Assembly (NCBI GenBank): GCA_003167255.1
Contig: PMTR01000074.1
Location: 1-64,000 of the forward strand
DNA length: 64,000 bases
Origin: Bryobacterales bacterium
GTDB taxonomy: Bacteria; Acidobacteriota; Terriglobia; Bryobacterales; Bryobacteraceae
Reading direction: 5' to 3'
Made by a program: the position numbers and the translations under genes. Every line of letters starts with the position of its first letter. Positions within the stretch are counted from its first letter, which is position 1. This document shows positions 1 to 64,000 of this stretch, piece by piece. Under the pieces are notes generated by a model. That model saw nothing but the letters and a program-made list of their open reading frames with translations, had not been told where the DNA came from and did not search any database.

Positions 1-41
1 GGCCTGCCGTGCGTCTACGTTCTCAAGCGCGGGAGGCAGCC

Positions 42-908
42 GTGTATCTCGAATTCGTTTCCGCCGGCGGGCGCCGCCTGGCGTTCTGGGAGTGGCCCGG
101 CGCGGGGCCGCCGCTCCTGTTCGCGCACGCCACCGGTTTCCACGGCCGCATGTGGGATCACATCATCCGTGAATTCCCCGGCCGCCGCGCGCTGGCCATC
201 GAGTTCCGCGGCCACGGCCGCAGCTCGAAGCCCGCGCCGCCCATTCCGTGGCGCTCGTTCGCGGAAGACATCCTGGCGGTGGCCGGGCATTTCGATCTCC
301 GCGGCGCCGCGGGCGTGGGCCACTCCATGGGTGGGCACGCGCTGGCGGAGGCCGCCGCGCTGCGCCCGGACGCTTTCGCGGCCCTGGTGCTGGCGGACCC
401 GGTGATTTTTCCGGCGCACCTTTACGGCGCGCCCGGTCCCGACGTGTCGTTCATCCTGCGCCGCCGCAACCGCTGGGTTTCGTCCGCGGAAATGTTCGAG
501 CGCTTTCGCCCCCGTTTGCCTTTCGCGGCGTGGCCGGAAGAAGTCGTGCGGAACTATTGCGATTACGCGCTGCTGCCCGATGGCGACAGCTACGTGCTCG
601 CCTGCGCGCCGGAGGTGGAGGCGTCCATCTACCGCGAGTCGCAGGCCCCGGAGTCTAACATTGCGGCGGCCCTTGCCACCCTCCGCCAGCCCGTCACCAT
701 CGTGCGGGCCGGCAGAGCCTGGCAGCCCGGAGTCTTCGATCCCTCCGCCTCGCCTACCGCGCCGGATCTCGCCGCGCGGTTCCCCAACGCACGCGACGTC
801 TTCCTGGCGGAGAACAACCATTTCATTCCCATGGAAGCGCCTGACGTCATCGTGCGAGAGATTCGCGCCGTGCTCGGCCGCACGCTTGACACCGGCGCCA
901 CCCAATAA
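42..908 (+). CDS. alpha/beta hydrolase
   Basis: Alpha/beta-hydrolase fold enzyme, probably a cytoplasmic esterase or related hydrolase; the substrate cannot be read from sequence. The nucleophile elbow GHSMGG is clear, an oxyanion-type HATGF segment lies near the N-terminus, and the C-terminal NNHFIPME supplies the likely catalytic histidine. The ORF opens at a GTG at base 9, but I chose the GTG at 42 because GGGAGG sits 5 bases before it and the family fold starts right there (VYLEFVSAGG). The true upstream context is outside the window. The peroxiredoxin gene follows after a 55-base AT-rich gap. Confidence 0.85.
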   Translation: MYLEFVSAGGRRLAFWEWPGAGPPLLFAHATGFHGRMWDHIIREFPGRRALAIEFRGHGRSSKPAPPIPWRSFAEDILAVAGHFDLRGAAGVGHSMGGHALAEAAALRPDAFAALVLADPVIFPAHLYGAPGPDVSFILRRRNRWVSSAEMFERFRPRLPFAAWPEEVVRNYCDYALLPDGDSYVLACAPEVEASIYRESQAPESNIAAALATLRQPVTIVRAGRAWQPGVFDPSASPTAPDLAARFPNARDVFLAENNHFIPMEAPDVIVREIRAVLGRTLDTGATQ

Positions 909-963
909 CGTAAAATTCGAAAAGAAGCATAACAGTCTAATAACTAATTCCCCGGAGGGATTC

Positions 964-1620
964 ATGTCTCTACGCATCAACGATACCGCTCCCGATTTCA
1001 CGGCCGACACCACCCAAGGCCCCATCAGCTTCCACAATTGGATCGGCGACGGCTGGGCCGTCCTCTTTTCGCACCCCAAGGATTTCACTCCCGTTTGCAC
1101 TACCGAGCTAGGCTACATGGCGCGCCTGGAACCGGAATTTGCCAAACGCAACACCAAGATCATCGGCCTCAGCGTCGATCCCGTCGCCAGCCACGGCAGG
1201 TGGGCGGCCGACATTGAAGAGACCCAGGGCTCCAAGGTCACCTACCCCATGATCGGCGACCCCGAACTCAAAGTCGCCAAGCTCTACGACATGCTGCCGG
1301 CCGATGCCGGCGACACTTCCGAAGGCCGCACCCCGGCCACCAACGCCACCGTGCGCACGGTCTTCGTGATCGGCCCCGACAAGAAGATCAAGCTCATGCT
1401 GATCTATCCCATGACCACCGGCCGCAATTTCGACGAAGTGCTCCGCGTGCTCGATTCGATCCAGCTCACCACCAAATACAAAGTCGCGACGCCCGTGAAC
1501 TGGAAGCCCGGCGAGGATGTGATCGTGGCCGGATCGGTTTCCGACGACGACGCCCGCAAGCAATACGGCAGCTTCAAGGCCGTGAAGCCCTATCTGCGCG
1601 TTGTGCCGCAACCCAAGTAG
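964..1620 (+). CDS. 1-Cys peroxiredoxin (Prx6 family)
   Basis: Thiol peroxidase of the Prx6/AhpC-TSA superfamily that reduces hydrogen peroxide or alkyl hydroperoxides in the cytoplasm. The peroxidatic cysteine lies in DFTPVCTTE (Cys45). It is the only cysteine in the 218 residues, so this is a 1-Cys enzyme that needs an external reductant. The long C-terminal domain (NWKPGEDVIV onward) is typical of Prx6. The ATG at 964 is set by a GGAGGG a few bases upstream; the longer ORF beginning at 580 only reads through the hydrolase in another frame. The AT-rich leader (906-960) is where its own promoter would be. A double hairpin begins immediately after the stop codon. Confidence 0.95.
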   Translation: MSLRINDTAPDFTADTTQGPISFHNWIGDGWAVLFSHPKDFTPVCTTELGYMARLEPEFAKRNTKIIGLSVDPVASHGRWAADIEETQGSKVTYPMIGDPELKVAKLYDMLPADAGDTSEGRTPATNATVRTVFVIGPDKKIKLMLIYPMTTGRNFDEVLRVLDSIQLTTKYKVATPVNWKPGEDVIVAGSVSDDDARKQYGSFKAVKPYLRVVPQPK

Positions 1621-1663
1621 GACAGGCCTCCTGGCCTGTCAACGACCGGCCGGGAGGCCGGTC
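1621..1663. terminator. tandem hairpins between convergent genes
   Basis: Two perfect palindromes occupy almost the whole gap between convergent stop codons. 1621-1640 is GACAGGCC-tcct-GGCCTGTC and 1644-1663 is GACCGGCC-ggga-GGCCGGTC, each with an 8-bp stem and a 4-base loop, 3 bases apart. There is no T-tract, so this is either a bidirectional terminator or a REP-like element that also protects the mRNA 3' ends. Both strands can fold the same way. Confidence 0.6.
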
Positions 1664-1666
1664 CCA

Positions 1667-3865
1667 CTACTTCTGGTCGAACAGATCGGCTCGGTGTACC
1701 CGCTCGCCTTTGAAGACCACCAGCGAAATTCGCTCCGTGGCGGAGATGTCTTGCAGCGGATTGCCGTCCACCAGCAGAAGATCCGCGTCCATCCCCTCGC
1801 GAATGGCGCCGATGCGGTTTTGCGCACGCAACAGCTTCGCGGCGTTGCCGGTGGCGGCCTGGAGCGCCACCGCGGCCGGGATGCCGGCTTGCACCCAGAG
1901 TTGCAACTCGTGGTGCATTGAAGGGCCGTCGAAGACCAGCGGGTTTCCGGAATCGCTGCCGGTCACCAGCGGAACCCCGGCCTTCCACGCGCGCAGCAGG
2001 TTGGCGCGGGCGTGATCCAGTGCGCCCGCGAAAATCGCGGACTTGGCCGCATCCACGCCTTGCCCCGATGCCAGAAACTCGCGCGTGGACTTCAGAATCC
2101 CCGCGGGCACCACTTGCTCGACTAGCGAGTTGTTCACCGCGTCGGCCTTGCCGGCGTAGAATTGCGAATAGGCTTCACCCACCGCCAGCGTGGGGTCCAG
2201 ATAGATGCCTTCCCGGGCCATTTTTCGCAGCACCGCGTCGGGGATGGCGTCGCGCCAGGAGCCGTGCTCCACCGAGGCGGTGCCGAAATCCACGGCATCG
2301 GCGACATCCCGCGAATCGCCGGTGTGCGTGGCCACCGGCAGATTTTGCGCGCGGGCTTCCTCGGCCACGGCGCGCGCCAGCGCCACGTCCATGCGGTTAT
2401 ACAGCATCCCCTCGCCGAATCCGGCTTCCAGAATTATCTTGATGCCGTCCACGCCCGCGGCTTTCAGCTCGCGCACCTGCGCGCGGGCTTCCTCAACCGA
2501 TTTGGGAATGCGCACCAGTTGCGCCTGTATGTTGTCGCGCAGCGCGGCCGGGACGTGCGCCGTGAACTCCGTGCCGTGTCCGCCTTCGGCCGTGAACATG
2601 GGGCCGCAAATGAACAGCGCCGCCCCCAGTTTGCTGCCGCTCGCGATCTGGGCCCGCACTTTGCGGGAGGCGTCCAGCCCGTCGCCCGTACTGCGCGCGC
2701 CGGTGACGCCGCTGTAGAGCAGCGCGGCGGCGTTGCGCGGCATGGTCTTGTCCACGTTGTAGTCTTCGTTGTTGCTCGAAATGCCGCCGGGCGCGGAGAG
2801 ATGTACGTGCGCGTCGATCAGGCCGGGCAGCAGCGTCTTGCCGGAGCCTTCCACCACTTCGGCGCGAATCTTTTCGGGATCGGGCCCGGCGCCGTCGAAG
2901 ACCCCCGTGATCTTGCCGTCGTGCACCAGCACCGAGGCGTCCTCTTTCACCGTGCCGTCGCCAACGAACACTCGCGCGTGGCGGATCAGAAACGTGCCGG
3001 AGCGCGCCAGGTCGCGATACAGAGCTTGGTTTTCGCCGATATGTTCTCGGGTATACGCGCGGATGCAGCCCATCACCAGGAAGGGCGCCAGCACCGCCAG
3101 CACCCACAGGCGGTTACGCGGCGGGATCTTTTCTTCCTTCTCCCAGCGAAACAGCTTCACCGCCAGAAACAGCCCCACCACCGCCGTCAGCAGCAGCGCG
3201 CCCACCGCCGGCAGGCTGTTCAGGATGGTGTGGTTGCGGAAGAAGATTCCCTGAAAGCCCGTCACCAGGTAAGACGCCGGCATGAATTCGCCCACGGTCT
3301 GCGCCCACACCGGCAGAATCGACGCGGGAATCGTAGTGCCGCTCAGAAACAGCATGGGCATGTAGAGCAACTGGATCAGGATGTTGGCTTCCGCCATGGT
3401 GTTAGCCAGGGCCCCCAGAATCAGCCCCAGCGCGCGGAAGCTGCACACCCCGATGGAGGCCATCAGGAAAAGCGAAAACCAGTTCCGCGGCATCGGCATG
3501 GCGTAGAGAAAGTGCGCCAGCCCCACCAGCAGCACCAGCACCGGCAGGTACAGCAGCCACCCGCTCACCATGGAGGCCACCAGGATGGGCAGCGGCGTAA
3601 TCGGCGTCACTTTGTAGCGCCGCAGAATATTGGCCTCGCGGTCCTGCACGCTGCGCATCCCCGCGCCCCACAGGCCGTTGCCCAGGATTCCCATCGTCAG
3701 CACCGTGCCCACGAAATACGCGATGCCCTGCCCCGTGCCGGCATGGAACATCTCCGCGAACGCAAAGAAGAAGATCAGCGGGAACAGGTAATTGAAGAAC
3801 AGCACCGAGCGGTCCCGCATGGTGAGCTGCATGTTGCTCTTGAAGAGTGCGTAGTAGGATCTCAT
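1667..3865 (-). CDS. ABC-2 permease fused to amidohydrolase
   Basis: A 732-residue two-domain protein. Residues about 1-240 are an ABC-2 type exporter permease with six predicted membrane segments (near 22-40, 48-70, 92-122, 130-158, 162-187, 213-238). A basic loop (EKEEKIPPRNR) and a seventh hydrophobic segment (about 253-271) follow. Residues about 290-732 are a metal-dependent amidohydrolase of the imidazolonepropionase/prolidase-like group: HxH at 353/355, candidate carboxylated Lys476 (GIKI), His514 (ATHTG), His534 (VEHGS) and Asp638 (GSDSG). The single ORF has no internal stop. If the permease half is N-in/C-in, the extra span would place the hydrolase outside the cytoplasm. The start overlaps the ATPase gene by 4 bases (ATGA), so the two form one transporter operon. 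Substrate unknown. Confidence 0.88.
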   Translation of the reverse strand: MRSYYALFKSNMQLTMRDRSVLFFNYLFPLIFFFAFAEMFHAGTGQGIAYFVGTVLTMGILGNGLWGAGMRSVQDREANILRRYKVTPITPLPILVASMVSGWLLYLPVLVLLVGLAHFLYAMPMPRNWFSLFLMASIGVCSFRALGLILGALANTMAEANILIQLLYMPMLFLSGTTIPASILPVWAQTVGEFMPASYLVTGFQGIFFRNHTILNSLPAVGALLLTAVVGLFLAVKLFRWEKEEKIPPRNRLWVLAVLAPFLVMGCIRAYTREHIGENQALYRDLARSGTFLIRHARVFVGDGTVKEDASVLVHDGKITGVFDGAGPDPEKIRAEVVEGSGKTLLPGLIDAHVHLSAPGGISSNNEDYNVDKTMPRNAAALLYSGVTGARSTGDGLDASRKVRAQIASGSKLGAALFICGPMFTAEGGHGTEFTAHVPAALRDNIQAQLVRIPKSVEEARAQVRELKAAGVDGIKIILEAGFGEGMLYNRMDVALARAVAEEARAQNLPVATHTGDSRDVADAVDFGTASVEHGSWRDAIPDAVLRKMAREGIYLDPTLAVGEAYSQFYAGKADAVNNSLVEQVVPAGILKSTREFLASGQGVDAAKSAIFAGALDHARANLLRAWKAGVPLVTGSDSGNPLVFDGPSMHHELQLWVQAGIPAAVALQAATGNAAKLLRAQNRIGAIREGMDADLLLVDGNPLQDISATERISLVVFKGERVHRADLFDQK

Positions 3866-4785
3866 TCGCGCAGGCTCTTTCCGGTGAGCTCGATGAAAGC
3901 CTCTTCGAGCGACGGCCGGCGGATGTGGATGTCCGCCAGCTCGATGTTGCGTTCATCCAGCCACTTCACCATCCCGACAATCGTGCGCGCCGGCCGGCTC
4001 GAAACCACCGCGATCTTCACCCGCCGCTCGTCCAGCGTGGTCTTCACGGCTCCCTCCCACTCCGGCAGCGTGGTCTCCGCCAGCGGCTCCGCGCATTCGA
4101 TCTCGATGGTGGAGTGCGCCAGCGTCTTCTCCTGAATCTGCCGCGGCGTGCCCAGCGCGATGATACGGCCTTCGTCCATAATGGCCACGCGGTCGCACAA
4201 CTTCTCGGCCTCTTCGATGTAGTGGGTGGTCAGCAGAATGGTGCGCTGTTCGTTGCGGAGGTCCTGCACCAGCTCGTGGATTTCCAGGCGCGCCTGCGGA
4301 TCGAGCCCCGCCGAAGGCTCGTCCAGAAACAGCACCTGCGGGTCGTTGAGCAGCGCCAGGGCCAGCGCCAGCCGCTGCTTCTGCCCGCCCGAGAGCTGCG
4401 TGTAGAACGCTTCGCGCTTCTCCCAGAGCTGCAGGCGCTTCAAAAGCTGAGCCGCGTCCACCGTGCGGGTATAGAGCGCGCCGAACAGCTCCATGGCCTC
4501 CCGCACTTTCATTTTGTCCGGCAGCCGCGTGGATTGCAGGCACACCCCCACCCGGTCCTTCAACCGCAGTGTTTGCACTTCCGGATCGCAGTCCAGCACA
4601 GACACGCGGCCGGCCGAGCGCGTGCGCAGCCCTTCCAGGATTTCCACCGTGGTAGTCTTGCCCGCGCCGTTCGGACCGAGCAGGCCGAAAACTTCGCCCG
4701 CGCAGACCTGGAAATCGATGCCCTGGACGGCGGCTAGAGAGCCGTAGCTCTTCTGCAAGGATTCAACCTGGATGGGATTGTCCAC
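3862..4785 (-). CDS. ABC transporter ATP-binding protein
   Basis: Nucleotide-binding subunit (307 aa) of an ABC-2/drug-exporter type transporter. It has Walker A GPNGAGKTT, a Q-loop region, signature LSGGQKQR, Walker B VLFLDEPSAGLD and the H-loop LTTHY. The last ~90 residues form the accessory domain usual for the DrrA/CcmA-like branch, ending in the RRPSLEEAFIELTG motif. It is the first gene of the operon and is translationally coupled to the permease-amidohydrolase fusion, which is its obvious partner. Confidence 0.92.
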   Translation of the reverse strand: MDNPIQVESLQKSYGSLAAVQGIDFQVCAGEVFGLLGPNGAGKTTTVEILEGLRTRSAGRVSVLDCDPEVQTLRLKDRVGVCLQSTRLPDKMKVREAMELFGALYTRTVDAAQLLKRLQLWEKREAFYTQLSGGQKQRLALALALLNDPQVLFLDEPSAGLDPQARLEIHELVQDLRNEQRTILLTTHYIEEAEKLCDRVAIMDEGRIIALGTPRQIQEKTLAHSTIEIECAEPLAETTLPEWEGAVKTTLDERRVKIAVVSSRPARTIVGMVKWLDERNIELADIHIRRPSLEEAFIELTGKSLRE

Positions 4786-5191
4786 GAAGGTACAAGTTTC
4801 TCACAGGCGGGTACGGGATTTGGGAGAGGGGAGTTCCGTGTTTGACCAGCCCGGCTGGAACCTTGCGTCGGATGATCACCCAGGCGGATGGTAAGCACAA
4901 CGGCGCCAGGGAGCATCTATCGGTTGAACTGCCACATGTCAGCAAAGGGCGCTTCCCGTCAACTTGCCGCGACTCGGCCCATTCCGGTACCCAAGCCGAC
5001 TCGTGGGGACTAATCTCGTCCAGAGAGCTTTCTCCGAGTGGCCGACCATCCGCCCACTGGTCACATAGCTAAACACCACGCACTTAATCACGAGCGATCA
5101 ACGGAAACTTGCGGCCTGGACTCAACTCCTGTCTATCCCTGGGCAGTCCGTCCAAGCCGCATGCTCGTGCTACGATGAACCCAACAACCCC
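4786..5191. other. gene-poor stretch, no recognisable gene
   Basis: About 400 bases separate the ABC operon from the broken VOC gene. Short ORFs on both strands (around 4734-5072) have no family signature and composition unlike the neighbouring genes. The minus-strand side must contain the ABC operon promoter, but I see no convincing -35/-10 pair. The sequence may be decayed accessory DNA; I recognise no RNA gene in it. Confidence 0.3.
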
Positions 5192-5576
5192 ATGACGTTC
5201 CCCGCTCCTGTTCCGGAGATCCCCGCGGCCAACGTCGATAAAGCCGCAGCCTACTATCTATGTCAACAAGCTGGGCTTCACCTTCGATTGGGGGGACGAC
5301 CAAGGCGGCATTGCGGGCATCTCAAGGGGGAATTGCAGACTGTTTATCACCAATCGCTCCTTCCGAGAGTCCCACGGCAACATAGGCCCCATCCTTTTCT
5401 GGCTCAATCTGGACAGCAAGGCTGAGGTGGACGGACTATTCGCACAGTGGAAGGCGGCGCAAGCGAAGATCGTTTCCGAGCCCGAGGACAAACCGTGGAA
5501 GCTGCGCGAGTTCATGGCCGCCGACCTTGATGGCAACCTCATTCGTGTCTTCTATGATTTCCGGGGCGACATTTAA
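5192..5576 (+). pseudogene. frameshifted VOC/glyoxalase-family gene
   Basis: Small vicinal-oxygen-chelate (glyoxalase/bleomycin-resistance) family gene broken by a frameshift. Frame one reads MTFPAPVPEIPAANVDKAAAYY, the expected N-terminus. The continuation VNKLGFTFDWGDDQGGIAG...FYDFRGDI lies in another frame and ends at TAA 5574-5576. At the junction (about 5255-5268) the DNA reads tactatctatgtcaac; removing one copy of the direct 4-bp repeat CTAT restores AAAYYVNKLGFTFDW. The restored protein would be about 127 residues with the usual LFWLNLDS and DLDGNLIRV strands. A sequencing error cannot be excluded, though a 4-bp tandem duplication is a typical real mutation. Confidence 0.8.
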
Positions 5577-5581
5577 GAGAA

Positions 5582-5613
5582 CTACACGTCGCGCCAAGTC
5601 GCGCAGCGTGTAG
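5582..5613. terminator. hairpin downstream of VOC remnant
   Basis: CTACACG (5582-5588) pairs with CGTGTAG (5607-5613), and an inner CGCG-ccaagt-CGCG stem lies between them. The hairpin starts 6 bases after the stop of the VOC remnant, so a terminator role is plausible, but the T-run after it is weak. Confidence 0.35.
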
Positions 5614-5804
5614 TGATGTTTTGGCTCCGGTCGTATCACGCACCACTCGGAAAGAGGTCCCCTCCGGAGCCGGCCTGCTCGATCAGGAACGAAATACGCG
5701 CTTGCGACCATTCAGGTGTTCCCCGCCCGCATCGGCAGGAATCCGGGTGCGGTGTATCCGATAGGGATTCGGCGCTTCACTGTCGCCGCCGCCTGAGCAG
5801 CCAT

Positions 5805-6101
5805 TCACGCTTCCACGGCCTCCCAGCGGCGCGCAAGTTCCCGGAATGCTTGCTCATGGGAGGGCCATTCGTGTAGTGTAGCGGGATCGAAGTCCGCTCC
5901 GTTCGGCCACACTAGTGTCTCCACTTCAGGATCGATTCGCACTCGATTAAACAACTCGAGACCGCGCAGCCGGCCGTACAATTCGCCCGCCAAAACTGGT
6001 TGAAAATCGATGGTCTGTTCCGAGTTGTCATCGAAGCGAACACAGAGCGTGTACGGACCAACGATGTCGAATGACCGGACTCGATAAATCGGATGACTCA
6101 T
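5805..6101 (-). CDS. DUF2442 domain protein
   Basis: A 98-residue cytoplasmic protein matching the DUF2442 pattern: an N-terminal beta-rich part (YTLCVRFDDNSEQTIDF), then LAGELYGRLR and VEWPNGADFDP-like strands (here LVWPNGADFDPATLHE). The molecular role of the family is not established. It starts 7 bases after the DUF4160 gene. DUF4160 and DUF2442 commonly occur as adjacent small genes and have been treated as a possible toxin-antitoxin-like pair, a reading that fits the surrounding TA remnants but is inference here. Confidence 0.8.
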   Translation of the reverse strand: MSHPIYRVRSFDIVGPYTLCVRFDDNSEQTIDFQPVLAGELYGRLRGLELFNRVRIDPEVETLVWPNGADFDPATLHEWPSHEQAFRELARRWEAVEA

Positions 6102-6108
6102 AAACGGC

Positions 6109-6378
6109 CTACTTCAACGGCTCAATCGGTGCTGGGCTCCGGCCTTCCTGCAGGCGCTGCCAATCGGCTAATAACTCGGTTTCATGCAATTCCGCCCACG
6201 CTTCGACCAGCCGCCGCTGCCTCCTCAGCAAGGAACCGCCGATTAATTCCACCGGATCAAAACTGAAGATACCGACTTCGCCTTGGTAATATGCGTGGAA
6301 GTGGGCCGCGTGATGTGGCGATCCCGGTTCAGCAAACATACGGATAATGATCCCGAAAAACCGGCTAAGCTCCGGCAC
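6109..6378 (-). CDS. DUF4160 domain protein
   Basis: An 89-residue protein of the DUF4160 family: PELSRFFGIIIRMF, then the hallmark HHAAHFHAYYQGE, then a helix with LLRRQRRLVEAWAELHETELLADW. The start is GTG at 6376-6378 and no good ribosome site is visible. It precedes the DUF2442 gene by 7 bases on the same strand, so the two are almost certainly co-transcribed. Function unknown; candidate component of a small two-gene module. Confidence 0.78.
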   Translation of the reverse strand: MPELSRFFGIIIRMFAEPGSPHHAAHFHAYYQGEVGIFSFDPVELIGGSLLRRQRRLVEAWAELHETELLADWQRLQEGRSPAPIEPLK

Positions 6379-6382
6379 ATTT

Positions 6383-6644
6383 TTATTCTACATCTTGATG
6401 CCCGCTGCCGCTGTTCACTTCCCCTTTGGCGCCTTTGGCGTGGATGCGGATCGTGGCACTGTCGAAGCCGGATCGGGGACCATACACCCGCCAGGATCCG
6501 GGCAATCCACATGAGCGTGTGGACCGACTCGTGGACGTGCCCGCGACCGGTGCCTGACGAGAATGCACGTTCGACGATGGGATAGTGGGAGTGGTGAGGT
6601 TGCTCTGGGCGCAACACGATATTCGTGTCAACCAGAATGGCCAT
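6383..6644 (-). pseudogene. VapC (PIN) toxin remnant, C-terminus lost
   Basis: The ORF opens with MAILVDTNIVLR, the first strand and catalytic Asp of a PIN-domain RNase toxin, and continues to PIVERAF. After about 28 residues no reading frame resembles a PIN domain, and the open frame runs through low-complexity Arg-rich sequence into the DUF4160 gene. The later catalytic acidic residues are absent. The ATG directly follows the stop codon of the antitoxin gene (TAGATG), the normal VapBC arrangement, so this is a degraded toxin whose antitoxin survives. Confidence 0.7.
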
Positions 6645-6914
6645 CTACAGGCCGCGCTCGCCGTATATCGATTCCCGGCTGATGGCCTCATCGGACAGAA
6701 GCGGCGTCGTGGTTGGATGACTATGCGCCCAGGCGCGAAACTTGCCCATCCATTCTTCGGCGCTTGCCGGTCTGATGGAAGCTGAACGGGACTCCAACCG
6801 GCTCCGCAGAGTCTCCAAGCCCACCTCCACGACCTCGTCGGCACGCCCAATCAGGCCAGCCTGAATCGCTTCGTCAATCACCCGCGCCTGCTCGGGCTGA
6901 AACCGGATAGTCAT
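6645..6914 (-). CDS. VapB/ParD-like antitoxin
   Basis: An 89-residue antitoxin. The N-terminal part (MTIRFQPEQARVIDEAI) looks like a ribbon-helix-helix or short helical DNA-binding segment. The tail TTPLLSDEAISRESIYGERG is the conserved toxin-wrapping C-terminus of VapB/ParD-type antitoxins. I chose the ATG at 6912-6914 over the longer ORF from 7022 because the upstream part is Arg/Trp-rich and non-family, and AGAGG lies 5 bases before this ATG. It is followed with no gap by a broken PIN toxin, so it appears to be an orphan antitoxin. Confidence 0.75.
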   Translation of the reverse strand: MTIRFQPEQARVIDEAIQAGLIGRADEVVEVGLETLRSRLESRSASIRPASAEEWMGKFRAWAHSHPTTTPLLSDEAISRESIYGERGL

Positions 6915-6954
6915 AGCGCCTCTGCTCCCATTGTCGCGAGTTCCGATGGCCGCC

Positions 6955-7926
6955 TCAATAACGCCACAACCATCGCGCCTTCTCCACCACCTTCTCCACG
7001 TTCGGCAGGAACGCCTGTTCAAGCGGCGGGCTATAGGGCACCGGCGTGTCCGGCGCGGTCACGCGCACAATCGGGCCGTCCAGGTACTCGAAGACCGCTT
7101 CCGTCAGCGTGGCCGCCAGTTCGCCGGCCATCCCTCCCGTGCGCGTGTCTTCGTGCAGCAGCAGCGCCTTGGAGGTCTTCTTCACGCTGGCGCAAACCGT
7201 CTCGCGATCCAGCGGGACCAGGGTGCGCAGGTCCACCACTTCCACCGACGCGCCTTCTTCCGCCAGCTTTCCGGCCGCTTCCAGCGCCGTCCAGACCATC
7301 GCGCCATAAGTGATGATGCTGAGGTCGCGGCCTTCGCGCGCCACCTTCGCGACGCCGATCGGCACGGTGTAGTCTTCGGCTGGCAGATCTTCCTTGATGC
7401 GGCGGTAAAGGCCCTTGTGCTCGAAGAAAATCACCGGGTCGTTATCGCGTATGGCGGATTTGATCAAGCCCTTGGCGTCGTAGGCGGTGGCCGGCGCAAC
7501 CACTTTCAATCCGGGCGTCCGCACAAACCACATCTCGGGGTTCTGCGAATGGAACGGGCCTCCGTGAATGCCGCCGCCCGATGGCGCACGCACCACCATG
7601 GGCACCGCCGCGCCCCAGCGGTAACGGCACTTGGCGGCGAAATTCACGATCTGGTCGAAGCCGCAGGTGATGAAATCGGCGAACTGCATTTCGGCCACCG
7701 GCCGCAGCCCCATCAGCCCCGCGCCGATGGCCGCGCCCACGATGGCCGCTTCCGAGATGGGCGTATCCACCACCCGTTTTTCGCCGAAATGTTCAAAGAA
7801 GCCGGCCGTCACCTTGAACGCGCCGCCATACACGCCGATGTCTTCGCCCAGCAGGAAGACGTTAGGGTCGCGCTCCATCTCTTCCCACATTCCTTGGCGG
7901 ATGGCTTCGAGATAAGTGGTGGACAT
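6955..7926 (-). CDS. 2-oxoacid dehydrogenase E1 beta subunit
   Basis: Beta subunit (323 aa) of the thiamine-diphosphate E1 component of a pyruvate, acetoin or branched-chain 2-oxoacid dehydrogenase. Typical blocks are VFLLGEDIGVYGGAFKVT, DTPISEAAIVGAAIGAG, the E1-beta central domain FHSQNPEMWF and a transketolase C-terminal domain with LLLHEDTRTGG. The start MSTTYLEAIRQG at 7926 lies 2 bases after the alpha-subunit stop, so the pair is coupled. No E2 or E3 gene is adjacent. Which 2-oxoacid is used cannot be decided from E1 alone. Confidence 0.93.
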   Translation of the reverse strand: MSTTYLEAIRQGMWEEMERDPNVFLLGEDIGVYGGAFKVTAGFFEHFGEKRVVDTPISEAAIVGAAIGAGLMGLRPVAEMQFADFITCGFDQIVNFAAKCRYRWGAAVPMVVRAPSGGGIHGGPFHSQNPEMWFVRTPGLKVVAPATAYDAKGLIKSAIRDNDPVIFFEHKGLYRRIKEDLPAEDYTVPIGVAKVAREGRDLSIITYGAMVWTALEAAGKLAEEGASVEVVDLRTLVPLDRETVCASVKKTSKALLLHEDTRTGGMAGELAATLTEAVFEYLDGPIVRVTAPDTPVPYSPPLEQAFLPNVEKVVEKARWLWRY

Positions 7927-7928
7927 GG

Positions 7929-8927
7929 TTAGCGGCTTTCGTACACATCTTCTTCGAGCGTCGCCGCGTCCGGAAACGGGCTCTGCTCGGCCCACGCCAC
8001 GGCCTCATCCACTTCGCGATGCACGGCGGCGCGCGCGCGGTCGAGCGCCTCCTGGCCGGCCCAGCCTTCCGCCAGCATGCGCGCCTCCAACCGCGTGATC
8101 GGGTCCATCTTGCCCCATTCCTCGAACAGGCCTTGCGGCACGTAGTGCGCGGCATCGTGCGCCGAATGGCCGGTCATGCGGAAGGTTTTGCACTCCAGAA
8201 GGTACGGACCCTTGCCCGATCCGGCGTGCGCACGGGCGCGCTGGGTGGCCTCGTGAACCGCCAGCACATCGTTGCCGTCCACGATCTCCGCCGGAATATT
8301 GTAAGCCGGCCCGCGGTCGGCCACGTTGGCGCAAGCCATCTGCGCGCTGAGCGGCGTGGAATACGCGTACTGGTTGTTATTGCAGATGAACACCACCGGC
8401 AGCTTCTGCACGGCCGCGAAATTCACGCCCTCGTGCCAGTCGCCGCGGCTGGTTGCGCCATCGCCGAAGTAACTGAAGGCCACGCCTTCGATGCCCTTGT
8501 AGCGCAGCGCCATGGCCACGCCCGCGGCCACCGGCACGGTGGCCGCCAGCGCGCTGATGATCGCGACGATCCCGTGCTTCAGATCGCCCATGTGCATGTT
8601 CCCGTCGCGGCCCCGCGTCAGCCCGCCTTCGCGCCCCATGTATTGCGCGAAAATGCGGCCCGCCGAAACGCCGCGAATCAGAAAGACCGCCAGATCGCGA
8701 TGCGCCGGCAGCATGACGTCGTCCGGCCGCGCCACCAGCGCCGTCCCCACCGGAATCGCTTCCTGCCCGCGCCCTACGTACACGCCGCCCACGATCTTCC
8801 CCTGGCGGTACAGTTTCCGCTCGATGCGGTCTTCGATTTCCCGCATCATCGACATGTAATACAGGCACCGCTCGGCCAGCGCGGCCTGTGGCTGTCGATC
8901 CATACCGATAGCTGGGGTGGTGCTCAT
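7929..8927 (-). CDS. 2-oxoacid dehydrogenase E1 alpha subunit
   Basis: Alpha subunit (332 aa) carrying the thiamine-diphosphate motif GDGATSRGDWHEGVNFA...CNNNQYA. It also has the GRGQEAIPVG, DGNMHMGD and HSAHDAAHYVP blocks of acetoin/pyruvate dehydrogenase E1 alpha. It forms an alpha2beta2 E1 with the downstream gene. I use the ATG at 8927 (MSTTPAIGMDRQ); a GTG at 8942 in the same frame is possible and neither has a strong ribosome site. The family usually begins close to DRQPQAALAERCLYYM, so either start gives a full-length protein. Confidence 0.92.
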   Translation of the reverse strand: MSTTPAIGMDRQPQAALAERCLYYMSMMREIEDRIERKLYRQGKIVGGVYVGRGQEAIPVGTALVARPDDVMLPAHRDLAVFLIRGVSAGRIFAQYMGREGGLTRGRDGNMHMGDLKHGIVAIISALAATVPVAAGVAMALRYKGIEGVAFSYFGDGATSRGDWHEGVNFAAVQKLPVVFICNNNQYAYSTPLSAQMACANVADRGPAYNIPAEIVDGNDVLAVHEATQRARAHAGSGKGPYLLECKTFRMTGHSAHDAAHYVPQGLFEEWGKMDPITRLEARMLAEGWAGQEALDRARAAVHREVDEAVAWAEQSPFPDAATLEEDVYESR

Positions 8928-9010
8928 GGGGAAAAGAATCACTGGCTCTGAATGATACGGGTAGTATAACGCGATTGCCGGCGCAGTCCGCCCGGCCGCG
9001 CCTGCTGATC

Positions 9011-10909
9011 CTACTGATCGAGCCCCATCCGTTTCTTCAGCGCCTCGAGCCTGGGATTGTGCTGCAGGCGGGCGAAGATCGGGTGGATGGCGATATTCAA
9101 CGCCTGAAATTCATGCGCCTGCGCGGAGCGCTCCAGCCATGTCACCGCCGTTTCGTCCTCACCCAGCATGGCGTAAACCAGGGCGAAGGAGTGCATCACC
9201 GTGCCGGGGTCCTGGGCGTGTTCTTCCAGTTGGTGGATCAGCTTGAGAGCCTCCTGGCGCTGCCCCATGCGCGCTCGCGCCATGGCCTCGAAGAACTGCG
9301 CCGGCGGGTAACGCTTCTCCAACTCCAGAATGCCCGGCAAGCCCAGCTCGGGATGGCCTTCAAAGACGTACCCCAGGTTGATCATGATTACCGGCGTCAG
9401 CGCGTTGGGCTGACGCGAACGCAGCATTTGGTACAACTCCCTTGCCTCCGCGTACCGCCCTTCCAGGTTCCGGCAAAGGGCCACGTTGTATCTCGACTCG
9501 AAGGGGTCCAGATCCTGGGCGCGCCGCAAGTGTTCGTCGGCCTGCGCGAACCGCCGCCGGTAGATCGACAGGTAGGCATACGTTGTTTCGGCGTACGACG
9601 ATGGTCCGGCGGTCAATGCAGCCTGTTCCTCCCGATCCGCGCCTCTCCAGTCCCATTGGTATTGCACCACCGCCATGGCAATGGCGGCGTGCGCCCTGGC
9701 CTGGTTCGGATCCAGTTCCACCGCTTTACGCCAAGCCGCCAGGCTGTTCTTCGTTTCGGCCTCTGTCCGGAAGGCGGTTCCTCTGACGATGGCTTGACTC
9801 CAGATGGCCACTCCCAAGCCGGTGTACGCGGCCGCATACTCCGGATCTCGCTCGATCGCGCGTTTAAAATACTGCTCGGCGCGGTTGATCGATTCGGTGG
9901 TCTGCTCCTCCAATTCGAAGCTGCCTCTCAGGAGCGCATCGTAGGCTTCGCCATCGCGCACGGTGTGCCCGCGCGGGGCCGGAACCGCCCCGGCCTTCAG
10001 ATTCGCCGCGATGGCCGCCGCCAGTTCCGACTGCACCGTGTACACATCCGAAGCCTGGCGTTCGTAGGTGTTCGACCAGAGATACGATCTGTCCGAAACC
10101 CGCTCCAAATGGGCCACAATCTTGACCCGGTCCCCGTACCGCTCAACGCTGCCCTCCAGCACCGTCGCCACGTTGAGCTGACGGCCTACGTCGCGGATGT
10201 CCGGGTTCTTTCCTTTGAACTGGAAGGCCGAAGATCGCGCAATCACGCGGATGGTCTTGATGTGCGAGAGCTCATCGGTGATTTCATCGGTCAGCCCGTC
10301 GCTGAAGTATTGGTTGGCCGGATCGGCGCTCAGGTTGGCAAACGGCAGGACCGCAATGGAAGGCGGCGCGCCATCCCAGGGCCGGGCAACCAGGCAGTAA
10401 ACCACCACGGCGCTGGCGGCCACGCAACCGGCGGCCAGAAGCGCCTTTCGAGTGCGACCCCGGCGAGGCTGGCCGGGCAGCGTCTCAGGCTCCTTCCTGG
10501 ATTCGTCCGCCGTCTCTGCTGCCGCCTCGCCCACCACCGGCAAGCCAACCACGCGCCGTTCAAACTGCGCTGCGTAGCCGCCCTTGGGCAGGCTGATGAC
10601 GATCTCATCTGCCTGGCCCGGTCCGGCATAGTATTCCGCCAGCTTGAAACGCAATTGGCGGGCTTCCACGCGCACCACCGGGTCGGTCCGCGGGTTGTAG
10701 CTCCCGTTGCGCCCGAACACCTCCAGCCCGAGGGCGTACTCCTTCAGGTCCTCGACTCTGCCTTGCAGCGTCCGCTCCACCACGTACCGCAAGAACCGGC
10801 TGAGGCGGGCGGTATTGAGGAAGGTCTTGCTGGCGAGGATCGACTCCAGTTCGCGGGTCACCAGATCCGCGGGAATCGGGATCTCAACCGAGCCAGATAG
10901 TTCCGCCAT
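9011..10909 (-). CDS. membrane regulator with TolB/FlgO-like and TPR domains
   Basis: A 632-residue protein of a type expanded in Solibacter. Residues 1-120 are a DNA-binding-like domain (LSRFLRYVVERTLQG, then FGRNGSYNPRTDPVVRVEARQLR) found at the start of such regulators. A basic linker (RRGRTRKA) and one membrane span (about 155-175) follow. A beta-rich FlgO/TolB-N-like domain spans about 183-290 (IAVLPFANLSADPANQYFSDGL). TPR-like helices (AAYTGLGVAIWSQA, PFESRYNVALCRNLEGRY) run to the C-terminus. This architecture suggests a CadC-like one-component sensor with a cytoplasmic DNA-binding head and a periplasmic sensor; ligand and targets unknown. It is transcribed divergently from the 11022 gene cluster, a candidate target. 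Confidence 0.8.
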   Translation of the reverse strand: MAELSGSVEIPIPADLVTRELESILASKTFLNTARLSRFLRYVVERTLQGRVEDLKEYALGLEVFGRNGSYNPRTDPVVRVEARQLRFKLAEYYAGPGQADEIVISLPKGGYAAQFERRVVGLPVVGEAAAETADESRKEPETLPGQPRRGRTRKALLAAGCVAASAVVVYCLVARPWDGAPPSIAVLPFANLSADPANQYFSDGLTDEITDELSHIKTIRVIARSSAFQFKGKNPDIRDVGRQLNVATVLEGSVERYGDRVKIVAHLERVSDRSYLWSNTYERQASDVYTVQSELAAAIAANLKAGAVPAPRGHTVRDGEAYDALLRGSFELEEQTTESINRAEQYFKRAIERDPEYAAAYTGLGVAIWSQAIVRGTAFRTEAETKNSLAAWRKAVELDPNQARAHAAIAMAVVQYQWDWRGADREEQAALTAGPSSYAETTYAYLSIYRRRFAQADEHLRRAQDLDPFESRYNVALCRNLEGRYAEARELYQMLRSRQPNALTPVIMINLGYVFEGHPELGLPGILELEKRYPPAQFFEAMARARMGQRQEALKLIHQLEEHAQDPGTVMHSFALVYAMLGEDETAVTWLERSAQAHEFQALNIAIHPIFARLQHNPRLEALKKRMGLDQ

Positions 10910-11021
10910 AAACCCAGGCCCCCTGAAATGTGCAGGTTCCCAGTGTATAGAATCGGTTACCTACCGTCAAACTACCCCAATTTACTTGCCTTGCCGCTTC
11001 TTCCGTGACAAACTCTCTTCG

Positions 11022-12137
11022 ATGCTTCACAAGCGACTGCACTGGGTGGCGGGCGCTCTCTTCCTCCTGGCCAACTCCGCCGCCGCACAGACCACTTATG
11101 CGGATGCGCTCTTCAGTATCCAGGTGCCTGCCGGATGGCAAGCCGCCAAGCTGAACAATCAACCCGATGGCGTGAGCATCACAAAAGGCGGGTCTTACGT
11201 CAACGCGGGGGTAGGGCCCGGCCAGAACGGGAATGGCCAGTCGGCCAAGGACCTGTCAGCCGGTTACGAAAAGGGCCTCGGGCCGGGGTGCCAGGCGCTC
11301 AAGCACTTGGATGCGACATTGGCCAGCTTGCCGGCCAGCTATCTGTTACTCTCCTGCAACGACCCGCAAGCAGGTCCCCTCACGATGTCGGTCTCCATCG
11401 CCACGTCGCACGGCGATGTCGTGTTTTTTAACACGGGAGGGCTTGCCGCGGAGTACGCTGGCGACCAGGCCGCATTCGATGCCATGGAGAAGAGTTTCCG
11501 CCTCAACCCCGGCAACGCCGCTCCGCCCACCGCCGCGAAAGCGCCCGCCAACACCGGCCAGATGGCAGCCCTGGAGAGAGCCTGCGCAGCCGGCGTCTTC
11601 ACACCCGAGGAATGCACCGCAAAACGGGCAGCCTTGAGCGCCGCCGCCGCGCCGCCCGCCGTTCCCAACGCGCCAGCCGCCGGAGGCGACCAGATGTATC
11701 GCGACCCAGGCGGCCGTTTCACCGTGTCGGTTCCGCAGGGTTGGGCCTTGGCTCCGCAGGGACCGAACGGCGCCGCCGGGGTCCAGATTACGCAAGGGTT
11801 GAGTTGGATGATGATCGGCCCGTTCGGCGGAACCAAGGGGCCCGGTGATGTAGTCGACAGCTTGCAAAAACAGTTTGCCGGTACATACAAGAACTTCGCC
11901 CAGACCAGCCACAACCCATTCCAACTCAACGGCCGGGAAGCCTCCCTGGGAATGTATACGGGCGTGAATCCAAAGGGCACGCCGGTTTCCCTGGTAATCA
12001 TCGGGGTCGCAGGCCCGCGCCAAACCCAGTTCGCCATCTTCAGCTCGGTGCCGCAGGGCGACAACGCCGCCGTCAGCAACGCCATGACGAGCATCTTAAA
12101 CAGCATTCAGTTCTTGGGGGACGTGAACCATGAGTAA
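11022..12137 (+). CDS. secreted protein with duplicated domain and SHOCT-like motif
   Basis: Exported 371-residue protein; the signal peptide MLHKRLHWVAGALFLLANSAAAQ fixes the ATG at 11022 rather than the longer ORF. It has two related beta-rich domains: one opens with YADALFSIQVPAGWQ, the other with YRDPGGRFTVSVPQGWA, each followed by an xVxITxG strand. A linker between them carries the helical hairpin MAALERACAAGVFTPEECTAKRAAL, which resembles SHOCT. No enzyme motif is visible. The gene overlaps the next by 8 bases, and the same hairpin recurs in both following proteins, so the three probably work together. Function unknown. Confidence 0.75.
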   Translation: MLHKRLHWVAGALFLLANSAAAQTTYADALFSIQVPAGWQAAKLNNQPDGVSITKGGSYVNAGVGPGQNGNGQSAKDLSAGYEKGLGPGCQALKHLDATLASLPASYLLLSCNDPQAGPLTMSVSIATSHGDVVFFNTGGLAAEYAGDQAAFDAMEKSFRLNPGNAAPPTAAKAPANTGQMAALERACAAGVFTPEECTAKRAALSAAAAPPAVPNAPAAGGDQMYRDPGGRFTVSVPQGWALAPQGPNGAAGVQITQGLSWMMIGPFGGTKGPGDVVDSLQKQFAGTYKNFAQTSHNPFQLNGREASLGMYTGVNPKGTPVSLVIIGVAGPRQTQFAIFSSVPQGDNAAVSNAMTSILNSIQFLGDVNHE

Positions 12138-12396
12138 GCTCCGCATCGCCGCGTTAGTCATCGGCTTGATTGCCGCCGGTATCACGCTCGTGTCCCACTT
12201 TCAGCAACGGCAAGCGGAACAAGCCGCACAATTGGATACCTACGGCGAAAAGATGGATGACGAGGTACGGATTGCTCGCGACGCCCTGGTGCAGTCGGGC
12301 AACATGACCGCGGCGGAATTCGATGCCCGTCTGCGGGCTATGAAGAGCACCGCTGCGCCTGCAGACGCAGCGGCGCCAACGGGGAGTGCGAAATGA
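12130..12396 (+). CDS. small membrane protein with SHOCT-like hairpin
   Basis: An 88-residue protein: an N-terminal membrane anchor (LRIAALVIGLIAAGITLVSHF), a short polar linker, and the hairpin VRIARDALVQSGNMTAAEFDARLRAMK, then a low-complexity Ala/Pro tail. The start overlaps the previous gene by 8 bases and the stop overlaps the next start (ATGA), so translation is probably coupled. SHOCT-type hairpins are short oligomerisation or protein-binding elements, which would let this anchor recruit its operon partners. That role is inferred. Confidence 0.7.
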   Translation: MSKLRIAALVIGLIAAGITLVSHFQQRQAEQAAQLDTYGEKMDDEVRIARDALVQSGNMTAAEFDARLRAMKSTAAPADAAAPTGSAK

Positions 12397-13934
12397 AGAC
12401 TGAGTACACCGTTTCATCAATACCCTCACGTGTTCCACGAAGAACGCTCCCTCACGGTCGCGGCGCCGATCGGAGCCGCGCGCGTCAGCAAGCGGTCTGG
12501 CAATACGTGAACGAACTTCTGAAACCACGTACCAAACCGGCGCGCACCGGGGGATTTCGTTACCTGATGGCGTGCTTGGCACTGGCAATGTTTCTCGCCG
12601 GCTGCGGCATTGTCCACAGCCAGCAGAAAGCGCAGGCCCAAGATATCGATCCCCAAAGAAAAGCGGCTCTCGACGACGCGATGAGGAACGGCCTCCTCAC
12701 CCAGCAGGAGTACAACGCCAAGCTGCAAGCGCTCAAGGCCGCAACAGCACCCGCGCGACCCGCGGCGCCGGGCATCGACCCTTCCCGGATGGCCGCCGGT
12801 CGAGCGGATGACGGCAGATCGACTCCGAAAGGCATGCAAACGGCGTTCATCCACGACCCCGTCCTGGATCAGGACGCCTTTGGGGTCCGGTTCCCTGCCA
12901 AGTGGCACTTTCAGGGCACGATCCTACAAGGCACCCAGTGCAGCTCGATTCCATTTCCGGTCTTCCGCGTTTTCAGTCCGGATGGTCTGACTGTATTGGA
13001 ACGCCTGCCACGCTTCGATTGGGGCTGGGGCGGGATCTGGCGCTATGCTACGGACCAGGGCGACTGCCTGCCGCTCAAGGAGGCGATGAGCGCCAAGGAC
13101 TTCCTGAAATACATCTCGGCCTTGCTGAAGGTCGAGTACATTGGCGAGGAACCGGTCCCACAGTACATGGTCGATGCGGGCAACGCGAACCTCAAGCAGC
13201 TCAGTGACGCTTACGCGCCGTTATGGCGCAACAGCGGCTCGCAGCCACCGGTCCAGACTGAGCAGATGGCTCGTGCAACCGTGCGCTACAGGAACGGCAG
13301 CTTCACCATGAAAGGCCAGCTCCACGCGACCGTTGATTGCTCCCAGGTCTATTATAGCAGCGTTGTCCCGGGCGCCCCGCCAGAGGTGAGTAATAGCTGC
13401 TGGGCCCTGGTCGGATACATACACGCTCCGGAGGCCCAATACCAGGCCGCCATTACCCTGTTGGACCAAGCTGGGGGGTTCGACATTCCCGAGTGGGCAA
13501 GCGCCTGGCTGGCTAACAGTAACCAGAAGGCGCAGGCGGTCATCAATGGGATACGGATTGAGGGCGATAGGGCGCTTGCAGCCAACGCGGCGCAGTTCGA
13601 GCACACCCAGAAAGTGCGGCAGCAGATGCATGAGGAATTTATGTCCACCATGCAGCGCGGCACCACTTTGTCCATGAACCGCGCCAACGAGATCGCAAAT
13701 CGCAATCACACTATCGCGTCGGACTGGGTGGACTACTCGCTCGATCAGCAGACCGTCCGCGACCCGAATACCGGGCAAATCAACAAGGTGTCGAGCGCAT
13801 ACACCTATACATGGATCGATAGCTCCGGCACGGCCAGCTACCAGACTCTGTACCCCGATGCCAATCCCAACGGTATCTTGCAAGGCAATTGGACCCGCCA
13901 GCAGCAGGTCCACGGCGACGGCACCAACAAGTAG
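12393..13934 (+). CDS. putative lipoprotein with SHOCT-like hairpin; REP in N-terminal region
   Basis: 513 codons from ATG 12393 (GGGGAG 6 bases upstream, ATGA overlap with the previous gene). Residues about 10-32 (RTLPHGRGADRSRARQQAV) are the translation of a dispersed palindromic repeat, not real protein-family sequence. The mature protein probably begins at the lipoprotein signal MACLALAMFLAGC (ATG 12567, lipobox LAGC), so 12567 is a serious alternative start. After the lipidated Cys comes the hairpin ALDDAMRNGLLTQQEYNAKLQAL, also seen in the two upstream genes, then a ~400-residue domain with no family I recognise (AYTYTWIDSSGTASYQTL near the end). Probably an envelope protein of the same system. 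Confidence 0.68.
   Translation: MKTEYTVSSIPSRVPRRTLPHGRGADRSRARQQAVWQYVNELLKPRTKPARTGGFRYLMACLALAMFLAGCGIVHSQQKAQAQDIDPQRKAALDDAMRNGLLTQQEYNAKLQALKAATAPARPAAPGIDPSRMAAGRADDGRSTPKGMQTAFIHDPVLDQDAFGVRFPAKWHFQGTILQGTQCSSIPFPVFRVFSPDGLTVLERLPRFDWGWGGIWRYATDQGDCLPLKEAMSAKDFLKYISALLKVEYIGEEPVPQYMVDAGNANLKQLSDAYAPLWRNSGSQPPVQTEQMARATVRYRNGSFTMKGQLHATVDCSQVYYSSVVPGAPPEVSNSCWALVGYIHAPEAQYQAAITLLDQAGGFDIPEWASAWLANSNQKAQAVINGIRIEGDRALAANAAQFEHTQKVRQQMHEEFMSTMQRGTTLSMNRANEIANRNHTIASDWVDYSLDQQTVRDPNTGQINKVSSAYTYTWIDSSGTASYQTLYPDANPNGILQGNWTRQQQVHGDGTNK
12443..12464 (+). repeat. dispersed palindromic repeat copy 1
   Basis: AACGCTCCCTCACGGTCGCGGC, followed by GCCGATCGGAGCCGCGCG, which folds back on it. The core matches the copies at 48095-48118 (inverted), 48148-48171 and 58769-58790. 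It lies inside the open reading frame of the putative lipoprotein gene. Confidence 0.8.
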
Positions 13935-13991
13935 AGACTTAAATCCACCGGGCCCGCTCGCGCGGCACAGGGGGCCCTCCCGGTTGCACGC

Positions 13992-15104
13992 ATGATGCAA
14001 GTCATTCTAGTTTTTGTCGCCGTCCTTACCGCCCTTGGCGCCTGGCGCGCCTGGCGGCGCAGCCCGCTCTACTCCGTCAAGGCCAACTTCCAGCTTGCCG
14101 CCATCTTCCTGCTGATGGCGGCTGCCTTGGCGGCGGTTCCGTTAGCCATCTTCTCCGGGCCGGTCAGCCATTCGCCATGGGCGCAGGCGATCCTGGCAAT
14201 CGTTGCCGGACTGGCGCTACTGACCGGGTCCACGGCAGGCATCCTCCGGATCACCGACGGACGCGTGGCGCAGTTGCCGCCGTCGGCGCAACTGGTCACT
14301 ATCCACCGCCGCAAACTGCACCGTTGGCTCTGGCGAGCCGGGGTGGTCTTGCTGATTGCCGCGGGGGCGGCCTTGACCTTGCCCGCCTCCTGGAAGGGCC
14401 TGCCATTGATGCTTGGCGGAATTGATATCCTTCTGTGCGGCTCCGTGCTGTTTCCTCTCTATATGCGGGCGCGCCGGTTCGACCGTGGCATTTCAGCCCT
14501 GGTCGCCGGCCCTTGGACCCACTGGCAATATACGCCGGCTCAATGGGAATCCTGGGCTACGAATCAACTGGCGTGGGAGCGGTCCAAGCTGACGACGATC
14601 GCCTGGAGGCGGGAGTGGTCCAAGATGCTGATTGGCTTCTTGGTCATGGCGTCGATCTTTGCGGGTTTCTCCTGGTTAATGGTCGACGGAAGCGCCTGGG
14701 ATAAGGTCGCCGCGGCCGCCGGCGGCATGGCCCTTGTGCTGGTAACCATCATCTGCGTGAACCGGTTCAATCGCACCGAGTGTGAGCGCCGCTACCGCCG
14801 CATGCTTGCCGCACCTCCGGAGGCCTATTTCGGCGCCGAAGGCCTCTTTTGCAGCGGGGAATACTCACCGTGGGTGCTCTCCGGCAGTTACCTGGTGGAA
14901 GCCACCGCTCCGCGCGATCCGCCGGCCCGCCTGGTCTTGATGTTTCAAACCTTCAGAAGCAGCAACTTCGGCGGCAGTTCGGTGCGCGTGGCCAAGCGGA
15001 TTCCCGTCCCGGAAGGCGGCGAGCGAGACCTGGAACTGCTGCAGCAGAAACTGCGTGCGTGCTGCCCCAAAGCCACCGTGCATCTGATGGCCCCGGTGCC
15101 GTAG
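13992..15104 (+). CDS. polytopic membrane protein, unknown
   Basis: A 370-residue protein. Hydrophobic segments lie near the N-terminus (VILVFVAVLTALGAW), at about 37-55, 61-80, 112-130, 135-155, and a pair around 218-235 and 245-260. A ~110-residue soluble C-terminal part (AEGLFCSGEYSPWVLSGSYL onward) follows; its hydrophobic profile resembles a small PH-like or YcxB-like tail, but I cannot assign it. It begins 57 bases after the putative lipoprotein gene on the same strand, so it may be the fourth gene of that operon. Confidence 0.65.
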   Translation: MMQVILVFVAVLTALGAWRAWRRSPLYSVKANFQLAAIFLLMAAALAAVPLAIFSGPVSHSPWAQAILAIVAGLALLTGSTAGILRITDGRVAQLPPSAQLVTIHRRKLHRWLWRAGVVLLIAAGAALTLPASWKGLPLMLGGIDILLCGSVLFPLYMRARRFDRGISALVAGPWTHWQYTPAQWESWATNQLAWERSKLTTIAWRREWSKMLIGFLVMASIFAGFSWLMVDGSAWDKVAAAAGGMALVLVTIICVNRFNRTECERRYRRMLAAPPEAYFGAEGLFCSGEYSPWVLSGSYLVEATAPRDPPARLVLMFQTFRSSNFGGSSVRVAKRIPVPEGGERDLELLQQKLRACCPKATVHLMAPVP

Positions 15105-15206
15105 TGCATACGGGTTCGACTTTCTCGCCAAGACCGGGAAGCCAGTCAGGGCGGTTTTGCGCGAGGAGCGGGCGCGCTCCTCGTTGATATAGTCTTGGAG
15201 GTATTG

Positions 15207-15641
15207 ATGGAAAACTCAATCCTGGGCATTGGCAACTCCGCCGCGCCGGCGTATTCGCTGTTCGACTCTCGCGCCGTCGCCCTCGCGACGTTTCTTGGTT
15301 CGCCTCTGGCCGGCTGCGCCATCATGGCCGTAAACTATAACCGCCTCGGCAACTCCGCCTCGGCCGTGCGGGCCGTTGTGGCGGGATTTGTTTCCACCGG
15401 TCTACTGCTGTACCTCTCGTTCAGCACTGACTCCGGGTTGCTCCATGTCCTGCCGTTACTTCTGATGCTTCTGATGATATGGATCGCGAAGGGCTTGCAG
15501 GGTGACGACGTGGAACAACACGTCCGCCAGGGCGGCAAGTTGGCTTCGCGCTGGTGGGCCGCCGGCATCGGTCTCGCCGCCATGGCGGTGCTCCTTCTGG
15601 TGGTGTGGGCATGCCTGGGGTTTGCACCGCTGACAAGCTGA
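15207..15641 (+). CDS. small polytopic membrane protein, unknown
   Basis: A 144-residue protein with about four membrane segments (ALATFLGSPLAGCAIMAVNYN; AVVAGFVSTGLLLYLSF; LLHVLPLLLMLLMIWIA; AGIGLAAMAVLLLVVWACLG). The ATG at 15207 is chosen because GGAGG sits 5 bases upstream; the track start at 15195 is a TTG inside that ribosome site. No family recognised. Probably the last gene of the 11022-15641 cluster; it converges on the carboxypeptidase-regulatory gene with a 10-base gap. Confidence 0.62.
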   Translation: MENSILGIGNSAAPAYSLFDSRAVALATFLGSPLAGCAIMAVNYNRLGNSASAVRAVVAGFVSTGLLLYLSFSTDSGLLHVLPLLLMLLMIWIAKGLQGDDVEQHVRQGGKLASRWWAAGIGLAAMAVLLLVVWACLGFAPLTS

Positions 15642-15651
15642 CGGGCTGTCG

Positions 15652-17343
15652 TCAAGGCTTCGGGATCACTTTGATCTCGACGCGCTGGCTTTCCTTTGGC
15701 CCGATCGTAACCTTGGTGGCTTCGCGGGCGAGCGCCTTGACGAATGCCGGATCGAACCAGGCGCCCTCGTCCACTTTTTCCCAGGCGAACAGCAGGTAGT
15801 TGCCGGGCGGGACATCCTTGAATGCCGCATGACCGGTGTCATCGGTCTCCTCGGAGTGCGTGGTTTCCGGATATCGGCGGCTGGGGTCTTCCGGAAGCAG
15901 CACGACAGTGGCGTCGGACACCGGTTTGTCGTCGTGGGAGACCGACGCGTCGAGCTTGCCCCCGTCGATGCCAAGGACCACTTGCAGGTCGCCGCCGGTG
16001 CCCGCGGTCAAATCGAGCGGCTGGCCCAGAATGTCGCGGCCATTCCAAAGCACGGATTTCAGATAGGCGCCGGGAGGCACGCGAGACACGCTGAGCAGGT
16101 GAGGAGTCGACGCAACCTTCGTCAGCGTGAACGCGCCGGACTCAGTCACAGTGCCCATCGCCGGCATGACCGGTGCATCTTCGTCGCCTGCCAGCATGAT
16201 CCCGACGCCTTTGAGGGCGACCTTGCCGTCACCGGCCACCACCACCCGGCCTTGCAGGCTCCCTTCGGCCGCCACACCAAGTTTCACGTCCGTCATGTTC
16301 TCACTGGGCACGATCAACGGCTGCATCGTCATGGTCGGACTGGCGCCGGTCATCTGCATGGTCATGGCCAGGTAGGAGCCCGGGGCCACATTGGCCATCT
16401 CGAACTTGCCTTCGGGGTCGTTCACCATGGTCATGCGCATGGATCCCGGGCGGGCGCCCGACATCAACATGATCTGTGCCGATTTGAGCGGTTTCCCGTC
16501 GGGGCCGGCCAGCGTGCCCTTCACCCGTACCACCCTGGACTTTTGTAAATGGATCACAAAACCGCCAACATCGCCAGCCGGTTTTACTTCCACCGCTTGC
16601 GCCTGCTGGATGTCCGTGGTCCCGGGGAAATAGGTGCTCACGTAACCTGTTTCGGGTGAGCCATCCTTGGGCGCCGGCGGAACGTTGTCCATGGCATCGA
16701 TGCCGATCATCTCCGCGTTAAGATAGTAGCTGCCGGCGGGCAGCTTGCCCAGGCGGAATTCGCCACGGTCGTTGGTGGTTCCGGTATCCGCCGGTTGCAG
16801 CTTGCGATGGCCGGTGGCAAAACTGTACGTGGAGGCGGTCACCATGGCACTCGCCACTGGATCCCCGTCTTCATCCACCACATGTCCGGAGACCGCGCCC
16901 TGCGGAACCAGGCGAAGCTCCACGTCGCTCAACTCCTGGCTGGCCGAAAGGTGCATGCGGCCTTGCGAGTCCCGGCCCGTGGGCTTGTAAGTCTCATCCA
17001 TGAAGCCGGCATGCTTGGCGGTAAGGTAGTAATCCCCCGGGTCGACGCGTTCGAACTTGAACTTACCGGCGGAGTCCGTAGTGGCGGCGAATGTTTTCTT
17101 CGGACCCTTGGCTCCGGGCACGGCATCCATCGCATCGGAGTCCAGGCCGAACTGCGCGGCCATGGCCTCGAAGCCCTCCGGCATCAAGCTGGTTGTGAGC
17201 GTCAGCTCGGCTTTACGGATTAACTCGCCGGTGATCGAATTGACTACCTTTCCTTCCACCAGCGCCGGTTTCGGTTCGGAAGGCGTCGGGGCCGTTTGGG
17301 CCAGTGCCGCGCACACGAAAAGTGCCATAGCCGCTAGTTTCAT
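15652..17343 (-). CDS. exported protein with carboxypeptidase-regulatory-like repeats
   Basis: A 563-residue exported protein (signal peptide MKLAAMALFVCAALAQ, ATG at 17343 with GGAG upstream). It is built of serial beta-sandwich modules of the carboxypeptidase-regulatory/CNA-B type. Each has the pattern GxVxxxxGxPVxxAxVxL, then GxFxxxxVxPGxYxLxA, for example AVSGHVVDEDGDPVASAMV and GKFKFERVDPGDYYLTA; roughly five modules are visible. Such domains are structural or adhesive and are abundant in Acidobacteriota envelope proteins. It lies 36 bases after the last permease of the GntR-ABC cassette on the same strand, so it is probably co-regulated with it. Confidence 0.82.
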   Translation of the reverse strand: MKLAAMALFVCAALAQTAPTPSEPKPALVEGKVVNSITGELIRKAELTLTTSLMPEGFEAMAAQFGLDSDAMDAVPGAKGPKKTFAATTDSAGKFKFERVDPGDYYLTAKHAGFMDETYKPTGRDSQGRMHLSASQELSDVELRLVPQGAVSGHVVDEDGDPVASAMVTASTYSFATGHRKLQPADTGTTNDRGEFRLGKLPAGSYYLNAEMIGIDAMDNVPPAPKDGSPETGYVSTYFPGTTDIQQAQAVEVKPAGDVGGFVIHLQKSRVVRVKGTLAGPDGKPLKSAQIMLMSGARPGSMRMTMVNDPEGKFEMANVAPGSYLAMTMQMTGASPTMTMQPLIVPSENMTDVKLGVAAEGSLQGRVVVAGDGKVALKGVGIMLAGDEDAPVMPAMGTVTESGAFTLTKVASTPHLLSVSRVPPGAYLKSVLWNGRDILGQPLDLTAGTGGDLQVVLGIDGGKLDASVSHDDKPVSDATVVLLPEDPSRRYPETTHSEETDDTGHAAFKDVPPGNYLLFAWEKVDEGAWFDPAFVKALAREATKVTIGPKESQRVEIKVIPKP

Positions 17344-17379
17344 GATGAAATCTCCAGACAGACGAAGCATAACTCAACC

Positions 17380-18945
17380 TCAGGCATCCGCGCTCCACAG
17401 GCTGGGGACCCGAACCGGCCCGAGCAGTTCCGTTTGGGCAAACAGCCTCTCGAGGAGCCAGTACATCAGAACTATCGGAAGCAACGCGGCCAAAGTCAGT
17501 GCCAGCAGATTGTCCGGCAGCAGCACCGAGACGCGGAACAGCAACCATTGGATGAGGTGCTGAGGGATCGCGAACGTGCCGCGTAGCATCGGAATAAAGG
17601 ACAGGAGCAGCACGCCGCCAAACGGCGGCGCCATGATGGCTGCGATGAGAATTCCCCTCGCCAGGCGAGAGAGCCTGCGTACGCGGTGCCATCGAAAAAG
17701 CTCGCAGAGGAAGATCAGAACCAACAAGAGCAGGGCCATGGCGGCCAGATTGACGATCCGCATGCGCAGCCGTGCGGTGATCGGTTTCAGCCCGGCTTTC
17801 TTCGCCTTGTCCAGTTGCCGAGGATTGAGAGAACGCCCATACGCCGCGTCCGTCGCCTTTTCGAACTGCCAGTCGAAGAACCTCTGGCTGTTGTTGGGAC
17901 CGGCCGAATAGGGATTATAGAGCGTGTATCCGAACACGGAGACGACCGCTGGCCGGAACGTCTCTCCCCAAGGCGACTCTATGACCGGAGCCGCGCCGTC
18001 ACGCGTATGCTTCCAAAATTCGCCCGACACCGTAACGTCAGGTGTTCCCGGCCGCCAGTCGCCGATCCCAACGGTTTGGATGTCCGTGACGAAATGCACG
18101 CCGGACGATGCCCCGCCGATCAGGACCAGCGCGGGAAGCAGGTTGATGAGCAATCGCGTACGATGGGAAAGCGGCAGGGAGTCCAGCCACCGCGTCCTCG
18201 GACGGCTGCCCTCCATCGCAAATATCCCAAAGTAGCATCCAAACCAATTGCCGGGCAGCATCATGACCATCGGGAGAAAGCCAAGGCTAGTCCATGGGAA
18301 GGATCGCACCACGGGCCACCAGGGCAGCGCCGGCCCGCTTCGGCCTGGTCTGATTTCCCGGCCGCTTGCCGCCTCAACGGGGGCCGTTTGAAAGGATAAG
18401 GGAAGCGTTAGCCAGATTCTTACAAATGCCCCGGCGCTGGCCAAGGCGAAGATCGCCAAGGTCACGGCGGCCGGCAACAGCCACCAGGCAAAAATGCCGG
18501 CGGCTGTCACCGCTGTCAAGATCACAGCCACCAGCCACCAGGGTATGACCAGCTCTTGCACGCGCACCGCCTGCGGCAGCAGAATCGCCAGCGTGAGGGC
18601 GGCCCCGCATGCCACGGTTGCCCCCACCGAGGACCACTCGGCCCCTTTCAGCATCATCGTGAGCCAACCGCACGCCATCATCGGTATCCACACCATCGCC
18701 ATGCGCGAGAGCGTCCGCGCCAGAAAGAGCTGTCGCGCAGGAATCGGCAGGGCCGCTTCCCACAGCGTGGCCCGCCGTTGCGGCTGCAAATAGAACATCA
18801 ATCCGGCGAACATAAACATCGCGTTCCAGAGCAGGTTGCCGGGGGCCATTCTGCCCTGCTCGAAGAGCAAAACAACCAGGTACGTCCCGATAACGGCAAG
18901 CCCCAGGACCCAGCCCAGATCCCGCCGGGCCAATTTCAGAATCAC
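17380..18945 (-). CDS. ABC-2 type membrane protein (second permease)
   Basis: A 521-residue membrane protein with about ten hydrophobic segments and an internal soluble loop of ~100 residues (VHFVTDIQTVGIGDWRPG region). The N-terminal half aligns by eye with the other permease of the cassette: ALPIPARQLFLARTLSRMAMVWIP here, ALPIAQTQILFARLLGLLAMTWLP there. It overlaps the ATPase gene by 4 bases. It is most likely a permease subunit of the GntR-controlled exporter or bacteriocin/cell-envelope-stress type transporter. Substrate unknown. Confidence 0.75.
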   Translation of the reverse strand: MILKLARRDLGWVLGLAVIGTYLVVLLFEQGRMAPGNLLWNAMFMFAGLMFYLQPQRRATLWEAALPIPARQLFLARTLSRMAMVWIPMMACGWLTMMLKGAEWSSVGATVACGAALTLAILLPQAVRVQELVIPWWLVAVILTAVTAAGIFAWWLLPAAVTLAIFALASAGAFVRIWLTLPLSFQTAPVEAASGREIRPGRSGPALPWWPVVRSFPWTSLGFLPMVMMLPGNWFGCYFGIFAMEGSRPRTRWLDSLPLSHRTRLLINLLPALVLIGGASSGVHFVTDIQTVGIGDWRPGTPDVTVSGEFWKHTRDGAAPVIESPWGETFRPAVVSVFGYTLYNPYSAGPNNSQRFFDWQFEKATDAAYGRSLNPRQLDKAKKAGLKPITARLRMRIVNLAAMALLLLVLIFLCELFRWHRVRRLSRLARGILIAAIMAPPFGGVLLLSFIPMLRGTFAIPQHLIQWLLFRVSVLLPDNLLALTLAALLPIVLMYWLLERLFAQTELLGPVRVPSLWSADA

Positions 18946-19859
18946 GACGACGCCTCCCCCAGCCGGTTGCTGCCCACCAGTTCCACGAACAGTTCCTCGA
19001 GTGGAACGCGCACGCAGCGGATGCCATCGAGACCAAGCGCCTCATGCAACTCGCGCCGCACCGCGTCGGGCGTGCCTTGAAACACCGCGTGCCAGTCGTC
19101 GAACACCGGACGTGCGCGCAGACAGCCCGGCAGCCGTTCCAGCGCGGCGGCGTCGGGAACCGCGCTGCGCGGGATCATCGCGACGCAGTGGTCCTCGTGG
19201 ATCTGGTCGAGTTGCCGGTCAAGCCGCACTTTGCCGTCGTCCAGCAACACCACGCGGCCGCCCAGCCTTTCCACATCGTTCATGTGATGCGAGGAGAAGA
19301 GAATCGCCGTGCCTTCGCGGTTCAGCAATTGAATGGAAGTTTCCAGAAACTCGCGCCGCGCCGCCGGGTCGAGCCCGCCGGCCGGCTCGTCCAGAATCAG
19401 CAGTTCGGGCCGGTGGCAGACGGCGCACATCAGCGCCACCTGGCGCGCTTGCCCCTTGCTGAGCTGTTTGATCTTTTGCGAATTGCCGGTGAGGCCGAAC
19501 CGGTCGAGCAATTGCCGCTCGAGCGCGCTGTCCCAGGTGGGGAAAAGGTAGCGGTGGAAGGCAAACAACTCGCGGATGTTCGACCCCGCCGGCAGCACCT
19601 GTTCTTCAGCCACGTAGCCGATGCGCTTCTTCACCGCGACCGGGTCGTCCGTCGGCGAGAGCCCGAACACCCGCACCGTGCCGGCTTGCGGAAACAGCAT
19701 CCCCATGGCGATGCGGATCAGCGTCGTCTTGCCGGAGCCGTTGCGCCCCAGCAGCCCGAGCACTTCTCCCTCTTGCATGGCAAAGGTCACGCCGTTGAGC
19801 ACCGGCACGCCTTTCCTGAAGGACCGGACGATGTCTTGAAATTCGAGGATTGGGGTCAT
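18942..19859 (-). CDS. ABC transporter ATP-binding protein
   Basis: A 305-residue nucleotide-binding subunit: Walker A GRNGSGKTTL, ABC signature in LSKGQARQ, Walker B LLILDEPAGGLD, H-loop FSSHHMND. The start MTPILEFQD at 19859 has AAAGGAGAGAG directly upstream, so the longer ORF from 19913 is not used. The C-terminal ~80 residues form the accessory region usual for EcsA/YtrB-like ATPases. Flanked on both sides by homologous permeases with 4-base overlaps; probably powers a heteromeric transporter. Confidence 0.92.
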   Translation of the reverse strand: MTPILEFQDIVRSFRKGVPVLNGVTFAMQEGEVLGLLGRNGSGKTTLIRIAMGMLFPQAGTVRVFGLSPTDDPVAVKKRIGYVAEEQVLPAGSNIRELFAFHRYLFPTWDSALERQLLDRFGLTGNSQKIKQLSKGQARQVALMCAVCHRPELLILDEPAGGLDPAARREFLETSIQLLNREGTAILFSSHHMNDVERLGGRVVLLDDGKVRLDRQLDQIHEDHCVAMIPRSAVPDAAALERLPGCLRARPVFDDWHAVFQGTPDAVRRELHEALGLDGIRCVRVPLEELFVELVGSNRLGEASS

Positions 19860-21040
19860 ACTCTCTCCTTTGAGAACTCCGCCCGATCGAAAGTCTTTTC
19901 GAGGGCACAACACAAGGGCGCCAGGACAGCGAGAAGCGCTGCCGCCATCGGCAACGGGTTATCAGGCAGGATGGCGGACAGCCGCGGCAGCCAGTTCTGC
20001 GCCCCGCCATTCGCCCAGAAAAAGCCGCCCACGCACAACACAACCAACGGACTGCACGCCCAACGAAGGGCGCGCGGGGCGCGGCGCAGAACGTACCAGT
20101 TTTGTGCCGTCTCCGCCAGCGCGAGAGACAGAAGCAACGCCGCGCCGAATGCCATCTGGAGAATCTGCACCCGCGGCTGGTTGCCATGTCCGTACCACAT
20201 GCCGCCCCACAATCCAGCCAGGACCGGTAACAGCCTGCTCCAAAGCAGCGTCCGCCGGGAAATGGGGAGCGCCAGCAGCCAGCGCAGGTTGCGGTCCCAA
20301 GCCAACACGAAAGTGCCCAGGAGCGCGACAAAGGGCCAGCTCCGGTCTGAGCCTATCCAGACGCTGAACAGAATGATGCAAACGAGCCGCCACGTGATGA
20401 GGTATCGGGCTGTGGGCCACCAGGAAAGAAAAGGCAAGGGGAAGCCGTCGACCTGGAACCATCCTTGGTATTCTTCGTCTGGGGCACTGCCCGATGTTCT
20501 CGTGTCGTCGAGGTTCGCGCCGGCCAGCATTCCGCCAGCGGCCACGACCGCCATTCCTCCCGCGAACAGCAGGGGCATGGAACGTGCCGAGAGGACGAAA
20601 GCCACTCCGGAGAGGATCCACAAGATTCGTTGCGCGCGCCGGCGCGGATGGATGCGGGCCTGGAAGCCCAACAGCATGCTGGCGGTGAAGCACACGGCGA
20701 ACTCCAGGGCCGGGAGGGCCGCGGTTACCGGCCGGCCGCTGTACAGCATGGACGGGACACCGGTGAACAAGGGCAGCCAAGTCATTGCCAGCAACCCCAG
20801 CAGCCGCGCGAACAGGATCTGGGTCTGCGCGATGGGAAGCGCCGACTCGAACTCGTCGGCGACTGGCATCGTGAGTGCCGCGCCGGTCAGGACCACCGGC
20901 CACACCATCAGCAGCAGCCACCAGGCCCCGCTGGAAGGCGGCGCGTAGGGCAGCAGAAACGCGCTGCCTATGGAAAGGAACAGCGTCATGATCCAGGTGG
21001 GATCGCGGCTCATCAGCTTGAGAGTCACCGAGGCCCTCAT
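19856..21040 (-). CDS. ABC-2 type membrane protein (first permease)
   Basis: A 394-residue membrane protein with at least eight hydrophobic segments (WWLLLMVWPVVLTGAALTM; SIGSAFLLPYA; PVLAGLWGGMWYG and others). Short overlaps with the GntR gene upstream and the ATPase gene downstream put it in the middle of the cassette. It is homologous to, but shorter than, the second permease at 17380-18945. Probably one half of the membrane channel of the exporter. Confidence 0.75.
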   Translation of the reverse strand: MRASVTLKLMSRDPTWIMTLFLSIGSAFLLPYAPPSSGAWWLLLMVWPVVLTGAALTMPVADEFESALPIAQTQILFARLLGLLAMTWLPLFTGVPSMLYSGRPVTAALPALEFAVCFTASMLLGFQARIHPRRRAQRILWILSGVAFVLSARSMPLLFAGGMAVVAAGGMLAGANLDDTRTSGSAPDEEYQGWFQVDGFPLPFLSWWPTARYLITWRLVCIILFSVWIGSDRSWPFVALLGTFVLAWDRNLRWLLALPISRRTLLWSRLLPVLAGLWGGMWYGHGNQPRVQILQMAFGAALLLSLALAETAQNWYVLRRAPRALRWACSPLVVLCVGGFFWANGGAQNWLPRLSAILPDNPLPMAAALLAVLAPLCCALEKTFDRAEFSKERV

Positions 21041-21450
21041 ACCGATTCCTTCTCGCGCGGTGCGGCCGGTCCCTCGGTGAGCTCGCGGTCGGCCTCTTCC
21101 AACGCCTTCACCACCTCCGGAAAACCGAGGCCGGCCAGATAAGCCTGGGAAAGCAGTTTGCGCGCTGCCGCCTGGATCTGCCCGATCTGCTTCTGGTGAT
21201 CCGGCTGCGGCAGTGTGGCGCAGACGAAGGTGCCGCGCCCGCGTTGGGTCTCAATGAATCCCAACGCCTCCAGTTCGTCATACGCCTTCTTCACCGTGAG
21301 CGGGGCGATCACCAGTTGCTCGCTCAGCTCCCGATGCGAAGTCAGCTTGTCACCCGATTTGAGCCGTCCCCCGGCGATCGCCTCCATAATCTGCCGCATA
21401 ATCTGCCGGTAGATCGGAAGCTCGTCGGAGGGGTTGATCAGTAGCTGCAC
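21037..21450 (-). CDS. GntR-family regulator (YtrA subfamily)
   Basis: A 137-residue repressor-type regulator: an N-terminal GntR winged helix (LLINPSDELPIYRQIMRQI; GDKLTSHRELSEQLVIAPLTVKKAYDELEALGFIETQRGRGTFV) and only a short helical C-terminal tail, as in the YtrA branch. GTG start at 21448-21450. The gene is first in an operon with two ABC permeases, an ATPase and an exported protein, the classic YtrA setting, so it most likely autoregulates this cassette. The promoter and a palindrome lie immediately upstream. Confidence 0.92.
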   Translation of the reverse strand: MQLLINPSDELPIYRQIMRQIMEAIAGGRLKSGDKLTSHRELSEQLVIAPLTVKKAYDELEALGFIETQRGRGTFVCATLPQPDHQKQIGQIQAAARKLLSQAYLAGLGFPEVVKALEEADRELTEGPAAPREKESV

Positions 21451-21489
21451 TCTATATGATATATAACACTATATCACTAGAGCTGTCAA
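21448..21489 (-). promoter_or_regulatory. promoter and probable GntR operator, very short 5' leader
   Basis: On the minus strand a perfect -35 TTGACA (21489-21484) is followed after 17 bases by a -10-like TTATAT (21466-21461). A palindrome GATATA-gtgtta-TATATC overlaps the spacer and -10, where a repressor would block polymerase. The predicted transcription start (about 21454) leaves only about four bases before the GTG start at 21450, so the message would be close to leaderless. Confidence 0.6.
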
Positions 21490-21502
21490 GGGGGAAGTTG
21501 AT

Positions 21503-21907
21503 TCACAGGAACAGCTCGACCGGTACGCGGAACAATTCCGCCAGTTGTTTGGCTTGAGCCTTGCTGATACCGCGCTTTCCATTCAGGATCTCGGAAACGC
21601 GGCTCTTGGGGAGCGTGGCCCATAGGTCGCTGGGCTTGAGTCCTTTTTCCTGGAGCAGGTAGCTGAGCATTTTATGGGGCTCGGTCTTCGGCAGTGGATG
21701 CACGCGGCCCTCGTATTCCTCAACGAGCATGCTGAGCATTTCAAGCAATCGCCCCTCTTCTTCGCCGATCTCTTCTTCGGGCTTCTCCATGAGGTGAGCG
21801 GCGGCCTGCAAGAGCCGATGGTATTCGGTCTTGGTGTGAATAATGACAGGCAGCGTTTCTCCGAGGAGTTGCTGATATTTGCGTTCGTCGAGCAGGGTTG
21901 CCCTCAT
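21503..21907 (-). CDS. higA: HigA-like antitoxin (XRE helix-turn-helix)
   Basis: A 134-residue antitoxin of the HigA type. The N-terminal helical region (RATLLDERKYQQLLGETLPVIIHTKTEYHRLL) is followed by an XRE helix-turn-helix at the C-terminus (LKPSDLWATLPKSRVSEILNGKRGISKAQAKQLAELF). The ATG at 21905-21907 overlaps the higB stop (ATGA), the usual toxin-first order of higBA. It would repress its own operon and neutralise HigB. The toxin appears frameshifted, so this antitoxin may now be an orphan. Confidence 0.82.
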   Translation of the reverse strand: MRATLLDERKYQQLLGETLPVIIHTKTEYHRLLQAAAHLMEKPEEEIGEEEGRLLEMLSMLVEEYEGRVHPLPKTEPHKMLSYLLQEKGLKPSDLWATLPKSRVSEILNGKRGISKAQAKQLAELFRVPVELFL

Positions 21908-22200
21908 GGCTTCCATTTCTCCTTGTCGTAACCGCGATGCGTCAATACGTGGCGGATATACACGATTTGCCAGCGGTACTTGATTGCCGAAATGGGCCGG
22001 TACTTATTACCGCCGACGTTGAACACGGTGAAGATTCCAACCAAATCCGCGTGCGGAAAATCCCCGCGCACATCCGCAAGGTTCTTCCACTGGGCGCGCT
22101 TGGTCACCAGATACCAGTGCATCAGGGCTTCCAAGGCGTCCGGGTGTTCCCGTGCGATTCGGTAATGGCCGCCTTGCTGACGATGGGAACTTGCAGTCAA
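21904..22200 (-). pseudogene. higB: HigB-like toxin with frameshifted N-terminus
   Basis: From EHPDALEALMHWYLVTKRAQWKNLADVRGDF to VFNVGGNKYRPISAIKYRWQIVYIRHVLTHRGYDK this is a RelE-fold HigB mRNA interferase. The expected N-terminus IVSKAAITE lies in a different frame just upstream (about 22158-22190). Inserting one base in GAATCGCACGG (near 22157-22160) restores a HigB-like ITEFAREHPDA. In the present frame the only start nearby is a TTG at 22198-22200 giving LTASSHRQQGGHYRIA, unlike the family. It may therefore be inactive, or be made with an altered N-terminus. Confidence 0.7.
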
Positions 22201-23336
22201 GCCGATCCGGAAGGGATCGGTCCCTCGCTCACCGACGAGGCCGCCTTCCACTCCTTCAGATCGCACGTCGCCAACCCCCAATCCTCATGGTTGAACACCA
22301 TGGTTGTTTGCAGGCGCTCCATCTGAGCGGCCCAACCCAGCACTTCGTCGAACTCCAGCCACGGAATGCCTTTGGCCGCCAGCCGCTCAAACAACAGGTT
22401 GTGGTTTTCCGGGGTCCAGCCGGAGCCGTGCTCGATGTGATAGATCCGCATCGGGTCCGCGAGCACCTCCTCCACCGCGCCTCCGCAATGCGCCATGTAG
22501 CAGAAGACCGAATCGATATTCATGGAGTACATATCGAACTCCGGGTACCCGCGCAAATCGTGCCAATGGCGGCGATGGACCAGCGTGAAATCCCCGCAAG
22601 CGTTGGTGTGGAGCGCGGCGGTGCGAACCTCCGGCTCCCGGCGCGGGTGCAGCAAATCGGGAAGCGGGGGAATGGCGCGCTTGCCGCGCACCCAATCGCG
22701 CAGCAATCGCGCGCCCGCCAGCGTGTATTCGCCGGCGCGCGCCGCCGGGGCAGCCGCAGGTTGCGGCCGGATGGGCACGCCTTCTACCGTCACCGGGAAA
22801 GTGCCGTCGCGTGCGTTCACCCGCAGCAGGTGCGAGCGGCACCAGGCCAGTTGATCGGCCGGGCTCGCGCCGGTCGGAACATCCGCGGCCACATCATAAC
22901 GGTCGAGCCGGTACATCCGGTCTGCCGCCAGCCGCTGCGTCGCCAGAAACTCCCACAGCTCGCTGGAAAAAAGGACATCGATATTAGTGGCCAGAATGAA
23001 TTCGCCCTCGGCGCGGCGAATGCCTACATTCTTGCCGATCATCTGGTAGAGGGGCAGCGCCTCGGCGTAACGATAGCGGGCGTGGATTTCCGGCGGCACC
23101 GTCAGAATCCGCACCCGGCACGGTCCGGTGCCGGCGGGCCAGCGCACTGCCTCCGCCAGCGGCGGCCGGCGAGCAGGCGGATTCCATTCCACCAACACCA
23201 GCTCCACCGGAAGCGCGTAAATCCGCGCCTGCGCCATCAGCGCATTCACGAAAGTCTGGAGCCGGCCCAGCAGGTTGCCTCCATGGTCGTCATTGCGCGC
23301 GGTCGCTACCACCGAAAGGTATGGGTCAAAGGGCAA
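22197..23336 (-). CDS. GT-A type glycosyltransferase-like protein
   Basis: A 379-residue cytoplasmic protein. The N-terminus LSVVATARNDDHGGNLLGRLQTFVNAL has the shape of a GT2/GT-A fold opening. ILATNIDVLFSSEL in the middle looks like the metal-binding DxD-type region, and FNHEDWGLA lies near the end. The NMYSMNID-like segment (MYSMNIDSVFCYMAHCGG) suggests an acceptor domain. Not a canonical GT2, so confidence is moderate; a nucleotide-sugar transferase for surface glycans is the best guess. Its stop codon overlaps the TTG of the higB remnant downstream. Confidence 0.65.
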   Translation of the reverse strand: MPFDPYLSVVATARNDDHGGNLLGRLQTFVNALMAQARIYALPVELVLVEWNPPARRPPLAEAVRWPAGTGPCRVRILTVPPEIHARYRYAEALPLYQMIGKNVGIRRAEGEFILATNIDVLFSSELWEFLATQRLAADRMYRLDRYDVAADVPTGASPADQLAWCRSHLLRVNARDGTFPVTVEGVPIRPQPAAAPAARAGEYTLAGARLLRDWVRGKRAIPPLPDLLHPRREPEVRTAALHTNACGDFTLVHRRHWHDLRGYPEFDMYSMNIDSVFCYMAHCGGAVEEVLADPMRIYHIEHGSGWTPENHNLLFERLAAKGIPWLEFDEVLGWAAQMERLQTTMVFNHEDWGLATCDLKEWKAASSVSEGPIPSGSA

Positions 23337-23421
23337 GCGGAGTCTCCTGCGACATTGTAGCGATTCTCGCGCGGGCGCCTAAAGTAGCGCGCCGGCTCTG
23401 TCGAAAGATGTGTAGGTTACC

Positions 23422-26400
23422 ATGCGGACCTGTTGGATCGTCTTGTTTGCCCAAGCCGCAGCGCTGACGGCAGCCCCCGGCCGCGATTCCGTGCCGGTCT
23501 TTTTCATAGCCAACCACGGACAAGCGCCCGCGGCGGTGCGCTTCATGACCAAGAGTCCCGGGATCACGGCCTGGTTTCTGGATGATGCCGTGGTGCTGCG
23601 CGCCGCCGGCGGAACGGTGCGCATGTCCTTCGAGGGCGCCGAAAAATCCGCCGCTCTCGAAGGCCGGCAGCCGCTGGCGGGAAGGGCCAATTTCCTGACG
23701 GGAGAGGGGGACGCGTGGCGCCTCGACGTGCCGCTGTTCGGCAAAGTCTCCTACCGGAACCTGTACCCCGGCATCGATATGGTCTTCGGCGGCGGCGGCC
23801 ACGACCTGAAAAGCGAGTTCCTGGCCGCGCCGGGCTCGGACCCGTCGCGCATCTCGCTGCGCTATGTGGGCGCGGGAAAACTGCGCATCGAAGACGACGG
23901 CTCCCTGAGGATTCCCGTGAACGGAGAGCCGCTCCGCGAGCAAGCGCCGCTGGTCTACCAGGAGCGCGGCGGCCGGCGCCTGTTGGTGGAGAGCCGCTTC
24001 CGCCTGGCCGCGAATGGCGCGTTGGGCTTTGAATTGGGCGCGTACGATCACTCGCTCCCGCTGGTAATCGATCCGGTCCTCTCGTATAGCACCCTGCTCG
24101 GAGGCTCGGGCTTCGATTCCGCCACGGCCATTGCGGTGGATTCGTCGGGCTCGGCCTATGTGGCCGGCTTTACCGATTCCTACGACTTCCCGACGCTCGG
24201 TCCCAGCCAGAGCTACAAAGCCGGCGGCAACGATGCCTTTGTAGCCAAGCTCAATGCCACGGGCAACGGCCTGGTCTACTGCACATACATCGGCGGATCG
24301 GGCGACGACCGGGCCTACGGAATCGCTGTCGATTCGAGCGGCAACGTCTACGTAACGGGTTCCACCACCTCGCTCAACTTTCCGGTTCGTTACGCGCTGC
24401 AGTCGCGGTTAGGGGGGTCGCGCAACGCCTTCGTGGTGAAGCTGAGCCCCGCCGGCAACATGATGTTGTACAGCACTTATCTGGGCGGCAGCGGGGCGGA
24501 TTACGGGTATGGCATCGCCGTGGATGGCTCCGGGAACGCGTACGTGGTGGGAGACACCACGTCGCTGAATTTCCCCGCGACCGGTTTTCAGAAAGGTTTT
24601 CACGGCGTGCAGGACGCATTCGTCGCCAAGGTCAGCGCCGACGGAAGCCACCTGGTGTACAGCACCTACCTCGGGGGCTCCAACACCGATCACGGCGCCG
24701 CCATCGCGGTGGATGCCGGTGGCGCCGCGTACGTGACCGGTTCCACTTACTCCATCGACTTTCCGACCATGGTTCCCTTTCAGCCGCTCATCGCCGGCGG
24801 CGAGGATGCTTTCATCGCGCGGTTGAATTCGAGCGGAACTTCGCTTTTGTTCAGCACCTATCTGGGAGGCAGCAATGGCGTGGTCTCGTATCCCGAAACG
24901 GGGCAAGGGATCGCGCTCGATGGCCAGGGCAACGCCTATGTGGTGGGTGTGACCAGCTCGGCCAATTTCCCGCTGTTGAACGCCGTGCAGTCTTCGCTGG
25001 ACGGCTGGCTGGACGCTTTCGTCACGAAAGTGAATTCCTCCGGCGCGCTGATGTACAGCACCTACCTGGGCGGATCGGGCGTGGACGTGGGCAATGCCAT
25101 TGCGGTCGATTCGAGCGGCAGCGCCTACGTCACCGGATACACCTATTCCACCGATCTGCCTGTAGTGGCGGCGCTCCAGTCCACCATCGGCGGCGATTGT
25201 GACGCTTTCCTCGCCAAGTTGAGCCCCACCGGTAATTCGCTGGCGTACCTTAGCTACCTCGGCGGCAACGGCTCCGATAACGGAGCGGCGGTCGCGCTCG
25301 ACCCCACTGGCGCCGTCTATGTCGCGGGCTGGACGCTCTCCACGAATTTTCCGCTGCATAACCCATACCAAACCATCAACGCCGGCAACTACGGCGCGTT
25401 CGTCACCAAGGTGACCTTCGCCCAATTGCCGGGAATCGTTGGGGTGTCGCCCAACTCCGGGAGCGGCGCCTCGCAGACATTCACCTTTCAATATACCGAT
25501 AGCGCCGGCTCGACCGATCTGACCAGCGTGTCGGCCAACTTCAACACCGCCGTCTCCACCGTGAACGGCTGCGTGGTCAACTTCAACCGCGCCCTGAATA
25601 CCTTGTGGCTGCTCACCGATGCCGGCGTCCAGCCTGGCTCGGGCATCACGCCCGGCAGCGGCAGCCAGCAGAACAGCCAGTGCACGCTGAACGGTGCCGG
25701 ATCGAGCGTTTCGGCTTCCGGCAACACCCTCACCTTGAACCTGGCGCTCACCTTCCATCCGGCCTTCGCGGGCGCGAAAGACATCTACATGCTGGCCGTC
25801 AACCCGAACGGAACGGCTGCTTGGCAACAGGAAGGAATCTGGACGGTTGGGGCGCAGGTGCAGACCGTCTCGGTCACACCCGGTTCGGGAAGCGGTTCGT
25901 CCCAGACATTCACCTTCCTATACACCGACACGGCGGGCGCGGCCGATCTCACCTCGGTCTCCGTGCTCATCAACTCGTCGCTTTCGACCGCCGCCGCATG
26001 CTCGGTCACCTACAACCGGGCCCAAAACAGCCTCGCGCTGTTGACCGATTCCGGCGCTCTGCCCGGCTCCGCCATCACACCCGGCAGCGGTAGCCAACTG
26101 AACAGCCAGTGCACCCTTAGCGGCAGCGGGTCGAGCGTGTCCACCACCGGTACCTCGCTCACGCTGAATCTGGCCCTCATGTTCCAGCCGGCGTTCGGCG
26201 GCAACAAGAACGTCTATATGCAGGCAGTCAGTCCGTTCGGAACGGCCGCCTGGCAGGCGGAAGGCGTCTGGACCGTCCCGACGCAAGTCCAGGTGGTGTC
26301 GGTCACGCCCAGCTCCGGCAGCGGCTTGTCCCAAACCTTCAGCTTGCAGTATTCCGACACCGCCGGCTCGACCGACATCACATCCGTATCGGTGCTGGTG

Positions 26401-28431
26401 AATTCGTCGCTTTCCACCGTTACCGCCTGTTCGGTCGTCTACACCCGCGCGTCCAACACCCTGGCCTTGCTGACGGATTCCGGCGCGCTGCCCGGCTCCA
26501 CCATCACACCTGGTAGCGGCAGTCAAGTGAACAGCCAGTGCACGTTGAACGGCGCCGGATCGAGCGTGACCACTTCCGGATCCACGCTCACTCTGAACCT
26601 GGCTCTCACCTTCCAGTCGGCCTTCGGCGGCGCCAGGAATGTCTACCTGCAGGCGGTGGCCCCGTCCGGAACGGTCGCCTGGCAGCAGAAAGGCACCTGG
26701 ACGGTCCCGGCCACCGTGCAGGCCGTATCGGTGACGCCCTCAACCGGCAGCGGCACAACTCAGACCTTCAGTTTTCAATTCACCGACACCGCCGGCGCGA
26801 CGGACCTGACGTCGGTCTCGGTGCTGGTCGACTCCGCGCTCACCACGGTCGGTAGTTGCGAAGTGGACTATTACCGCGCCTCCAATACGCTCCGATTGCT
26901 CACGGATTCCGGCGGGCAGCCGTCTTCCAGCCTCACGCCCGGCGGCGGCAGCCAGCAGAATAGCCAGTGCATGTTGAACGGCGCCGGATCGAGCGTGACC
27001 ACTTCCGGCGCCACGCTCACGCTAAACCTGGCGCTCACCTTCCAGACCGCCTATGGCGGCCTGAAGAATGTCTACATGGACGCGGTTGACGCATTGGGAA
27101 CATCGGGCTGGCAACAGAAAGGCACGTGGACGGTCCCGGTGACGGTGCAGGCGGTTTCGGTTACGCCGGCCTCGGGCAGCGGCAACACCCAAACCTTCAG
27201 CCTGCAGTTTTCCGACACCGGCGGCGCTACCGACCTGGCTTCCGTCTCGGCGGTGGTCAGCTCCACGCTCACCAACGTCGGCAGTTGCGAAGTGGATTAC
27301 TATCGGGCCTCCAATACATTGAAGCTGGTGACGGATTCCGGCGGCCAGCCTTCCGGCACCCTCACGCCCGGCAGCAGCGGCAGCCAGCAAAACAGCCAGT
27401 GCATCTTGAACGCCGCCGCCTCCAGCGTTTCGACCTCCGGCAACACGCTGACACTCAACCTGGCGCTCACCTTTCAATCCGTCTATAGCGGCGCGAAGAA
27501 CGTCTACATGGAAGCCATCAGCCCGTCCGGAACAGCACCCTGGCAGCAGAAAGGCACGTGGACTGTACTCGCCCAGGTGCAGGCCGTTTCCGTGACCCCC
27601 AGCTCCGGCGGCGGTTCTTCCCAAACCTTCAGCCTTCAGTTCTTCGACGCCGCCGGCTCTGCGGACCTGACTTCCGTCTCGGTAGTGCTCAATTCCGCGC
27701 TCACCTCCGTCAGCGGCTGCGAGGTGGATTACTACCGTGCCTCCAACACGCTGAAGTTGCTGACCGATTCCGGCGGGCAACCCTCTGGCAGCCTCACGCC
27801 CGGCAGCGGCAGCCAGCAGAACAGCCAATGCATCTTGAACGGCGCCGCCTCCAGCGCCTCGACCTCCGGCAACACGCTGACGCTCAACCTCGCGCTCACC
27901 TTTCAGGCAGCCTTCGGTGGCGTCAAGAATGTCTATATGGAAGCCCTGAGCCCCTCCGGCACAGCGCCCTGGCAACAGAAGGGCACCTGGACGGCTCCGG
28001 CCACGGTTCAGTCCGTCTCCGTGACTCCCAACTCCGGCGCCGGCTCGACCCAAACCTTCAGCTTTCAGTTCACCGATGGCGCCGGCGCCAGAGACCTGAG
28101 CTCGACTTCGATTTTATTCAACTTCTCGCTCAGTGCCGTCGGCGGCTGCGAAGTGGATTACTACCGCGCGACAAATGCCTTGTCGCTGCTGACGGATTCC
28201 GGCGGCCAGCCCTTCATGAGCATCTCGCCCGGCAGCGGAAGCCAGCAGAACAGCCAGTGCCTGGTCGATGGCACCCGGTCGAGCGTGTCGATTTCGGGAA
28301 ACACCCTGACCTTGAACCTGTCGGTCACCTTTCTTACGGGGTTTGCCGGTGCGAAGAATGTCTACATGGAGGCCGTCAGTCCGGCCGGAACGGCGCCTTG
28401 GCAGCAGAAAGGCGTCTGGTCGTCCAACTAA
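23422..28431 (+). CDS. giant secreted protein: DUF7948, 7 SBBP repeats, 7 tandem C-terminal repeats
   Basis: A 1669-residue surface or secreted protein. A signal peptide (MRTCWIVLFAQAAALTA) is followed by a DUF7948-type N-terminal domain (about 25-225; FFIANHGQAPAAVRF, VDPVLSYST at its end). Seven SBBP beta-propeller repeats (about 228-660) each read YSTYLGGSGxDxGxxIAVDxxGxAYVxGxTxSxxFP. Seven tandem repeats of about 140 residues (about 670-1669) follow, each opening with VSVTPxSGSGxSQTFxF, carrying one Cys before a YxRA segment and a second in NSQCxLNGAGSSV, and closing with WQQKGxWTV. The paired cysteines suggest one disulphide per repeat. No enzyme motif; probably adhesive or structural. 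It stands alone between unrelated genes. Confidence 0.88.
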   Translation: MRTCWIVLFAQAAALTAAPGRDSVPVFFIANHGQAPAAVRFMTKSPGITAWFLDDAVVLRAAGGTVRMSFEGAEKSAALEGRQPLAGRANFLTGEGDAWRLDVPLFGKVSYRNLYPGIDMVFGGGGHDLKSEFLAAPGSDPSRISLRYVGAGKLRIEDDGSLRIPVNGEPLREQAPLVYQERGGRRLLVESRFRLAANGALGFELGAYDHSLPLVIDPVLSYSTLLGGSGFDSATAIAVDSSGSAYVAGFTDSYDFPTLGPSQSYKAGGNDAFVAKLNATGNGLVYCTYIGGSGDDRAYGIAVDSSGNVYVTGSTTSLNFPVRYALQSRLGGSRNAFVVKLSPAGNMMLYSTYLGGSGADYGYGIAVDGSGNAYVVGDTTSLNFPATGFQKGFHGVQDAFVAKVSADGSHLVYSTYLGGSNTDHGAAIAVDAGGAAYVTGSTYSIDFPTMVPFQPLIAGGEDAFIARLNSSGTSLLFSTYLGGSNGVVSYPETGQGIALDGQGNAYVVGVTSSANFPLLNAVQSSLDGWLDAFVTKVNSSGALMYSTYLGGSGVDVGNAIAVDSSGSAYVTGYTYSTDLPVVAALQSTIGGDCDAFLAKLSPTGNSLAYLSYLGGNGSDNGAAVALDPTGAVYVAGWTLSTNFPLHNPYQTINAGNYGAFVTKVTFAQLPGIVGVSPNSGSGASQTFTFQYTDSAGSTDLTSVSANFNTAVSTVNGCVVNFNRALNTLWLLTDAGVQPGSGITPGSGSQQNSQCTLNGAGSSVSASGNTLTLNLALTFHPAFAGAKDIYMLAVNPNGTAAWQQEGIWTVGAQVQTVSVTPGSGSGSSQTFTFLYTDTAGAADLTSVSVLINSSLSTAAACSVTYNRAQNSLALLTDSGALPGSAITPGSGSQLNSQCTLSGSGSSVSTTGTSLTLNLALMFQPAFGGNKNVYMQAVSPFGTAAWQAEGVWTVPTQVQVVSVTPSSGSGLSQTFSLQYSDTAGSTDITSVSVLVNSSLSTVTACSVVYTRASNTLALLTDSGALPGSTITPGSGSQVNSQCTLNGAGSSVTTSGSTLTLNLALTFQSAFGGARNVYLQAVAPSGTVAWQQKGTWTVPATVQAVSVTPSTGSGTTQTFSFQFTDTAGATDLTSVSVLVDSALTTVGSCEVDYYRASNTLRLLTDSGGQPSSSLTPGGGSQQNSQCMLNGAGSSVTTSGATLTLNLALTFQTAYGGLKNVYMDAVDALGTSGWQQKGTWTVPVTVQAVSVTPASGSGNTQTFSLQFSDTGGATDLASVSAVVSSTLTNVGSCEVDYYRASNTLKLVTDSGGQPSGTLTPGSSGSQQNSQCILNAAASSVSTSGNTLTLNLALTFQSVYSGAKNVYMEAISPSGTAPWQQKGTWTVLAQVQAVSVTPSSGGGSSQTFSLQFFDAAGSADLTSVSVVLNSALTSVSGCEVDYYRASNTLKLLTDSGGQPSGSLTPGSGSQQNSQCILNGAASSASTSGNTLTLNLALTFQAAFGGVKNVYMEALSPSGTAPWQQKGTWTAPATVQSVSVTPNSGAGSTQTFSFQFTDGAGARDLSSTSILFNFSLSAVGGCEVDYYRATNALSLLTDSGGQPFMSISPGSGSQQNSQCLVDGTRSSVSISGNTLTLNLSVTFLTGFAGAKNVYMEAVSPAGTAPWQQKGVWSSN

Positions 28432-28473
28432 GGGACCGCCGCGCTAGAATACAAATTCGCGCGGACAGCCTTC

Positions 28474-28875
28474 ATGTGGAACGGCGACTACCTGTTCCTG
28501 CCGACCAATTTCATCCAGAAGGATTTCAAAGTCCGGTACCGCAACATGTCGCTCGGGGTGTTCTGGTCGCTCCTGAACCCTCTGGTGACGATGGGAGTTC
28601 TCACCTTTGTGTGCTGCGCCGATGAGTTGCTGAAGGACTCGATCCGCAATCTATTCGCTGGGGCTTCCGGCGCCTTCCATCAGCGAAGGTGGCTGCTGCT
28701 CCAGGACTTCTTCGAGCGGCGGCGGTTGTCCACCAAGGATCTGTTCGCGGTCTTGGGCCGCTTGGAAAAGTGGCTCGCCACGGTCCCGGCCAGGGGCCAA
28801 TTCGCCGCCTTCGGCCTGCGCGACTCCCACGCGCCGCCATCCAAACTCGATCGGCGCACTACCGCGGGCTTATGA
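28474..28875 (+). pseudogene. truncated polysaccharide ABC-2 export permease joined to unrelated sequence
   Basis: Residues 1-46 ([24 protein letters not shown], then [20 protein letters not shown]) are the N-terminus and first membrane segment of a Wzm/TagG-type polysaccharide export permease. After that point the protein ([19 protein letters not shown] onward, to residue 133) is soluble, helical and unlike any permease; the other membrane segments are missing. This looks like a deletion joining the 5' end of a wzm gene to the 3' end of another ORF. No wzt ATPase gene is nearby. The stop overlaps the next start (ATGA), so the remnant may still serve as a leader for the downstream gene. Confidence 0.65.
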
Positions 28876-30569
28876 GAGACTTTTCCATTCCGCTCTCGAC
28901 GGACACTTCAACGGCCGCCATCGGGCGCTACGGGTATCTCGCCGCGGTCGTAGCCCTGCTCGTGGCTTTGTTATATATCGGCTTCATCGTAACCACCGAC
29001 AACGCCAATCTCGGCACCACTAACGGGCTTTGGAAGACGCCTTCCGTTTCTGCGTGGGAACATGGGACTGCGGCGCCGCTGGATAGCGGTGAATTTCTCT
29101 ATTTGCCGGCGTATGGCTTTCTTGCCCGGCTGATTCCCGACCGTCTGGTGCAATACGGCATACAGGCGCCCGTCGTGACGTTCCGCAAAATGGCAATCCT
29201 CGACGGTATTTTCGGGGACTTGGCCTCGGGGCTGGTCTTTTTTATGGCCCTCCGGTTTTCGAATTCACTGCCCGTCGCGTGTCTGGTTGCCTTGGCTCAC
29301 GCCGGTGCCGGCTTTGTCCTTCTCAATAGCATCAATTCCGAGGATATTATTCCGGCCTACACATGCTTCCTCGGCGCCAGCGTGTGCTTCTTTGAGTATC
29401 TGTTTCTGAGAAGGGTGTGGCTGCTCCTGTCGGCTACTCTGCTGTTCGCGCTGGCGACGCTATTTCACTGGACTACGATGCCGCCTGGCATGGCCGCGTT
29501 CGCGGCTGTGCTGATGCTCATGATGTACCGCACAAAATCCGGCTTCCTGCTCGGCGCCGCGTGGTTGTTTCTATTCGCTTGTATCGTGCAGATCATCGTG
29601 CTGCTCCTCTTCCCCCGCTTGCATATTCCCATTTGGGCGGTGCTGTACCCAGGCAAAGGTTCTCACGCCGGGGGATGGGTTGGCCTCAGCCGCGAAAAGA
29701 TCCAGTACCTGATTATCGGCATCGGAAATTACTTCTGCGGCGCGAACGATGATGCGAGCTATCGCACGGGGCTCCAGGGCAGCCACTTGAGATTCGTCAT
29801 CCTCTCCTGGATCTATTTTGTGCCGGCCCTAGGCGCCAGTATCGTGACGCTCTTCAGCAAGCGGTCCGCGCTCGCCCTAAAGTATTTGGCGGTCTTTGCA
29901 ATCGCGTTGCTGGCTGCCGGAGAGGCGGGAGCATTCTATTCCCAGCCGCAGGACCCGCAAATGCAGATCCAGCCGATGTTCGCGACGGTAGCCGGTCTGA
30001 TTGTAATAGGCAGCCGCTGCCTCGCCTGCCGGCCCACGCTTCGGCGCGCGATCGGAGCCGGCTTTCTCGCAATCGCACTCGCCAACGGTGTTACGAATGT
30101 TGTATGGCTGCGGAGAGATCGCGGTGGCGATAGTCGCGCGTTGAGAGATGTGCACGAACTTGAATCGCTGTTTCCCTGGAGTAACACCGTGATCGTTTGC
30201 CATGGATTCGAGGGATGGATTACGTGGCAGTATGCCGTCGAGCGGAAGGGCGATAGCAAAGCTTTCCTCGACCGGTCCTTCCACCTGGCCAGGCCGTTCA
30301 CGACGACTCGTGATATCAGCGGGCAGGATGCGGCGATGCTGATGCGAAGCCAAATCGACGGGGCGTTCGCCGGCGGCCTGCGGGTTGTCGCCGGAGCGCT
30401 ATGGACAGAGGCTCCAGAGCATTTTATCGCCTCATTGACTACGGTCACGGAAGAAAGTCAGGCCCGCGTGTACGATGCGGCGTTGCGGAACAGCTATAGG
30501 CTGGGCACAAAGTGGACCACGGCGGAAGGACCGTTTGTCGAGCTACTTCCTAAAGAGCGGGCCCCCTAG
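28872..30569 (+). CDS. polytopic membrane protein, possible GT-C type
   Basis: A 565-residue membrane protein with about ten hydrophobic segments ([65 protein letters not shown]; and others) and a ~130-residue C-terminal soluble domain. The first extracytoplasmic loop contains a DSGEFLY motif, similar in position to the acidic loop motif of GT-C glycosyltransferases, but other signatures are missing, so this is only suggestive. The ATG at 28872 overlaps the stop of the truncated permease ORF; the longer track ORF starts inside that remnant. Confidence 0.55.
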
Positions 30570-30572
30570 ACA

Positions 30573-30604
30573 AGGGCTTCGCCCTCGATATCCCTTCGGG
30601 ATAT
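30573..30604. terminator. two compact hairpins between convergent genes
   Basis: AGGGC-ttc-GCCCT (30573-30585) and ATATCCC-ttc-GGGATAT (30588-30604) directly follow the stop of the membrane-protein gene. A further fold (GCAAC...AACCGG with CCGGTTGGTTGC) surrounds the opposing stop near 30694. The arrangement fits transcription termination from both sides, though there is no long T-tract. Confidence 0.45.
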
Positions 30605-30693
30605 GGAAGTTAGGAGTTAGGCGTTAGAATGCTTGGGCCGCGCGGTTGGGCACAACCAGAACAAAATCCCCGTTGGGGCGGGTATAACGGCAA

Positions 30694-32055
30694 CTAACTA
30701 ACCGGGCGAGGGCCGGTTGGTTGCGCCGCTGAGGCTGCGCCATCGGCAAAACATCCCAGGGTCATGATCCGGGCCGCGCCGTCGAACACTCCCGGCTGCA
30801 ACAGACGCCAGCAGTCCAGGACGAGCGGCTTTTCATTTTCGCGCTTGAAGTCCTCCGCCCGCAGCGCCTGGAATTCCGTCCACGGCGTGACAATCGCCAG
30901 TACATCGGCTTGGCGCGCGCATTCCGCCGCGCTGCCCGCAAACCCAACCTGGCCCGCCAGCGCCGCCTTGGCATTCTCCATTGCCGCTGGATCGTAGACC
31001 ACCACCCGGACACCCGCGGCCGCCAGTTGCCGCGCCAGCGCCACGCCCTGCGATTCCTCGATCACATTCGTGTCCGGCTTGTACGAGAGTCCCAGGATGC
31101 CCGCCGTGCCGCCTTCGGGCAACTGGGAGAGAATCATCTTCGCCAGCCGCGGCGCCTGGTTCCGGTTCACCTCGTCCGTCGCCTCCGCCAGCAGAGCGGG
31201 CACGCCGTTGGTGCGGGCCATCGCCGCGAAGGCCGCGTTGTCGCGCGGGAAACACGGGCCTCCATATCCCAACGCGCCCTTCAGATACTTCGGGCCGATG
31301 CGCGTGTCGCAGCCTAGCGCCGCGGTCACGACGTCCGCATCCGCGCCCGGCAGCGTCTCGCAAACCTGCGCCAGCATGTTGGCGTATGAAATCTTGGTGG
31401 TGACAAACGTATTGACCGAAATCTTAGTCACTTCCGCGTTGACGTAGTTCATCCGCCGGATCTTCGGTTGGCTGTCGCACACACCGGCATAGAGCAGCTC
31501 CAGAAGCGCGCCACTCCGCTGGTCCGATTCGCCGATCAGAATCATGTCCGGGTTGAGCATGTCGTAAATCACGCTGCCCAGCGCGATGAACTCGGGGTTG
31601 TAGCAGAGCCCGAAATCCACGCCGCACTTCTTCCCCGAAGCAGCTTCGAGCGCCGGCCGGAGTTTTCCCCCCGTGGAACCCGGCATCACCGTGCTCGACA
31701 ACGCCACCACGTGCCAGCCCTGCTTCTTCCCGAGCGCTGCGCCGACCTGTTCGGCCGCGCTCAGCACGTGCCGCAAAGAAAACTTTCCGTCCGGCTCGGA
31801 AGGCGTCGGAACAATGATGAACGTGACGTCGGTCGCGAGCACCGCTTGCTCGTAGTCCAGCGTCGCCGACAAACGTTCGCGGTTCGCCTGGATCATCTCC
31901 GCCAGGCCGGTTTCCGGAAACGGCGCGCGCCCTTCCTCGATCGCGCGCACGAAGGCCGCATTCACATCCACGCCCACCACCGTGTGGCCTTTGTGCGCCA
32001 TCACCGCCGCCATCGGCGCGCCCAGTTTCCCCAAACCAATGATCGATAGCTTCAT
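30694..32055 (-). CDS. ugd: UDP-glucose 6-dehydrogenase
   Basis: A 453-residue NAD-dependent dehydrogenase oxidising UDP-glucose to UDP-glucuronate, a precursor for surface polysaccharides. It has an N-terminal Rossmann fold (MKLSIIGLGKLGAPMAAVMA), IIVPTPSEPDG, the catalytic cysteine in GYGGPCFPRDNAAF, and the UDP-binding C-terminal domain with GLSYKPDTNVIEESQG. The start MKLSIIG is at 32055; the longer ORF into the nadE gene is ignored. It follows nadE by 5 bases on the same strand, which would couple NAD supply with an NAD-consuming enzyme. The sugar genes on the other strand fit the same pathway theme. Confidence 0.94.
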   Translation of the reverse strand: MKLSIIGLGKLGAPMAAVMAHKGHTVVGVDVNAAFVRAIEEGRAPFPETGLAEMIQANRERLSATLDYEQAVLATDVTFIIVPTPSEPDGKFSLRHVLSAAEQVGAALGKKQGWHVVALSSTVMPGSTGGKLRPALEAASGKKCGVDFGLCYNPEFIALGSVIYDMLNPDMILIGESDQRSGALLELLYAGVCDSQPKIRRMNYVNAEVTKISVNTFVTTKISYANMLAQVCETLPGADADVVTAALGCDTRIGPKYLKGALGYGGPCFPRDNAAFAAMARTNGVPALLAEATDEVNRNQAPRLAKMILSQLPEGGTAGILGLSYKPDTNVIEESQGVALARQLAAAGVRVVVYDPAAMENAKAALAGQVGFAGSAAECARQADVLAIVTPWTEFQALRAEDFKRENEKPLVLDCWRLLQPGVFDGAARIMTLGCFADGAASAAQPTGPRPVS

Positions 32056-32060
32056 GTTTC

Positions 32061-33698
32061 TTATCCCTGGCGTGCAATCGGCATGCGCCATCCCATGCCG
32101 AAGGCCCGCGAGGTCACTTTGAGTACCGGCGCGGCCTGCTTGCGCTTGAATTCGGCCGTCCGCACAAGTTGCAGCACGCGCCGCACCGTCGCCTCGTCGA
32201 ATCCCTGCGCGACGATCTCTTCCGCCGACCGGCACCGCTCCACGTGCAGCTCCAGAATCTGGTCCAGCAGTTCATACGGCGGCAGGCTGTCCTGATCCGT
32301 CTGGCCGGGCCGCAGCTCGGCCGATGGCGCTTTGGTCAAAATCGTCTCCGGAATGTCCGGTTTCCTCCGGTTGCGCCACCGCGAAACGCGGTAGACCATC
32401 ATCTTCGGCAAATCCGCGATCACCGCTAGTCCGCCGTTCATATCGCCATACAGCGTGCAGTAGCCCACCGCCATTTCCGATTTGTTTCCCGTCGTCAACA
32501 GCAGGGCGCCGAACTTGTTGGAGAGCGCCATCAACAGGCTGCCGCGAATGCGCGACTGGATGTTCTCTTCCGTGACATCGGGCTTCAGACCGCGGAATGT
32601 GTCCGCCAGCACCGCGTCGTAAGTTTCCATGATGCCACCGATCGCGAGGCTCACCGTGCGGACTCCCAGGTTGCGCGCCAGTTCCACCGAGTCGTCCACG
32701 CTCCCCGCGCTCGAATACCCAGACGGCATCATCACCCCAAGCACGTTGTCCGGGCCCATCGCGTCGGCCGCAATCGCCGCCGTAAGCGCCGAATCGATGC
32801 CCCCGGACAGGCCCAGCAGCACCTTGCCGAAGCGCGTCTTGCGGGCGTAATCGCGCACGCCCAGCACCAGCGCGTTCCAGATTTCGGCTTCCGGCTCGAA
32901 GTCCTCGGCGGCGATCGTGCCGCTGGCGCGCTCGAGGTCCACCACCATCACGTCATCGCGGAATCCGCGGGCCCGCGCGAACAGCCGCCCTTGCGCGTCG
33001 AACGCCGCGCTATGGCCGTCGAAGATCAACTCGTCGTTGCCACCCGCCTGGTTTACGATCGCCAGCGGCACGCCGTACTTCTGCGCCATGTGGCCGAGCA
33101 TCTTCTCGCGCAGTTGCTCCTTCCCCACGCTGAACGGCGAAGCTGAAAGGTTGATGATGGCCTGCGCTCCGGCTTGCGCCAGGTCTTCCACCGGGTCGTG
33201 ATGATAGCGGCGCCGCGCCCAGAAATCGCGATCGTTCCACACGTCTTCGCAAATGCTGATGCCCAGCCGCCATCCGTCCAGCTCCAGAATCTGCGGCCCC
33301 GGAGTAGCCGGCTCGAAATACCGATCTTCGTCGAAAACGTCGTAAGTGGGCAGCAGCATTTTGTGGAATGCTACGCCCGGTGCGCCGTCTCGCAGCAGCA
33401 CCGCGCTGTTGAACAGCGGCCGGCCCATTTCCGACGGGTTCGCCGTCGCTACTCCCACCAGCAGCGGCGGCGCGTCGCGCAGTTCCTCCGCCATGGCCGT
33501 CAGCTTGGTCGAGGCCCGCCGCACAAAGCCTTGGCTCATCAGCAGGTCGCGCGGCAGATACCCCATCAGCGCCAGTTCCGACGTCACCATCAGGTTGGCG
33601 CCCTGCGCCTGCGCCTCGCGCGCGGCGCGCAGAATCAGCGTGGAGTTTCCTTCCAGGTCTCCTGCCGTGGGGTTGATCTGAAGAAGCGCTATGCGCAC
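32061..33698 (-). CDS. nadE: glutamine-dependent NAD+ synthetase
   Basis: A 545-residue two-domain enzyme making NAD+ from nicotinate adenine dinucleotide, ATP and glutamine. The nitrilase-type glutaminase domain (about 1-260) shows the Glu-Lys-Cys set in SELALMGY, FHKMLLP and ISICEDVW. The synthetase domain has the PP-loop LSGGIDSALTAAIA, and GNKSEMAVGYCTLYGDMNGG and KAPSAELRPGQTDQDSLPPY blocks. Length is normal for the bacterial glutamine-dependent form. First gene of a two-gene operon with ugd. Confidence 0.96.
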   Translation of the reverse strand: MRIALLQINPTAGDLEGNSTLILRAAREAQAQGANLMVTSELALMGYLPRDLLMSQGFVRRASTKLTAMAEELRDAPPLLVGVATANPSEMGRPLFNSAVLLRDGAPGVAFHKMLLPTYDVFDEDRYFEPATPGPQILELDGWRLGISICEDVWNDRDFWARRRYHHDPVEDLAQAGAQAIINLSASPFSVGKEQLREKMLGHMAQKYGVPLAIVNQAGGNDELIFDGHSAAFDAQGRLFARARGFRDDVMVVDLERASGTIAAEDFEPEAEIWNALVLGVRDYARKTRFGKVLLGLSGGIDSALTAAIAADAMGPDNVLGVMMPSGYSSAGSVDDSVELARNLGVRTVSLAIGGIMETYDAVLADTFRGLKPDVTEENIQSRIRGSLLMALSNKFGALLLTTGNKSEMAVGYCTLYGDMNGGLAVIADLPKMMVYRVSRWRNRRKPDIPETILTKAPSAELRPGQTDQDSLPPYELLDQILELHVERCRSAEEIVAQGFDEATVRRVLQLVRTAEFKRKQAAPVLKVTSRAFGMGWRMPIARQG

Positions 33699-33790
33699 CG
33701 TGAATTCCCCTACCTAAAAATGGACTGCGCCAACCGAAACCAAGCTTTCCAGCCAGTGTAGCAATATGGGAATCCGCGGTGTGGTGTTGT

Positions 33791-33806
33791 TATATTAGGT
33801 CTGATC
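33791..33806 (+). promoter_or_regulatory. possible -10 element and short leader for the GT2 operon
   Basis: TATATT at 33791-33796 lies 10 bases before the GTG start at 33807 in the short divergent gap. A transcription start near 33803 would give an almost leaderless mRNA, and no Shine-Dalgarno is visible. The -35 is weak (around GGGAAT), so this is tentative. Confidence 0.35.
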
Positions 33807-34697
33807 GTGAGCCCCCGCACCTTGCCGCTGGTCAGCATCGTCACGCCTTCCCACAACATGGCGCAGTATCTCCCCAAGACCATCCAAAGCGTGCTGTCGC
33901 AGGACTATCCCCGCATCGAATACATCGTGGTCGATGGCGGCTCTACCGACGCCACCCCCGAAATCCTCCGGGCCTATGACGGTCGCCTGCGCTGCTTCAC
34001 CGGCAAGGACAAAGGTCCCTCCGACGCCGCCCATCGCGGCTTCCGCGAAGCCGCCGGCGAAATCTTGGCCTGGCTGAATGCCGACGATACCTATCTGCCC
34101 GGCGCCATCCGCACCGGCGTCGAGTATCTGCTCGATCACCCCGGGATCGACGTGGTCTACGGCGAAGGCAACTGGATCGACGACCACGACGCCGTCATCC
34201 GCCGCTACCCCACCCTTCCCTACGACCCCAAAACGCTCCAGCGCGATTGCTTCATCTGCCAGCCAGCCTCCTTCATCCGCGCTTCCTCCTACCGCCGCTG
34301 CGGCCTCGATCCCGACGTCAACCAGTCCTTCGATTACGATCTCTGGATCCGCATGGCCAAGCAGAATTTCCGTTTCGCTTCCATCCCCGAGTGCCTCGCC
34401 AACTCCCGCATGCACCGCGGCGCCAAAACCCTCCGTGAGCGCGAGGACGTCTTTCACGCCTCCATGCGCCTGCTCAAACGCCACTACGGCTACATCCCTT
34501 TTCCGTGGGTCTTCGGCTACACCGCGTACTGCCTGGACCACCGCGACCAGTTCTTCCAGCCCCTCCGGCCCTCGCTCGGCAAGTACGTCACCAGCCTCCC
34601 CATGGGTCTCGGCCTCAACCCCGGGCACCGATTCCGTTTCTTGTGCGAATGGCTGGCGGCGCCCTTGCTCGGTTTCAAGCGGCGCATCGGACCTTGA
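33807..34697 (+). CDS. glycosyltransferase family 2
   Basis: A 296-residue inverting glycosyltransferase. GT-A fold with LVSIVTPSHNMAQYLPKTIQSVLSQDYP, the VVDGGSTDATPE nucleotide-binding segment, the metal motif in AWLNADDTYLPGA, and CFICQPASFIRASSYRRCG typical of GT2 enzymes for surface glycans. Starts with GTG at 33807. It leads an operon with a GT2-methyltransferase fusion and two heptose-synthesis genes, so it probably adds a sugar to an LPS-core-like or S-layer glycan. Confidence 0.9.
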   Translation: MSPRTLPLVSIVTPSHNMAQYLPKTIQSVLSQDYPRIEYIVVDGGSTDATPEILRAYDGRLRCFTGKDKGPSDAAHRGFREAAGEILAWLNADDTYLPGAIRTGVEYLLDHPGIDVVYGEGNWIDDHDAVIRRYPTLPYDPKTLQRDCFICQPASFIRASSYRRCGLDPDVNQSFDYDLWIRMAKQNFRFASIPECLANSRMHRGAKTLREREDVFHASMRLLKRHYGYIPFPWVFGYTAYCLDHRDQFFQPLRPSLGKYVTSLPMGLGLNPGHRFRFLCEWLAAPLLGFKRRIGP

Positions 34698-34723
34698 GCC
34701 GTTTGTTACACTTGCATAGATTC

Positions 34724-36205
34724 ATGAAGCTTTCGATCCTCATGCCGGTCTACAACGAACGCACCGTCGTGGAGCGGTGCATTTCGCTCGTAGTCACCGC
34801 GCCTCTGCCCGAAAATATGGACCGGGAACTGGTGATCGTGGACGATTACTCAACCGACGGCACCTGGGAAATTCTCCAGCGCCTCGCGACCGGTTTCCCC
34901 CAAATCTGCCTCTTCCGCCATGAACGCAACAGCGGCAAGGGCGCCGCCGTTCGCACCGCCATCGAGAAAGCCACCGGCGATTTTTCGCTCATTCAGGACG
35001 CCGACCTCGAGTACGATCCCTCCGAGTACCCGCGCCTGCTCAAGCCTCTCCTCGATGGCCACGCCGACGCCGTCTTCGGCTCGCGCTATATGGCCGGCGA
35101 ACAGACCCGCATCCTGCCCTTCTGGCATTCCATGATCAACAAGGGGCTCACCCTGGTTTCCAACATGTTCTGCAACCTCAACCTCAGCGACATGGAAACC
35201 TGTTACAAAGTCTTTCGCACCGACTTGCTCAAGAGCATCCCCATTCGGTCCGACCGTTTCGGCTTCGAGCCCGAAATCGTCATGAAGAGCGCCAAACGCA
35301 AATTCCGCATCTACGAAGTGCCCATCAGCTACCACGGCCGCACTTACGAAGAAGGCAAGAAAATCGGCTGGATCGACGGCCTCAAAGCCCTCGGCGTCAT
35401 CCTCAAGTTCTGGTTGATCGACGACCTCTACGCCGCCCCCTATGGCCGCGGCGTGCTCAACAATCTCACCGGCACTCCGCAATACTTGAGCTGGCTCGCC
35501 CGCAAACTCCGCCCCCATGTCGGCGACGCCGTCCTCGAAGTCGGCGCCGGCATCGGCAACATGGCCGGGCGCCTCATGGCCCGCCGCGTCCTCTACGTCG
35601 CGGCTGAAAAAGATCCGCTCCACCTGCACGCTCTGCGGAATCGTTTCCTGCGCACGCCCAACGTGGTGGTCCAGCGCATCGATCCCGAAGTCCCGCAGGA
35701 TCTCGCCGGCCTTGAAAACTGCTTCGACACCGTGCTCTGTCTCAACCTGCTTGAGTATCTCGATGCGCCCGAACGCGTAATAGGTTCCCTCTCCACAACC
35801 CTGAAGCCCGGCGGCTCGCTCATCGTGTTGGTGCCCCGCGGCCCCAACCTCTTCGGCACGCTCGATCGGAGCCTCGGCCACAAGCGCCGCTACGCCGTCG
35901 CCGACGCCTGCCGCCTCATGGAGTCCCAAGGCTTCGTCGTGGACCGGCTATTCGGCTTCAACAGAGCCGGCACGCCGCCCTGGTTCGCCTACAGCAAGCT
36001 GCTGGGCTCCCGCACCATTAATAAACCCGTGCTGAAAATCTTCGATAAGACCGTCTGGTTGTGGCGCCGCCTGGATGGTCTCATGCCCTGGCCCGCCCTC
36101 TCGCTAATCGTGGTCGCGCGCAAACCCGCCGCGCCCGCGCCCGCCGCCCGCGCCCTCCAGTCCGGCGAAGCCGTCCGCCAAATGTACTCCCCCAATGCCA
36201 GTTGA
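34724..36205 (+). CDS. GT2 glycosyltransferase-methyltransferase fusion
   Basis: A 493-residue bifunctional protein. Residues 1-240 are a dolichyl-phosphate-mannose-synthase-like GT2: MKLSILMPVYNERTVVERC, VIVDDYSTDGTWE, the metal motif in LIQDADLEYDP, and the EVPISYHGRTYEEGKKI tail. Residues about 255-460 are a class I SAM methyltransferase: VLEVGAGIGNMAGRL (motif I), DTVLCLNLLEYLD (motif IV) and LKPGGSLIVLVP. ATG at 34724 gives a complete GT domain; the longer ORF reads through the previous gene. It overlaps the heptose kinase gene by 11 bases. The fusion suggests that a lipid-linked sugar or its product is methylated, which is inference. Confidence 0.9.
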   Translation: MKLSILMPVYNERTVVERCISLVVTAPLPENMDRELVIVDDYSTDGTWEILQRLATGFPQICLFRHERNSGKGAAVRTAIEKATGDFSLIQDADLEYDPSEYPRLLKPLLDGHADAVFGSRYMAGEQTRILPFWHSMINKGLTLVSNMFCNLNLSDMETCYKVFRTDLLKSIPIRSDRFGFEPEIVMKSAKRKFRIYEVPISYHGRTYEEGKKIGWIDGLKALGVILKFWLIDDLYAAPYGRGVLNNLTGTPQYLSWLARKLRPHVGDAVLEVGAGIGNMAGRLMARRVLYVAAEKDPLHLHALRNRFLRTPNVVVQRIDPEVPQDLAGLENCFDTVLCLNLLEYLDAPERVIGSLSTTLKPGGSLIVLVPRGPNLFGTLDRSLGHKRRYAVADACRLMESQGFVVDRLFGFNRAGTPPWFAYSKLLGSRTINKPVLKIFDKTVWLWRRLDGLMPWPALSLIVVARKPAAPAPAARALQSGEAVRQMYSPNAS

Positions 36206-37208
36206 TTCCCAAACCGCGACGCTCCGTGGCCTGTTGGCCGCCTTCCCCGCCCAGCGCATCCTGGTAGTGGGTGACCTGATGCTCGACGAATTCATCTGGG
36301 GCAAAGTCTCGCGCATCTCGCCCGAAGCGCCCGTCCCCGTGGTCAACGTCACCGACGAATCTTATTACCCCGGCGGCGCGGCCAACGTCGCGCGCAACGT
36401 CCGTGAGTTCTCGAGCCACGTCGCCGTCATGGGCATCGCCGGGGCGGATCAGTCCGGCCGCCGCCTGCTCGATCTGCTCCAGGCCGCCGGCATCGATACC
36501 TCCGCCGTTCAACAGGACGCCGCTTTCTCCACCACCGTCAAGACCCGCATCATCGCCCGCAACCAGCAGGTGGTGCGCGTCGACCGCGAACGCATGCCCG
36601 CATCCCCGTCCGCGCACGCCGAGCGCGCCATCGCTCAGCTTGACCGCATCATCCCCTCGATCGACGCCATCGTCGTCGCCGATTATGGCAAAGGCTTCCT
36701 CACCCAGCCGCTGGCCGACCGCATTTGCGAAGCCGCGCGCGCTCACGGGAAGATCCTGACGGTCGACCCGCATCCCCATACTTCGCTTTCCTGGCGCGGC
36801 TCGACCGCCGTGAAGCCCAACCGCGCCGAAGCCTTTCTCGCCGCCGGCCTTCCGCCCTCCGAACCGGTCACGCCTGTGCTAAACGACAAGGCCTTGCTCG
36901 AAGCCGGCCGCCGCCTGCGCCAGTTGTGGAACGCCGGCAGCCTGCTCATCACCCTCGGCGAGCACGGCATGCTTCTCTTCGAAGGCGATGCCGCGCCGCG
37001 CCACACGCCCACCCGCGCCCAGGCCATCTTCGACGTCTCCGGAGCCGGCGATACCGCCATCGCCGTCCTCACCCTGGCCTTGGCCGCCGGCGCTCAACCC
37101 GCCGAAGCCGCCGACCTGGCCAACCGCGCCAGCGGCATCGCCGTCGGCAAACTCGGTACCACCACGGTTACCGCCGCCGAACTGGCCGCCAGTTTTTCCG
37201 CCCCATGA
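36195..37208 (+). CDS. hldA: D-glycero-beta-D-manno-heptose-7-phosphate kinase
   Basis: A 337-residue PfkB-family sugar kinase of the HldA/HldE-N type. It carries RILVVGDLMLDEFIWG, SRISPEAPVPVVNV (the heptose-kinase signature), GGAANVARNV, VVADYGKGFLT, KPNRAEA and the catalytic loop DVSGAGDTAIAVL. It phosphorylates heptose-7-phosphate to the 1,7-bisphosphate in ADP-L-glycero-beta-D-manno-heptose synthesis. The adenylyltransferase half of HldE is absent and no hldC-like gene is in the window. It overlaps the next gene (gmhB) by 4 bases; the pair performs consecutive steps. Confidence 0.92.
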   Translation: MPVDSQTATLRGLLAAFPAQRILVVGDLMLDEFIWGKVSRISPEAPVPVVNVTDESYYPGGAANVARNVREFSSHVAVMGIAGADQSGRRLLDLLQAAGIDTSAVQQDAAFSTTVKTRIIARNQQVVRVDRERMPASPSAHAERAIAQLDRIIPSIDAIVVADYGKGFLTQPLADRICEAARAHGKILTVDPHPHTSLSWRGSTAVKPNRAEAFLAAGLPPSEPVTPVLNDKALLEAGRRLRQLWNAGSLLITLGEHGMLLFEGDAAPRHTPTRAQAIFDVSGAGDTAIAVLTLALAAGAQPAEAADLANRASGIAVGKLGTTTVTAAELAASFSAP

Positions 37209-37732
37209 GCCCGCGGCCCGCCGTCTTTTTCGACCGCGACGGCACCCTCATGGAAGAAGTCGAATACTGCTCCGACCCGCGCCAGGTGCGCCTCTACCCC
37301 GGCGTTCCGCTCGCGCTCCGCGAGTTGAAGTCCGCCGGCTTCCTCACCTTCATCATCACCAACCAGAGCGGTATTGGCCGCGGATTCTTCGCCGAAGCGC
37401 AATACCAGGCCGTGCAAGCGCAACTGCTGGCCGAAATCGGTCCCGGCCTGATCGACGCCTCTTATTTTTGCCCCGATGCTCCCGGCGTTCCATCCTCTTG
37501 CCGTAAACCGGAACCCGGCATGGTCCTCGAAGCCGCGCGCGATTTCCCAATCGACTTACCTCGTTCCTACTTCATTGGTGATAAGTCCGCCGACATCGAA
37601 TGTGGCCGTCGTGCCGGCACGCGCACCATCCTGGTAATGACCGGCTACGGCGCGCAGCAAACCTGCGCGCCCGACTGGCGCGCCCAAGACGTCACCCAAG
37701 CCATTCGGCTGGTGCTCGACCAGGCGCCCTAA
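37205..37732 (+). CDS. gmhB: heptose-1,7-bisphosphate 7-phosphatase
   Basis: A 175-residue HAD phosphatase: catalytic FFDRDGTL (Asp10/Asp12), TNQSGIGRGFF, and YFIGDKSADIECGRRAGT. It removes the 7-phosphate produced by the upstream kinase. The zinc loop that in most GmhB proteins has the form CxHx(n)CxC is reduced here to YFCPDAPGVPSSCRKPEPG, with two cysteines and no histidine, so metal binding may be lost. ATG at 37205 overlaps the kinase stop (ATGA). Last gene of the operon; a palindrome array follows. Confidence 0.9.
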   Translation: MSPRPAVFFDRDGTLMEEVEYCSDPRQVRLYPGVPLALRELKSAGFLTFIITNQSGIGRGFFAEAQYQAVQAQLLAEIGPGLIDASYFCPDAPGVPSSCRKPEPGMVLEAARDFPIDLPRSYFIGDKSADIECGRRAGTRTILVMTGYGAQQTCAPDWRAQDVTQAIRLVLDQAP

Positions 37733-37771
37733 GACTCATGAAATACGGTTGTAGCCGGCGGGCCTTGTAGG

Positions 37772-37871
37772 GCAGGATGGTATCCTGCGCGCCGGTTGGC
37801 AACCGGCGCTGGGCGGCCATTGGCAAACACCGGCAGGCGGGTTACCAACCCGCCGCAGGTTGCCAACCTGC
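37772..37871. repeat. array of four tandem palindromes
   Basis: Four perfect palindromes, each with a 3-base loop: GCAGGAT-ggt-ATCCTGC (37772-37788), GCGCCGGTT-ggc-AACCGGCGC (37789-37809), GGCGGGTT-acc-AACCCGCC (37836-37854) and GCAGGTT-gcc-AACCTGC (37855-37871). Stems are 7-9 bp. They lie between gmhB and the Phd/PIN operon. This looks like a REP/BIME-type array that may also end gmhB transcription. Confidence 0.75.
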
Positions 37872-37936
37872 CCCACAAGCCGGCACCTTTCTTCACTGTA
37901 TTTTGCGAGCCTCTATAGTTCACCCGGCCAGATAAC

Positions 37937-37963
37937 TGTACATATATTGGTGTACACTGTACA
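37937..37963 (+). promoter_or_regulatory. triple TGTACA operator of the Phd/PIN operon
   Basis: Three identical self-complementary TGTACA boxes lie at 37937-37942, 37951-37956 and 37958-37963, ending one base before the antitoxin ATG. A -10-like TATATT (37943-37948) lies between the first two. Toxin-antitoxin operons are typically autorepressed by the antitoxin or the complex, and these boxes are the obvious binding sites. Confidence 0.65.
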
Positions 37964-37964
37964 T

Positions 37965-38216
37965 ATGAAGTTAACCGCTACGGAGTTTCGAAAAAATCTC
38001 TTTACCGTGCTTGAACGCGTCGTCGAGGGAGACACTGTTGAGATCGGCTACAAAGGATCCTCTGTCCGCGTAACGTCCTCCAGCTTTACCTCCAAGTTGG
38101 CTCGGGCGAAGCGGCGGCGGGCGCTGTTATGTGACCCCGATGCCATCGTGCACTCGGACAAGAAGCTTCTGGCGGAGATGGAAGCGGAGTGGCGCAAGGA
38201 CTGGAAGAAGTTGTGA
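37965..38216 (+). CDS. Phd/YefM-type antitoxin
   Basis: An 83-residue antitoxin. The N-terminus MKLTATEFRKNLFTVLERVVEGDTVEIGYKGSSVRV is the Phd/YefM DNA-binding and dimerisation fold; the C-terminal helix (LLAEMEAEWRKDWKKL) would wrap the toxin. ATG at 37965 directly follows the TGTACA operator. The stop overlaps the toxin start (GTGA), so translation is coupled. This is the only TA pair in the window that looks intact in both genes. Confidence 0.85.
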   Translation: MKLTATEFRKNLFTVLERVVEGDTVEIGYKGSSVRVTSSSFTSKLARAKRRRALLCDPDAIVHSDKKLLAEMEAEWRKDWKKL

Positions 38217-38593
38217 GTGTTTATCTGGACACTCACGTCGCCGTCTGGCTCCATGACGGACTCCTGACACGGCTTTCCGCGGAAGCCAAGAGGCAGATCG
38301 AAGCCAACGACCTTCTCGTTTCTCCCATGGTGCTGCTGGAACTTCAATATCTGTACGAGCGCAAGCGCGTCGGAATCGCACCGGCCTCTCTGTACGCTAC
38401 TCTGCATTCCAACTTCGACGTGGGGCTGTGTGGCTTCCCATTTGCCGCCGTGGCCCTGGAAGCTCTGTCGCTCGATTGGTCTCCGGACCCATTCGACCGC
38501 ATCATCGTGGCGCAGGCCATGGCCAACCATGAAGCGGTGCTCCTGACCGCCGACGCCCGCATTCGCAGCCACTACCGCCGCGCCGTCTGGTAG
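38213..38593 (+). CDS. PIN-domain toxin
   Basis: A 126-residue PIN-domain ribonuclease toxin of the type usually paired with Phd-like antitoxins. It has VYLDTHVAVWL (first catalytic Asp), LLVSPMVLLELQYL (catalytic Glu), and DPFDRIIVAQAMANHEAVLLTADARI, carrying the later acidic residues and the T/S-x-D strand. The start is GTG at 38213 overlapping the antitoxin stop; the longer track ORF lies inside the antitoxin. All acidic residues expected for Mg-dependent RNA cleavage are present, so it is probably active. Confidence 0.87.
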   Translation: MSVYLDTHVAVWLHDGLLTRLSAEAKRQIEANDLLVSPMVLLELQYLYERKRVGIAPASLYATLHSNFDVGLCGFPFAAVALEALSLDWSPDPFDRIIVAQAMANHEAVLLTADARIRSHYRRAVW

Positions 38594-38594
38594 C

Positions 38595-39605
38595 TCACGC
38601 CCCCAGCAACTGGTTCACGTGGCGCATCACCTCGAACGCGTCGGCCACATAGACCACATCGGCTTTGCCGCGCGCCCAGCCGCAATTCGGGTCCAGGTTG
38701 ATGGCGCGCCTTTCATTCACAAAGCGCCATCCCACGACGTGCGGCTCCTCGCCGTGACAGCAGGTGGAAAGCCCCTTGCGATGACGCGGCGTCGAGCCGG
38801 TCTGGCCGATCTGGTTCAAGTGCGTCATGAAGCCCAGAACGGCTTCCCCTTCGCCGCTCGCGTCCACCAGGGACTTGCTGCCGCCTAAAGATGATTTAGT
38901 GGTGCGCAGAAAACCCAGAATCAGAGTTTCCGCTTCCCTGCCATGGATCGCGCCGTCGGCCTGTTTCTTGGTCCAACCGGCGCCGGCTACGAACAGCAAC
39001 TTGGCGTCGGGCCGGATAGTCTGCTCGTCCGCCTTGGGAGCCTGCACGCCGGTGACGGTGGTGCGCGTGGGTGGCGCTTCCACCGGCACATTTTCCACCG
39101 TCGCCGTTCCCGCCGGTCCACTCCAGGCCGCAAAGCATCCGGGGTCGAGCAGCACCACCCACGGCCGCTGCTCGCGCGACAGCACGGCCTCCATCCGCTG
39201 CCGGTAGAACCAGCGCGTTACCGCCGGCGCCCCGTTCCGCAGCTCGAGGCCCGTCGAGTGCGTGTCCACGCGGCCGCCCAGACGATAGGCGACGCCCGGA
39301 AGCGCCCGCGACCAGCGCGAAGTCGACGGCGCCAGCACGATGCCGGCTCCGGCCGCACGGCAGATGGCCTCCGCGGCTGCCGCGTCGGTCGCGTAGCGGG
39401 GCTGGCTGAAAGCTTCGCCCGCCACACCCAAAATACGTTTGGCGCCGGCGCCCGAAATCTGGTTAGCGGCCGGTTGAACCTCGGCGCCCACTAATCCCAC
39501 GTTGAGTTCGCCGCCGAGCGACAACGCCGCTCCGAGCGCTTCCAGCGCCGGCTTCGCCAGTGTGCCATCGGCTTCGGTATGAGCCAGGAGAAGTATCGGT
39601 TCCAT
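38595..39605 (-). CDS. etfA: electron transfer flavoprotein alpha subunit, divergent
   Basis: A 336-residue ETF alpha/FixB subunit. The N-terminal half (ILLLAHTEADGTLAKPALEALGAA) is typical. The FAD domain contains LLFVAGAGWTKKQ (for the usual VSGGRG region), LGGSKSLVDASGE and QIGQTGS. The next block, normally a LYIACGISGAIQHxxGM-like segment, reads here RKGLSTCCHGEEPHVVGW, so the usual SGA motif contacting the FAD is missing. RRAINLDPN and the C-terminal VADAFEVMRHV follow. It starts 2 bases after etfB. The partner ETF:quinone oxidoreductase-like gene is 4 kb away. Confidence 0.82.
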   Translation of the reverse strand: MEPILLLAHTEADGTLAKPALEALGAALSLGGELNVGLVGAEVQPAANQISGAGAKRILGVAGEAFSQPRYATDAAAAEAICRAAGAGIVLAPSTSRWSRALPGVAYRLGGRVDTHSTGLELRNGAPAVTRWFYRQRMEAVLSREQRPWVVLLDPGCFAAWSGPAGTATVENVPVEAPPTRTTVTGVQAPKADEQTIRPDAKLLFVAGAGWTKKQADGAIHGREAETLILGFLRTTKSSLGGSKSLVDASGEGEAVLGFMTHLNQIGQTGSTPRHRKGLSTCCHGEEPHVVGWRFVNERRAINLDPNCGWARGKADVVYVADAFEVMRHVNQLLGA

Positions 39606-39607
39606 GA

Positions 39608-40420
39608 TTACTCCTCCCCGATCCAGGCCACGATTTCGCGCGCCATTTCTTCCACCGGCATATTCTTCACGATGCGCGTCTCCCGCTGCTGTTTGGGCAG
39701 GCTCACCGATTCGAAGCGCAGCCCGGTGTTCGAGATGGGCGCCGCCTTGGCGCGTTGCAGGGCCGGCATGACAGTCCGCATGTTGGCCATCCCCACCTGC
39801 GGATTGTTCTTCGGCTCGGGCAAGTTCCCAGTGGCCCAGCCCAGCACCGCCGGCGGCGCCGCGCACACCGATACCTGGTGGCGCCCGCCTTCGATGCGCT
39901 CCAGCACCGTGAAGCTGCCGTCATCGCGAACCGTAATCTCATCCACTCCCTGGAATTGTTCCCCGATTCCCAGCCGCTCACCCACCATCTGCAGCGTGGA
40001 ACCGGTTCCGCGCGACGCCGATTCCCATCCGCCGAATAACAGCAGCTTGGCGCGGTCGAGCGAGGCGATCGCCTCGATGGCTGCCGCCAGCGCCGCCGCC
40101 GTCTCGAAGGAGTCCGAGAAGCCCGAAGCCGGCCCGTCCAGCGCCACCAGCTCGAACGGCACCTTTTGCGCCACCGTCATCATCACCTGTTGTAGCTTGG
40201 CCTTCGGGCCAAGGCTGACCAGCCAGACTTTGCTGCCCGACCGCTTCCCCGCCAGGTGAGCCGCTTCAAACAGCGCGTGGCCCGCCCACGGGTCCAGCAC
40301 CGCCGGCAGCAGCATCTCGTTCTTCAGGGAGGGCCCGTTCGGGCCGGTTACCGGTTCCAAGGTTTGTAGCGGGTCCGGGACAATGCTTCCGCAGACCACG
40401 ATTTGAAGGGGGGTATTCAT
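39608..40420 (-). CDS. etfB: electron transfer flavoprotein beta subunit
   Basis: A 270-residue ETF beta/FixA subunit: IVVCGSIVPDP, LLPAVLDPWAGHALFEAAHLA, LLLFGGWESASRGTG (adenine-nucleotide loop) and VCAAPPAVLGWATG. It forms the AMP/FAD-binding heterodimer with EtfA and carries electrons from acyl-CoA dehydrogenases to a membrane quinone reductase; the acyl-CoA dehydrogenase at 45.7-47.9 kb is a natural donor. An AT-rich region upstream (40440-40480, with CATTATACT on the minus strand) probably contains its promoter. Confidence 0.88.
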   Translation of the reverse strand: MNTPLQIVVCGSIVPDPLQTLEPVTGPNGPSLKNEMLLPAVLDPWAGHALFEAAHLAGKRSGSKVWLVSLGPKAKLQQVMMTVAQKVPFELVALDGPASGFSDSFETAAALAAAIEAIASLDRAKLLLFGGWESASRGTGSTLQMVGERLGIGEQFQGVDEITVRDDGSFTVLERIEGGRHQVSVCAAPPAVLGWATGNLPEPKNNPQVGMANMRTVMPALQRAKAAPISNTGLRFESVSLPKQQRETRIVKNMPVEEMAREIVAWIGEE

Positions 40421-40614
40421 GTGTCCAGATTCCCAGTATAATGGGGCTTCTTAATCTTATAATAGCAATCTCTATTGCCTTGAGGCAGAACCGGCGCCAC
40501 AGCCATCGCATCGCCTGGCCAGTGTAAAATATCGATAATCGGGTATCCTTGTGCCGCCATGTGCGGGCCAGCCTACTGCCGAACCACGGAAATCTGAATT
40601 TGGAGATCCTGCAA

Positions 40615-42384
40615 ATGAAACTTCGGACGGTCTTCTCCGCGATGCTGCTTGCGCTCGCCGTTTCGGCGGCAAACGCCCAGACCATCGAACCTGATAAGGC
40701 CGCGCCGCCGGCTGACCAGGCCAAACCGGCTACTCCCGCCACGGCAGCGCAGGGCTCTGGCCGGGAGACGTCCCCGGACGCGAAGGCGTACCAGGAGGCT
40801 AATCGCATCACCGATCCGGCCAAGAAAATCGAGGCTCTCGATAAGTTCAAGAAGGACTTCCCAGACAGCACCTCCATTACCAGCGCCAACGTGAGCATCC
40901 TCTCCACCATGGCGTCGAAGATGTTCGGCCAGACGGCGCGCATCCAAAAATTCGCCAAGGCGACCTACCAGGGGGCCAAGGACAAGAAGGAAAAAGGATC
41001 GCTCGCCGGCCAGATTGCCGACACGCTCCTCACCAACAACCTGCTCCTGAAGGACGCCGAAAAATACGCGAAGACCAGTCTGGACGCCATGAACCAGGCC
41101 GAGTACATCGCCGACCAGAAGGCCCAGTTCGCGAAGCGCGCCGCAAGCGGCGCCGGGCGGGGTGGACACGGCGGCACCGAGCCTCCTTCGGATGCGGACC
41201 TCATCAAACGCTACCAACAGAGCCGGGCGACGCGGCTGGCGCTGCTGGGCCGCGTGGAGTTCAAAATGGGAAAGGTCCCGGCCGCGCAGAAGTTGCTGGA
41301 TGAATCCTACGCGGCCAACTCCAACCAGCCGGTGGTGGCTGCCGCGCTGGGTGAAATCGCCGCGAAGCAGGGCAACAACACCAAGGCTATGGATTACCTG
41401 GTGACGGCGCGCCTGAGTGGCAAGTCGCCGGCCAGCGCCAATGAGGCTCTGGTTGCGGTCTACAGCAAGACGCACAACGGTTCGCCGGCCGGCCTGGACG
41501 CCCTGCTGGATGCCGAGTACCACAAGCGCTTTCCCAATCCAGTTCACGTGGATGCTTATAAGGCGACGGAGAAACGCAGCGACCGCCTGGTACTGGCCGA
41601 AGTGTTCACCGGCTCCGGTTGCCCGCCCTGCGTGGGCGCCGACCTGGCTTTTGAAGCGGCCATGGAGCGCTACCCGCGCAAAGACCTGGCGGTGGTGATG
41701 TATCACGAGCACGTTCCCCAGCCCGATCCCATGACCAACCCCGACACCCAGGCGCGCAGCAAGTATTACAACGTGACCGGCGTGCCCACGTACACCGTCG
41801 ACGGCGAGACCGTGAAGGGTGGCGGCGCCGGCCGCGAAGGCACTAAGGGCATCTTCGACCGCATCCAGACCCCCATCGAGAAAGGGCTGGAATCGGCCGC
41901 CGAAGCCAGGCTCACGGTGAATGCTTCCGCGAACGGCAACTCCGTAAACGTCACCGCCGCTGTTGACGGCGTGAAGAGCGATTCGAAGGATCTCAAAGTC
42001 CACATCCTGCTGCTCGAAAAGGAACTGAAGTATAGCGGCGAAAACGGCATTCGCTTTCACCCCATGGTGGTCCGCGCCATGGGCGGCAAGGATGACGACG
42101 GTTTCGCCCTCACGCCGGGCGCTCCGGTGTCGTTCGAACAGGACTGGGACCTCGACAAGGTCAGCGCCGGTCTGAAGGCGCATCTCGACGATTACGAAGC
42201 CAAGGGCCATCGCGGCAATTCCTTCAAGTTCAGCGAGAAGAAATATCAGATCGATCGCGGCAATCTGGCCATCGCGGTCTTTGTGCAGGATGCCAAGACC
42301 AAGCACATTCTGCAGTCGGCCTTCGTGGACCTGAATCCGGCGGCGCCGCACGTGCCCACCGATAACGCCAGCGGATCGAAATGA
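40615..42384 (+). CDS. secreted thioredoxin-like protein
   Basis: A 589-residue exported protein. Signal peptide MKLRTVFSAMLLALAVSAANA (ATG 40615, TGGAGAT upstream). A ~280-residue helical, TPR-like region follows (AAQKLLDESYAANSNQPVVAAALGEIA). A thioredoxin-fold domain contains GSGCPPCVGADLAFEAA, with the CxxC at Cys336/Cys339 and a downstream cis-Pro loop in TGVPTYTVDG. The C-terminal ~150 residues are beta-rich and unassigned. Probably a periplasmic disulphide reductase or oxidase. It overlaps a DsbD-N-like gene by 4 bases, which supports a redox role. Confidence 0.8.
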   Translation: MKLRTVFSAMLLALAVSAANAQTIEPDKAAPPADQAKPATPATAAQGSGRETSPDAKAYQEANRITDPAKKIEALDKFKKDFPDSTSITSANVSILSTMASKMFGQTARIQKFAKATYQGAKDKKEKGSLAGQIADTLLTNNLLLKDAEKYAKTSLDAMNQAEYIADQKAQFAKRAASGAGRGGHGGTEPPSDADLIKRYQQSRATRLALLGRVEFKMGKVPAAQKLLDESYAANSNQPVVAAALGEIAAKQGNNTKAMDYLVTARLSGKSPASANEALVAVYSKTHNGSPAGLDALLDAEYHKRFPNPVHVDAYKATEKRSDRLVLAEVFTGSGCPPCVGADLAFEAAMERYPRKDLAVVMYHEHVPQPDPMTNPDTQARSKYYNVTGVPTYTVDGETVKGGGAGREGTKGIFDRIQTPIEKGLESAAEARLTVNASANGNSVNVTAAVDGVKSDSKDLKVHILLLEKELKYSGENGIRFHPMVVRAMGGKDDDGFALTPGAPVSFEQDWDLDKVSAGLKAHLDDYEAKGHRGNSFKFSEKKYQIDRGNLAIAVFVQDAKTKHILQSAFVDLNPAAPHVPTDNASGSK

Positions 42385-42851
42385 AGAGACTATTTTGCGC
42401 CGCGCTCGCAGCCATTTCGCTGGCAGCGGCGCCGCCCAACCCCGTCGCGTGGAAGCTGGAAGAAGTTCCCGGCAAGCCGGTCAAAGCCGGCGCGCGTTTT
42501 ACCGTCAAGCTGACGGCACACATTCAGGATGGCTGGCACTTCTACTCCATGAAGCCCATCGAGGACGGACCCGTGCCGACGCGCATCTGGCTCGCGGAAG
42601 GCCAGCCGTTCCAATTGGCCGGGCCCATCAAAGCCGATGAGCCCGAGACTTTGCAGGACCCCACTCTCCACATGGAAGTGGAACTCTACGAAGGCGCCGC
42701 CGGTTTCGCGCTACCGCTACGCGTCGCGCCGGGCGCCACCGCGGGAACGCAGAATCTTGTGATCAACGCGCAATCCCAGTCCTGCAATAACAGTATGTGT
42801 CTGCCGCCGACGACCGTAAAGGTGGAAGTGGCGGTCACTATCGCGAAATAG
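42381..42851 (+). CDS. secreted DsbD N-terminal-domain-like protein
   Basis: A 156-residue exported protein (signal MKRLFCAALAAISLAAA) matching the immunoglobulin-like N-terminal domain of DsbD (DsbD-alpha): LTAHIQDGWHFYSMKP, and the redox cysteine pair in SQSCNNSMCLPPTTVKVEV. The membrane and C-terminal domains of DsbD are absent. Coupled to the thioredoxin-like gene by an ATGA overlap, it is a plausible electron acceptor or donor for that protein in the periplasm. Confidence 0.8.
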   Translation: MKRLFCAALAAISLAAAPPNPVAWKLEEVPGKPVKAGARFTVKLTAHIQDGWHFYSMKPIEDGPVPTRIWLAEGQPFQLAGPIKADEPETLQDPTLHMEVELYEGAAGFALPLRVAPGATAGTQNLVINAQSQSCNNSMCLPPTTVKVEVAVTIAK

Positions 42852-42890
42852 GTGTGCGGGCCGGTTTCTCCCGGGACTTCGCGTGGCTTC

Positions 42891-43250
42891 TCATAACCAT
42901 GGATTCAGCGTCGGAACGCCGACGCCGGAAACGTCCGAGCGGTTTCTGGTGACGAGCGTCAGGTTGTGATGGAGTGCCGTTGCGGCGAGAAGGCCGTCAA
43001 TGACGGAAACTGGCTTGCCTTTCGCCGCGGCAATTGCGGAGACCGCGCCCCATCGGTCCGCGATTGCTGCGTCGATCGGTAAAATCCGGTTTTCAAATCG
43101 GACGGGGAGATCCACTTGCAGCCATGATTCCAGTCGTCCCCGGCGCCGCCTTGAGCGCAGACGTTGAACGCCGTTCCTGATTTCGCCCAGCGTAAGCGCG
43201 CTCAGAAACAGGATCGATTCGTCCGTCTCTTCGACCCAGGGAAAAGCCCG
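42891..43250 (-). pseudogene. VapC (PIN) toxin remnant, N-terminus lost
   Basis: Reading back from the stop, the frame is open to 43250 and gives PWVEETDESILFLSALTLGEIRNGVQRL, then ESWLQVDLPVRFENRILPID, then KPVSVIDGLLAATALHHNLTLVTRN, the last ~110 residues of a VapC toxin. The first ~25 residues with the catalytic LLDTN strand are missing. An in-frame TGA lies at 43251-43253, inside a 14-bp tandem repeat, and no start codon is present in the conserved part until a GTG at 43115. No antitoxin gene precedes it. Probably nonfunctional. Confidence 0.75.
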
Positions 43251-43267
43251 TCAGGAAAAGCCCGTCA
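43240..43267 (+). repeat. 14-bp tandem duplication
   Basis: GGAAAAGCCCGTCA occurs twice head to tail at 43240-43253 and 43254-43267. The duplication lies exactly where the VapC reading frame ends and abuts the inverted-repeat-bounded element that follows. Confidence 0.85.
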
Positions 43268-43384
43268 GCCTGAACTGCGTGCTTTTTTGCAATGGTCGGC
43301 TTGGCCTTTCCGCAGATGCGGTTCCGGAAAAGTCGCGCAGTTCAGGTTTTCTTGATCGATCGGTTTTCTTCAGTTCAGGCTGAC
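43264..43384. mobile_element. 121-bp MITE-like element with 14-bp inverted termini
   Basis: GTCAGCCTGAACTG (43264-43277) and CAGTTCAGGCTGAC (43371-43384) are perfect inverted repeats bounding a 121-bp non-coding segment. An internal CGCAGTTCAGG (43336-43346) is a further inverted copy of the left end. The interior contains direct copies of GGTTTTCTT, which continue to about 43410. It has no ORF. Size and termini fit a miniature inverted-repeat element or a large hairpin; the 5' end of a vapC gene is destroyed beside it. Confidence 0.5.
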
Positions 43385-43506
43385 CAGTTTTCTTTGACCG
43401 GTTTTCTTTCACTCATCTGCCCAGACGCTCGAACGAGGGTTCGGTACGCCCACTTCTGCGTCTGCCGGAGGGGGGCCGGCGACGGTGTAAACTGGGGGCA
43501 AGAGCA

Positions 43507-43728
43507 TTGACTATCCCCGCAAAATACGAGAACGGCGTCTTCAGACCCCTCCAGGACGTACCGATCAAGGAGGGCACGGTTGTTGAAGTGTACGTGCCCG
43601 TAGAAACACCCTCGGGGAGACCGCGCTCGATTGGCGATTCGCCCCTCGCCGGCATGTGGAAAGATCGCCAGGACATGGCTGATAGTGTCGAATATATAGA
43701 TCGCCTTCGCCGCGAACTCCACGGCTGA
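43507..43728 (+). CDS. AF2212-like (DUF104) antitoxin
   Basis: A 73-residue antitoxin of the AF2212/DUF104 family: TIPAKYENGVFRPLQDVPIKEGTVVEVYVPV, then a helical tail that would contact a PIN toxin. Starts with TTG at 43507 after a G-rich stretch. Such antitoxins are normally followed by a VapC-type PIN gene; here only the first 18 codons of one remain, 25 bases downstream. Confidence 0.75.
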   Translation: MTIPAKYENGVFRPLQDVPIKEGTVVEVYVPVETPSGRPRSIGDSPLAGMWKDRQDMADSVEYIDRLRRELHG

Positions 43729-43753
43729 TTCCAGCCGTGTACAAAATGATCTT

Positions 43754-43810
43754 ATGCGGTTCTTGATCGACAGCAATGTCCTGATCGACGTTTCACGTAG
43801 TGTGCCTTGA
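43754..43810 (+). pseudogene. PIN toxin stub of 18 codons
   Basis: ATG at 43754 begins MRFLIDSNVLIDVSRSVP and stops at TGA 43808-43810. FLIDSNVLID is the signature first strand of a PIN domain with its catalytic Asp. The rest of the gene is absent, and the opposing oxidoreductase gene ends 11 bases further on. With the AF2212-like gene it forms a decapitated antitoxin-toxin operon. Confidence 0.65.
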
Positions 43811-43821
43811 ACACAGCCTAA

Positions 43822-45672
43822 TTAATTCTCCGGCGAATGCAACCCCCCCGCCCCCGCGCGGAACGAAATGTTGCCCCGCTGCGGGTCGTCATCGAGCGGC
43901 GTCATGCAGTTCCACACACACGCGCCGCAGTGCACGCACTTCTCGCGGTCGAAGAGCGGGATGCCGTCCGGACCGGGCGTTATCGCCTGCCCCGAGCACA
44001 TCTCGATGCACATCTTCGTCGCGCAGCGCTCGCAGAAATCGGGATAGATGAAGCGCACGTGGTCGGCCATGCCCGCGGGCGCCTGCACCTTGCCGCCCAC
44101 CAGCAGCGCGTCCTGGTGCGTGATCAGCAACTGGCCGTCATAGGGAATGGCGGGCCATCCGCACCGCTCCATCAACGCGCCGTGGCAGGAGACGCCGCGG
44201 TTGTGGCAGTCCTCCACGATGCGCTCCACTCCCTCCGCCGGAATCTTGCGCTGGTAGTATTCCTTCAGGTCCGGCATCAGTTGCGGCTCGCCGCCCAGCC
44301 AATGCTTGCCTTTGGTGAAGCCGGCCAGCGCCATCCCCAGTAACCCGGTCACTACGCCTTTGTGGAATCCGTCGCGCGCCTTCTCGGCTATGCGGCCTTC
44401 CTCTTCCACCCAACTCGCGCGGCGGCGCGCCACGTAAGCCGTCTCCAGATTCTCGCGAGTCAGCGGCTTCCTTTCCCGCAGCAACTCGAGCACGCCCTCG
44501 GCCAGTTGTGTGCCGGTGGTCCAGGCTTCATCCACCCCGGAACCGGTGAGCACGTTGGTGCTGCCCGAACCCTCGCCGATGCGCGCATAGCCGTTGCCTG
44601 CCAGAAATGGCTCGGCCCGCCGTCCCGATTCCTGCAACGATTTCGCGCCCCAGCTCCGCAGCTTGCCGCCTTGCAGGTAGCGCCACAAATACGGATGCAA
44701 CAGGTAGTGCTGCAAGTAGCGATACGACGTGCGCACGGGGCTGCGGAACCACGATGGCACGAAGATCCCCACCGTGGCCACGCGGTCCGGATGCACATAG
44801 AAGAAGCCGAAGATCTCAGGCTCCGGGTAGCCGAACGTATGGAAGACGGTGCCCGGCTCCAGTTCGGTGTTCTCCGGCAGGTCGATCACCATCTTCATGC
44901 CCAGCGCCCACTCGCGCTGATGATGCCCCTGCGGCAACCCGATCTCCTGATCGAGTTGCCGCCCCACCGCGCCCACCGGTCCATCGGCTACCACCGTGAG
45001 GGCTGCGTGAATGTCCATCCCCGGCAGGAAGTTGGCTTCCGGCTGGCCGTTGCGGTCCACGCCCTGGTCGCACAGTCGCACACCGTGGACGCCGCGGACG
45101 CCGGCTTGGTTCTCATCGATCAGCGCCTCGGCCACCGGCATTCCCGGCCAGATCTGCACCGTGCCCGACCCCATCAGCTCGGCCCCCACGTGTTGCAGGA
45201 ACTGGCCGAGCGACATCACCATGCCTCCCTGCTTGTGCAGGAATGGCGGGACGTAGGGCAACTCCACGCCGTGGTGACGGTCCAGCCGCAGCGCCCGCAC
45301 CGCCCGGTCGCCCAACCGCAGCGCGAGCGACCGGCGGCTGGCGCCGATGGGGTCCAGCAGGTACACCACTTTCTCCTGCGAAACCGCGGCGGCCATGGGA
45401 ATCTGGCTCGGGTCGAAATCCGGTAGCGTCGCGCGGATTCCCCGCGCCCTGGTCACCACGCCGGAGACTCCGAAGCTGATGTCGTCCGAGCGCTCGTAGC
45501 ACATCACCTGCAAAGGCAGGCCGGGCGCCACGCGGCTCTCCACCGCCGGCGAGCCGTCGGGATTCACCAGATGCCGCGAAAGCGCCGTCAGGAAGCCGGC
45601 CGTGGCCGGACCAAACCCGACGCACACCACGTCCACGTCCATGCGCTGGCGCTCAATCGCGGGCTCACTCAT
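43822..45672 (-). CDS. ETF:quinone oxidoreductase-like flavoprotein with ferredoxin tail
   Basis: A 616-residue FixC/ETF-QO-like protein. The FAD-binding N-terminus VDVVCVGFGPATAGFLTALSRH (FGPA instead of the usual GxGxxG spacing) is followed by GTVFHTFGYP and YARIGEGSGSTNVLTGSGVDEAW. The C-terminal ~80 residues carry eight cysteines: CERCATKMCIEMC (547, 550, 555, 559) and CVHCGACVWNC (579, 582, 585, 589). Classical ETF-QO has one [4Fe-4S] cluster, so a second cluster is possible. The ATG at 45672 overlaps the acyl-CoA dehydrogenase stop (ATGA). Likely role: passing electrons from ETF to the membrane quinone pool. Confidence 0.83.
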   Translation of the reverse strand: MSEPAIERQRMDVDVVCVGFGPATAGFLTALSRHLVNPDGSPAVESRVAPGLPLQVMCYERSDDISFGVSGVVTRARGIRATLPDFDPSQIPMAAAVSQEKVVYLLDPIGASRRSLALRLGDRAVRALRLDRHHGVELPYVPPFLHKQGGMVMSLGQFLQHVGAELMGSGTVQIWPGMPVAEALIDENQAGVRGVHGVRLCDQGVDRNGQPEANFLPGMDIHAALTVVADGPVGAVGRQLDQEIGLPQGHHQREWALGMKMVIDLPENTELEPGTVFHTFGYPEPEIFGFFYVHPDRVATVGIFVPSWFRSPVRTSYRYLQHYLLHPYLWRYLQGGKLRSWGAKSLQESGRRAEPFLAGNGYARIGEGSGSTNVLTGSGVDEAWTTGTQLAEGVLELLRERKPLTRENLETAYVARRRASWVEEEGRIAEKARDGFHKGVVTGLLGMALAGFTKGKHWLGGEPQLMPDLKEYYQRKIPAEGVERIVEDCHNRGVSCHGALMERCGWPAIPYDGQLLITHQDALLVGGKVQAPAGMADHVRFIYPDFCERCATKMCIEMCSGQAITPGPDGIPLFDREKCVHCGACVWNCMTPLDDDPQRGNISFRAGAGGLHSPEN

Positions 45673-47879
45673 ACCGGGTAATCCAAGGCCTCCGGAATCA
45701 TGACTTTGGTCAGCGCTTCCGCGGCGCGATCCTTGGCCAGTTGCGAACCGGTCAGGCAGCCGTCCATCCGCACCCGCATCCGCGAGAACGTGTCGAGCCC
45801 TTCGAAGCGCACGCACGGCCCGGCCTTGGCGGTGTGCGAACCGTCTGCTTCGATCACATCGGTATACCCGCGCGCCAGGCTCGCAATCCCGGGAATCAGG
45901 CCTTCGATGGCTTCCAGATCTTCGTTGTGGTAGCAGGTGGCGCAGCCTTCCGTGTCCCAAGCCGGATGCCGGTTGTAGCCGAACACCAGCTCTGCGCAGA
46001 CACGGCCCACTTCACCCGCCGCGTGCGCCGCCTGCACGTGGCACAGATTTCCGAGGAACCCGACGAGGCCCGGCAAAGCTTCGGCCAGCGCCGGATTGGC
46101 CGGTCCTTGTTTCTCCAGCTCCAGCACGTCCATGATCTGCGATCGCGAGGCCAGCAGCCAGCACAGCGCATCCGCCAGCGGGAAGGTCGCGCCCTGGCGC
46201 GAGCTTTGATAGAGCTTCGAGCCATCGGCATCCTTGGATTTCAGCATGTGGGTGAGCGTCCACAGCCACATCTGCATGGCCGTGGCCAGGGCGCAGGCGC
46301 CGGTGCCCGGCCGGTCGTTGGCAATCGTCCGCATCTCGCGGATCCATTCGCGGAATTGCGCCAGGAACAGCTCGTCGGTCATGGTGATGGTGAGTTGCCT
46401 CCGCTGCACCGCCTCGGGACCTTCGTAGGTGGCCTCAAGCTGCGCATCCATCCACTTGTGTCCCAGGAATCCGGGGCAGTCTTCGGTGATGCCGTATCCG
46501 CCCATCAGGCTGACGGCCTCCCGCATGGTGCTGGCGCCGTGCCCCGTATTCCACAGCTTGCAGGCCGGGCACAGCACGTTGGCCACCGAATCGAGCAGCG
46601 CGTACTGCACCAGCACGTCATCCTGCAGGTCGCGGCGCTTGCCATGGAGAAACGCGATGGCGTCCTTCTGCACGGGCCGCATGGCCTTCATCGTGGCCGA
46701 TCCGCCGGCGATGCCCTTTGCCGCGAAGATCTCGTCCTTCTTCCGCTCCAGCGGGTCCAGGAGGTCGAACACGCGCGCGGCTTCAAAGCCCAGCGCCGCG
46801 CTGGCTTCCCCGGTGGCCCACACATCCACCAGACGGTGCACCACATCCTGTTTGAGCTGCAAACCCAGTTCATAGCGCGGCGAGCCCGGTGTCGCAATGG
46901 AGCCGCCGCGGAACCGCCCGCGTCCGTAGCGGATCACCGGCTCCACGGCCGAGAGCAGCTTGGCCGAGGTCATGATGGCCACCGTCACGCGCGTCCGCCG
47001 GAAGACCGCTTCGATGACCTCGCCGTGACTATACCGGGGCACGATAACCCCATCCTTCAGGCTGTATCCACCGATGATGCGGCTGGCCGGCACCTTCAAG
47101 TTGAAAATGGGATCGCGCGTCGAAGAAAGCTGATGTACCAGTTTGCGCGTCGGCGTGCCGCGGTCGAAAGTGCCCGGGTCGGTCTCCTCCAGGATCACCA
47201 TGCAGGTGCCCTTGATGCGCGGGTCGTCCGATTCCACCGCCGCCGTCACAAAGTTGGCGAATCCCATGTTGGTGATGAAGCGGCCGCGCTTCTCCACGTG
47301 CAACAGTGGCTCTTCGCCTTCCTTCCATTCGGCCACCCGCACTTTGCCGCCCAGCATCCCGGTCTCGACGCCTACATAGGGGATCGGCTCCGTCAGGCAG
47401 AAGGCGCCGCGCCACGGCTTGCGGTCTTCGCCCGGCTGCGGCGGCGCACACCGCGCCATGTAGTAGTCGCGCTGTTCTGGCGTGCCGCGCTCATGGATCG
47501 GCGAAAGCGCCAGGCATCCGGCCAGGCTGCCCGTCGCGGCGCCCGCATCCACCCAGGCCAGCTCAAACGCCACCAGCGCCAGCGCCAGGTTCTTCGGCCC
47601 TTCGATGAATCCGCCCTGCGCCGGATCCATGAACACGCCGGTGATGCCCGATTCGTCGAACGCCTGCAGCAGGGACTGCTTCTCCGCCGTCCAGTCGTGG
47701 GTATTCCGGGCGCCCGCTGCCACCAGCCGCGCCACCGGCCCGCGGGCCACCGCCCGCACCGATTGCACCAGCATCTGCAGGTCAAAGCGGTCCGCGAACC
47801 GCCATAAGATCTGCCTGACGTCATCTCCCGGGAGGGCTCGCAAAGACTCGGTTTGCTTCTCGATAGCGGCTTGTGTCAA
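45669..47879 (-). CDS. large acyl-CoA dehydrogenase family protein
   Basis: About 736 residues, longer than the ~380 of standard acyl-CoA dehydrogenases. The core shows GAFCLTEPIPYVGVETGML (FAD/substrate loop), the middle beta domain, and the C-terminal helical domain with LMGGYGITEDCPGFLGHKW and LEATYEGPEAVQRR, where Glu near YEG is the likely base. About 70 N-terminal and ~200 C-terminal residues are extra. The start is uncertain: TTG at 47879 (LTQAAIEKQTESLRAL) is used here, GTG or TTG further upstream to 47960 are possible. It would feed electrons through ETF to the coupled oxidoreductase. Substrate not predictable. Confidence 0.85.
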   Translation of the reverse strand: MTQAAIEKQTESLRALPGDDVRQILWRFADRFDLQMLVQSVRAVARGPVARLVAAGARNTHDWTAEKQSLLQAFDESGITGVFMDPAQGGFIEGPKNLALALVAFELAWVDAGAATGSLAGCLALSPIHERGTPEQRDYYMARCAPPQPGEDRKPWRGAFCLTEPIPYVGVETGMLGGKVRVAEWKEGEEPLLHVEKRGRFITNMGFANFVTAAVESDDPRIKGTCMVILEETDPGTFDRGTPTRKLVHQLSSTRDPIFNLKVPASRIIGGYSLKDGVIVPRYSHGEVIEAVFRRTRVTVAIMTSAKLLSAVEPVIRYGRGRFRGGSIATPGSPRYELGLQLKQDVVHRLVDVWATGEASAALGFEAARVFDLLDPLERKKDEIFAAKGIAGGSATMKAMRPVQKDAIAFLHGKRRDLQDDVLVQYALLDSVANVLCPACKLWNTGHGASTMREAVSLMGGYGITEDCPGFLGHKWMDAQLEATYEGPEAVQRRQLTITMTDELFLAQFREWIREMRTIANDRPGTGACALATAMQMWLWTLTHMLKSKDADGSKLYQSSRQGATFPLADALCWLLASRSQIMDVLELEKQGPANPALAEALPGLVGFLGNLCHVQAAHAAGEVGRVCAELVFGYNRHPAWDTEGCATCYHNEDLEAIEGLIPGIASLARGYTDVIEADGSHTAKAGPCVRFEGLDTFSRMRVRMDGCLTGSQLAKDRAAEALTKVMIPEALDYPV

Positions 47880-48246
47880 GGCACACCACTCTTTCTCCGG
47901 TGTATGGGGGATTTCACGCACACCCGGACGCAATATGGCCGAAGGAAGTGCAATAAGCAATCAACCTGCCACGAGCCCGATCGTTGAAAATCAACACATT
48001 CGACCGGTCAAACGGACTAAATTCGGTCTCAAATGGTTGATTTCACCCAGCACGAGAGCGCCAGCCCAAGCCTAGCGCCGGAATGCTCCAGGCAGAGCCG
48101 CGACCGTTAGGGAGCGTTAGAATCGGTGTGACAGTCCGTAACGGCAAAACGCTCCCTTACGGTCGCGGCTCCGATTCGGGTCCTACTTCCGCCGGTTCAC
48201 AGTCTATTCACAGTGCATCGTCTATCTTGATTAGGAGGATTCCACC
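47880..48246. other. intergenic region with palindromes
   Basis: This gap between the divergent acyl-CoA dehydrogenase and PepSY-like genes has no gene. It holds a palindromic motif TCGACCGGTCAA (about 47999-48010) and a looser GAC...GGTC pair after it, in the position of an operator for the dehydrogenase operon. An inverted pair of the dispersed repeat (48095-48171) lies closer to the PepSY-like gene. Confidence 0.45.
48095..48171. repeat. inverted pair of the dispersed repeat (copies 2 and 3)
   Basis: GAGCCGCGACCGTTAGGGAGCGTT (48095-48118) and AACGCTCCCTTACGGTCGCGGCTC (48148-48171) are reverse complements with one mismatch in 24, separated by 29 bases. They can form a long hairpin. The same core appears at 12443 and 58769, so this is a dispersed REP-like family. 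Confidence 0.85.
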
Positions 48247-48696
48247 ATGCGAACGTTCAACATCTGTGTTGCCATCGGCGCCCTGCTCGGCGTTGCGGCT
48301 GCGGCCGAGAAAAAGTTGCAAATGAAGGACCTGCCTGCCGCGGTGCAAAAGACCGTTCAGGATCAAACCAAGGGCGCCGAAATCCGCGGCATCTCCAGCG
48401 AAACCGAGAAGGGCAAGCTCACCTACGAAATCGAGACCATGGTAAGTGGCAAGCACCGCGACTTCCTGGTGGATGCCAAGGGCGCCGTCACTGAGGTGGA
48501 AGACGAAACCGCCATCGATAGCATCCCGGCCGCCGCCAAAGCCGCGATCGAGAAGAAGGCCGCGGGCGGAAAGATCGCCATGGTCGAAACCGTCACCCGC
48601 GGCAGCGTGACCCTATACGAAGCCACCTACACCGACAAGGCCGGCAAGAAGCACGAGTTCGCGGTCACGCCGGAGGGCGTCGAAACCAAGGACTGA
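48247..48696 (+). CDS. secreted PepSY-like protein
   Basis: A 149-residue exported protein (signal MRTFNICVAIGALLGVAAAA) with two PepSY-like units. One reads LPAAVQKTVQDQTKGAEIRGISSETEKGKLTYEIE and the other IPAAAKAAIEKKAAGGKIAMVETVTRGSVTLYEATYT, each followed by a short beta strand. PepSY-type proteins are periplasmic and are thought to bind or inhibit peptidases or metals; the role here is unknown. ATG 48247 has TAGGAGGA just upstream. A large inverted repeat follows the stop. Confidence 0.8.
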   Translation: MRTFNICVAIGALLGVAAAAEKKLQMKDLPAAVQKTVQDQTKGAEIRGISSETEKGKLTYEIETMVSGKHRDFLVDAKGAVTEVEDETAIDSIPAAAKAAIEKKAAGGKIAMVETVTRGSVTLYEATYTDKAGKKHEFAVTPEGVETKD

Positions 48697-48725
48697 CGAG
48701 CAGGCAGCTAGGCTGGGCAAGAGCC

Positions 48726-48834
48726 GTGGCGCACGCACTCCTGCGTGCCGCGTCGCGACTCATCGCGACGCGCGTCGACCACCCCAGCGTGTCGGCAGGA
48801 GTGCCGGCACGGCACGCACGAGTGCGTGCGCCAC
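48726..48834. repeat. large inverted repeat (cruciform-capable)
   Basis: The left arm starts at 48726 (GTGGCGCACGCACTC) and continues about 25 bases; the right arm ends at 48834 and is its reverse complement with two mismatches. Inside are a perfect CGTCGCGA-ctca-TCGCGACG hairpin (48751-48770) and a GTGCCGGCAC palindrome. It lies between the convergent PepSY-like and ABC-F genes and may terminate both, or be another REP-like family. Confidence 0.75.
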
Positions 48835-48846
48835 TTTGCGCAGTTC

Positions 48847-50484
48847 CTAAGACGCCTTTTCCTGTGCATACACCGCGTACTCCTCGTACGGGCCTTTGAA
48901 GTCTTCGATGCGCCCGCCCTCGAAATGCCAGATTCGCGTGGCCACTTCCTCGATCAGGTCATGATCGTGCGTCACCAGCAGCACAGTTCCTGCGTACTTT
49001 TGAAGGGCGATGTTGAGGGCGTTGATGGCCTCCAGGTCCAGGTGATTCGTGGGTTCGTCCAGCACCAGGAAATTAGGCTTCTGGAGCATGAGCCGGCAGA
49101 AGATCAGCCGCGCCGCCTCACCGCCGGAGAGGGCGTTGGTCGGCTTGAGGGCGTCCTCGCCGCTGAACAGCATCTGGCCGAGCAGACCGCGCAATTCCTC
49201 CTGCGATGCCTGCGGGTCAAACTCATGCAGCCACTCGATCGCCGTGGTCCCGCGCGTGATCGAATCCGAATGGTCCTGGGCGAAGTAGCCCACGGCCACT
49301 TCGTGACCCCACACGACAATCCCCGTGTCCACGTCGAAATGCCGGTCGGCATCCTCGATGAAGCCGCTGGCGCTACGAACCAGCGATTTCAACAGCGTGG
49401 TTTTCCCCGCTCCATTGCGGCCCATCAGCGCGATCTTCTCGCCGCGCGAGACGCTCGCAGTGAAGCCGTCGATCACCTGTAACTCCCCGTAGCTCTTCGC
49501 CAGTCCCTTCACCTCCAGCGGATGCCGCCCCGAGGGACGCTTCATGTCAAAACGGATGTAGGGCCGCTGGATATTCGACTTTGCCAGTTCCGAGGTCTGC
49601 AATCGCTCCACTTCCTTTTTGCGCGACATCACCTGGCTCGACCGCGTGCCCCCCGAAAAGCGCGCGATGAATTCCTTTAGCTGGTCGATCTTTTTTTCGC
49701 GCTGCGCGTTCCCTGCCTCGATGCTCGAGCGGATCTGTGTCTTGGCGAGCACCATGTCGTCGTACCCGCCGGTGTAAGTGATGACCGTTTCGTAGTCGAT
49801 ATCGGCGACATGCGTGCAAACGCTGTTCAGAAAATGCCGGTCGTGCGAAATCACAATCAGCACGCCTTCGTAGTCGCAAAGATAATCTTGCAGCCAGTGG
49901 ACCGATTCCAGGTCGAGGTGATTGGTGGGCTCGTCCAGCAGCAACGCGGGCGGACTGCCGAAGAGCGCCTGGGCCAGCAGCACTCGCACCTTCTGGCCGC
50001 CCTGCAACTCGCCCATGCGCCGTTCGTGCAACACGGATTCCACGCCCAGGCCGTCGAGCAGCACCGCGGCGTCGGCTTCGGCGGTGTAGCCGCCTTCCTC
50101 GCCCACCGTGCCTTCGAGCTCGCCCAGCCGCATGCCGTCCTCATCGGTGAGCTGGTCGTGTGGGATGGCGTACAGTACGTCGCGTTCTTCGAGCGCCTGC
50201 CAGAGTGGCGCATTGCCCATGATGACGGTGTCAATCACACGAAACCCGTCAAAGGCGAACTGGTCCTGGCGCAGCACGCCGAATTTCTTCGGGCGCGAGA
50301 CCGTGCCTTTGCCCGGTTCCAGCTCGCCCGAGAGAATCTTCATGAGCGTCGATTTTCCGGCGCCGTTGGGACCCGTGATGGCATAGCGCCTCCCCGCCAG
50401 AAACGTGCAGGTGACGTCTTCAAACAGAATTTTGGCGCCGAAGCGCATGGAGATGTTTTGGATGGAAAGCAAGGATACTTCCAT
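48847..50484 (-). CDS. ABC-F family ATPase (YbiT-like)
   Basis: A 545-residue soluble protein with two ABC cassettes and no membrane domain. Cassette 1: GPNGAGKSTLMK, LQGGQKVRVLLAQAL, LLLDEPTNHLD. Cassette 2: GRNGAGKTTLLK, LSGGEAARLIFC, LVLDEPTNHLD. The linker (REKKIDQLKEFIARFSGGTRSSQ) is the P-site-reaching helix pair of ABC-F translation factors. ABC-F proteins act on ribosomes. The ATG at 50484 (MEVSLLSIQNISMRF) fits the family start. Confidence 0.94.
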   Translation of the reverse strand: MEVSLLSIQNISMRFGAKILFEDVTCTFLAGRRYAITGPNGAGKSTLMKILSGELEPGKGTVSRPKKFGVLRQDQFAFDGFRVIDTVIMGNAPLWQALEERDVLYAIPHDQLTDEDGMRLGELEGTVGEEGGYTAEADAAVLLDGLGVESVLHERRMGELQGGQKVRVLLAQALFGSPPALLLDEPTNHLDLESVHWLQDYLCDYEGVLIVISHDRHFLNSVCTHVADIDYETVITYTGGYDDMVLAKTQIRSSIEAGNAQREKKIDQLKEFIARFSGGTRSSQVMSRKKEVERLQTSELAKSNIQRPYIRFDMKRPSGRHPLEVKGLAKSYGELQVIDGFTASVSRGEKIALMGRNGAGKTTLLKSLVRSASGFIEDADRHFDVDTGIVVWGHEVAVGYFAQDHSDSITRGTTAIEWLHEFDPQASQEELRGLLGQMLFSGEDALKPTNALSGGEAARLIFCRLMLQKPNFLVLDEPTNHLDLEAINALNIALQKYAGTVLLVTHDHDLIEEVATRIWHFEGGRIEDFKGPYEEYAVYAQEKAS

Positions 50485-50527
50485 GATAGCGCGAAGCGGC
50501 TCCAGCCTACTCGCAGTGGAATGCGGC

Positions 50528-51628
50528 CTACTGCTTCGCCGGCTTCCCAATCGAACACAGCGGATCTCCCAGCACGATTCCTTGCCAGCTCAGGAATTGC
50601 AGCGCCAGGTAGTAGCTCTCCGCCAGGGTGCGGCCTTCATAATACGCCGGCAGCAAGTGGTCCGGCCGCGCGCAACCCACCAGGTAGGGCTCGTAAACAT
50701 TGCCGGATGCCCCGGTGGCGCCCTCGTGGATCAGATCGGCCGCCATTCCCTGCGGCGAGCCCGCCCAAAAGTGTGCCCGGTCCTGCCACGTGCTGTAGAA
50801 CCAGTCGTCGGGCGGCTGCTTCATGGTGCGCCCGTCGGTGGAAACGAACTCGGTCGCAATCGCGCCCGGCAGCCATTGGAAGCCCAGCCAGCGCCGCTTG
50901 CGATTCTTGTCGTTCGATCCCCACGACGCATAGCCGATCACATCCTTCTGGCCGTACAGCACATTCTTCGACTCGTCCAGAATCACGCGGCTGGCGGGGA
51001 GAAAAATCGCGGCGTTGCGCAGCCAGTCCTCGCCCTCGTCATCCGAGTCCGAACGCAGGTCGATGACGAACTTGCCGCGATTGGACGCCTGGAGCGACCG
51101 GTCGATCATGGCCTTGACGTCGTTGAAGCTGTATGCGGCCAGCCGGGTCACCAGGTAAATCGGAAACTGCGGATGCCGGAACGGCACGTCGCGCTTTCCG
51201 AAGAGCGGATTCGGCACGGTTCCCCTGCGCTGGTACTTTACGCCTTTGAGCTTGGCGTAGAGCAGCGCCAGTTCCGAATCCACCGAACCCTGCTCAGCCT
51301 CGTTGATCTTTCCCCCCGAACCCACGATCTTGAGCGGCACCCCCAGCGTCGTGGCAATGTAGAGCACGCTCTCCACCAATCCGGCCTTCTTCAGGCAGGC
51401 GCCCACGGGAGTCTCGATCTGCTCCACGTAGGTCTTCCACTCGATCTCTTCCTGGGGGCTGGTATCGAGCGTGCAGACATTCCGCGCGGGAATGGCGCGT
51501 TTCAACCGGTAATACTCGCCGATCTGAACCGACACCGGGTCTTTCCGGTTCACCACCAGCAAGACATTCTCCCCGGTTTGGGCGCGCAGGCAGGAAAGGA
51601 AACCCAGCAGCAGCAGCAGTCGCAGCAC
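50528..51628 (-). CDS. TIGR03790-like secreted protein
   Basis: A 366-residue exported protein (signal MLRLLLLLGFLSCLRAQ). ENVLLVVNRKDPVSVQIGEYYRLKRAIPARNVCTLD is the hallmark opening of the TIGR03790 family; IATTLGVPLKI, YLVTRLAAYSFNDVKAMIDRSL, DVIGYASWGSNDKN and the C-terminal YYLALQFLSWQGIVLGDPLC follow the same pattern. The family is common in Planctomycetota and Acidobacteriota and its function is unknown. It lies 10 bases downstream of the GT2 gene on the same strand, so may belong to the glycan operon. Confidence 0.82.
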   Translation of the reverse strand: MLRLLLLLGFLSCLRAQTGENVLLVVNRKDPVSVQIGEYYRLKRAIPARNVCTLDTSPQEEIEWKTYVEQIETPVGACLKKAGLVESVLYIATTLGVPLKIVGSGGKINEAEQGSVDSELALLYAKLKGVKYQRRGTVPNPLFGKRDVPFRHPQFPIYLVTRLAAYSFNDVKAMIDRSLQASNRGKFVIDLRSDSDDEGEDWLRNAAIFLPASRVILDESKNVLYGQKDVIGYASWGSNDKNRKRRWLGFQWLPGAIATEFVSTDGRTMKQPPDDWFYSTWQDRAHFWAGSPQGMAADLIHEGATGASGNVYEPYLVGCARPDHLLPAYYEGRTLAESYYLALQFLSWQGIVLGDPLCSIGKPAKQ

Positions 51629-51638
51629 TGCTCTTATC

Positions 51639-52418
51639 TTACGCCGGGCCGCTCTTCTTGTAATCCCCGCGGCTGAAGTGCTTCTCCAGCCAGCAATAGA
51701 GCGCGATGAACAGATAGCGGCTGCCCATCTCCCGGATCTTGAGTTTTGAGATGCCGCTGCGCCGGTTGCGCCAGGTGATGGGCATCACCGTCCAGGAGTA
51801 GCCGCGCACGATGACCTTGAGCGGCAGTTCCACGGTGAGGTTGAAGTGCGGCGAGAGAAACGGCCGGCACCCGTCCAGCGCGCGCCGCCGGTAAGCTTTG
51901 AACGCGTTGGTAAAATCGTTCAGCGGCGCGTGAAAGATGAACCGCAGAAAAAGATTGGCCAAGCGGTTGAGCAGCAGTTTGTGCGCCGGGTAGTCGATCA
52001 CGCCGCCGCCCCGCACAAACCGGGAACCGAACACCGCGTCCCATCCCTGATTGAGCAATTCCCAATAGCGCACCACGTCGCGGCAGTCGTCGGATTCATC
52101 GGCCATCATGACCACTACGGCATCGCCGCGGCTGTGATCGATCCCGCAGGTCACGGCGCGGCCAAAGCCGTGCTCGCCGGTGTTCTGCACCGGCCGCAGC
52201 GAAGGCACGCGGGAAGCCAGTTCCTGGAGGACGGCCCAGGTGGAGTCGGTGCTGCCATCGTCCACCGGAACAATTTCATGCTCTACCTCATGCAGCCGCA
52301 GCTCCACAGAGAGGTGCTCCACCGTGGATGCGATGGCCCCTTCCTCGTTGCGGCAGGGAATGACGATCGAGAGGAGTTGGATCGGATCCTGGCTGGCCGG
52401 GCCCGGCCCTTCCTTCAC
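51639..52418 (-). CDS. glycosyltransferase family 2 (DPM1-like)
   Basis: A 259-residue GT2 of the dolichyl/polyprenyl-phosphate sugar synthase type: LLSIVIPCRNEEGAIASTVEHL, PVDDGSTDSTW, VMMADESDDCRDV (metal-site region; DxSDD rather than DADLQ) and ITWRNRRSGISKLKIREMG. No membrane tail. I chose the GTG at 52418 because it overlaps the upstream stop (GTGA) and GGAG lies 6 bases before it; the track start is a TTG 21 bases further up. The preceding SDR epimerases probably supply its sugar. Confidence 0.88.
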   Translation of the reverse strand: MKEGPGPASQDPIQLLSIVIPCRNEEGAIASTVEHLSVELRLHEVEHEIVPVDDGSTDSTWAVLQELASRVPSLRPVQNTGEHGFGRAVTCGIDHSRGDAVVVMMADESDDCRDVVRYWELLNQGWDAVFGSRFVRGGGVIDYPAHKLLLNRLANLFLRFIFHAPLNDFTNAFKAYRRRALDGCRPFLSPHFNLTVELPLKVIVRGYSWTVMPITWRNRRSGISKLKIREMGSRYLFIALYCWLEKHFSRGDYKKSGPA

Positions 52419-53482
52419 ATTCCACTCCGTTCGAGCCAATCGGGATTGTTTTCGGCGTGCACCGCAATCTCATCCAGTACGGTCGAAATCGGCGTATCCA
52501 CCTGCCATCCGAAATGCCGCTCCGAGGCGCTGCTGTCCATCACCACCCAGGGAATATCGTAAGCCCGTTCGTGCGCATCGGCCTCCACCGGGTGCGCTCC
52601 GAACCGCGCATCGCACCAGGCCGTCAATTGCGCCAGAGACATGGTGTTTTGCGGGCCGCCTCCGGCTGTGTAAATACGCTGGCCGCCGGCGCGCGTCTGG
52701 CGCATCTGCACGTCCAGCAGCGCCGCCAGATCGCGCGGATGCAGCGCGTCCCGCACCTGCTTGCCCGTGCCGCTGAATCCTAGGTACCGCATCGGCCTGC
52801 GCCGCAGGTGGGCGTTGATCCAATAGGCGAAAATTCCCTGTTCCGGCGTGCCGAATTGGCCCGGCCCCGCTAACACGCCGCACCGATTGATCCACACAGG
52901 AAACCCGAAGGCTTCGCCATATTCGAGCGCCACGGCTTCCGACGCCAGCTTGGTGCTGCCGTAGAGCGATACCGGGGCGCGCGTCGAAAACTCCACGCCG
53001 ATCCCGCGCGCCGAAACACCTACCGGCAGATCGGCTTCCGTATTCAGCTCGAACGCGTCCTTCCCGGGCTTGAGCGGCAGGCCAACCAGCGCCGCGATCG
53101 AATAAACCCGGCTGCTGCTGAGCAGCAACAGCCCCGCCTTGTGCGCCTTGCAGTACTCCAGCACATTCACCAGGCTGCCCAGGTTGTGCTCGAACAGTTG
53201 CCGGCTGCTGAAACTGCTCTGCAGGCCGGCCAGCACGCTCGGGTTCGCGGCGGCATCGATCACCCAATCCGCGGCCGGCAGGGCCTCCACGTCGCTGGCC
53301 GCGCGGATATCGCCCTGGATGAACTTCACGCCCAGTTGGCGTAACCGCACGCGGTTGGTCTCCGAACCGGGCCGGTGCAGATTGTCGATGCCGGAGATGG
53401 CGAGACCCTCGCGCCGCTCCAGCAGCGCGCGCGCAATCGCGCTCCCCGCGAATCCGCAGACTCCCGTGATCAGGATTCTCAT
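52415..53482 (-). CDS. NAD-dependent sugar epimerase/dehydratase (SDR)
   Basis: A 355-residue extended [23 protein letters not shown] (NAD-binding), [11 protein letters not shown], and the catalytic [15 protein letters not shown] lies near the end. The closest type by eye is CDP-paratose/tyvelose 2-epimerase. It is the second of two tandem epimerases; the start overlaps the previous stop by 4 bases. Probably makes an unusual deoxyhexose for a surface glycan. Confidence 0.85.
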
Positions 53483-54552
53483 CCGATTCCTTTGTGCGCC
53501 AACCGCTCCGTCCAGGCACCGCTGATTTCTTCGAAAATTCGGTCCAGGGGCCGCGTGATGTCCCACGCCGGGTAGTGCGCTCTCATTTTACGCAAGTCGC
53601 TGTAATAGCAAATATGGTCGCCTACGCGGTTCTCTTCCACATAGCGCCATTTCATCGGCCGCCCCGACACCGCTTCGGCCTTCCCAAAGGCCTCCAGAAT
53701 GGAACAGGCGTTGCCCTTTCCGCCGCCCAGGTTATACACCTGGGCCACGCGCGGCGCCTTCCAGAACTCGAACATGAACCGCGCCACGTCCTCGGAATGA
53801 ATGTTGTCGCGCACCTGCTTGCCCTTATATCCGTAGACCTTGTATTCGCGCTCTTCCAGGTTGCACTTGATCAAATAACTGAGGAAGCCATGCAATTCCA
53901 CACCGGAGTGGTTGGGACCGGTCAGGCAGCCGCCGCGCAGGCAGCACGTTGGCATGTTGAAGTAGAGCCCGTATTCCTGCACCATAATGTCGCCGGCCAC
54001 TTTTGAGGCCCCGAACAGCGAGTGCTTGGATTGATCGATCGGGAACTCCTCCGGGATCCCATTCTCAAATGCCTTATCGGCGTAATCCCAGCGTGTTTCC
54101 AGTTCCATCAAGGGGATCGTATTAGGGCGATCGCCGTACACCTTATTGGTGGACATGTGGATGAACGGGGATTCGGGGCACGAACGCCGCGCCGCTTCGA
54201 GTAGATGCAGGGTACCCAGCGCGTTCACTTCAAAATCCAGAAAGGGAATGGCCGCCGCCTTATCGTGCGAGGGCTGCGCAGCGGTGTGGATGATCAGGCT
54301 GGGCCGCAGCTCTTCCACCAGCGCCAGCACGCCGGCGCGGTCGCGGATATCGAGCGCTTCATGCCGGTAGCCGGGGATTTCGCGGCGCAGCCGGTCCAGC
54401 ACCCAACTCGTATCGCCCTCGGGACCGAAGAAGACCGCTCGATGGTTATCGTCAATTCCGACGACGCGGAACCCCTGGCGCGAGAAGAAGACCGATACCT
54501 CGGAGCCGATCAAGCCACACGAGCCAGTTACCAGAACAGATGGGATGGACAT
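53479..54552 (-). CDS. CDP-tyvelose-2-epimerase-like SDR with Tyr-to-Phe change
   Basis: A 357-residue extended [46 protein letters not shown], then [11 protein letters not shown], where the SDR catalytic Tyr is replaced by Phe180 (FGASK, Lys184 retained). [23 protein letters not shown] and [18 protein letters not shown] follow, a block shared with CDP-tyvelose epimerase-like proteins. First gene of a four-gene run (two SDRs, GT2, TIGR03790-like). The reaction is uncertain because of the missing Tyr. Confidence 0.83.
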
Positions 54553-54635
54553 CTTTACAAATTATATTCGACAGCGCCGTGCAGTATGGCCGAGATCCTG
54601 CTTCCGGTGCAGGTAGCCATCACCCGGTCAGAGCC

Positions 54636-55199
54636 CTAATACTTCTTCCCCGGCCCAACGAATCCCATAGGCCGCTTCGCAGCCGCCGGCGGTTGCAGGA
54701 GCTCTTGCAGGACGTTCAGAATGGCTTGAAGGTCGGCATCGTGCTTGCCCACCTTGCGTTCCAACGCCTCGATCTTCCGGGCCAAGTCCTCGTTGGTTGC
54801 GAGCATCCGACGCAGGTGCACGAAGGCGCGGACCACCTGAATACTCGCACGAACCGCGACGGGGCTCCGGAGGACGTTCGCCAACATCACTGTCCCGTGC
54901 TCTGTGAAGACATACGGCCGGTACTTGATATTCTGGCCCCGCTTCAAGGTCGCAATTTGCGACCTTGAAAGCAAAACCGCCTCCCCCTCCTCCAGCGTCA
55001 GTTGTAACATGAAGTCGTCTGGAAACCGGTCACTGTTGCGCTTCACTTGCTCATTGAGGCGCTTCACCGGCACCCCGTAGAGTTCAGCCAGATCGCGATC
55101 GAGCATCACCCGGTGTCCCCGGAGAATAAGAATCTTGTTCTCGATGACTTCGATGGGGATCAGCAGCCCCCGGCCGGATTTCGGCGCGGCTTTCTTCAA
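54636..55199 (-). CDS. ORF6N domain protein
   Basis: A 187-residue protein with the ORF6N (KilA-N-related) domain: VIENKILILRGHRVMLDRDLAELYGVPVKRLNEQVKRN, then FPDDFMLQLT and PYVFTEHGTVMLANVLRS, and a C-terminal coiled coil (NEDLARKIEALERKVGKHDADLQAILNVL). ORF6N proteins are phage- or mobile-element-derived putative DNA-binding proteins, common as strays in bacterial chromosomes. It stands alone between the sdh operon and the epimerases. Confidence 0.88.
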   Translation of the reverse strand: MKKAAPKSGRGLLIPIEVIENKILILRGHRVMLDRDLAELYGVPVKRLNEQVKRNSDRFPDDFMLQLTLEEGEAVLLSRSQIATLKRGQNIKYRPYVFTEHGTVMLANVLRSPVAVRASIQVVRAFVHLRRMLATNEDLARKIEALERKVGKHDADLQAILNVLQELLQPPAAAKRPMGFVGPGKKY

Positions 55200-55208
55200 G
55201 AGTCCAGC

Positions 55209-55972
55209 CTAATCCGCTTCTACCCCTTCGCGGCCCGCCCAGTTGGCGCCCAGAAAGTGGCGATTCATGAGCGCGATATTTTCCAGCTTGATGCCTTTCG
55301 GGCACACCGCTTCGCACTCGCCCATGTTGGTGCAGCTTCCGAAGATTTCCTGGTTGGCTTGCGCCACCATGGCGGTGACCCGCCGCTCGCGCTCGGGCTG
55401 GCCTTGCGGCAGGAGGCCCAGGTGCGCAATCTTTGCCGAGACGAACAGCGACGCCGAAGCGTTGGGACACATGGCCACGCACGCGCCGCAGCCGATGCAC
55501 GCCGCGGCATCCATGGAGCGCTCGGCGTTGTCCTTGGGAACCAGCACGGCGTTGCCGTCCGGCGCGCTGCCGGTGGCCACCGAAATGAAACCGCCCGCGG
55601 CGATGATGCGGTCGAATGCGGTGCGGTCCACCACCAGGTCCTTGACCACCGGGAAGGCCTTGGCCCGCCACGGCTCCAGGTACAATTCGTCGCCATCCTT
55701 AAAATGGCGCATGTGGAGCTGGCAAAGCGTGGTCTCGGGCAGCGGACCGTGCGCCACGCCGTTCACCATGCACCCGCACATGCCGCAGATGCCCTCGCGG
55801 CAATCGTGATCGAACGCCACCGGATCTTCGCCCTTGGTGATGAGCTCCTCGTTCAGCACGTCCAGCATCTCCAGGAACGACATATGCTCGCTCACGTTCG
55901 GCAACTCGTAGCGGACCATGCGGCCCTTGTCGCTCGCGTTGCGCTGCCGCCAGATATGGAGTGTGATTCGCA

Positions 55973-55973
<1 letters not shown>
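55209..55973 (-). CDS. sdhB: succinate dehydrogenase iron-sulfur subunit
   Basis: A 254-residue subunit with all three cluster motifs: [2Fe-2S] in [11 protein letters not shown], [4Fe-4S] in [12 protein letters not shown], [3Fe-4S] in [14 protein letters not shown]. It relays electrons from the SdhA flavin to the membrane cytochrome b. The ATG shares one base with the sdhA stop (TAATG). The order sdhC-sdhA-sdhB with a single cytochrome subunit is that of the b558-type enzymes. Confidence 0.95.
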
Positions 55974-57886
<1,913 letters not shown>

Positions 57887-57898
57887 GCCGTGTCCTTA

Positions 57899-58609
57899 TT
57901 AATCCGTCAACCAGCCCGCCATCACCGCAATCGGAATCGAGCAGTTGCCGATCGCGATCAGAATGGCCAGCACGGCCGATGCCTTCTTCAACCCGCGCGT
58001 GTACCGTGGGTGGCTGATGCCCAGCGATTGGCACATGCTCCAGATGCCGTGGTACAGGTGCATGCACAGCAGGATCATAGCGAAAATGTAAAACGCCGAA
58101 ACCCCATAGTTCTGGAATCCGGAGATCACGTTGTAGCGGACGTCCGGCGTAATGGGGTTGCCACCCACGTCTCGTGTCGTCATCACCGCGCCCACCGTCA
58201 AATGCAGCACGTGGAAAATCACGAATGCCGCGACAATCGGCCCGCTCCACACCATCGTGCGGGCGGCATAGGAGGCCGGTACGTCGTCCTTCTTCACGTA
58301 CCCGATGGGCCGCGCGGCGCGGTTCTGAAAGAACAGTTGCACCGCGGCCGTAATGTGCAGAATCACCGCCAGCAGCAGCACCGTGCGCGCTCCCCACAGC
58401 AGACCGGCACTGGCCGGATTGTGCAGGAAAGCCGCGTAGGTATTGATCTGGTCGCGATTCGAAGAATAAATCTGGAGATTGCCCAGCATGTGGGCCAAGA
58501 CGTACCCCACCAGCATGATCCCGGTGATGGCCATCACGGCTTTCTTGCCGATGGGCGCTTCGTAAAAGCGCGCGGCCCTACCGGCGGGATTCACTACAGC
58601 AGCACTCAT
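57899..58609 (-). CDS. sdhC: succinate dehydrogenase cytochrome b558 subunit
   Basis: A 236-residue membrane subunit with five membrane segments. Histidines in LAHMLGNLQ, AVILHITAAVQL, FHVLHLTVGAV and CMHLYHGIWSM are the probable ligands of two haems b. It anchors SdhAB and reduces quinone. ATG at 58609 (MSAAVVNPAGRAARFYEAPIGKKA) is chosen over the longer Cys-rich upstream extension, which is not family-like. First gene of sdhCAB. Confidence 0.93.
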   Translation of the reverse strand: MSAAVVNPAGRAARFYEAPIGKKAVMAITGIMLVGYVLAHMLGNLQIYSSNRDQINTYAAFLHNPASAGLLWGARTVLLLAVILHITAAVQLFFQNRAARPIGYVKKDDVPASYAARTMVWSGPIVAAFVIFHVLHLTVGAVMTTRDVGGNPITPDVRYNVISGFQNYGVSAFYIFAMILLCMHLYHGIWSMCQSLGISHPRYTRGLKKASAVLAILIAIGNCSIPIAVMAGWLTD

Positions 58610-58768
58610 GACGGAAGTTCCTGGTTCGGGGCGAATTGGCATTCGCCAGCGTTGCGGGACACAGCACCCACACAATAGAATACAACAGGTCGAAAAATGC
58701 GAAGCGCAGGCGCTAGTGCCATCAGCGTGTTCGAGTCTCACGAACTTTAATTAAAAGTGGGCGGCAAA

Positions 58769-58790
58769 AGCTCCCTGACGGTCGCGGCTC
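58769..58790 (+). repeat. dispersed palindromic repeat copy 4
   Basis: AGCTCCCTGACGGTCGCGGCTC, one further copy of the repeat seen at 12443 and 48095-48171. It lies in the gap between sdhC and the downstream end of the agarase-like gene, just 18 bases from that gene's stop. Confidence 0.8.
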
Positions 58791-58807
58791 GGACTGGGGT
58801 CCAGGCG

Positions 58808-60661
58808 TTATTTCACCTTAGCCTGCCGCGTCACCGGAGACTCCTTGCCCGAATGAATCGCAGCCAGGCGTTTGTGCGTCGCCTGCGCCGCTTCCACCAG
58901 CTCCGGGTACGGGCGGTCGGTCACATCCACGAATCCGATATTGTAGTTCTCTCCGTCGAACCGGCCGGTGGAAGGTTCATCCACCCACTCGAACCAGTGC
59001 GTTCCCACAATCGACGGATCGCGAAACGCGTTCTCCACGTAATAGCGGTATGCCACGCCGCGCTCCTCTTGATTGCTGGTCTGCTTCAGCCCGGGAGGCA
59101 TGCCCCGGCCCGGCGTGCCAAAGTGAAATTCGCCGATCAGTACCGGGCGATCGATCAGATCCCGCACCTTGTCGATTTCACGCTGGTTCACCGAGTAGGC
59201 GTAGTTGTTGAGGCTGTAAACATCGAACAGCCTGGAAGCGCGCACGATCTCCGCGGGCGTAGTGGAGCCAAATCGCAACCCCAGGTTCAAGTGGTTCGGG
59301 TCGTGCTTGCGGATGGCCGCGCTCACCGCTTCGACGAGTTTCTGGTACGTGCGATACATAAAGGTCCGGCGCCTGTCGGCGGTGTCGCCATCCGCGAGAA
59401 ACGCCTGCAACGCCCGCCGCAACGCGCTATCCCGGCCCGCCAGAATGGCATCCACCGCCACCGGTTCGCGTCCCGGCCACGGCGGCTCGTTCCCCACGAA
59501 GTAACCCAGCAGGTACGGATCGTCCTTTCGCGAATCGCACTGCTGCGCCGCCGCGCGGTCGATGGTCTCGGCGAAATCGGGCGCGTAGACGTCGGCAATG
59601 CCCATCGGCCCGGTTTCGATTCCCCAGCCGCGGGTCGTCACCACATACGGCGTGCGGTGCGCCGCAGCCAGTCGCTGATCGCTCCAGTTGCCGATGGTAT
59701 TAAAACCCCAGGCCGCCATGCGCCGCAGCGTGACATCCACCCACGGGCCGCTCCAATCCGGACCGTAGCGCCGCATCAGATTCCAGTCGTAGAACGACGT
59801 CCCGGCGCGGCCGCCACGAGCAGGCGCCGCTTCCGGCGGGGGAAGCTTGGCAAACAGTTCCGTACGGCCCTCGGTGGGCGTGGTCACGGAAGCACTGATC
59901 GAATCCGCGCCTACCGAGAGAAACAGGTGGCCTTCCGGGTCGACAAACCACCAGACGCCGTTAATCTTCTCCACGCGGAAGAAACCTGTGGCTCTCGCCT
60001 GGGTGTCCGCGTACCCGCCGTAACGCGAGTAGTGCAAATCTCCCCCGGCAAGGGCTTTTTCATCGGCCATCCACGCCGTCTTCAACTGATCCAGGTTGGC
60101 GGCTTTGCCGGGCCAGTCGTCGTGGATCCATTGACCGAACTCATCCACCAGCGGCCCCGCTTCCAACAGCGCATCGCCCGGATCTTCTTTGGCGAGGCGC
60201 ACCGAGCGGACCTCAAGCGCGGGCGCGCCCACCGGGTCGCTCAGCGCGAAACCCAACTCCCGCACTGCGGTGAGCGGCCCGCGTGATCCCTCCAGATTGA
60301 TCCACATCATGGGTCGCGGCTTGTTGTAGACCGACGCCAGATCGTTTCCCTGGCTGGGTGGTTGCGTCAGGAATGCCAGCGGCACAACCCCGCGGACCCA
60401 CGAGCCAGCCAGCGGCGAGAGTCGCACGGAGCGCACGCCTTGCGCATCGTGCACGCGCAATTCAAACCGCTGCGGCGAGGAAAGCCGCAACTCCAGCACC
60501 AGGAATTGATAGGGGCTCCAGTCGGCCGCGAGGTCCGCGGCCCATTGCTTGATGGGCCACGATTGCTCGCCGCCAACGCCCTCAAACACCACCCGCCGGG
60601 TCTCACCGCTCGCACCCGCCGCCAGGAGCGCGCATAGCACCGCACTCGCGCAGGTTCTCAT
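58808..60661 (-). CDS. secreted GH50-like (agarase-family) glycoside hydrolase
   Basis: A 617-residue exported protein (signal MRTCASAVLCALLAAGASG). An N-terminal beta-sandwich (about 20-160) precedes a clan GH-A barrel. The probable acid/base Glu is in GYFVGNEPPWPG and the nucleophile in VLIGEFHFGTPG; the GEFHFG motif is characteristic of GH50 beta-agarases. WFVDPEGHLFLSVGAD opens the barrel. It would cleave a beta-linked galactan or a related polymer outside the cell; true specificity is unknown. ATG 60661 overlaps the stop of the truncated GH51 gene by one base; a GTG one codon earlier is possible. Confidence 0.82.
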   Translation of the reverse strand: MRTCASAVLCALLAAGASGETRRVVFEGVGGEQSWPIKQWAADLAADWSPYQFLVLELRLSSPQRFELRVHDAQGVRSVRLSPLAGSWVRGVVPLAFLTQPPSQGNDLASVYNKPRPMMWINLEGSRGPLTAVRELGFALSDPVGAPALEVRSVRLAKEDPGDALLEAGPLVDEFGQWIHDDWPGKAANLDQLKTAWMADEKALAGGDLHYSRYGGYADTQARATGFFRVEKINGVWWFVDPEGHLFLSVGADSISASVTTPTEGRTELFAKLPPPEAAPARGGRAGTSFYDWNLMRRYGPDWSGPWVDVTLRRMAAWGFNTIGNWSDQRLAAAHRTPYVVTTRGWGIETGPMGIADVYAPDFAETIDRAAAQQCDSRKDDPYLLGYFVGNEPPWPGREPVAVDAILAGRDSALRRALQAFLADGDTADRRRTFMYRTYQKLVEAVSAAIRKHDPNHLNLGLRFGSTTPAEIVRASRLFDVYSLNNYAYSVNQREIDKVRDLIDRPVLIGEFHFGTPGRGMPPGLKQTSNQEERGVAYRYYVENAFRDPSIVGTHWFEWVDEPSTGRFDGENYNIGFVDVTDRPYPELVEAAQATHKRLAAIHSGKESPVTRQAKVK

Positions 60662-61017
60662 CACTTCCCTCTCAGTTCCAGTATGGTGATGGAGTAGGGC
60701 GGAAACTCGCGCGTGAAACTGCTCCCCAGCCCGTCCACGCTGGTGGTGATGGGGACGATTTTGGCGGGCGCCGTAATGGAATTGGTATCGTCCGGGCTGG
60801 CGGTGAAGTTGCGGTTGCGGACCAGTTCGCCATACAAGCCGCCATCATAGGAGTAGTTGATTTCTTCGGTCATCAGCCCGTAGAGCATCGGGCTCACGTG
60901 AGCCGCTGCTTCGCCGGCCTTGATCTGCAACACGGCGGGTCCATTACCTCGTGCCCATAGCGCACCAACGGCCAGCAGGCACAAAGCGGCCGGCGCAAGC
61001 TTGCTTTTCCTGAACAT
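60661..61017 (-). pseudogene. GH51 arabinofuranosidase with large internal deletion
   Basis: A 118-residue ORF that joins the two ends of a GH51 alpha-L-arabinofuranosidase. Residues 1-75 have a signal peptide and the family opening VSPMLYGLMTEEINYSYDGGLYGELVRNRNF. From about residue 80, TNSITAPAKIVPITTSVDGLGSSF and FPPYSITILELRGK are the extreme C-terminus. The catalytic barrel, some hundreds of residues, is missing and the reading frame is preserved. It cannot be an active enzyme. It sits upstream of, and overlaps, the agarase-like gene, so it may still matter for translation of that gene. Confidence 0.78.
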
Positions 61018-61078
61018 ACCTTGGGTTTACCATACCGATCCGGCAGGTGTTGATTTTCTTTTCGGAAGAGGTCTAGAT

Positions 61079-61348
61079 ATGGCCGTTCAAACTGTCGATA
61101 AGTACACCGAGGAAAGCAGGATGAGAACTGACAGCCCGGTGCGCGAGGCGCCTGAGAAAACCTGCCCCGAGAACCCAACCGCACCAAAACTCTGGGAGCC
61201 CGTCGTCCGGCCGGCGCCGCTGCTCGACGTGATGATGGAGCAAATCGCATATCTGGCCGGTCACGCGGCCGAAGCCTGCCCTGCGGGATGCGCCGACTGC
61301 GCGCGGCTGGAACAGGTCAAGCGCTGGCTGCTCGCGCCTTTTCGCTAA
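61079..61348 (+). CDS. small protein with CxxxCxxC motif, unknown
   Basis: An 89-residue hypothetical protein. ATG 61079 with GAGG 7 bases upstream. The first half is polar and charged; the second half is a helix pair with LLDVMMEQIAYLAGHAAEACPAGCADCARLEQVKRWLLAPF. The cluster CPAGCADC could bind a metal. No signal peptide and no family recognised. It stands alone between divergently and convergently oriented genes. Confidence 0.5.
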   Translation: MAVQTVDKYTEESRMRTDSPVREAPEKTCPENPTAPKLWEPVVRPAPLLDVMMEQIAYLAGHAAEACPAGCADCARLEQVKRWLLAPFR

Positions 61349-61464
61349 GCCGTCTGCCCTTCCGCTAGTGTCGAATGGCGCAGGAGGTTGTCGCCGCGCC
61401 GCTGGATAAGATGGAACGCTGGCCGAAACGGTTTCCCGCAGGGATTTCAAAGGCAAGCCCTTGG

Positions 61465-64000
61465 CTAGTGCTTGATCGTCCCCACACTGATCGCGGTGCT
61501 GGCCGAGATTGAGGACGCGCCGGCTGCTGCCCCTGTCGCTATTGTGATTGATAGCGCCTGGCTTGCAGTCTTCAGCGCGGCGTCTACCGCCTGCACCGTG
61601 AAGCTGCAAGTCTGAGCCGTTGTGGGCGTCCCGCCGATCGTATCCGTGGTGCTAGTAGATCCACCGAGCGAGAGTCCCGTACACAACGTCCCTGCCGAAA
61701 TACTCCACGTAACCGGCGTTGCGCAGCTTGTTGTAGAGATGGGTTGCGAGTATGCCACCCCCACCGTGCCGCCCGGCAGGGTCGTGGTTGAGATCGAACA
61801 GGCCGCCACGCTCCCATTGACGCTCACCGTGCCAGCCGTGCTCTCGAAGTATATCGAATTGTCATTGGCGCCCACTGTGAAGGGTGAACCAGTCACCGCT
61901 GCGCTGTTGACCGTAACGGTGTAGGTGCCCGCCGTCAGTCCGCCAAATAGGTACTGCGCCGTCCCACTGTGCGTGGTGGTGAAGCCCGTCATGGTGCCGT
62001 GGGCCGTGCCGCCAAGTGCTCCGACGAAGACCGCACACGATGTGGCTCCGCAGACCTGAGAGCCGGTCCAGTTGGCGTCCGGGTTCAGTGCAGTTGTGGC
62101 CAGGGTCGTATCCGTGAGGTTTTGCATGAGCTTGTGCTCTGCCAACACGTTGAAAGATGTCACGTTGGCCCCGACCGACGAGCCGCCCGCGATGGTGATC
62201 CGGTGGGTGTATCCACTGCCGCCGACATACGTGTCTCCTGGGGCGCATTGACCGCCGCCGTGGCCTACGCAGTCATCAACCAGGGTGATCGTTCCCGGCG
62301 AGTCGAAGTGGGACATCAGGCCATAGTTTCTAGCCGGTGAGTCGCTTCCATCCTCCACCGACTGGATCAGCCGATTGGTGTTCAGGCTTGCACACCCCCC
62401 GCTTCCCGGACACGTCGTCAGCCCTGTTGTGTACGAGCCTCCATTGTCGTGCGCCTGCCCATTCTGGATATAGTGCTCGTGGTAATTCATGGGTGTCGGG
62501 GTTGTCGGCGCATCGTAAGTGTCCAGTTGGAGAATGAACTCATCGTTGCCGCTCTTCTTGAAGTGGGCCACGCACCGCAGCATGTCCTGGATGGTGATGC
62601 TCATCGCCACCTGATTGTAGAGGCCGGATACGTCCGAGCAGACGTAGGCATACCTGGAATTCTGATCCCCATATTGAGGGGACCAGCTCCCATGATTTAC
62701 ACTTGCCCATCGGACGATTGGCGTGTAGCCCGGCGTGCCACCAGAGCCATTCACCAGGCCAGCTACAAACTGAGAGGTACCGATGTTGGGAGTGTCCGAC
62801 TGGACGTTAGCAGGCCAGTTCACTTGGGTAGCTCCTGGGCCGTTGTTAAAGTCAGTTGAAAGTAAATCCCCACGCTTGTACAGCCGGATACCAACGTCGG
62901 GGCCATCGTAGCCGCTGGAGAATGTGCGTGAGTTGAATGCCAAGAGCGTATCGGTTGTAGACGAAAAGCCGGTTCTGCTGATTGCCACGTCCCCACGGAA
63001 ACTGGTCGGGCAGGGCCATCCGGTCAGAGTCGCACAGGTCGCCTCGCTGCTGGTATCGAAAGCGTACTGGTGCGGTTGCGCCTTGTAGTCGCTGCTGCCG
63101 ATTCGCGGGTCGTTGTGCATAACGGTGATGGCGGCATCGACAGCGCTAAGACCCTGCTGGCCCCACCGGGAATACGGCCCCAGATTCTCCAGGAAGTTGC
63201 GGTAATACTTCGCGTTGTTGGAGGTCGGGGCAAAAGCGAAGGACGAGTCCAGCGTCAGGCCATCCATCAATGTGTCATTGGTCCCGCTGGGAACGTACAG
63301 GGTGTTGTTTGAACCCCACCGCAGAAACTTGGCGTAGCCGCCCGACGCGAGATCCGGCATGACGCTGAAGATGTATGCCAGACTCTTTGCCGTTGAGATC
63401 GGCCCGGTCTGGTCCATCGACGGGTATGTTGGCACCGATTGGGTGAGGGCATAGATGTACTTCTGAACCCCGCTGATTACAGCGTCGGTCGTGTAGGAGT
63501 TCCCGTTGTGCTCAAAGCCCGTCCAGTAGTTCAGCTCATGGCGGAATTCATAATCGAAGAGGCTGCTTTGCTGAAATGCCAAGTCGCGGACTGCCCTTGG
63601 GTCATCCGGTGCGGTAACCAAATCCAGGAACATCGACGCGCCGGTGAGCCACGTGGTGTTGCTACCCTCACCGATACCAGCACTTCCAAAGGATTGAGAC
63701 CCCCCGGCTGGCGGCGAAAGACTTGGTTGGGAGCCGGGGAATCCAATCTGATATCCGGCGGCCCAAACTCTGCCGCAGTCCCCGGTTTTCCATGCAGGCA
63801 CGTACCACATGATCGAAGGGATAGCGGTCGCCGCAGTATACAGCCCGTTGATTACCGTCAGAGACGTGTCGGAAGCAATTGGAGATCCGCACCCCCCCGC
63901 GCCTCCGCACACATAACTTTGAGAGTTTTCCGGGGCGATGGTCCAACTGTTCACGCCTATGATCGCATCTCCGATCTGAACGCTCCTGGTAAACGTCGTG
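61465..64000 (-). CDS. large secreted protein, 5' end outside window
   Basis: The frame is open from the stop at 61465 through the right edge of the window, so at least 845 residues are visible and the N-terminus is missing (the ATG/GTG at 63954 is internal). The central part is unassigned: RHELNYWTGFEHNGNSYTTDAV, NYHEHYIQNGQAHDNGGSY and VNHGSWSPQYGDQNSRYAYVCSD suggest a heparinase-like or other polysaccharide-active or cell-wall fold, but I cannot prove it. Near the C-terminus is a putative Ig-like (He_PIG) module, PGGTVGVAYSQPISTTSC to SFTVQAVDAALKTASQALSITI. Very rich in Ser, Thr, Gly; extracellular. Confidence 0.7.
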   Translation of the reverse strand, partial: TTFTRSVQIGDAIIGVNSWTIAPENSQSYVCGGAGGCGSPIASDTSLTVINGLYTAATAIPSIMWYVPAWKTGDCGRVWAAGYQIGFPGSQPSLSPPAGGSQSFGSAGIGEGSNTTWLTGASMFLDLVTAPDDPRAVRDLAFQQSSLFDYEFRHELNYWTGFEHNGNSYTTDAVISGVQKYIYALTQSVPTYPSMDQTGPISTAKSLAYIFSVMPDLASGGYAKFLRWGSNNTLYVPSGTNDTLMDGLTLDSSFAFAPTSNNAKYYRNFLENLGPYSRWGQQGLSAVDAAITVMHNDPRIGSSDYKAQPHQYAFDTSSEATCATLTGWPCPTSFRGDVAISRTGFSSTTDTLLAFNSRTFSSGYDGPDVGIRLYKRGDLLSTDFNNGPGATQVNWPANVQSDTPNIGTSQFVAGLVNGSGGTPGYTPIVRWASVNHGSWSPQYGDQNSRYAYVCSDVSGLYNQVAMSITIQDMLRCVAHFKKSGNDEFILQLDTYDAPTTPTPMNYHEHYIQNGQAHDNGGSYTTGLTTCPGSGGCASLNTNRLIQSVEDGSDSPARNYGLMSHFDSPGTITLVDDCVGHGGGQCAPGDTYVGGSGYTHRITIAGGSSVGANVTSFNVLAEHKLMQNLTDTTLATTALNPDANWTGSQVCGATSCAVFVGALGGTAHGTMTGFTTTHSGTAQYLFGGLTAGTYTVTVNSAAVTGSPFTVGANDNSIYFESTAGTVSVNGSVAACSISTTTLPGGTVGVAYSQPISTTSCATPVTWSISAGTLCTGLSLGGSTSTTDTIGGTPTTAQTCSFTVQAVDAALKTASQALSITIATGAAAGASSISASTAISVGTIKH

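Follow-up and report, generated by a model that had tools for sequence, protein, structure and literature searches.

Among the systems closest to the locus described here are the PCAT and HlyB transporters, exporters that carry a fused hydrolase domain of the C39 or C39-like type, which is dead in some members and, in HlyB, has lost catalysis (PMC8277102). That domain is a cytoplasmic cysteine protease at the N-terminus of another transporter fold, whereas the domain of the present locus is C-terminal, predicted to lie on the outer face and a metallo-amidohydrolase; the N-terminal C39 or C39-like domain that defines the PCAT group has no C39 counterpart among the Pfam matches of the ORF. The FtsEX-EnvC complex, in turn, is an ABC complex acting through a degenerate metallohydrolase fold on the outer face, namely the LytM domain of EnvC, the partner of FtsEX, which is devoid of zinc ligands (PMC11627006), but it consists of separate proteins, its FtsX is of another ABC type, and it functions in cell-division signaling rather than export. 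We regard both parallels as analogies of logic and not as membership.

The DrrAB/NodIJ-type ABC-2 exporters share with the locus an ATPase-permease pair composed of a DrrA-like ATPase and a DrrB-like permease, but the present pair falls under the equivalog or subfamily cut-offs of NCBIfam (249 bits for the ATPase against TIGR01188, drrA, cut-off 312; 36.8 bits for the permease against TIGR01247, DrrB, cut-off 223), and its permease bears a seventh span and a C-terminal hydrolase. Fusions of an ABC-2 permease to an M1 aminopeptidase also combine such a permease with a metallohydrolase, albeit of another hydrolase fold and with another permease organization; no paper on them was found in the open-access literature. 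The hydrolase itself shares its fold (TM-score by target about 0.75-0.84) and full metal-ligand set with a subgroup comprising Xaa-Pro dipeptidase/prolidase, the Arg/Lys carboxypeptidase Cc2672, ochratoxinase and ADH3 (2qs8, 2p9b, 3mtw, 4c5y, 8ihq), but is only 22-27% identical to these enzymes and is fused to an exporter. The best Foldseek matches (2qs8, 2p9b, 8j85 and 3mtw) score 0.81-0.84 by target, and the domain reaches 163.1 bits against NCBIfam XaaProDiPepCaul (NF051886), under the cut-off of 500, and is not an equivalog. The open-access papers searched include none on this fusion and no characterized counterpart, in keeping with the preliminary description of the locus, which knew of no characterized system of such design.

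The window is a stretch of 64,000 nucleotides from a Bryobacterales bacterium (contig PMTR01000074.1), and its features are listed in Table 1. The fused protein is encoded by a single ORF of 732 codons with an ATG start and no internal stop. Pfam assigns ABC2_membrane (residues 4-209, E 2.8e-21), ABC2_membrane_3 (residues 45-236) and Amidohydro_1 (residues 344-723, E 2.3e-30), each above its curated cut-off; the ABC-2 type permease profile (PF01061/PF12698) is passed with 76.4 bits against a cut-off of 26.9, and the paired ATPase gene overlaps, its stop sharing 4 nt (ATGA) with the permease start. The ligand set of the amidohydrolase superfamily (PF01979), HxH, K, H, H and D presented on the barrel, is complete in the ORF (6/6); the lysine equivalent to K476 is carboxylated in the amidohydrolase family. 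AlphaFold2 models the whole 732-residue chain from 79 aligned sequences with a pLDDT of 92.1 and a pTM of 0.88, and resolves TM7 as helices 249-258 and 260-272 with a kink near P261, followed by a helix at 274-288 and the hydrolase from residue 291. The usual ABC-2 layout, which is not strictly defining, has six spans with both ends inside; the permease of the window has seven helices. Together, the ORF, the Pfam matches, the six ligands, the conserved TM7 helix of the AlphaFold2 model and the overlapping gene bear out what had been proposed at first, one uninterrupted frame holding a permease, a genuine extra span and an amidohydrolase with all of its metal residues, coupled to an ATPase.

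Table 1. Features of the exporter locus, in positions of the window.
Feature	Position	Strand	Basis or detail
Fused permease-TM7-amidohydrolase ORF	1667..3865	-	732 aa
Six-span ABC-2 permease, residues 1-238	3152..3865	-	Pfam ABC2_membrane/ABC2_membrane_3 and AlphaFold2 helices
Inner basic loop, residues 239-248, invariant FRWE motif 239-242	3122..3151	-	Homologue alignments
TM7, residues 249-272, invariant W254, P261, G266	3050..3121	-	Alignments and AlphaFold2
Polar connecting helix, about residues 273-290	2996..3049	-	AlphaFold2 helix 274-288
Amidohydrolase domain, residues 291-732	1670..2995	-	Amidohydro_1 and Foldseek
HxH metal ligands H353 and H355	2801..2809	-	
K476, lysine ligand	2438..2440	-	
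H514 metal ligand	2324..2326	-	
H534 metal ligand	2264..2266	-	
D638, catalytic/metal aspartate	1952..1954	-	
Stretch deleted independently in many relatives, about residues 420-557	2195..2608	-	Lineage-specific deletion ends
ABC ATPase (DrrA/NodI-like), 307 aa, GTG start	3862..4785	-	ABC_tran E 7.6e-29

Because dozens of genera carry the same full-length, uninterrupted architecture at 45-93% identity, an artefact, an assembly error or a chance ORF is ruled out, and the conservation of fusion and TM7 across genera is what the preliminary description had named as support for a real unit. Named relatives of the protein belong to the Bryobacterales (Candidatus Solibacter, Sulfopaludibacter; 74-93% identity), and a match is present in 162 of the 237 genomes of the window's family, most with the same fusion; the 141 fused proteins read here are essentially all of that family (Bryobacterales, Acidobacteriota). 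Relatives in the class outside this family mostly possess the permease alone (family f7), and the fusion is found in further groups (L104/L105, L230 and L153/L243). Permease-TM7-CIA30 fusions are displayed by family f6, L109, L112, L116 and L117, and a permease with both amidohydrolase and CIA30 by family f6, L104 and L105. In other classes, L230 (G814) encodes a 905-aa permease-TM7-amidohydrolase-CIA30 protein, while L153 and L243 encode permease-TM7-amidohydrolase; the phylum search scored two candidates per genome, and the spread outside the class is underestimated. In the plasmid collection no match spans most of the fusion, the listed matches covering the hydrolase only. A homologous ATPase gene lies directly upstream of the permease in nearly all related loci. 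As to separate permease and amidohydrolase genes, raised at the outset as evidence against the unit, close relatives have none except a frame-shifted copy (L089), whereas adjacent separate genes do occur in distant relatives of another class (L232, L256, L265, L266).

Several smaller observations accompany this survey. The CIA30 domain (PF08547) recurs on the predicted outer face of, or beside, ABC-2 permeases, with or without an amidohydrolase (L104, L105, L109, L112, L116, L117, L230, L231, L232, L256, L265). On the permease tree, two permease-only loci of another family, f11 (L107, L108), group among the members of the window's own family, suggestive of horizontal transfer and hydrolase loss. 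One genome (G141) has a second ABC ATPase gene after the fused ORF, slightly overlapping its end (L071:3684-4445, + strand). In the window, neighboring DUF2442 and DUF4160 genes (5805-6101 and 6109-6378, both on the - strand) form a pair that recalls a toxin-antitoxin or similar small module. A lipoprotein anchor at TM7 (LVMGC) was ruled out, C267 not being conserved, and inspection by eye of the region around residues 240-290 revealed no plausible start accompanied by a ribosome site from which a separate product might be made.

The extra span was initially taken for a linker that arrived with the fusion, a view that the alignments overturn. The FRWE-loop columns are invariant or nearly so in intact and barrel-deleted homologues and in most permease-only relatives as well; W254, P261 and G266 show no variation across the aligned intact and barrel-deleted members, some permease-only rows included; and the stretch LFRWE...AKLW...LAPFL.MG aligns in permease-only relatives that are 33-54% identical over the permease. 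Since this stretch is shared with permease-only relatives, TM7 belongs to the permease subfamily as an unvarying element, present with or without the hydrolase. Its C-terminal end is followed, by lineage, by nothing, by CIA30, by an amidohydrolase or by both. The hydrolases of family f6 and of the window's family (f1) have different origins by their tree (AU test p 2e-54 against one clade, the group having been chosen after the first tree), and because the permeases of these two families are close, the C-terminus of the TM7-bearing permease has, on this phylogenetic evidence, received a hydrolase at least twice. The AU test does not reject a common origin of the hydrolases of f1, L230 and L153/L243 (p 0.40-0.45), so a first fusion of ancient date, with the hydrolase lost later, may also account for the permease-only lineages. 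A derivation of TM7 from a membrane anchor of the hydrolase itself, considered in view of the tandem genes of L232, was rejected, TM7 being common to f1 and f6 permeases whose hydrolases differ in origin.

The six-ligand set is intact in 83 of the 141 fused proteins, and ligands are lost in 58. Longer forms (644-735 aa) without at least one ligand account for 26 of the 141, and 15 of these are without three or more; in one such protein (L118), 65% identical to that of the window, all six positions are replaced (DRARRG). In 32 of the 141, the barrel has been shortened by a deletion of about 100-138 residues, the ends of which vary by lineage (420-528, 423-526, 434-535, 421-551 and 434-557). On a quick tree of the permease columns only, with SH-aLRT as its sole support, the loss of three or more ligands versus the intact state requires 17 changes, of which well-supported branches force at least 11, while barrel deletion requires 12 (at least 7) and any ligand loss requires 21 (at least 13). 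These changes are read as losses because the regaining of a deleted barrel is implausible. Genomes that are almost complete, in 1-3 contigs (G156, G198, G243, G456), likewise contain degenerate copies. A DJ-1/PfpI gene, absent from the window, lies immediately or a short way upstream of the ATPase gene in L048 (8464-9012) and 21 other loci of the family, beside intact and degenerate hydrolases alike. As a marker of degenerate copies it was dropped, a wider search having placed it beside many intact copies too; in well-flanked loci its raw association with degenerate copies is 19/24 versus 3/17, with too few pairs for a test on independent pairs.

The inactive copies counted here are open frames. 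For the part beyond TM7, barrel-deleted pairs give a pairwise Nei-Gojobori dN/dS of 0.09-0.32 and longer ligand-less pairs one of 0.06-0.23, compared to 0.06-0.15 in intact pairs, with synonymous sites partly saturated in some pairs. Longer dead copies keep the residue at 14% of ligand columns versus 78% of other conserved columns, while barrel-deleted copies keep 76% of the remaining conserved columns and retain H353, H355 and D638 in 13, 22 and 3%, respectively. Conservation stays strong in the segment HGP...E..LWV.AG and in the C-terminal part, and a confident model of a barrel-deleted member (L100; pLDDT 87.6) still matches the amidohydrolase fold with a TM-score by target of about 0.5. 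By these measures, the inactivated domains are under purifying selection and not decaying. With a probability of roughly 60%, we consider the C-terminal region an accessory domain facing outward, where it would bind or relay a substrate or partner, catalytic in some lineages, including that of the window, and a pseudoenzyme elsewhere. What the sequences themselves show is the fused ORF with its TM7, the partner ATPase, the conservation of the unit, and a domain that was inactivated repeatedly and is under purifying selection in the inactivated copies.

The preliminary description held export and hydrolysis to be the conserved purpose of the unit, which is not supported because the active site has been lost in at least 11-17 lineages with the domain kept. 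The idea that the conserved function is the processing of the exported molecule outside, with the inactive copies as decaying remnants, would accommodate the 83 intact ligand sets and the resemblance of the intact domain to active prolidases and carboxypeptidases, but it is unlikely given that the inactive copies are open frames with low dN/dS, have lost the active site alone and are common to whole genera, and that the independent losses are so numerous.

Against the accessory-domain reading, a dead domain could merely stabilize the permease, and the domain is dispensable in the four loci that have lost it entirely (L061, L106, L107, L108). A passive structural cap, or a module for dimerization or stability of the permease devoid of any substrate role, would fit a domain that is swappable with CIA30 or nothing and permease-only relatives that manage with TM7 alone, but we hold it distinctly improbable, for it leaves unexplained why these amidohydrolases have been joined to ABC-2 exporters by several routes, in fusions of at least two origins and in separate operons. 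In the latter, four loci of another class (L232, L256, L265, L266) present adjacent genes in the same order for an ATPase, a six-span ABC-2 permease and a separate amidohydrolase with CIA30 (the Pfam check for CIA30 covered the first three, L265 scoring under the cut-off). L231 has the order amidohydrolase with CIA30, ATPase and ABC-2 permease, and in L241/L242 an ATPase comes after two amidohydrolases and a permease match lies farther along. With such operons beside the fusions, the link between these amidohydrolases and ABC-2 exporters is recurrent, and the operons lend independent support to a functional link as well as to an outer location.

The same operons bear on topology. The separate hydrolases of L232, L256 and L265 begin with a hydrophobic signal or anchor (the mechanical start of L266 is too far upstream to judge), which supports an extracytoplasmic hydrolase. 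TM7 is a hydrophobic segment of 24 residues with a best 19-residue mean of 1.9; its flanking K+R in fused members average 5.8 before and 5.5 after, so the positive-inside rule is not decisive alone, while the flank charges in permease-only relatives favor N-in/C-out. The order of the spans, the signals on separate homologues and this charge bias together suggest that TM7 places the hydrolase on the outward, periplasmic side, and the outer-face location put forward at first is favored, as a prediction, by the AlphaFold2 helix, hydropathy and these signals or anchors, the charge rule across TM7 being neutral. That TM7 does not span and the hydrolase acts inside before export, as the similar charge balance in fused members and the helix kink near P261 might allow, is hardly credible given that TM6 must end inside, that TM7 is long and hydrophobic, that permease-only flanks favor C-out and that the separate hydrolases carry N-terminal hydrophobic segments.

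The accessory-domain reading may be put as a mechanism. With export assumed as the direction of transport from what is known of the ABC-2 family, the ATPase and seven-span permease would form a complete exporter of this type, the permease as a homodimer, as the ABC-2 fold implies, with the amidohydrolase fold on the periplasmic side. The essential task of the domain would be non-catalytic: beside the exit of the homodimer, and driven by the ATPase cycle, it may receive, bind or gate the exported compound, or dock a partner. In lineages with intact ligands, probably including that of the window, it would additionally hydrolyze an amide or peptide bond in the exported compound in the manner of a prolidase or carboxypeptidase; elsewhere it would live on as a pseudoenzyme, for which the dead C39-like domain in HlyB and the dead LytM domain in EnvC serve as analogies.

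On somewhat better than even odds, these loci represent a new class of ABC-2 exporter whose conserved, C-out TM7 docks domains on the outer face, and to which an amidohydrolase was added on more than one occasion, later to become a selected, non-catalytic component of transport more than ten separate times. If so, a topologically distinct family of seven spans with an outward C-terminus would be added to the ABC-2 exporters, and a single transporter would display a natural series that runs from an active enzyme through a mutated one and a half-deleted barrel to no domain at all. Its substrate would be approachable, since active members should hydrolyze something near the cargo of the pump. The family would constitute a natural experiment in the passage from an enzyme to a non-catalytic machine part, with more than ten parallel inactivations and intact sister lineages for comparison.
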